A DNA stretch of 20,575 bases from IMG/VR virus record IMGVR_UViG_3300001533_000239, positions 1-20,575 of that record; one strand, given 5' to 3'. The DNA comes from a virus. Under the pieces are notes generated by a model, which saw nothing but the letters and a program-made list of their open reading frames with translations, had not been told where the DNA came from and searched no databases. This document shows positions 1 through 20,575 of the stretch, in pieces (positions within the stretch are counted from its first letter, which is position 1; the number at the start of each line of letters is the position of its first letter). A program made the translations under genes and the position numbers.

Positions 1-1256
1 TCATCATGTATGTGAGTTTCCAAATCAGCAAGGTCCGTCCCTCCCGTGTCGCCTGGGTCATCCCACGTTTCGCTATCTTCGATGCCAACCAAAAAGTGGC
101 CTTGGGCGTCCTCCAATTCTTCCCAGCCGTCGCGGATCGCACCATTGCTGTCCCATGCTTTGATCGTACCGATGGGATCGTCCCAACAGTCGGTAATAAT
201 TACTTTTAACCCACCATCTGTAGTCATGTATCCCACTACATAATCTTCAAATAATGATGTATCTGCATTTGGCTTTAAGTGTGTATGTACATCAAAAGCA
301 TCACCAACAACATTTGAACCATCATAATCACATTCTTTAACACTAAATGTTCTTGACGAACTGCCAGATCCATTTGTTGTCGATCCTTGTATTTTACCGA
401 AACATATATTTTCATGTGTGTCTCCTCCTCCTCCTCCTCCACCACTAGCCAAGATGATATACTCACTTGAATTTCTATCCCAAGCCAATACTAAATTGTC
501 ACCTGAATTACCAGTTAAATTCAATACATTTTTTGCTGTTGAAATTGAAGGTAATTGATCTCGATGTCGATTCATTATAGCAACTGAGCTAACCGTTACG
601 TCATTAGTAGTATCATCAAAATCGTCACCAGCAGTAGCCGTTAAAAATTGTGCAGCTTGTTGGCAAGCAACTAAATGATATTGTTCTTTCACGCTATTAT
701 AATATACTATACCTTTTGCACCATCTAATGCACGTGGAAACAAATTTTGTGGATCATAGACAGTAAGAGTAAAACTTACTAAATCTGTTAAAGTTGCATT
801 TGCTGATTGTGATGCCATATCTGATGTAAGTGTAACATACCAAAACATATTTAGATCTTCAACAAATCGTTGAGCAAACATGAACCATTCATCTGGAAAT
901 TGACCTCGTATACAAATACATGGATCAAGTTCTCTTATCGTTTCATTAGGCATCAATGATATACATTTTGCGCTTATCTTTTCTCCTGTTTGTAATACAA
1001 CATCATAATAATGTGGAATAGATGTTGACGGCGTTGTTCTCATTAGAACAAGACCAAAATATGCTTCACGTATTCTACGCTCTTGTTCTTTTGGGTCAAG
1101 ATCTGGATCAAATGTTGCAAATGTAGTTAAAGATTTACGCATAGGTTCCGGATATAATGAATAATCTGATTCAGTTAATCCTTCTGTTGGTGATGTTGGT
1201 GTTGGATCACCTGTATCACTAGGATACTGATCACCCCAATCATGTGGTCGTGTCAT
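1..1256 (-). CDS. Tail fibre/tail-tip protein with collar-like C-terminal domain (3' end beyond window)
   Basis: An open frame of 418 codons runs from ATG at 1256 to the left edge without a stop. The ATG directly abuts the TAA of the hub gene (TAAATG), so the two are probably translationally coupled. The first ~350 residues are A+T-rich and I do not recognise them. They hold a hydrophilic start (MTRPHDWGDQYPSDTGD), a Cys-containing stretch (DPCICIRGQFPDEW) and a six-Gly run near residue 275. From about residue 352 the sequence resembles phage tail-collar domains: GTIKAW, then DGWEEL, GHFLVGIED, DDPGDTGG and a terminal HIHD, the order seen in collar domains that end in a His-x-His cluster. This last part is much richer in G+C. 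Position after the hub fits a receptor-binding fibre at the tail tip. The fibre role is inferred from position and the C-terminal resemblance; the N-terminal function is unknown. Confidence 0.72.
   Translation of the reverse strand, partial: MTRPHDWGDQYPSDTGDPTPTSPTEGLTESDYSLYPEPMRKSLTTFATFDPDLDPKEQERRIREAYFGLVLMRTTPSTSIPHYYDVVLQTGEKISAKCISLMPNETIRELDPCICIRGQFPDEWFMFAQRFVEDLNMFWYVTLTSDMASQSANATLTDLVSFTLTVYDPQNLFPRALDGAKGIVYYNSVKEQYHLVACQQAAQFLTATAGDDFDDTTNDVTVSSVAIMNRHRDQLPSISTAKNVLNLTGNSGDNLVLAWDRNSSEYIILASGGGGGGGDTHENICFGKIQGSTTNGSGSSSRTFSVKECDYDGSNVVGDAFDVHTHLKPNADTSLFEDYVVGYMTTDGGLKVIITDCWDDPIGTIKAWDSNGAIRDGWEELEDAQGHFLVGIEDSETWDDPGDTGGTDLADLETHIHD
421..440 (-). repeat. (TCC)n trinucleotide tract coding a poly-Gly hinge
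   Basis: The plus strand carries about six consecutive tcc units, read on the minus strand as GGA codons giving six glycines in the left-edge fibre-like gene. Poly-Gly hinges are common between fibre segments. A trinucleotide tract can change length in frame by slippage. Whether this one varies is not known. Confidence 0.6.
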
Positions 1257-4208
1257 TTATTCACCCTCCGGTGAAGTAACAATAGTAATTCCTATACCGT
1301 CACCACCAGCATAACCATTAGACACTTCATTTACAGTTGGAAATACATCATTTTCAGCTGCACTGGCAGGCCAAGCAAATGTATATTCAGACATTTCTCC
1401 TGCACGTACAGGCAACCAAGCACTGATATTTAATCTATGACTACTGCTGTCATAGTCTGCTTGCTCAATTACACCTTTGATGTTACCGTCAGCAATGAAA
1501 TTAGTTGAAAAATCAAAAGTTAATGCATCAAAGGTTTCAACTTCGAGGTTAGTTAAAAATGTAGTAAATGTAATGTGTTTCCATGTATTGGCATTACGTA
1601 TCAACCAAAATGTCGCTGATTTAATTACTAGATCTTGTATATTGTAAATATAAAAATCATAATCTTGATCCTGTAATCCATATTTTTTGACGTTATGTCT
1701 GAGTATAATTTGATATGGGTCGTTTGGTAAATAATTATCACGCCAAGCAATGTTCATTTTGGTTATCAAATCTTCTGTTGCACCGTGATCAACTTCCAAA
1801 CTAGATAACTCGATGTCGGATTCAGTGATCGTTGCAATGGATGTTGGTTCTTCAGATAAATACTTTAAGTAAAACACACCATTACTCAACCAAATCACGC
1901 ATCTTGCTTGCCAAGCAATTTCACTCAGTTGTTGCATCACGTTTTTACGATCAAACAATGCAAAACTTGACGGGTACTTAGTACCAAATGCAGTATCGAC
2001 AGCGTTGAAAGACGTATTATCATAAGTGAAATCAGTATACACATCAATCAAATGCTTCAATATATCTACAGTTTTTGGTCCAACACTTGAATCAAGTGTT
2101 ACATAAATTTGATCTTCCCATCCTTCATCTGCAAATTCATTTAACGGTATATTAAATCGTAATGATGTAACCTCAAGTATAGTGTTACCACCAATATCAA
2201 GTATATCTTCTGATTCATTTTTACTATAATAATCTATGGGAACAGGTTGAAGTATTCTTTTACTATCGTGTGTGCGATATGCGTGTACGCCTTTAATAGT
2301 AGATGGTAGTATATTAGCTACATAGATTTCATGTTGACTGTTCGCATCACGCACTGTTGTACCTGGTGTTACAGCCCAATGTAAATTATCAGGTATTTCT
2401 TCAATTAAGATTGGATCATCTTCATCGAACCAAGTCCATAATGGTACTTTAGAAACAGCTAGAATAGTATCAATGTCTTCACCAATAATTGTAAAATTAT
2501 CTCGAGGTGTTGGTGTTGAAATTATTAAAGCATCATTAGCAATGTCATTTGGCCAGATACGTTGCAACTCAGCTAAATTACGGAATTCTTCTTCATTTGG
2601 AATTGTACCATCCAACATCTCTAAAATCGTATTATTAAGTGATTGTATAGGTTGGTTATAATCACTTGGATTGACGATATTTACTATATTTACATTGATT
2701 GGTCCAAATGGTGATCCATATTGTGGTAATGTTACTAATGATTGCAATAAGTTTGTATTACCACCTCCATAATTAACTGCAATAAGATTAAATGTGCACT
2801 TTGTACCCTCTTGATGTGTTACTTTAATAATATGCCTAAAATCATCATTACGGCTAGTAACAAGACAATACATATCTTTTAGATTTATTTCAGAGTTTGC
2901 TACCCAAAACTTGTCAATACCAGAGTGTTCTGTTACAACACCACAATAATCTGGATCTTCTTGCCAAGTTACTGGTAAATTTTCATAGATATTTTCAGGG
3001 ATACCTGGAGTATCAAAAGTAAATGTTTTACCGCTAAACTGACCTCTCCATTTAAGACCATCAATAAGTAATTCAACTGTCTCATTTTGTGTAAAATCAT
3101 TACCATCATCAATTTTAACAGAAGTTTTAACACATTGATTTTGTCGACATAACTCATTTTGCACATCAATATACTGTGCTTGAATGGTATACATATTATC
3201 AACTGCTTCAAGTATCTTGTTATATGCATCTTTCTTAATGTCATATCTGAACTTAGCTAATTCAATCCATTCTTCTACTTGTTTTATAGATGCAATAATC
3301 GCGGCCATTGGACCATTTATTACATTTTGTATAAGTAATAAGTTTTGATTTATGACGGCTTCTAAAAATGCTCGTAATGCAGCGTCTACTGGATTAGCTA
3401 TATCATTTAATTGTCTTCTTGCTCGTTCAATCTCAACTTGAAATGGTGCTATCATCCATAGTAAATTACGTTGCTGTTTGATTAAATCGATGTACTCTGT
3501 AATAATGTCAGTTACAGTTGGTGCGATTGTATTAGCACCTGTAATAACTTGTTCAAAAAACGTTTTAATAATCTGTTCTTGATGATAAGCATCTTTGAGT
3601 CGGTTCAATATATAATTGAGTCCTGGATCAACAATACACATATGATCTAATAACGTACCAGTTAATACTGATTTTATTTTTGTTGCAGGTACATGTAAAA
3701 CATTACCAAATGCTAATGGCCATGCTTTACCGATAGCGTCTTTAGATACAAAATCAAATTGTGCTTCTTCTGGTGAAAATCCTACTTCTTTATCTTCAAT
3801 GTTAGTAACAATAGTACACTTAAATGTGCGATCACCTTCATTCCAAGAAAATGGACTAGAAAGTTGACCATTAAATAATAGAAACTTATGTGCTACATCC
3901 AAATCACCAAAATGTTGATAGATTACACAATCAACTTTATGTACATCAGTAGAATCCATTATACTTTTGATTGTACCGTCAGTGTCATCAAGAGTCAAAC
4001 TAACAGAAAAACTTGTCCCAGTATCAGATGATAATACATTATCAATAGTACCTAACTCTAAAATCTTACCTGAGAAATCAGACACATCTTTATCAGCATA
4101 GTACACCCAAGATTCTGATCGAGTCCAGTCAATCGCTACAACATTTATAGGCTCTGTACCTAATTTCTTTGCAATTTCAGCTTGTGTCGTGGCGTCTAAT
4201 GTTCTCAT
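1257..4208 (-). CDS. Tail tip hub (baseplate hub-like) protein, 983 aa
   Basis: This is a large structural protein expected to close the tail tube at its tip and carry the fibres. Residues ~20-175 look like the N-terminal part of siphovirus hub proteins, with SLTLDDTDGTIKSIMD, a CVIYQHF strand, FNGQLSSPFSWNEGDRTF, and NIEDKEVGFSPEEAQFDF followed by GKAWPLAFGNVLHVPA. Residues ~195-357 form a long, mostly alpha-helical insertion. The C-terminal half is beta-rich, with a hub-like segment at ~760-800 (LFDRKNVMQQLSEIAWQA, then GVFYLKYLSEEPTS). The end is Gly-rich (GYAGGDGIGITIV). The start ATG overlaps the previous stop as ATGA, with AGGGGAAG upstream. The place after the tape measure and two small tip genes fits a hub. 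No peptidase or lysozyme motif was seen. The family assignment is by eye. Confidence 0.78.
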   Translation of the reverse strand: MRTLDATTQAEIAKKLGTEPINVVAIDWTRSESWVYYADKDVSDFSGKILELGTIDNVLSSDTGTSFSVSLTLDDTDGTIKSIMDSTDVHKVDCVIYQHFGDLDVAHKFLLFNGQLSSPFSWNEGDRTFKCTIVTNIEDKEVGFSPEEAQFDFVSKDAIGKAWPLAFGNVLHVPATKIKSVLTGTLLDHMCIVDPGLNYILNRLKDAYHQEQIIKTFFEQVITGANTIAPTVTDIITEYIDLIKQQRNLLWMIAPFQVEIERARRQLNDIANPVDAALRAFLEAVINQNLLLIQNVINGPMAAIIASIKQVEEWIELAKFRYDIKKDAYNKILEAVDNMYTIQAQYIDVQNELCRQNQCVKTSVKIDDGNDFTQNETVELLIDGLKWRGQFSGKTFTFDTPGIPENIYENLPVTWQEDPDYCGVVTEHSGIDKFWVANSEINLKDMYCLVTSRNDDFRHIIKVTHQEGTKCTFNLIAVNYGGGNTNLLQSLVTLPQYGSPFGPINVNIVNIVNPSDYNQPIQSLNNTILEMLDGTIPNEEEFRNLAELQRIWPNDIANDALIISTPTPRDNFTIIGEDIDTILAVSKVPLWTWFDEDDPILIEEIPDNLHWAVTPGTTVRDANSQHEIYVANILPSTIKGVHAYRTHDSKRILQPVPIDYYSKNESEDILDIGGNTILEVTSLRFNIPLNEFADEGWEDQIYVTLDSSVGPKTVDILKHLIDVYTDFTYDNTSFNAVDTAFGTKYPSSFALFDRKNVMQQLSEIAWQARCVIWLSNGVFYLKYLSEEPTSIATITESDIELSSLEVDHGATEDLITKMNIAWRDNYLPNDPYQIILRHNVKKYGLQDQDYDFYIYNIQDLVIKSATFWLIRNANTWKHITFTTFLTNLEVETFDALTFDFSTNFIADGNIKGVIEQADYDSSSHRLNISAWLPVRAGEMSEYTFAWPASAAENDVFPTVNEVSNGYAGGDGIGITIVTSPEGE

Positions 4209-4588
4209 TGTACTTCCCCTTTGAACTCCAGATCAATGACGACAGTTTCCTTGTCATTACAGTAAACGCCACGCCTTGCAAAAGTCTTAGATAATGGGTT
4301 ATTGGTAATGTATCCAATGATTACGTCATCATCATGATTGACAATTTTCATACGCTCAGATGCATATGCCAAGTAAAAATCTCTGAACTCATACGCCTTC
4401 ATACGTGTAAGCGTAAAGGTATAATTAACTGTTATTGTACCTTTACGCTTAACATAAGTATATGTTGTACCATCCATAGCGCGTGTGATTTGTGCATCAG
4501 CATTAGAACGTATTTCATCACTTAACTCTGGATTAGGGAGAACCAATCCAACATTCGGATTATCAGCAGGTGCATAAAACACTATCAT
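4205..4588 (-). CDS. Small tail-tip protein B, similar to its upstream neighbour
   Basis: A 127-residue, beta-rich soluble protein without signal peptide or membrane segment. It resembles the gene before it in length and layout: an NPEL/NPEF turn near residue 20, a YTFTLTRMKAYEFRDFYLA block against YNIRCLIESKRDEFLAFVD, a hydrophobic IIGYI against WVGFLI, and an ending DLEFKGEVQ against QFTFEGERQ. Its ATG overlaps the previous stop (ATGA) and the hub ATG overlaps its own stop, so all three are probably coupled. Position between tape measure and hub suggests a tip component such as a distal-tail-like ring or a hub-loading protein. I do not recognise a named family, so this role is inferred from order only. 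Confidence 0.72.
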   Translation of the reverse strand: MIVFYAPADNPNVGLVLPNPELSDEIRSNADAQITRAMDGTTYTYVKRKGTITVNYTFTLTRMKAYEFRDFYLAYASERMKIVNHDDDVIIGYITNNPLSKTFARRGVYCNDKETVVIDLEFKGEVQ

Positions 4589-4971
4589 TGGCGTTCTCCC
4601 TCAAAAGTAAACTGTAATGTCCAACCACATGTACGAAACTCTTGTGACATTACACTACCTGGTATTAAGAACCCAACCCACTCAATAGACTCATAATTAG
4701 TAAGTGTGATCTCTTTACCTAATGTAGCATCTACAAATGCCAAAAATTCATCTCTTTTGGATTCAATCAAACATCTAATGTTATATGTAAATGATTCCCA
4801 TTTAGGCCAATTAGCATCGGAATAGACAATTTGTTTACCGCCACGAGACTCACGAAATATACGTGTGATGTGTTGATCCAAATTATTACCAAACTCTGGA
4901 TTACGAAATTCAATAGATTCTGCACCACAGACTAATGTAATATAATCCACTGGAGTCAATACTGGAGGCAT
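4585..4971 (-). CDS. Small tail-tip protein A, similar to its downstream neighbour
   Basis: A 128-residue beta-rich protein with key stretches RNPEFGNNLDQHITRIFR, YNIRCLIESKRDEFLAFVD, WVGFLIPGSV and a closing WTLQFTFEGERQ. The alternation of polar and hydrophobic residues suggests a compact beta-barrel as in tail-tube-like or distal-tail-like folds (inference). It precedes a similar 127-residue gene with a 4-base overlap. Its ribosome-binding site is the strongest in the window: AAGGAGGTCAC lies just before ATG in the short gap to the preceding gene, which suggests high translation. No named family is recognised. Confidence 0.72.
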   Translation of the reverse strand: MPPVLTPVDYITLVCGAESIEFRNPEFGNNLDQHITRIFRESRGGKQIVYSDANWPKWESFTYNIRCLIESKRDEFLAFVDATLGKEITLTNYESIEWVGFLIPGSVMSQEFRTCGWTLQFTFEGERQ

Positions 4972-4983
4972 GTGTGACCTCCT

Positions 4984-5502
4984 TTAACTCATTGAAAGAC
5001 CGTATGAGACTTTAAGATCGTCACCATTGATCAAGTCTAAAACAGCATCAAATGCACCAGTTGCCCACAAAATATCATCAGCATCATCATCACCTTGTGC
5101 ATCCTCACTACAAAGCAACATACCATATGCGGAGACTGTAGCTATGATTGGAAATGTTGCAACAGACGACGATGACTTAGCAGACAATGCAGCATCAGCG
5201 TCGGCCCATGTTTGACGATTGCCAGTATACGCAGTTCCTGGAACCAATTCTACCCAACCACTATGACTTACCAATGTATCAGTAGCCAATAGTGTAGGTG
5301 AAGGGGTATTGTTAATGAGCCCAATGTACCAAGGATCTAATTGACTCACAGGTACAGCAGCACCAAACATACAATCTAACATATAATTGAAACCAGCAGT
5401 CGTGATTCCATTATGCGATCTACCGCGACGTAAGATTTGACCATTACGTCCGTGCATATATTCAATCGTACCAATGATTCTGGGTTTGTGTGCAATAATC
5501 AT
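4984..5502 (-). CDS. Phage virion-type protein, 172 aa, of a common but uncharacterised family
   Basis: The protein has the pattern of a family often found among phage structural genes: a short N-terminal tail, SHNGITTAGFNYMLDCMFGA, then WYIGLINN, a LLATDTLVSHSGWVELV block, RQTWADADA, a Ser-rich strand, SAYGMLLCSEDA, ILWATGAFD and a final NGDDLKVSYGLS strand. Such proteins are beta-rich and usually lie among head or tail genes; their function is mostly unproven. Here it follows the tape measure, its TAA abutting this ATG, with GAGG about nine bases before the start. Position suggests a tail-tip or tail-surface role. Confidence is high for a real virion-associated gene and low for the precise role. 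Confidence 0.75.
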   Translation of the reverse strand: MIIAHKPRIIGTIEYMHGRNGQILRRGRSHNGITTAGFNYMLDCMFGAAVPVSQLDPWYIGLINNTPSPTLLATDTLVSHSGWVELVPGTAYTGNRQTWADADAALSAKSSSSVATFPIIATVSAYGMLLCSEDAQGDDDADDILWATGAFDAVLDLINGDDLKVSYGLSMS

Positions 5503-8500
5503 TTAGTTGAGCCTCACAGTTCCACGTCGAATTTCACGACGTAATTGGCTTGCTATATTTCTAACTGTAGTTTCAGATGTATCCCCACCATGTACCGTTA
5601 CGTTAATATCACCAACATTGGTTACTGGACCACCTGACGCCATGTGCTTAGGTGATGTATGTAGTGCTCGAATTATTGGATAGAACTGACGTGTAGTACG
5701 TGCATCCCAAACATACTCACCTGGACTTAGCCATACTGGTATGCGATCTGTACCTCGTGGACTACCTGGAAAACCGATGGCACCACCTGATGCACGACGT
5801 TGAACACCTACACCACCTGCTCCACCACCACCGCCTCTACGTAATAATTCAAGTTCTCTACGTAATAATTCAAGATGTTCTCTACGTTTTCGCATTACTC
5901 GATCTAACACAGCAATTTCACGTTCACCAGATTTTTCAGCAGCAGTTGCAACCGATCCAAATAACTCAGCTAATGTCGCATGTTGTAATGCCATTTCGTC
6001 ATAGATAGCTGAAATATCACCCAATTTCTTATTAGCGTCTATAAAAGTATCACGTGCTTCATCTAATTCTCTGTTGGTTGTGGCTAGCTCAGTACGCATT
6101 TGTTCTAATGTAGTCCCACCAATCTCAAATTCACCTTCATCATTGAATAAATTAGGACCAAATGGATCACCAATGTTGAGTCCAAGACGCCATACGCCTT
6201 CAAACTTTATCATATCAATAAATAATCGATGTAAAATCTCCAATGCAGCTTGTCGTTTTTTCTGTATCTCCAGTGTGGCTTCTTCTGTCAAATTACCTTT
6301 TGCTAATTGATTATTGTAACTTTCAACGTCTTTTGACGCTTGACTAAATTGCGATGTTAAATCTTTCCATTCTTTCATCTTAGATTTATCCCAACGAGGG
6401 ATTTCAACACGTAATTCACCTGCTGCACCACGTAATAAATCAACTCGCTTTTGTACGTCTCCAGTAGATTCACTAATCTTTTGATTAAAATGTATCAAAG
6501 CATCATCTCTTTGTTTTCTTTGTTCTTCTAGTGCCTTTTCAGCAGTTTTCAATTCTTGTTCGGATACATTCAATCTATCCTGAGCCATTTGTAATTCAGC
6601 TTGCTTAGCGATTTGTACACGTTTTTGCCATGCTGCTTCAAAAATCTTTAAGCGTTGTTCTTCTGTTAAATTTGCTGATTTTGCCGCCTCTTCTGCTTGC
6701 TTCAACAATTTATCATAATTAGCTAAAGCATCTTCCCCCGTTTCACCAAATTTATGTATTTCTTCAATACTTTTACTTAATGTTTCAAGTGATTTTTCAC
6801 GTTCCTTTAATTCTATTGCTTCGGCTTTGGCTTGTGCTTCTTTTTCTTTTGCCATTTTAGCTTCAAATTCTTGTCGATCTCTGAAATTATCACGTCTACG
6901 TGTTTCAACAGACCTATCATCTTCTAATTGTGAAAGAGTAAATAAGTCTTTTTGTATGTCTTCCATTTCTGTTTTAACTCTATTGATCTCACCAGAAATA
7001 CGTTTGTATGCATTGCTTTCAGCTCCATCAGGAGCATGTTTAGCAATACGTGAACGTTTCTTTTCTAATTTTTCAAGTTGTTTGTTAAGTTCAATTTGCC
7101 TTTCGGCATATTGACTGAATAAATCTTTCGATTTTTCACCAGAAAACTTATCACGATAATTGGCATACATTCGTTGTAACTGTTTGAACTTACGTTCAGC
7201 AGCTTTGACTTCACCTTGTGACTGTAATTGTATGATTTCTCTTTGTGTTGCTGCTATTTGTTCTTGTGCTTTTTTCTCTTCTTTAGCAGATTTTTCTCTG
7301 AATTTTGTTTCTAATTTTTCTCTATCTTGTTGTAATCCTTCTAACCTATCATACATACTGTCAATTAAATCAAAAAATTCTTCTGCTTGTTCCACATTAC
7401 CTGCTTGAACAGCTCGTTGCAAATGATCTTTTAACTTAGCGATTTGATCTTCAAGTAATTGCGCTTTATCAATTGGATCATCAATCTGTTCTAACTCAAA
7501 ACTGACGCGTCGTTCATACTCACCGTATTTTGATCTTTCTCGTTGTTGTTTTAATCGATCCGCTTGTCGTTGTGCATCTTCTGCTTGACGTTTGAACTCA
7601 TTAAGATTTTTCTTAATGTCATCAACAGAATCACTAAATGTATTTTTGATATTTTCACTTGTTGTTTTAATTACTTTCTCTAATTCCTTAAGTGTTTTAC
7701 TGTATGTACTTCGTATTTCAGCAGTTGCTTTGTAAAATGCACGAAATTGCTCTGTTAAATACTCATCAATTTCATCATTGATCTTTTGGAATGTATTCCG
7801 CCAAGCCTCAAATGTTTTGGTCGCCGATTCCAATGTTAATTGTTTTTGATTTTCAGCAAACTGTTCCAATCTTTCATCTGCACGGCTTAAGTAATCAACA
7901 AGTGAAACAATACCAAAAATCACAGCAGGCAGCACAAATCCAGAAATACTAGACCAAACACCTTTTAATACATACGATGTTGCAGCTAATTTGGATTGTG
8001 CGAGTTTGATTCCATGTAAAGCTGTATTTAATTTTTTCAAACTAACAGTGTATAATTCAGTAGCACGTTTGATTGTGTACCAAATAACTACCGTAGCAGC
8101 TAAGTCACGCATCACGATTATAGTATCTTCGATACGGTTTGCAAATCCACCGATCGTTTCGTTGATGCTTACAACAGACTTATTAAATGATATTGCATAG
8201 TCAACAGTGAAAAGATTTTTAATTTCATTCAATGCGATATCAATTTTCTTACCATCTGTTTCTAAAACATCAGCTAACGCTTTTGAAGAATCCTCTTGTG
8301 CTGTTCTAAATTGCTCAAGATTCATTTCTAATTGATCCCATGCGCCTGTAGTTGTTATAGCACCAACTAATCCACGAATCTCATTAAATATCTTACCCAA
8401 TTCTGCAAGTCTATCACCACTAGCTACAGCCTCTTCATTTAACATACGCATTACATTAAAGAATCCATAAGCCGCAATAGCAGCTTGACCAGAAGTTACA

Positions 8501-9711
8501 CCCCATTTTTCAAATATAGCTTGCATCGCCTCCGATGGCTTAATCAATTCAATCATCACGTTACGATAATAAGTCATAGCTTCACTGATCTTGAGACCTT
8601 GAATCGTCATAACATCCAAGACAGCTTGCTGTTCAGTAAATGTAATACCTAATTCATGTGATAGCCGACTAACACGGCCAAGTGATTCACTCAACTCGTC
8701 CAATCTGAACTTACCCAAATCAACTGACTTAAAAAGTATAGCTGAAATCTTAGCTGTATCACTAATATCGTAATTGAAACTGTTAATAACACCTGATGTA
8801 ACATTAACTGCATCTTCTAATGATGATTGTGCAATTACTGATAGCTTATTGACCTCAGTCATATATTCAAGTACATCAATACTCTTACCAATCTGATTCG
8901 ACAATGCTTCATATGCACTACGTGTAACGTCTAAAATATCACTACCATATAAATCACTTAATTTACGTAGACCATCAACCCAAATATCAGATGTAATCGT
9001 AGCTTCATACGTAATAGTTTGGATTTCACCAATAGCTATTGATAAGTCTTTAGCTGTATGCGCAGCTTCAGACATCTGTGCTGTTGCTAGATGCAACGCG
9101 CGATACAAGAGTTGAACTTCCAAGATACGAAATGCAGCACCCCAACTAAGATTCATACTCCTAGCAGCTGCTGCGGCTTTATCAGCTAACTTTTTTCGTC
9201 GTCTAAGTGATTGATGATATATTGTATCAATATGTCTTATACGTTTGGCTTCTTCCTTTGATGCTATTCGTTCTTCTCTAGCCCTAGTTTTATTTACACG
9301 ATCTAATTCACGTTCAAAATCCTTAATACGTCTTAATCTGGCTTTTTCTTCTTTAGCTTCTTGTGCTGCTATCTTACGTTGTTCTATTGCTTGGGTTCTA
9401 GCTGCTGCTAATTGTTCTTTCTTCTTGACATTTGCTTGTGCGACCAAATTAACATTAACTTGCATCTGTTTATTTATGTTACGCCAAACAGCACCTTGAC
9501 GTTCCATCGTCACTGTTAGTTTTTTCTCAGCATCCGTAAACTCTAATGCTAATTTTTTAGCATTGGACGTACCGGATTCCATATCAGCATATATTTTAGT
9601 TAATTTATCTATGCTTAAATTATGTTCTTTTATGGCTTTATTCAATACATTTATTGCATTAACGCCAGCAGTGGTGTCAAAATCAATAACTTGACGTAGA
9701 TCCTTGGCCAT
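5503..9711 (-). CDS. Tail tape measure protein, 1402 aa
   Basis: The tape measure sets tail length, fills the tail tube and is delivered at infection. Residues ~90-180 are charged coiled coil. Residues ~200-500 match the conserved core of tape measures (SYEALSNQ-type helices, SVIAQSSLEDAVNVTSGVIN, SLGRVSRLSHELGITFTEQQ, ISEAMTYYRNVM). A hydrophobic segment lies at ~585-608 (SSISGFVLPAVIFGIVSLVDYL region). Residues ~620-1180 are long coiled coil rich in K, E, R and Q. Near the C-terminus are a Gly run and the typical ASGGAIGFPGSPRGTDRIPVW / LSPGEYVWDARTTR segment. No peptidase or lytic domain was seen. AGAGGAAGG ahead of the ATG lies within the end of the previous gene. At ~1.5 Å per residue the tail would be ~200 nm. 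Confidence 0.95.
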   Translation of the reverse strand: MAKDLRQVIDFDTTAGVNAINVLNKAIKEHNLSIDKLTKIYADMESGTSNAKKLALEFTDAEKKLTVTMERQGAVWRNINKQMQVNVNLVAQANVKKKEQLAAARTQAIEQRKIAAQEAKEEKARLRRIKDFERELDRVNKTRAREERIASKEEAKRIRHIDTIYHQSLRRRKKLADKAAAAARSMNLSWGAAFRILEVQLLYRALHLATAQMSEAAHTAKDLSIAIGEIQTITYEATITSDIWVDGLRKLSDLYGSDILDVTRSAYEALSNQIGKSIDVLEYMTEVNKLSVIAQSSLEDAVNVTSGVINSFNYDISDTAKISAILFKSVDLGKFRLDELSESLGRVSRLSHELGITFTEQQAVLDVMTIQGLKISEAMTYYRNVMIELIKPSEAMQAIFEKWGVTSGQAAIAAYGFFNVMRMLNEEAVASGDRLAELGKIFNEIRGLVGAITTTGAWDQLEMNLEQFRTAQEDSSKALADVLETDGKKIDIALNEIKNLFTVDYAISFNKSVVSINETIGGFANRIEDTIIVMRDLAATVVIWYTIKRATELYTVSLKKLNTALHGIKLAQSKLAATSYVLKGVWSSISGFVLPAVIFGIVSLVDYLSRADERLEQFAENQKQLTLESATKTFEAWRNTFQKINDEIDEYLTEQFRAFYKATAEIRSTYSKTLKELEKVIKTTSENIKNTFSDSVDDIKKNLNEFKRQAEDAQRQADRLKQQRERSKYGEYERRVSFELEQIDDPIDKAQLLEDQIAKLKDHLQRAVQAGNVEQAEEFFDLIDSMYDRLEGLQQDREKLETKFREKSAKEEKKAQEQIAATQREIIQLQSQGEVKAAERKFKQLQRMYANYRDKFSGEKSKDLFSQYAERQIELNKQLEKLEKKRSRIAKHAPDGAESNAYKRISGEINRVKTEMEDIQKDLFTLSQLEDDRSVETRRRDNFRDRQEFEAKMAKEKEAQAKAEAIELKEREKSLETLSKSIEEIHKFGETGEDALANYDKLLKQAEEAAKSANLTEEQRLKIFEAAWQKRVQIAKQAELQMAQDRLNVSEQELKTAEKALEEQRKQRDDALIHFNQKISESTGDVQKRVDLLRGAAGELRVEIPRWDKSKMKEWKDLTSQFSQASKDVESYNNQLAKGNLTEEATLEIQKKRQAALEILHRLFIDMIKFEGVWRLGLNIGDPFGPNLFNDEGEFEIGGTTLEQMRTELATTNRELDEARDTFIDANKKLGDISAIYDEMALQHATLAELFGSVATAAEKSGEREIAVLDRVMRKRREHLELLRRELELLRRGGGGGAGGVGVQRRASGGAIGFPGSPRGTDRIPVWLSPGEYVWDARTTRQFYPIIRALHTSPKHMASGGPVTNVGDINVTVHGGDTSETTVRNIASQLRREIRRGTVRLN
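5835..5874 (-). repeat. Tandem 21-bp repeat inside the tape measure gene
   Basis: The 19-base string ctctacgtaataattcaag occurs at 5835-5853 and again at 5856-5874, a period of 21 bases. It codes two copies of a LELLRRE-like heptad just before the Gly-rich C-terminal region. One-heptad duplication is a plausible way for a coiled-coil ruler to grow. Confidence 0.75.
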
Positions 9712-9714
9712 TGG

Positions 9715-10236
9715 CTACACCTTCCTCTCAAAAATGTAGTCGTGGATTTGTGGAATCCTGTCACGTAAATTAGTATCAATATAATTATCCATAGCCACAA
9801 ACCCTGCATCTAAAGCGTGCCAAGGAGCACTTGCTACATTTGGATGTGAATCAGTTTCAAGAAACAACCAATGGGGTACTAAAGTATACCAATCAAAAAC
9901 ATACTGAAAAGCACCATACTGATTACTACGTACGGTTAGAAACTTAGAACCCTTACCAAAAGATGGACCTTCAGCTAATCGACTACGAGCCCAATTATCA
10001 TTACGCTTCGGGTTGATGGGTACATCAGCGTCAAACCCTTTAGATAGCAGCCATGCTGCAAGGGGTTTTAGAGAAGCTCGTGCCATACCAGTATAAACAG
10101 GTACGTTGGGAACCACAGCTTGTATCCACATATACACAGCTTCTTGTAATACCTGTGTTATCTGCGATTCAAGTTCTCTTCGGAACTTTTTGTCATCAAA
10201 CATTATTTCTTTAAGCACGAGTTTTGTTTTGAGCAT
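9715..10236 (-). CDS. HK97 gp10-like tail completion/minor tail protein
   Basis: A 173-residue protein with the signature of HK97-gp10-like (tail completion or connector) proteins: an N-terminal helix with RRELESQITQVLQEAVYMW, then VPVYTGMARASLKPLAAWL, which matches the family's P-x-x-TG-x-x-R-x-S segment. The middle holds RSNQYGAFQYVFDW and WLFLETDSHP; the end is helical (ALDAGFVAMDNYIDTNLRDRI). ATG at 10236 is preferred because it overlaps the stop of the frameshifted chaperone product (TGATG); an in-frame GTG one codon upstream (10239) is the alternative. The family usually lies before the tail-tube gene, but here the gene sits between tail chaperone and tape measure, so its role could be tail-initiator or tip related. 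Function is inferred. Confidence 0.7.
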   Translation of the reverse strand: MLKTKLVLKEIMFDDKKFRRELESQITQVLQEAVYMWIQAVVPNVPVYTGMARASLKPLAAWLLSKGFDADVPINPKRNDNWARSRLAEGPSFGKGSKFLTVRSNQYGAFQYVFDWYTLVPHWLFLETDSHPNVASAPWHALDAGFVAMDNYIDTNLRDRIPQIHDYIFERKV

Positions 10237-10427
10237 CACATTACCTTGACCCCAGAAAGTTCGGCCTCTTCATATTGTCTACCAATATCATACTCTATCA
10301 TACATAATTGTGTCCACCAATCGATATCATCCCAATTATCTTTTATACCTGGCGGTTTTACTCCGAATCTTTCGCAGGCACGCCAGATGGAGTAGTCTCC
10401 TGTTCTCCCATTTGGGAGCTTAGATCG
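10236..10427 (-). CDS. -1 frameshift extension of the tail assembly chaperone (GT-type product)
   Basis: The -1 frame relative to the chaperone gene is open from 10469, just after two TGA codons at 10475-10470, to a TGA at 10236-10238. It fills the otherwise empty gap after the chaperone stop. Counted from the candidate slip site it adds 63 residues, including DYSIWRACERFGVKPPGI and NWDDIDWWTQLCMIEYD, then a charged EEAEL end. This resembles the T domain of GT chaperones: an FG-x-x-P turn, then an aromatic helix, then a charged helix. There is no good independent start. Its stop overlaps the next gene's ATG (TGATG). The slip site is not canonical: AGGAAAC at 10433-10427 is one base off GGGAAAC, and TTTTATA at 10457-10451 is an alternative. 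If slippage occurs at AAC, the fusion is 219 residues. Confidence 0.75.
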   Translation of the reverse strand, partial: RSKLPNGRTGDYSIWRACERFGVKPPGIKDNWDDIDWWTQLCMIEYDIGRQYEEAELSGVKVM

Positions 10428-10894
10428 TTTCCTCGCCCCGCCTGCATACGTATAAAACGTGCTCGCGCCTCATCATAGCGCTTTTCCGTGATCCCATTGG
10501 CCTCAAACATTGCAGCAATGATTCGTTGAACCTCATGGTCAGTAAGACCAGATTCAATCAATTCATCTTTCCATTGCAGCCAAGTATCGGGATTCAACAT
10601 CACAACACGTTCCCATTCAAGTCCCTCAGTTGCTTCGAGAGACTTAATTAACATGTATGAAAAACGTAACTCACGGATCTTATCCAACTTTTTGATATAT
10701 TTTGCATCGTTCATATCACTTTTAACTGTACCATCCTTATGCCTAACAGTCGGTGGCTTAGGCTCTGGGCACAATTTATCAAACTCATCCATATTCAAAA
10801 CAGCTTGTAACTTAAAAACATGATCACCATTATCCCGTGGGATTACCACAACTTCTGGTTGCGGTCGAGAAATAGTTTTGCCATGAAGTTTCAC
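10358..10894 (-). CDS. Tail assembly chaperone (gpG-like, upstream frame)
   Basis: A 178-residue soluble protein placed between the tail-tube and tape-measure genes, where siphoviruses encode the chaperones that bind tape measure and tube subunits. It is alpha-helical, with KLQAVLNMDEFDKLCPEPKPP, a lysine-rich linker, ELRFSYMLIKSLEATEGLEW and a C-terminal helix EANGITEKRYDEARARFIRM. It starts at GTG 10894: AGGAGG lies six bases before it, and no in-frame ATG is nearby. The polar last ~22 residues are replaced by the frameshift extension in the longer product. Sequence alone gives only a weak family match; position, size and the open -1 frame make the assignment firm. Confidence 0.85.
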   Translation of the reverse strand: MKLHGKTISRPQPEVVVIPRDNGDHVFKLQAVLNMDEFDKLCPEPKPPTVRHKDGTVKSDMNDAKYIKKLDKIRELRFSYMLIKSLEATEGLEWERVVMLNPDTWLQWKDELIESGLTDHEVQRIIAAMFEANGITEKRYDEARARFIRMQAGRGNDLSSQMGEQETTPSGVPAKDSE

Positions 10895-10915
10895 TTGTCG
10901 CCTCCTAGTGTTTGA

Positions 10916-11401
10916 CTATGTAATCGCAGCACGTACGGTCGTAGGCATCACTTCATTACACTTACCAGACACGCTACACGTGCCAGCACGAAGATCCCAA
11001 TCCAAGCTCTCATATCGAAATTCACTGAATGTAATCTTCTCACCGACTGTAGTACCACAATCAGGTTGATACTCAATCACAATATCAACAGCATATGGTT
11101 CACATGCATCATCACCAGACGATGCCCAACCAGATGCCGCACCGGAATTCTTAAACGCCTCATTAGGCGTCACATCTTCAGCACCTTGGGACTTGATCCA
11201 TTCCCAAGTAAAATCCATATTCAATTCAACGGGAACTTCATCACCTTCCTTGACATTGCTAATAGTACCACGATCAAGAACATACTCCATATTACGCTTT
11301 TCACTCCACGTCACATTACCTTCACCGATCTTAATTGTGATGCTATTTGCACCACCATCAAGAATCTTAACATACGCGTTTTTAATGTCGATCTGTGCCA
11401 T
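10916..11401 (-). CDS. Major tail tube protein
   Basis: A 161-residue beta-rich protein expected to stack in rings to form the tail tube. Visible features are an N-terminal strand pair (IDIKNAYVKILDGGANSITIK), WSEKRNMEYVLDRGTISNVKEG, EVPVELNMDFTWEWIKS, a variable central loop with GAASGWASSGDDACEPY, and closing strands ITFSEFRYESLDWDL and AGTCSVSGKCNEV. The DEVPVELNMDF strand with a following helix is typical of siphovirus tube proteins. GGAGAG precedes the ATG, overlapping the end of the previous gene. It lies directly before the tail chaperone gene, the usual order, and its G+C is higher than in the tape measure, as expected of an abundantly made protein. Confidence 0.85.
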   Translation of the reverse strand: MAQIDIKNAYVKILDGGANSITIKIGEGNVTWSEKRNMEYVLDRGTISNVKEGDEVPVELNMDFTWEWIKSQGAEDVTPNEAFKNSGAASGWASSGDDACEPYAVDIVIEYQPDCGTTVGEKITFSEFRYESLDWDLRAGTCSVSGKCNEVMPTTVRAAIT

Positions 11402-11848
11402 TTAGGTCTCTCCACTGAGGTGCATGGAAAAACGACCATTTATTGTCGATTGTAAAACTCTAGTAGGAAATTGCATAACACCATACGTCACAATAACTAC
11501 AGGTGATGGTGATAGTTGCAAAGTACCTAAATAATTATTACCATCACCATAACGGAAAACGTTAATACAACTGAACAAACTATGAAAATGTCCTACTAAT
11601 CTTTGATGTGCATACGCATCAGTTTGATCAATAACTGTAGTCAATAAGATATTGATCTCAACATCAATTCTGAAATAATCTTTACTTACCTCTTCTACAT
11701 TGGGTCCACCTATCCGAACTTCAGCCCAATTTTGTAATTGGTCTGTTTGTCGTTCATCACCCTCTGCAAAAACAGAGTAACTTCCTTTGCCATCATCAAA
11801 ATGTTTTATACAAGATGCTGTAATCCACCTAACCCAATTACTATTCAT
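11402..11848 (-). CDS. Neck / tail terminator-like protein
   Basis: A ~148-residue alpha/beta protein directly before the tail-tube gene, the place of tail terminator or tail completion proteins that cap the tube and join it to the head. Key stretches are SNWVRWITASCIKHF, VFAEGDERQTDQLQNWAEVR, IGGPNVEEVSKDYFRIDVEI, NILLTTVIDQTDAYAHQRLVG and a beta-rich end. The RIGGP plus VEINILL pattern recurs in phage neck proteins at this position. Two consecutive ATGs exist (11851 and 11848). AGGAGG sits only three bases before the first and six before the second, so 11848 is preferred. The start overlaps the previous gene by about eight bases. The role is inferred from position. Confidence 0.65.
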   Translation of the reverse strand: MNSNWVRWITASCIKHFDDGKGSYSVFAEGDERQTDQLQNWAEVRIGGPNVEEVSKDYFRIDVEINILLTTVIDQTDAYAHQRLVGHFHSLFSCINVFRYGDGNNYLGTLQLSPSPVVIVTYGVMQFPTRVLQSTINGRFSMHLSGET

Positions 11849-12299
11849 CATCCACCTCCTGAATTACCTCTGGGTAATGATTAACATTAACATTGACTTC
11901 TTGGTACGGCTTGGCTTGTTGTGTTTCACGTACACGTAACATCCAAGCGAAACCGTCGAAATCTTTTTTATCAACAATGTCATATCGCTTACTGTTATAT
12001 ACACAATATGTAAAATCATCAAAATCAATAGTAATATCACTTGCATCTATGAGAAAACCCTTATCACCAATACGAATAAATCCACCATAGTCAAATGCAC
12101 CAGAGATCTGTTGAGACTGTTTTAATAATGATTCAAATGGTATTGCACGTTTTACAGTTAATTTAGATGTAACAACTGATTTAACACCAGTTGCACGATT
12201 AACTGTATTAGTTGTTGCACTATACAAATCAATAGCTACACCAAAGGTATGCTTTAGATCATAAATCACACTTTTAATGTAGCTTGAACGTTGTATCAC
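11841..12299 (-). CDS. Head-tail connector / head closure candidate
   Basis: A 152-residue protein with an N-terminal helix (SSYIKSVIYDLKHTFGVAID), then a beta-rich middle (VTSKLTVKRAIPFESLLKQ, GGFIRIGDKGFLIDASDI, FTYCVYNSKRYDIVDKKDF) and an acidic tail. Position between coat and tail-tube genes suggests a neck connector. It starts with GTG at 12299, which overlaps the previous stop as GTGA and has GGAG seven bases upstream. It overlaps the next gene at its 3' end. No decisive motif was seen; a head-completion protein with a beta-barrel core is the most likely role. Confidence 0.6.
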   Translation of the reverse strand: MIQRSSYIKSVIYDLKHTFGVAIDLYSATTNTVNRATGVKSVVTSKLTVKRAIPFESLLKQSQQISGAFDYGGFIRIGDKGFLIDASDITIDFDDFTYCVYNSKRYDIVDKKDFDGFAWMLRVRETQQAKPYQEVNVNVNHYPEVIQEVDDE

Positions 12300-12523
12300 G
12301 GGATCACTCCAAAAATCTGGAACATAGTGACTGTAATAATTGACGCCGATATGAGCCAGAGTAACTTGCTTTTACTGTTATTTGATTGCTCCAATAATGC
12401 GATTCGTGTACGTAATCCATCTTTACCATTACCTTCCAACGCATAAACAATTTGATCTACCTTATCTTCAATAATTTTTAATCGCAAAAAACATACATTC
12501 GGGTCCACACAGTTGTCAGCCAT
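12296..12523 (-). CDS. Small XhlA-like protein: coiled coil plus C-terminal membrane segment
   Basis: A 75-residue protein. Residues ~12-47 are amphipathic helix with heptad spacing (CFLRLKIIEDKVDQIVYALE, then LRTRIALLEQSN). Residues ~54-74 are one hydrophobic segment (LLWLISASIITVTMFQIFGV) preceded by Lys/Ser. This plan matches XhlA-type phage proteins, which sit at the cytoplasmic face of the membrane and work with a holin in some systems, but no holin or lysin is nearby. The start ATG has GGAGGG upstream, and its stop overlaps the next GTG. It is the first gene after the coat and a possible terminator hairpin. A lysis role is uncertain; a membrane-anchored assembly or superinfection function is equally possible. 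Confidence 0.6.
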   Translation of the reverse strand: MADNCVDPNVCFLRLKIIEDKVDQIVYALEGNGKDGLRTRIALLEQSNNSKSKLLWLISASIITVTMFQIFGVIP

Positions 12524-12548
12524 TGTTGCTATCCCTCCATTAAATTAA

Positions 12549-12568
12549 ATGTGGCATCCATGCCACAG
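12549..12568 (-). terminator. Hairpin after the coat gene, possible intrinsic terminator
   Basis: On the minus strand TGTGGCA and TGCCACA form a 7-bp stem with a 4-base TGGA loop (12550-12567), 14 bases past the coat stop. It is followed by a T/A-rich stretch TTTAATTTAA rather than a clean T run. It lies in the largest true gap in the cluster. It could be a partial terminator or an mRNA-end stabiliser that keeps coat transcripts above those of tail genes. Confidence 0.5.
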
Positions 12569-12580
12569 TACACGATCCAT

Positions 12581-13975
12581 TTAACCGAGAAGGACAGCCC
12601 CAAGGTTAGTATCAAGAACAGCCGTACCAAACAACGCATCAAACGTCACTCGGTGGCCTTGGATTTCACTATCATACTGAATCACAACACGCATCGACAT
12701 TCCATTGTAACTGGCAACAGCGGCACGAGCCCCAGCACCAGCCAACGGTAACGCGAGCGGACGGTTGACAAGAGCCACAGCATTGCGATGAAACGCAAAG
12801 TTGTAGTCGCCAGTCGGACCGTAGTTGACAAGATCGTCATCAGCAAGAGCAGTCTCAAGAGGACGATCAAGAACAATGTCATAATCACTACCAGCAGTAT
12901 TGGTAACGTCAACAATCACGTACTCAGGAGTACGTAACGTGGCCGAAGCCAAAGCGTCACCATCACCGAATGAAACAAGTTGCCCGATTTGTGGTACAGG
13001 CGATTCACCTAAGCCACCATCATCAACATGGATTGCCTTAACGTAACCACTATCGTACCCATCACCCAAATCAACAGCACCAGTCGGGTACTTGGTAACA
13101 GTCGCACCAGTGGCCGTAGCCTCACGAATGGCTCGCGTAGGCGTTAAAGTCGTGGTGTTAGTGGTACTACGAAGCGGAGTCATATCACCAACAATGGTGA
13201 CATAACGCCCCTTACCAACCGCAGCCGTGATGGCAACCGAAGCAGCACCAGCAACTGAATTGGCCGTAGTCGTGGTCGTGGACGTTGTTTGCGTAGCTAC
13301 CGAAGGCGTATTCAGATCCATGAAAGTCTCAAAACCGAACTTACGGCCAAGAGACGCCTCACGCATCGCACGACCACCATCGCCCACACGCTCAGCGCTG
13401 ATGAAGAGATCAGTCTTCAACATCTGAGCTTCAGAATTAGCTGCAAGAACAAGATTTCTACCAGTCTGGTAGACTTTGTTCTCATTCATCTTCTGACGTG
13501 CGGACACAAGATACGAGTGGGCATTGCTCGACGACAGTTGGCCAAGACCACCAGCCGTATTAGCAAGGAACCCAACAGCACGACCAAGAACACATTGATC
13601 AAGGAATCGAGCATTGGCAAGCATCGCAGGATGCAGGTACATCTGTACCAAATCCTTAAACGCCCAGCTTTGCTCAGCGTCCTTGATTACAAACGAAACG
13701 TGGACATGCTGATTCAACGGCACCTGCACGTTAGTAGCCGAAGCATCTTGATTCTCAACAGAATCAGCAGCAGTCTTACGCTTAGCCGTGAATTCAGACG
13801 GCTTACGAGTATGCACCAAATCACCATAATCAGCAACCTCATCCTCAAAATCACGATGCACAAGATTCGCAGCAACCATTTCCTCTTCGAGGATTAAAAG
13901 CGACTCATTAGCCCAAAGCTCGGGAACGAGAGCATCAACATCGTTAACATACACGGGAACGAAAGGCGTAAGCAT
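12581..13975 (-). CDS. Major capsid (coat) protein, P22-like
   Basis: The 464-residue coat protein forms the icosahedral shell with the HK97 fold. It matches P22-type coats: an N-terminal LVPELWANESLLILEEEMV, HRDFEDEVADYGDLVHTRKP, FTAKRKTAADSVENQDA, LNQHVHVSFVIKDAEQSW, FKDLVQMYLHPAMLANARF, a Thr-rich start of an insertion near residue 230 and, at ~393-408, FAFHRNAVALVNRPLALP. It is slightly longer than P22 coat (430). No maturation protease is seen nearby and the scaffold is separate, as in P22. AGGAGA lies before the ATG, overlapping the scaffold end. Sampled lines are ~55% G+C against about a third in the tape measure, consistent with codon selection in a highly made protein or with separate origin. 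The N-terminal PFVPVY is shared with the scaffold. Confidence 0.95.
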   Translation of the reverse strand: MLTPFVPVYVNDVDALVPELWANESLLILEEEMVAANLVHRDFEDEVADYGDLVHTRKPSEFTAKRKTAADSVENQDASATNVQVPLNQHVHVSFVIKDAEQSWAFKDLVQMYLHPAMLANARFLDQCVLGRAVGFLANTAGGLGQLSSSNAHSYLVSARQKMNENKVYQTGRNLVLAANSEAQMLKTDLFISAERVGDGGRAMREASLGRKFGFETFMDLNTPSVATQTTSTTTTTANSVAGAASVAITAAVGKGRYVTIVGDMTPLRSTTNTTTLTPTRAIREATATGATVTKYPTGAVDLGDGYDSGYVKAIHVDDGGLGESPVPQIGQLVSFGDGDALASATLRTPEYVIVDVTNTAGSDYDIVLDRPLETALADDDLVNYGPTGDYNFAFHRNAVALVNRPLALPLAGAGARAAVASYNGMSMRVVIQYDSEIQGHRVTFDALFGTAVLDTNLGAVLLG

Positions 13976-13980
13976 CGCGC

Positions 13981-14778
13981 TTATCTCCTGAGTGTTACTT
14001 TACCAAGTTCGAGTCCCTTCCGACGTTGGCGAATATAATTCTCAGTGTTAGTTAAATCACCGAGACCTCCACCACCCCCAGGAGTTTGGGAGAATTGTCC
14101 TGTTCCTCCAGAAGCATCTGATTCAAACAAATTACCGTATTCTTCTGTCATTTCTTTCATTTGTTTTACAGCCTCATCGACCGTAAGATCGAGAGTGGTT
14201 GGATTTCCATCCTTATCCTTAGTATCTAATTTAACTTTAACATTGTAAGTACCAGTGGGTTTTCCATCTTCCCCAATAACCTCGGATAACCGAGTATCAC
14301 CCCGAAGTAAAGAAACAATCTGCTTCGGTCTAAGTGCTTTATTACTCACAGCAGCATCCATTAAAGAACGATCAATAGTCGAATTGGTATAACGCTCTCT
14401 CCATGTTTTAGATTCATTTTGTGCTAATTCCAATTCACTAGAATACTTCGTTTGAAGTTCTTTTTCCTTTTTAGCTGCTAATTCTTCCTTAGTCATCAAT
14501 GTAGCTTGCAGATCATCAATCCTAGCCTGAAGATTATCTTTTTCTTCCTGGCTAAGATTCGTTTTCGATTTGAGCTCTTCTAATTGATTCAAGAGCTTGG
14601 ACTTTTCTTCACTACTCTTGACTCTATCACGCTTTAAGCGTTCTTGCACGATACGATCAACATCAACTTGAGTAAATGTCTTATCATCAGCACCCCCATC
14701 AGCACCAGCATTGGGGTCACCACCACCTGGATCATCATCATACACAGGGACGAAGGGTGATGTAAGAAAAGAAAACAT
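13981..14778 (-). CDS. Capsid scaffolding protein
   Basis: A 265-residue hydrophilic protein directly before the coat gene, expected to guide procapsid assembly and then leave. It has an acidic Gly-rich N-terminus (DDDPGGGDPNAGADGG), FTQVDVDRIVQERLKRDR (typical of phage gp20/DUF4355-like scaffolds), coiled coil at ~45-130, then RSLMDAAVSNKALRPKQIVS and LLRGDTRLSE, and a basic C-terminus (YIRQRRKGLELGKVTLRR) suited to coat binding. The Gly-rich linker GGTGQFSQTPGGGGG separates the last part. Its first residues LTSPFVPVY are nearly the same as the coat start LTPFVPVY. The start ATG overlaps the adaptor stop (TGATG), with AGGAGC upstream. Confidence 0.88.
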   Translation of the reverse strand: MFSFLTSPFVPVYDDDPGGGDPNAGADGGADDKTFTQVDVDRIVQERLKRDRVKSSEEKSKLLNQLEELKSKTNLSQEEKDNLQARIDDLQATLMTKEELAAKKEKELQTKYSSELELAQNESKTWRERYTNSTIDRSLMDAAVSNKALRPKQIVSLLRGDTRLSEVIGEDGKPTGTYNVKVKLDTKDKDGNPTTLDLTVDEAVKQMKEMTEEYGNLFESDASGGTGQFSQTPGGGGGLGDLTNTENYIRQRRKGLELGKVTLRR

Positions 14779-15218
14779 CAGTCGCTCCTACTCAGAGTTA
14801 AGTTTCGATTAGTACGTAAATACGGACGTAAATATGACCAAGCAGAAAAACTAACAATACCATTTACAATGTGTTCAGGGTATCCATCAAAAGTTTTTCT
14901 AACACCAAGAAAATTCATACTTGATGTATGTATATTTCGCATCTCATGTTCAATATCGTAACCATCCAAAATAGCATACGCTAGTTCAAAACAAGCATAC
15001 TTGATACTTTGTGGTATTGTGGTATCTGTCCCTCGCGGAAACTCTAATTCTTGATCACTATCATATTTATCACCAATGAAATTCAATCGATCAATTTGTT
15101 GTGTTGCCAGTATCAGTGCAGCTTCACGCTGCTCATCAGTAGCAAGATCCCACGCAGTAGAGACCAAACGTGATTGGAAGTAAATACTTGCATTGGCTAT
15201 AGTGTCATAACTACTCAT
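14778..15218 (-). CDS. Head-tail adaptor, DnaT_2-like family
   Basis: A 146-residue helical protein that matches the family labelled putative DnaT-like ssDNA-binding protein, which is regularly found among phage head genes and is probably a portal adaptor. Visible signature: YFQSRLVSTAWDLATDEQRE, AALILATQQIDRLNFIGDKY, LEFPRG, PQSIKYACFELAYAILDG. The C-terminal part (MNFLGVRKTFDGYPEHI, then RPYLRTNRNLTLSRSD) fits the family's basic end. It overlaps the portal stop by eight bases and has GGGGAGGG before its ATG. Its place before scaffold and coat, rather than after the coat, is somewhat unusual. An adaptor role is more likely than DNA replication, given the setting. Confidence 0.78.
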   Translation of the reverse strand: MSSYDTIANASIYFQSRLVSTAWDLATDEQREAALILATQQIDRLNFIGDKYDSDQELEFPRGTDTTIPQSIKYACFELAYAILDGYDIEHEMRNIHTSSMNFLGVRKTFDGYPEHIVNGIVSFSAWSYLRPYLRTNRNLTLSRSD

Positions 15219-16908
15219 TTAATTTACCCTCCCCACGTTTGGGCTTATCTACTTTCTCACCACTGCTATCGTCTTGTGTGATTTGTGTATCAGCGTCACC
15301 CCTAGCTTGACCATCAGCCCAACCTTGAGCTTCTTTAATACGTCTAATACGTTCTGCATGATCTTTCTTGGCCTGTTCTACTTCACCTTCCTTATATCCA
15401 CGTGCTTTGGATGCAGTTTCAACTGATACTAATCCATTTTTCAAATCTTCAGAAATTACTTTTGTATCAGATGTCATAATTGGCGCTTCTTCGATTTCCC
15501 TTCTAATTGTTTGTAATGTATTTACTGTTACTTTGCCACTTAGTAAAACATTAGCTATTGATTTTGCCATCTCACGCTTAAATGTTTCACTTGGTAGCTT
15601 ACCCATTAGTTTTTCTTTATCTTCAGCTTCCTGCATACGTTCATCATCGCTTTTTAGACTATAATCTTCTGGATAAGTTACTTGTGCAGCATCACTTCCT
15701 TTGAAGTACATTGCCCAATACTGTGCGATTTTATTTTCACCTTGTTGTAATACTGTACCAATATGCGATAATCCACTTTCTAAGCTTTGGAGGTCCATTC
15801 CTTTACTCTCAGCAGATGCCATCTTTGGTGACATATTCGTTAAGGATAAATTGACCAATAATCGAATATCTTGCTTGATCTGTTCACCCTTTTTTATACT
15901 AGCAAGCAATGGCTCGGAAGAAGGATGAATAAATTGTGGTACGTCCAATCCTTTTGGGTAACGTCGACCTTGATTCAATCCTGTTTTGATTGTGCGATCC
16001 TTACCTACTTCAGCAGATGCAGAATCACCTTCATCATCGGGATTAGCTTGTGGCTTAAAGAAACCACCTTCAAATCTAGGATCAAATTGTTCAACATAAA
16101 ACGGAAAATTGGCTTTACGTATGTAGTTGATGTCAGAAGACTCAATGTTCAATAATGCGATTTGGTAATCAGCTACATCTTCCAATAATGATGTAGGTAA
16201 CTCAAACACAACAAAAGGTATTCTAGGAATTTGCAAAAATACTGTATTTTCCAATGTACCCTCAGATGTATGATAATCAACTTTCACACCACCATCAGCT
16301 AAATACACGTGTCTGTATCGTTCGTACATACCACTTGGTAATTTTGTATCTTCATCCACATCATATAAGTAGTCCCTTAGCAATATGCTTGAAAATTCAT
16401 CAGGATAGTTAGGTAAGTCATAAGCCCAAGATCGAATATCTTCAGTCTTGTACAAGTATAAATAAGGTGAAATTCCTTGGGTATCCAATAATGTATTTCC
16501 AGTTAATTCTGGCATATCAACAAATACACCAACTTTTGACATAGTTAGAAGATCAGGTAAAACATCCAAACCGATGAAACTATCCATTGTTTGATTACAT
16601 CGATTTATACCACCATTTTGTCCTAAAATGGCTTCTCTATATGTTGGATGCCCACCTACACGATGAACATCAACCATACGTTGAAAAATGGAATTTTTAA
16701 TATCATTGATTGCACTTTTGGCGAAAGCTGGGCAATATGTAACATTGCGTCTTGCTAAAAAATCAGTATCACTTTCAAGTGTACTGAATTTTTCAAGGTA
16801 CTCAATAACGAAATCACGCCCACCTTTATAAGTTAATCGCCACTTAGTCCACTGATCTGACTCTGCATCATAATTAGGATGCGTGATTTCTGGTATTTGT
16901 ATCAGCAT
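15211..16908 (-). CDS. Portal protein (DUF4055-type)
   Basis: The 565-residue portal forms the dodecameric ring through which DNA enters the head. It lies directly after TerL. The N-terminus carries the family pattern W-x-x-WR-x-TYKGG-RDFVIEYL (residues ~21-38), then NVTYCPAFAKSAINDIKNSI and FQRMVDVHRVGGHPTYREAI. Next come FIGLDVLPDLLTMSKVGVFVDMP with a PYLYLYKTEDIRSWAYD segment, IPFVVFELPTSLLEDVADYQIALLN and a stem/crown region with ESKGMDLQSLESGLSHIG. The last ~40 residues are hydrophilic and low in complexity. The ATG begins just before the TerL stop's end, with AAAAGG upstream. Length is normal for the family. Confidence 0.9.
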   Translation of the reverse strand: MLIQIPEITHPNYDAESDQWTKWRLTYKGGRDFVIEYLEKFSTLESDTDFLARRNVTYCPAFAKSAINDIKNSIFQRMVDVHRVGGHPTYREAILGQNGGINRCNQTMDSFIGLDVLPDLLTMSKVGVFVDMPELTGNTLLDTQGISPYLYLYKTEDIRSWAYDLPNYPDEFSSILLRDYLYDVDEDTKLPSGMYERYRHVYLADGGVKVDYHTSEGTLENTVFLQIPRIPFVVFELPTSLLEDVADYQIALLNIESSDINYIRKANFPFYVEQFDPRFEGGFFKPQANPDDEGDSASAEVGKDRTIKTGLNQGRRYPKGLDVPQFIHPSSEPLLASIKKGEQIKQDIRLLVNLSLTNMSPKMASAESKGMDLQSLESGLSHIGTVLQQGENKIAQYWAMYFKGSDAAQVTYPEDYSLKSDDERMQEAEDKEKLMGKLPSETFKREMAKSIANVLLSGKVTVNTLQTIRREIEEAPIMTSDTKVISEDLKNGLVSVETASKARGYKEGEVEQAKKDHAERIRRIKEAQGWADGQARGDADTQITQDDSSGEKVDKPKRGEGKLNE

Positions 16909-16909
16909 G

Positions 16910-18574
16910 TTAGCGTACCTTTTCTAAGTCCTGACTTTGCCCAATACTCATAGCCAACGGTAGTGCAAGTTCAGAATAATTACGAGCATGTGCATAATGA
17001 TCATCATTGATACTTACATAACGGCTCACTGGATTACCATCTGCATCCTTGCCATAAACACGAACAGGCTCTTTGATTTGTTTCCTATAGTCACTTGGAA
17101 CATCTTTAGGTAAATCTATCGTTCGATTTCTAAATCGACCAAGTGATAAATCTAACCATGATGTGCGATCCACTTGTACCATCAATTCATCTTCTGGACT
17201 TATATGTATTTGTTTTCCATTGACCCCACGAGCATACATACAAAGCAATATACGACCCCAGTACTTTGTAGCAAATTGATACGCCATACGTGTTTCAGGA
17301 TGTCTATCTATCACAACAGCCCATACACCAAAATTTTTAATATATTTGTGTAAATCGTTAAAATCTTCTACATGTCCCGTATACAACAGCCTACAATGTG
17401 CTTCATCATTGATCTCAATACCAGGTGTTCTAGTGTGTGGTAAGTACCAACCATCAATCTCAAAGTGAATTAGCTTACCAACATCAACACCCATCGTCAC
17501 AATTTTGAGATTACCATTTGGACCCATCGTATAATTTTTAATTGAGTTTTCAATTTCAGTATCCGTTACACGTGATCCAGGTGCTTCATATGTAATACCC
17601 AATTTAGAATTATGGAACTCAGTTGCTTCAGTTGGATCTAATTCTGATTTCAATGCAGCAACAGCCATATTACCTGGCCGTCCACCAACAGCAGACGAAT
17701 ACATCTGATTCACAGTAAAACCGCGAATATCACGGTCGGAATATGATGGTACAAATATACCAGTAGTCAAGTATTCGTGTTTTACAACCTGATTACCATC
17801 AAAATGTGGAAGTTTGCCACCACACTCTTTACATATGTAATATGATTCATGGATCTTTGGATCAGTGAACTTATCAGCAGTAATCACAAGACAATCAGGA
17901 TACACGAACTCAGTACGTCTGCTGCAATGTGGACACTTGAACATGAAGTGTTCTTGTGTCGATGCTTTATATTCCTTGTTGATGCCAAAATCATCTAATG
18001 TTGGTGTACTTATCATCAAAACTTGTAATGATTGTTGACCAGATCCACGCTCCTGAGCCAATGTAATGTTAGCTTGTAACATTTCATCGACTTCGTCAAA
18101 AACAAGAAAACCACAAGGTATTGACTTTAGTTTGCTTCGACTACGTGATCCACGTACATATAAATTATTCTGACCTGCACGTTTGTGTCCAACATTACGT
18201 ACATCACTAAATAAATTACGTAAATGTGGTGAAAGTTCAAGAGCAGGATCAAAACGACCTGACGAAAAATCAGATGCATCACTCTCTGAAGGTAAGATAT
18301 ACAAACAATCAATATCTTCGATATCAATCTTAAAAAACGTCATATTGAGCGCCCATTCAGTGAATCCTGTCTGAGCGGCTTTTTGGCCTATGTTTTTCTC
18401 AGCTTTAGTTTCATGCATCTCTTTCAGCCAAGGATGATACTTAAATGTCCATTTACCTGGGAAAGGATTAGACATTACGCGATATTCTTTTGCCCAAGAT
18501 GCAGGAGTTGTAACGGATTGACGTTTCAATCCGGTTGCAATTTTCTCAGCAAATAATCGTTTTAATTCATGCAT
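16910..18574 (-). CDS. terL: Terminase large subunit (lambda GpA-type)
   Basis: The 554-residue packaging motor and nuclease. ATPase: deviant Walker A GQKAAQTG at 63-70, Walker B FLVFDEVDE with acidic pair D160/E161, coupling motif MISTPT at 187-192. A Cys4 site C214/C217 and C248/C251 (CPHC, CKECGG) sits between the domains, as in GpA proteins. RNase H-like nuclease: MGVDVG (D364), VVIDRHPETR (D423) and DDHYAHARNY (D524/D525, H526). All key residues appear intact, and the length is slightly below lambda GpA. The start ATG overlaps the previous stop (TAATG), with GGAGGG upstream. GpA-type terminases usually make cohesive ends, so cos packaging is likely, though no cos site is visible. No small-subunit gene is recognised next to it. 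Confidence 0.95.
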   Translation of the reverse strand: MHELKRLFAEKIATGLKRQSVTTPASWAKEYRVMSNPFPGKWTFKYHPWLKEMHETKAEKNIGQKAAQTGFTEWALNMTFFKIDIEDIDCLYILPSESDASDFSSGRFDPALELSPHLRNLFSDVRNVGHKRAGQNNLYVRGSRSRSKLKSIPCGFLVFDEVDEMLQANITLAQERGSGQQSLQVLMISTPTLDDFGINKEYKASTQEHFMFKCPHCSRRTEFVYPDCLVITADKFTDPKIHESYYICKECGGKLPHFDGNQVVKHEYLTTGIFVPSYSDRDIRGFTVNQMYSSAVGGRPGNMAVAALKSELDPTEATEFHNSKLGITYEAPGSRVTDTEIENSIKNYTMGPNGNLKIVTMGVDVGKLIHFEIDGWYLPHTRTPGIEINDEAHCRLLYTGHVEDFNDLHKYIKNFGVWAVVIDRHPETRMAYQFATKYWGRILLCMYARGVNGKQIHISPEDELMVQVDRTSWLDLSLGRFRNRTIDLPKDVPSDYRKQIKEPVRVYGKDADGNPVSRYVSINDDHYAHARNYSELALPLAMSIGQSQDLEKVR

Positions 18575-19041
18575 TAGAAACCCTCCAATGGAGCATACAC
18601 AAATAATCTATCATCACGCGTATTGGTGTACCGATTCAAAGTAACTGCGTGTGATCCACAACTGATTGATTGTGTTACACTGCGTGTATACACAACATTA
18701 TATGTTACTGTCTGAACAGTACTTGCCTCTTGGCTCATGATTTCAGGATCAATAGGGACTGTTTCCGATGTATCTACAACATGAATTCCTACAATATATT
18801 GTATGATTTCTACTTGAATAATGTTTGGTCTTATTGTCTGTATAATACTTGCTGACTGGCTAATGGATTCAATTTTTGGATTGATGATTGATTGTTCAAC
18901 ATTAACACTATGCGTAACATCAGGTGTCTGTGCAAATGGCGTTTGAGTTACAGACACATCCTGCTCAACCTCAGGCTGCAATCCGCCCAAGGATGGTGAT
19001 ACACTAACAGCGTGTGTGACTGTAACTTCGTAACTTGCCAT
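18574..19041 (-). CDS. Ser/Thr/Gln-rich beta-type protein of unknown function
   Basis: A 155-residue protein with an internally repeating pattern: short strands of alternating Val/Ile with Ser/Thr and Gln, such as VEQDVSVTQT, VTHSVNVEQSI, SISQSASIIQTI, MSQEASTVQTV and TRSVTQSIS. The spacing is irregular, but the recurring S-x-x-Q-[ST] theme suggests a beta-fibre, beta-helix or surface protein (inference). It has no signal peptide. The C-terminus is different and aromatic (RYTNTRDDRLFVYAPLEGF). It lies just before TerL, in the place often held by the small terminase, but it has no helix-turn-helix and does not look like one. It overlaps the preceding and following genes at TAATG junctions. Confidence 0.7.
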   Translation of the reverse strand: MASYEVTVTHAVSVSPSLGGLQPEVEQDVSVTQTPFAQTPDVTHSVNVEQSIINPKIESISQSASIIQTIRPNIIQVEIIQYIVGIHVVDTSETVPIDPEIMSQEASTVQTVTYNVVYTRSVTQSISCGSHAVTLNRYTNTRDDRLFVYAPLEGF

Positions 19042-19322
19042 TAGTAGAACCCAATGATGTTACTTGCACCAGTACCTGTTGCCCAAATACGCTTAATACG
19101 TAATGGATGGATTACACCAGCATTTAGAACACCAGATGGAATAGTAATGATGGAGTCATCAGCCATTGTTAATTTCAATGTACCAGCAGGAGAAAATGCA
19201 ATACCACGGGTGACAAACAATAAATCAGTATCATCTGAAGGTGTAATAGAAAATGCTCCAATAGATGGGCTGCTCTTAGGAGCTACACGTGGATCTTGGT
19301 CTGCATATAAGTCTTTTGCCAT
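19041..19322 (-). CDS. Small phage protein, 93 aa, of a recurrent virion-module family
   Basis: This 93-residue protein has a pattern seen in many phages near head genes: FSITPSDDTDLLFVTRGIAF, then GTLKLTMADDSIITIPSGV, then HPLRIKRIWATGTGASNIIGFY. The order (PSD-x-TDL, an R-G-[IL] strand, a G-x-L-x-[VL] strand, a PLR-x-[KR]R-[VIL] strand, ATGT and a closing small-residue strand) suggests a compact beta fold. The family's function is not established to my knowledge; a virion role such as decoration or head surface is plausible. GAGGAC precedes its ATG. No membrane segment or signal peptide is seen. Confidence 0.75.
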   Translation of the reverse strand: MAKDLYADQDPRVAPKSSPSIGAFSITPSDDTDLLFVTRGIAFSPAGTLKLTMADDSIITIPSGVLNAGVIHPLRIKRIWATGTGASNIIGFY

Positions 19323-19329
19323 TTTGTCC

Positions 19330-19581
19330 TCACACCGTTGCTATGATTGTTTCGATCATTTCCACACCACTTACTGCATTATCTGTATCTGCTGGTGACC
19401 CACCAGCTTGTTCATAAATTGCGTAGTATTTAGCAGGAGATCCAATAGAAGCGGATGCAAATACATTACCAGCGACAACATTTAATGCAACTACATCATC
19501 ACCCCAAGGTGCTTGCACTAAGGGTAATGGCTTAGCATAATATGTACCAGCAGGTAATTTTGCGTAAATTGTTTCAGCCAC
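19330..19581 (-). CDS. Small protein, second copy of a tandem paralogue pair
   Basis: This 83-residue protein aligns along its length with the preceding gene: IYAKLPAG, YYAKPLPLV, PWGDDVVAL, SIGSPAKYYAIYEQAGGSP, TDNAVSGVEMIETI. By eye about a third of positions are identical. The GTG start at 19581 is supported by alignment of its N-terminus (AETIYAKLP) with the paralogue's ATG start. A weak AGGAC lies upstream, partly in the previous stop region. It is probably a small beta-rich soluble protein. Function is unknown; the position between sulfotransferase and TerL suggests virion or packaging use, but nothing in the sequence proves it. Confidence 0.7.
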   Translation of the reverse strand: MAETIYAKLPAGTYYAKPLPLVQAPWGDDVVALNVVAGNVFASASIGSPAKYYAIYEQAGGSPADTDNAVSGVEMIETIIATV

Positions 19582-19582
19582 G

Positions 19583-19891
19583 TTATAGTCCTAAGTTGTG
19601 TCCAATTTCCAACGAAGACTCATAACCCAATTCACCGACAGATACAATAAAGATGTTTTCAAGCATCTGAACAATTCCAATAGTTGTATCTGTTATTAAA
19701 GGATCATCACCACTACGCAGAAAAACAATATAATAGTCTGACGGACTATTGATTTCACTTGACCAATACCATGCTGATGCTTCTTCAGGTAATGTGATGA
19801 CATCATTAGCCCATGGATCTGAAACAATGGGCAGCGGCTTGACATAATAATTATTACCTGTAGGTAATTGTGCATAAATGCGCTCGCCCAT
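19583..19891 (-). CDS. Small protein, first copy of a tandem paralogue pair
   Basis: A 102-residue protein beginning GERIYAQLPTG, followed by YYVKPLPIVSDPWANDVITL, SPSDYYIVFLRSGDDP, TDTTIGIVQMLENIFIV. It shares the IYA-LP-G, YY-KPLP-V, PW-DV-L, SP-YY and TD blocks with the next gene, but has about 20 more C-terminal residues (ELGYESSLEIGHNLGL end). AAGGAG lies before its ATG. The gene pair is separated by only one base between stop and start region. No known family is recognised, and no membrane segment or signal peptide is seen. Confidence 0.72.
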   Translation of the reverse strand: MGERIYAQLPTGNNYYVKPLPIVSDPWANDVITLPEEASAWYWSSEINSPSDYYIVFLRSGDDPLITDTTIGIVQMLENIFIVSVGELGYESSLEIGHNLGL

Positions 19892-19903
19892 TATTAGACT
19901 CCT

Positions 19904-20164
19904 TTACGACTTCAAATCACCGGGATCATCCATATACTTCTTAGCTAGATTTCGTACATCAGTATAGACATTCGCCAATTCAGCAGCATCATCGCCCAGC
20001 TCTGTAACCAAGGCTGCACGAGTATGCTTTTCAATAGCCTGATTCACAGCATTACATGCTTGTATACAAGACTGTACTGCCATACGTAAAACTTGACGAC
20101 AACGATTTGCTCCCTGAGCAGGAGTAGGAGCCAACGGGGTCACACGATCAGAAATAAGAGCCAT
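19904..20164 (-). CDS. Small helical protein, 86 aa, unknown
   Basis: An 86-residue protein with a short Pro-rich start (RVTPLAPTPAQGA), then helical stretches RCRQVLRMAVQSCIQACNAV and NQAIEKHTRAALVTELGDDA, and AELANVYTDVRNLAKKYMDD. The two cysteines sit in one amphipathic helix. Its ATG overlaps the sulfotransferase stop (TAATG), with AGGAGA upstream, so the two are probably coupled. It could be a small oligomeric assembly factor. A small terminase was considered because of position and helicity, but there is no DNA-binding motif and it is short for that role. Confidence 0.65.
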   Translation of the reverse strand: MALISDRVTPLAPTPAQGANRCRQVLRMAVQSCIQACNAVNQAIEKHTRAALVTELGDDAAELANVYTDVRNLAKKYMDDPGDLKS

Positions 20165-20575
20165 TACTTTCTCCTCGAAACAGTGGAACGTAATTGGTGT
20201 GAACCGAAGATGCCATAATGGCTATCGTCTTCGGGAACTGCCTTTTGAGCATTATTGGGGTCAATATCTATCGGATCAAGTCTCAAGAATGTAAATACCT
20301 GACGCATCGTTTGGATTGGATCATCAACTAATGTATTGTAACCTACTCGCATAATGCGGTCATCATGTCCTCTATCATTTAGTCGAGACAACGCCAAACC
20401 CAAAGGCGGTCTACCTGGTGTCGTCCAGTAATTGGCTCTTTCCTGAGCAGTCTTTGGTAACTCACGTGTTTCGGGATGACCTGGATGCTGCCGATATATT
20501 CTCTCTAAAGACGCTATGATCTCGGGGATTGGTCGAACCATACAAATGATCCGAGCATCAGGGAATACATCCCAT
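20164..20575 (-). CDS. Sulfotransferase, C-terminal part (5' end beyond window)
   Basis: The frame is open to the right edge; 136 residues are visible. The ATG at 20541 is internal, since the conserved WDVFPDARIICMVR runs through it. This is the region of PAPS-dependent sulfotransferases that binds the cofactor 3'-phosphate: in VRPIPEIIASLERIYR the Arg and the Ser eight residues on match the R-x7-S spacing. Downstream, RIMRVGYNTLVDDPIQTMRQ and VFTFLRLDP match the family's R-Y-E-D-L-x-x-x-P and F-L-x-L segments, and HYGIFGSHQLR resembles the H-x-[IV]-R end of Sulfotransfer_3 proteins. The product would move sulfate from PAPS to a hydroxyl or amine on an unknown acceptor. The N-terminal P-loop-like 5'-PSB site is outside the window. 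Confidence 0.85.
   Translation of the reverse strand, partial: WDVFPDARIICMVRPIPEIIASLERIYRQHPGHPETRELPKTAQERANYWTTPGRPPLGLALSRLNDRGHDDRIMRVGYNTLVDDPIQTMRQVFTFLRLDPIDIDPNNAQKAVPEDDSHYGIFGSHQLRSTVSRRK

Follow-up and report, generated by a model that had tools for sequence, protein, structure and literature searches.

A -1 extension of a putative phage tail assembly chaperone and a conserved T_TTT as its probable slip site

In the window (the whole stretch of DNA analysed here, a 20.6-kb IMG/VR record that is a single metagenomic contig), the stop codon of a putative tail assembly chaperone gene is followed by a stretch, 10357-10240, that no start-bearing ORF occupies. The locus thus raises the question of whether the chaperone continues into this stretch in the -1 frame and, if so, where ribosomes would change frame. 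We consider it highly probable that the locus encodes a tail assembly chaperone of the G/GT type, which a -1 slip at T_TTT fuses to a T domain. Frameshift systems of this kind are known; the slip site is a variant, and the phage family has no isolate in the collection searched. The genes concerned, in the order in which they are read, are these.

Positions 10916 to 11401, minus strand: putative major tail protein, upstream neighbour of the chaperone, assigned by position only.
Positions 10358 to 10894, minus strand: putative tail assembly chaperone, zero-frame product (G-like), 178 aa, GTG start.
Positions 10236 to 10457, minus strand: -1 frame extension (T-like domain), including its TGA stop; the -1 relation is kept in 274/275 loci.
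Positions 9715 to 10236, minus strand: next gene, 173 aa, whose ATG overlaps the -1 stop; present downstream in 10/13 relatives that reach the chaperone.
Positions 5503 to 9711, minus strand: tape measure protein (PF10145, E 1e-19; PHROG tape measure families).

The chaperone is flanked upstream by the putative major tail protein, and one additional gene separates it from the tape measure. Its zero-frame ORF (10894-10358) terminates with TAA at 10360-10358, while the -1 frame, once past a TGA at 10472-10470, stays open from position 10469 to a second TGA at 10238-10236, giving a predicted fusion of about 147 + 72 = 219 aa. The final A of this TGA is also the first letter of the following ATG (10236-10234). 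An earlier note, made from the letters of the window, had proposed a hidden -1 extension, the lack of an independent gene after the chaperone stop and the overlap of the -1 TGA with the following start, and each of these points is borne out here. The putative major tail protein lies directly 5' of the chaperone in relatives too (39-54% identity); it is single in the window and occurs in two tandem copies upstream of the chaperone in L005, L006, L010, L012 and L013. Pfam and PHROG searches with the 173-aa product of the next gene returned no family match. The same gene, which lies ahead of the tape measure, has the stretch 'VPVYTGMARASL', reminiscent of HK97 gp10-like neck proteins. The capsid protein (12581-13975) is a member of the P22 coat protein family (PF11651, E 8e-31), in a genome that also carries a tape measure gene.

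As a direct query, the window chaperone retrieved relatives neither from IMG/VR nor from phage records; these were recruited via the capsid protein, which yielded 15 contigs with 45-58% identity. Thirteen of these contigs extend to the chaperone, and each of them has both the chaperone (33-45% identity) and the extension, the latter in the -1 frame (37-52% identity, E down to 5e-23). Since the -1 peptide matches every one of these relatives, and always in the -1 frame, the extension is not a product of chance. Profile scans then gave a set of 279 sequences, 275 of which have both parts; relative to the chaperone, the C-terminal domain ('WRACERFGVKPPG...') is in the -1 frame in 274 of these 275 loci, or in 188 of 189 after duplicate removal. 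The sole locus with another frame relation (+1) is L168 (2976-3237), which has an eight-T run at the slip site; a homopolymer error or a different shift is possible there. Among loci selected on the chaperone, all 78 with a long enough contig carry the extension, and only L050 and L063, whose contigs both stop just past the slip site, are without it, so that the -1 result is no artefact of selecting on the extension. After the zero-frame stop, substitutions at positions 1, 2 and 3 of the -1 codons amount to 0.20, 0.08 and 0.52, and this third-position bias fits a translated frame.

These data bear on two simpler accounts of the locus. An assembly or sequencing error could have split one continuous frame in the window, a single metagenomic contig, but the probability of this is practically nil, given that the same -1 relation recurs in 274/275 loci from many samples, which refutes an error for the family; nor is the -1 frame broken in homologues, the other finding that would have told against the earlier proposal. 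The extension could also be a separate gene that is translated by reinitiation from its own start, with no fusion, and the -1 frame of a few relatives does hold an ATG, GTG or TTG. This is very unlikely, however, because 149 of 188 distinct loci have no start codon before the conserved motif (Arg18), and in the window no ATG, GTG or TTG precedes a Met codon that lies about 59 nt past the zero-frame stop, inside the domain.

If the two frames are joined by the ribosome, the place of the shift has to be found. The overlap in the window holds no perfect in-phase X_XXY_YYZ heptamer, in agreement with the earlier description of the slip site as non-canonical. Two candidates had been put forward, T_TTT_ATA and AGGAAAC; the former was upheld and the latter was not, as the homologous sequences select the T_TTT place.

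Positions 10451 to 10457, minus strand: slip site T_TTT_ATA, made of the wobble T of codon 146, codon 147 (TTT) and codon 148 (ATA).

We compared the heptamers of 189 distinct relatives, anchored on the invariant Phe147, and found T_TTT at the homologous place in 183 of them (TTTTTTA 81, TTTTCTA 50, TTTTCTT 15, TTTTTTG 9, TTTTCTG 7, TTTTATA 5, TTTTTTT 5, TTTTTTC 3, and others). Among the first 113 relatives, codon 146 ends in T in 111, compared with about 31% elsewhere, although the residue it encodes differs between relatives (R, S, L, N, A, D, V and others), and Phe147 is TTT in 110, compared with 56% of Phe codons elsewhere. In 35 distinct loci the -1 frame begins 0 or 3 nt 5' of the heptamer, and the shift therefore cannot lie upstream in those loci; on the downstream side, zero-frame stops 24-36 nt past the site set a bound in many relatives. 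Together, the opening of the -1 frame and the zero-frame stops fix the place at T_TTT and rule out AGGAAAC.

The sequence AGGAAAC (10427-10433, minus strand) had been a reasonable candidate, as it is in phase and one base off G_GGA_AAC. Its position is not conserved, with unrelated sequence at the homologous place in relatives, many of which have already ended the zero frame there or end it within about 12 nt, and the -1 residues between the two candidate places, F-[FSY]-[ST], are conserved. A shift at AGGAAAC is accordingly given hardly any weight. In a separate observation, a long zero-frame tail (codons 148-178) overlaps the T domain in the window and in L005, L006, L009, L018, L031 and L053, whereas in other relatives the zero frame ends 8-12 codons past the slip site.

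A run of T's could in principle also act during transcription, with RNA polymerase slippage producing mixed transcripts. Six or more T's are seen in many relatives, but the window has only four, and the runs at which transcriptional realignment is described exceed 8 T (PMC3711429), which makes this account exceedingly improbable.

With slippage of the ribosome at T_TTT as the preferred reading, the relatives differ in what surrounds the tetramer. The site is a canonical T_TTT_TTN in 98/189, where tandem slippage is possible, and a T_TTT followed by a codon unable to re-pair in 85/189. Among these 85, eight carry a canonical A_AAT_TTT one codon upstream, N_NTT_TTT occurs in 53 (38 XX_TTTTT, mostly G_GTT_TTT, and 15 other N_NTT_TTT), and 24, the window included, have the bare T_TTT tetramer only; elsewhere in the overlap, perfect in-phase heptamers turn up rarely and at scattered places. 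On a quick tree, in which many inner branches are weak and lineages are non-independent samples, CTN sites come together in a single large cluster (about 75 rows, aLRT 91), and the window groups with L021 (TTA), L097 (TCA), L116 (ACA) and L076 (ATT) in a small separate clade (aLRT 83-90) with T_TTT in all members. The window subclade has retained T_TTT as codon 148 drifted (ATA, ACA, TCA, ATT). Compared with the family consensus the window has the weaker slip site, and so it could be a site of reduced efficiency or one that is decaying.

In the window, CGT before TTT and ATA after it exclude a tandem slip, and a one-tRNA (tetramer) slip in the P site is thus to be expected. The conserved frame, the coding nature of the extension and the retention of T_TTT are results computed from the sequences; for the ribosomal mechanism, its efficiency and the role of the protein, we infer the following course. 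The majority of ribosomes would make the 178-aa chaperone, and a minority would slip -1 at T_TTT (10457-10454), where the overlapping TTT again gives tRNA-Phe a perfect match. The shifted ribosomes would continue with TAT ACG TAT... and add the 72-residue T-like domain, which completes the 219-aa or so fusion. If the two products act as lambda gpG/gpGT do, binding of the tape measure would fall to the part they share, and recruitment of the major tail protein to the extension.

Frameshifting at a bare tetramer directs attention to possible stimulators, of which the window offers two candidates.

Positions 10467 to 10472, minus strand: Shine-Dalgarno-like GAGGCG, a possible weak stimulator, about 10-11 nt 5' of the run of T's.
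Positions 10374 to 10445, minus strand: predicted stem (10445-10439 / 10380-10374), a candidate stimulator that starts 5 nt past the slip site.

The former is accompanied by a modest enrichment of GAG at Glu142 (65% compared with a background of 42%) and, over 113 relatives, by a Shine-Dalgarno-like pairing energy of -5.02 compared with a synonymous expectation of -4.25 (sem 0.22). For the latter, the 80-nt fold downstream of the slip site in the window has z = -3.0. No family-wide downstream RNA stimulator was found in any of three analyses of relatives: a 60-nt downstream scan was flat compared with the rest of the gene, true arm pairs of the stem paired no better than swapped pairs (p = 0.40), and RNAalifold on the CTN clade gave no both-sided change. 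Neither Rfam nor tRNA scans of the window gave a hit. The tetramer U_UU.U is barely shifty alone in E. coli and shifts above background only with a stimulator (PMC4066793); a P-site tRNA can, on the other hand, slip when the A-site tRNA arrives slowly, and mRNA structure is not needed for this (PMC6787027, PMC8211752).

It is possible, and we put it forward only tentatively, that the T_TTT slip is refined in this way: a slow A-site codon, ATA in the window and CTA in the large clade, would leave the A site empty ('hungry') while P-site tRNA-Phe slips on T_TTT, with no need of an RNA stimulator. Both codons are used at position 148 far above background: CTA, which makes up 5% of the Leu codons of those genes, accounts for 50 of the 72 CTN-Leu codons at this place, and ATA, with a background of 3.5%, for 5 of the 7 Ile codons. 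No conserved downstream structure was found in the family, and reports describe one-tRNA slippage as independent of mRNA structure (PMC6787027, PMC8211752). Yet the third-base A is also the first base of a Ser/Thr codon (ACN/AGN) in the -1 frame, and this by itself would suffice to explain NTA, and codon 148 is CTT or CTG in 22 loci. Because that A is shared with the Ser/Thr codon, the slow-codon reading is not established. We think it rather improbable, though worth stating, that a large uncultured phage lineage makes its chaperone fusion by a one-tRNA T_TTT slip set by slow ATA/CTA codons, in place of a tandem slip and RNA structure. If the slow-codon reading were true, the stoichiometry of the tail proteins would depend on the tRNA supply of the host.

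What the two parts of the fusion do is approached through fold and profile matches. The chaperone model (pLDDT 92) has YqbN (3klu) as its best solved match, with a middling Z of 6.4 over 100 residues and the next row at 2.8. Weak chaperone hits were to PF08890, phrog_389 and phrog_344; those to the PF08890 profile came from 4/93 members, with a best E of 0.019, none significant and none for the window protein. The family is without a match among 50,697 phage records: a consensus chaperone query matched nothing in phages, and neither did a consensus T-domain query, which gave spurious hits only in plasmids. The T domain had no match in Pfam and no credible fold match in BFVD and PDB, and among PHROGs it matched only phrog_17856 (unknown function, E 9e-5). 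The role is most likely lambda G/GT-like by analogy, because the weak profile hits and the middling fold match combine with the position before the tape measure and with the -1 extension; the T-domain-like role suggested earlier for the extension likewise stands as the best reading.

Such -1 frameshifts in tail assembly chaperones are widespread among tailed dsDNA phages (review PMC5009743). The locus resembles phage lambda gpG/gpGT in having a gene upstream of the tape measure, a -1 shift near the chaperone end and a C-terminal extension without its own start. It differs in protein sequence, in the additional gene between chaperone and tape measure, and in that T_TTT_ATA takes the place of a heptamer; the lambda slip heptamer is G_GGA_AAG. 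A possible likeness to XkdN/YqbN-type chaperones (PF08890 Phage_TAC_5, phrog_389) would lie in the middling 3klu fold match (Z 6.4) and the weak profile hits of a few members, although no E-value is significant and the window protein is without any profile hit.

Frameshift finders mainly target X_XXY_YYZ heptamers. In the family described here the invariant core is T_TTT only, both flanking codons vary, and tools restricted to heptamers would overlook a large share of such genes. The U_UUU/U_UUC sites of the IS1/IS3 families (PMC4066793) provide a parallel, with single-tRNA Z_ZZN slippage and the identical tetramer U_UUU, but a pseudoknot was needed for IS3 in E. coli tests, and no conserved structure was found here. 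Among PRFect motifs (PMC10885494), the G_GTT_TTT of 36 relatives would by name fit the 'twofive' pattern, whereas the bare four-T site of the window is absent from the backward motifs.

With regard to the host, one match was found in a MAG labelled Anaerolinea and was not seen again in 399 other genomes from that phylum. A prepilin-like protein adjoins the chaperone locus in L049 (3867-4952); it is of a kind typical of Planctomycetota, a possible hint of the host. Elsewhere in the window, a weak Sulfotransfer_3 match (E 1e-4, under the curated cut-off) lies at the contig end (20164-20541), and a pair of adjoining small paralogous proteins (MAETIYAKLP..., MGERIYAQLP...) is encoded at 19330-19891.
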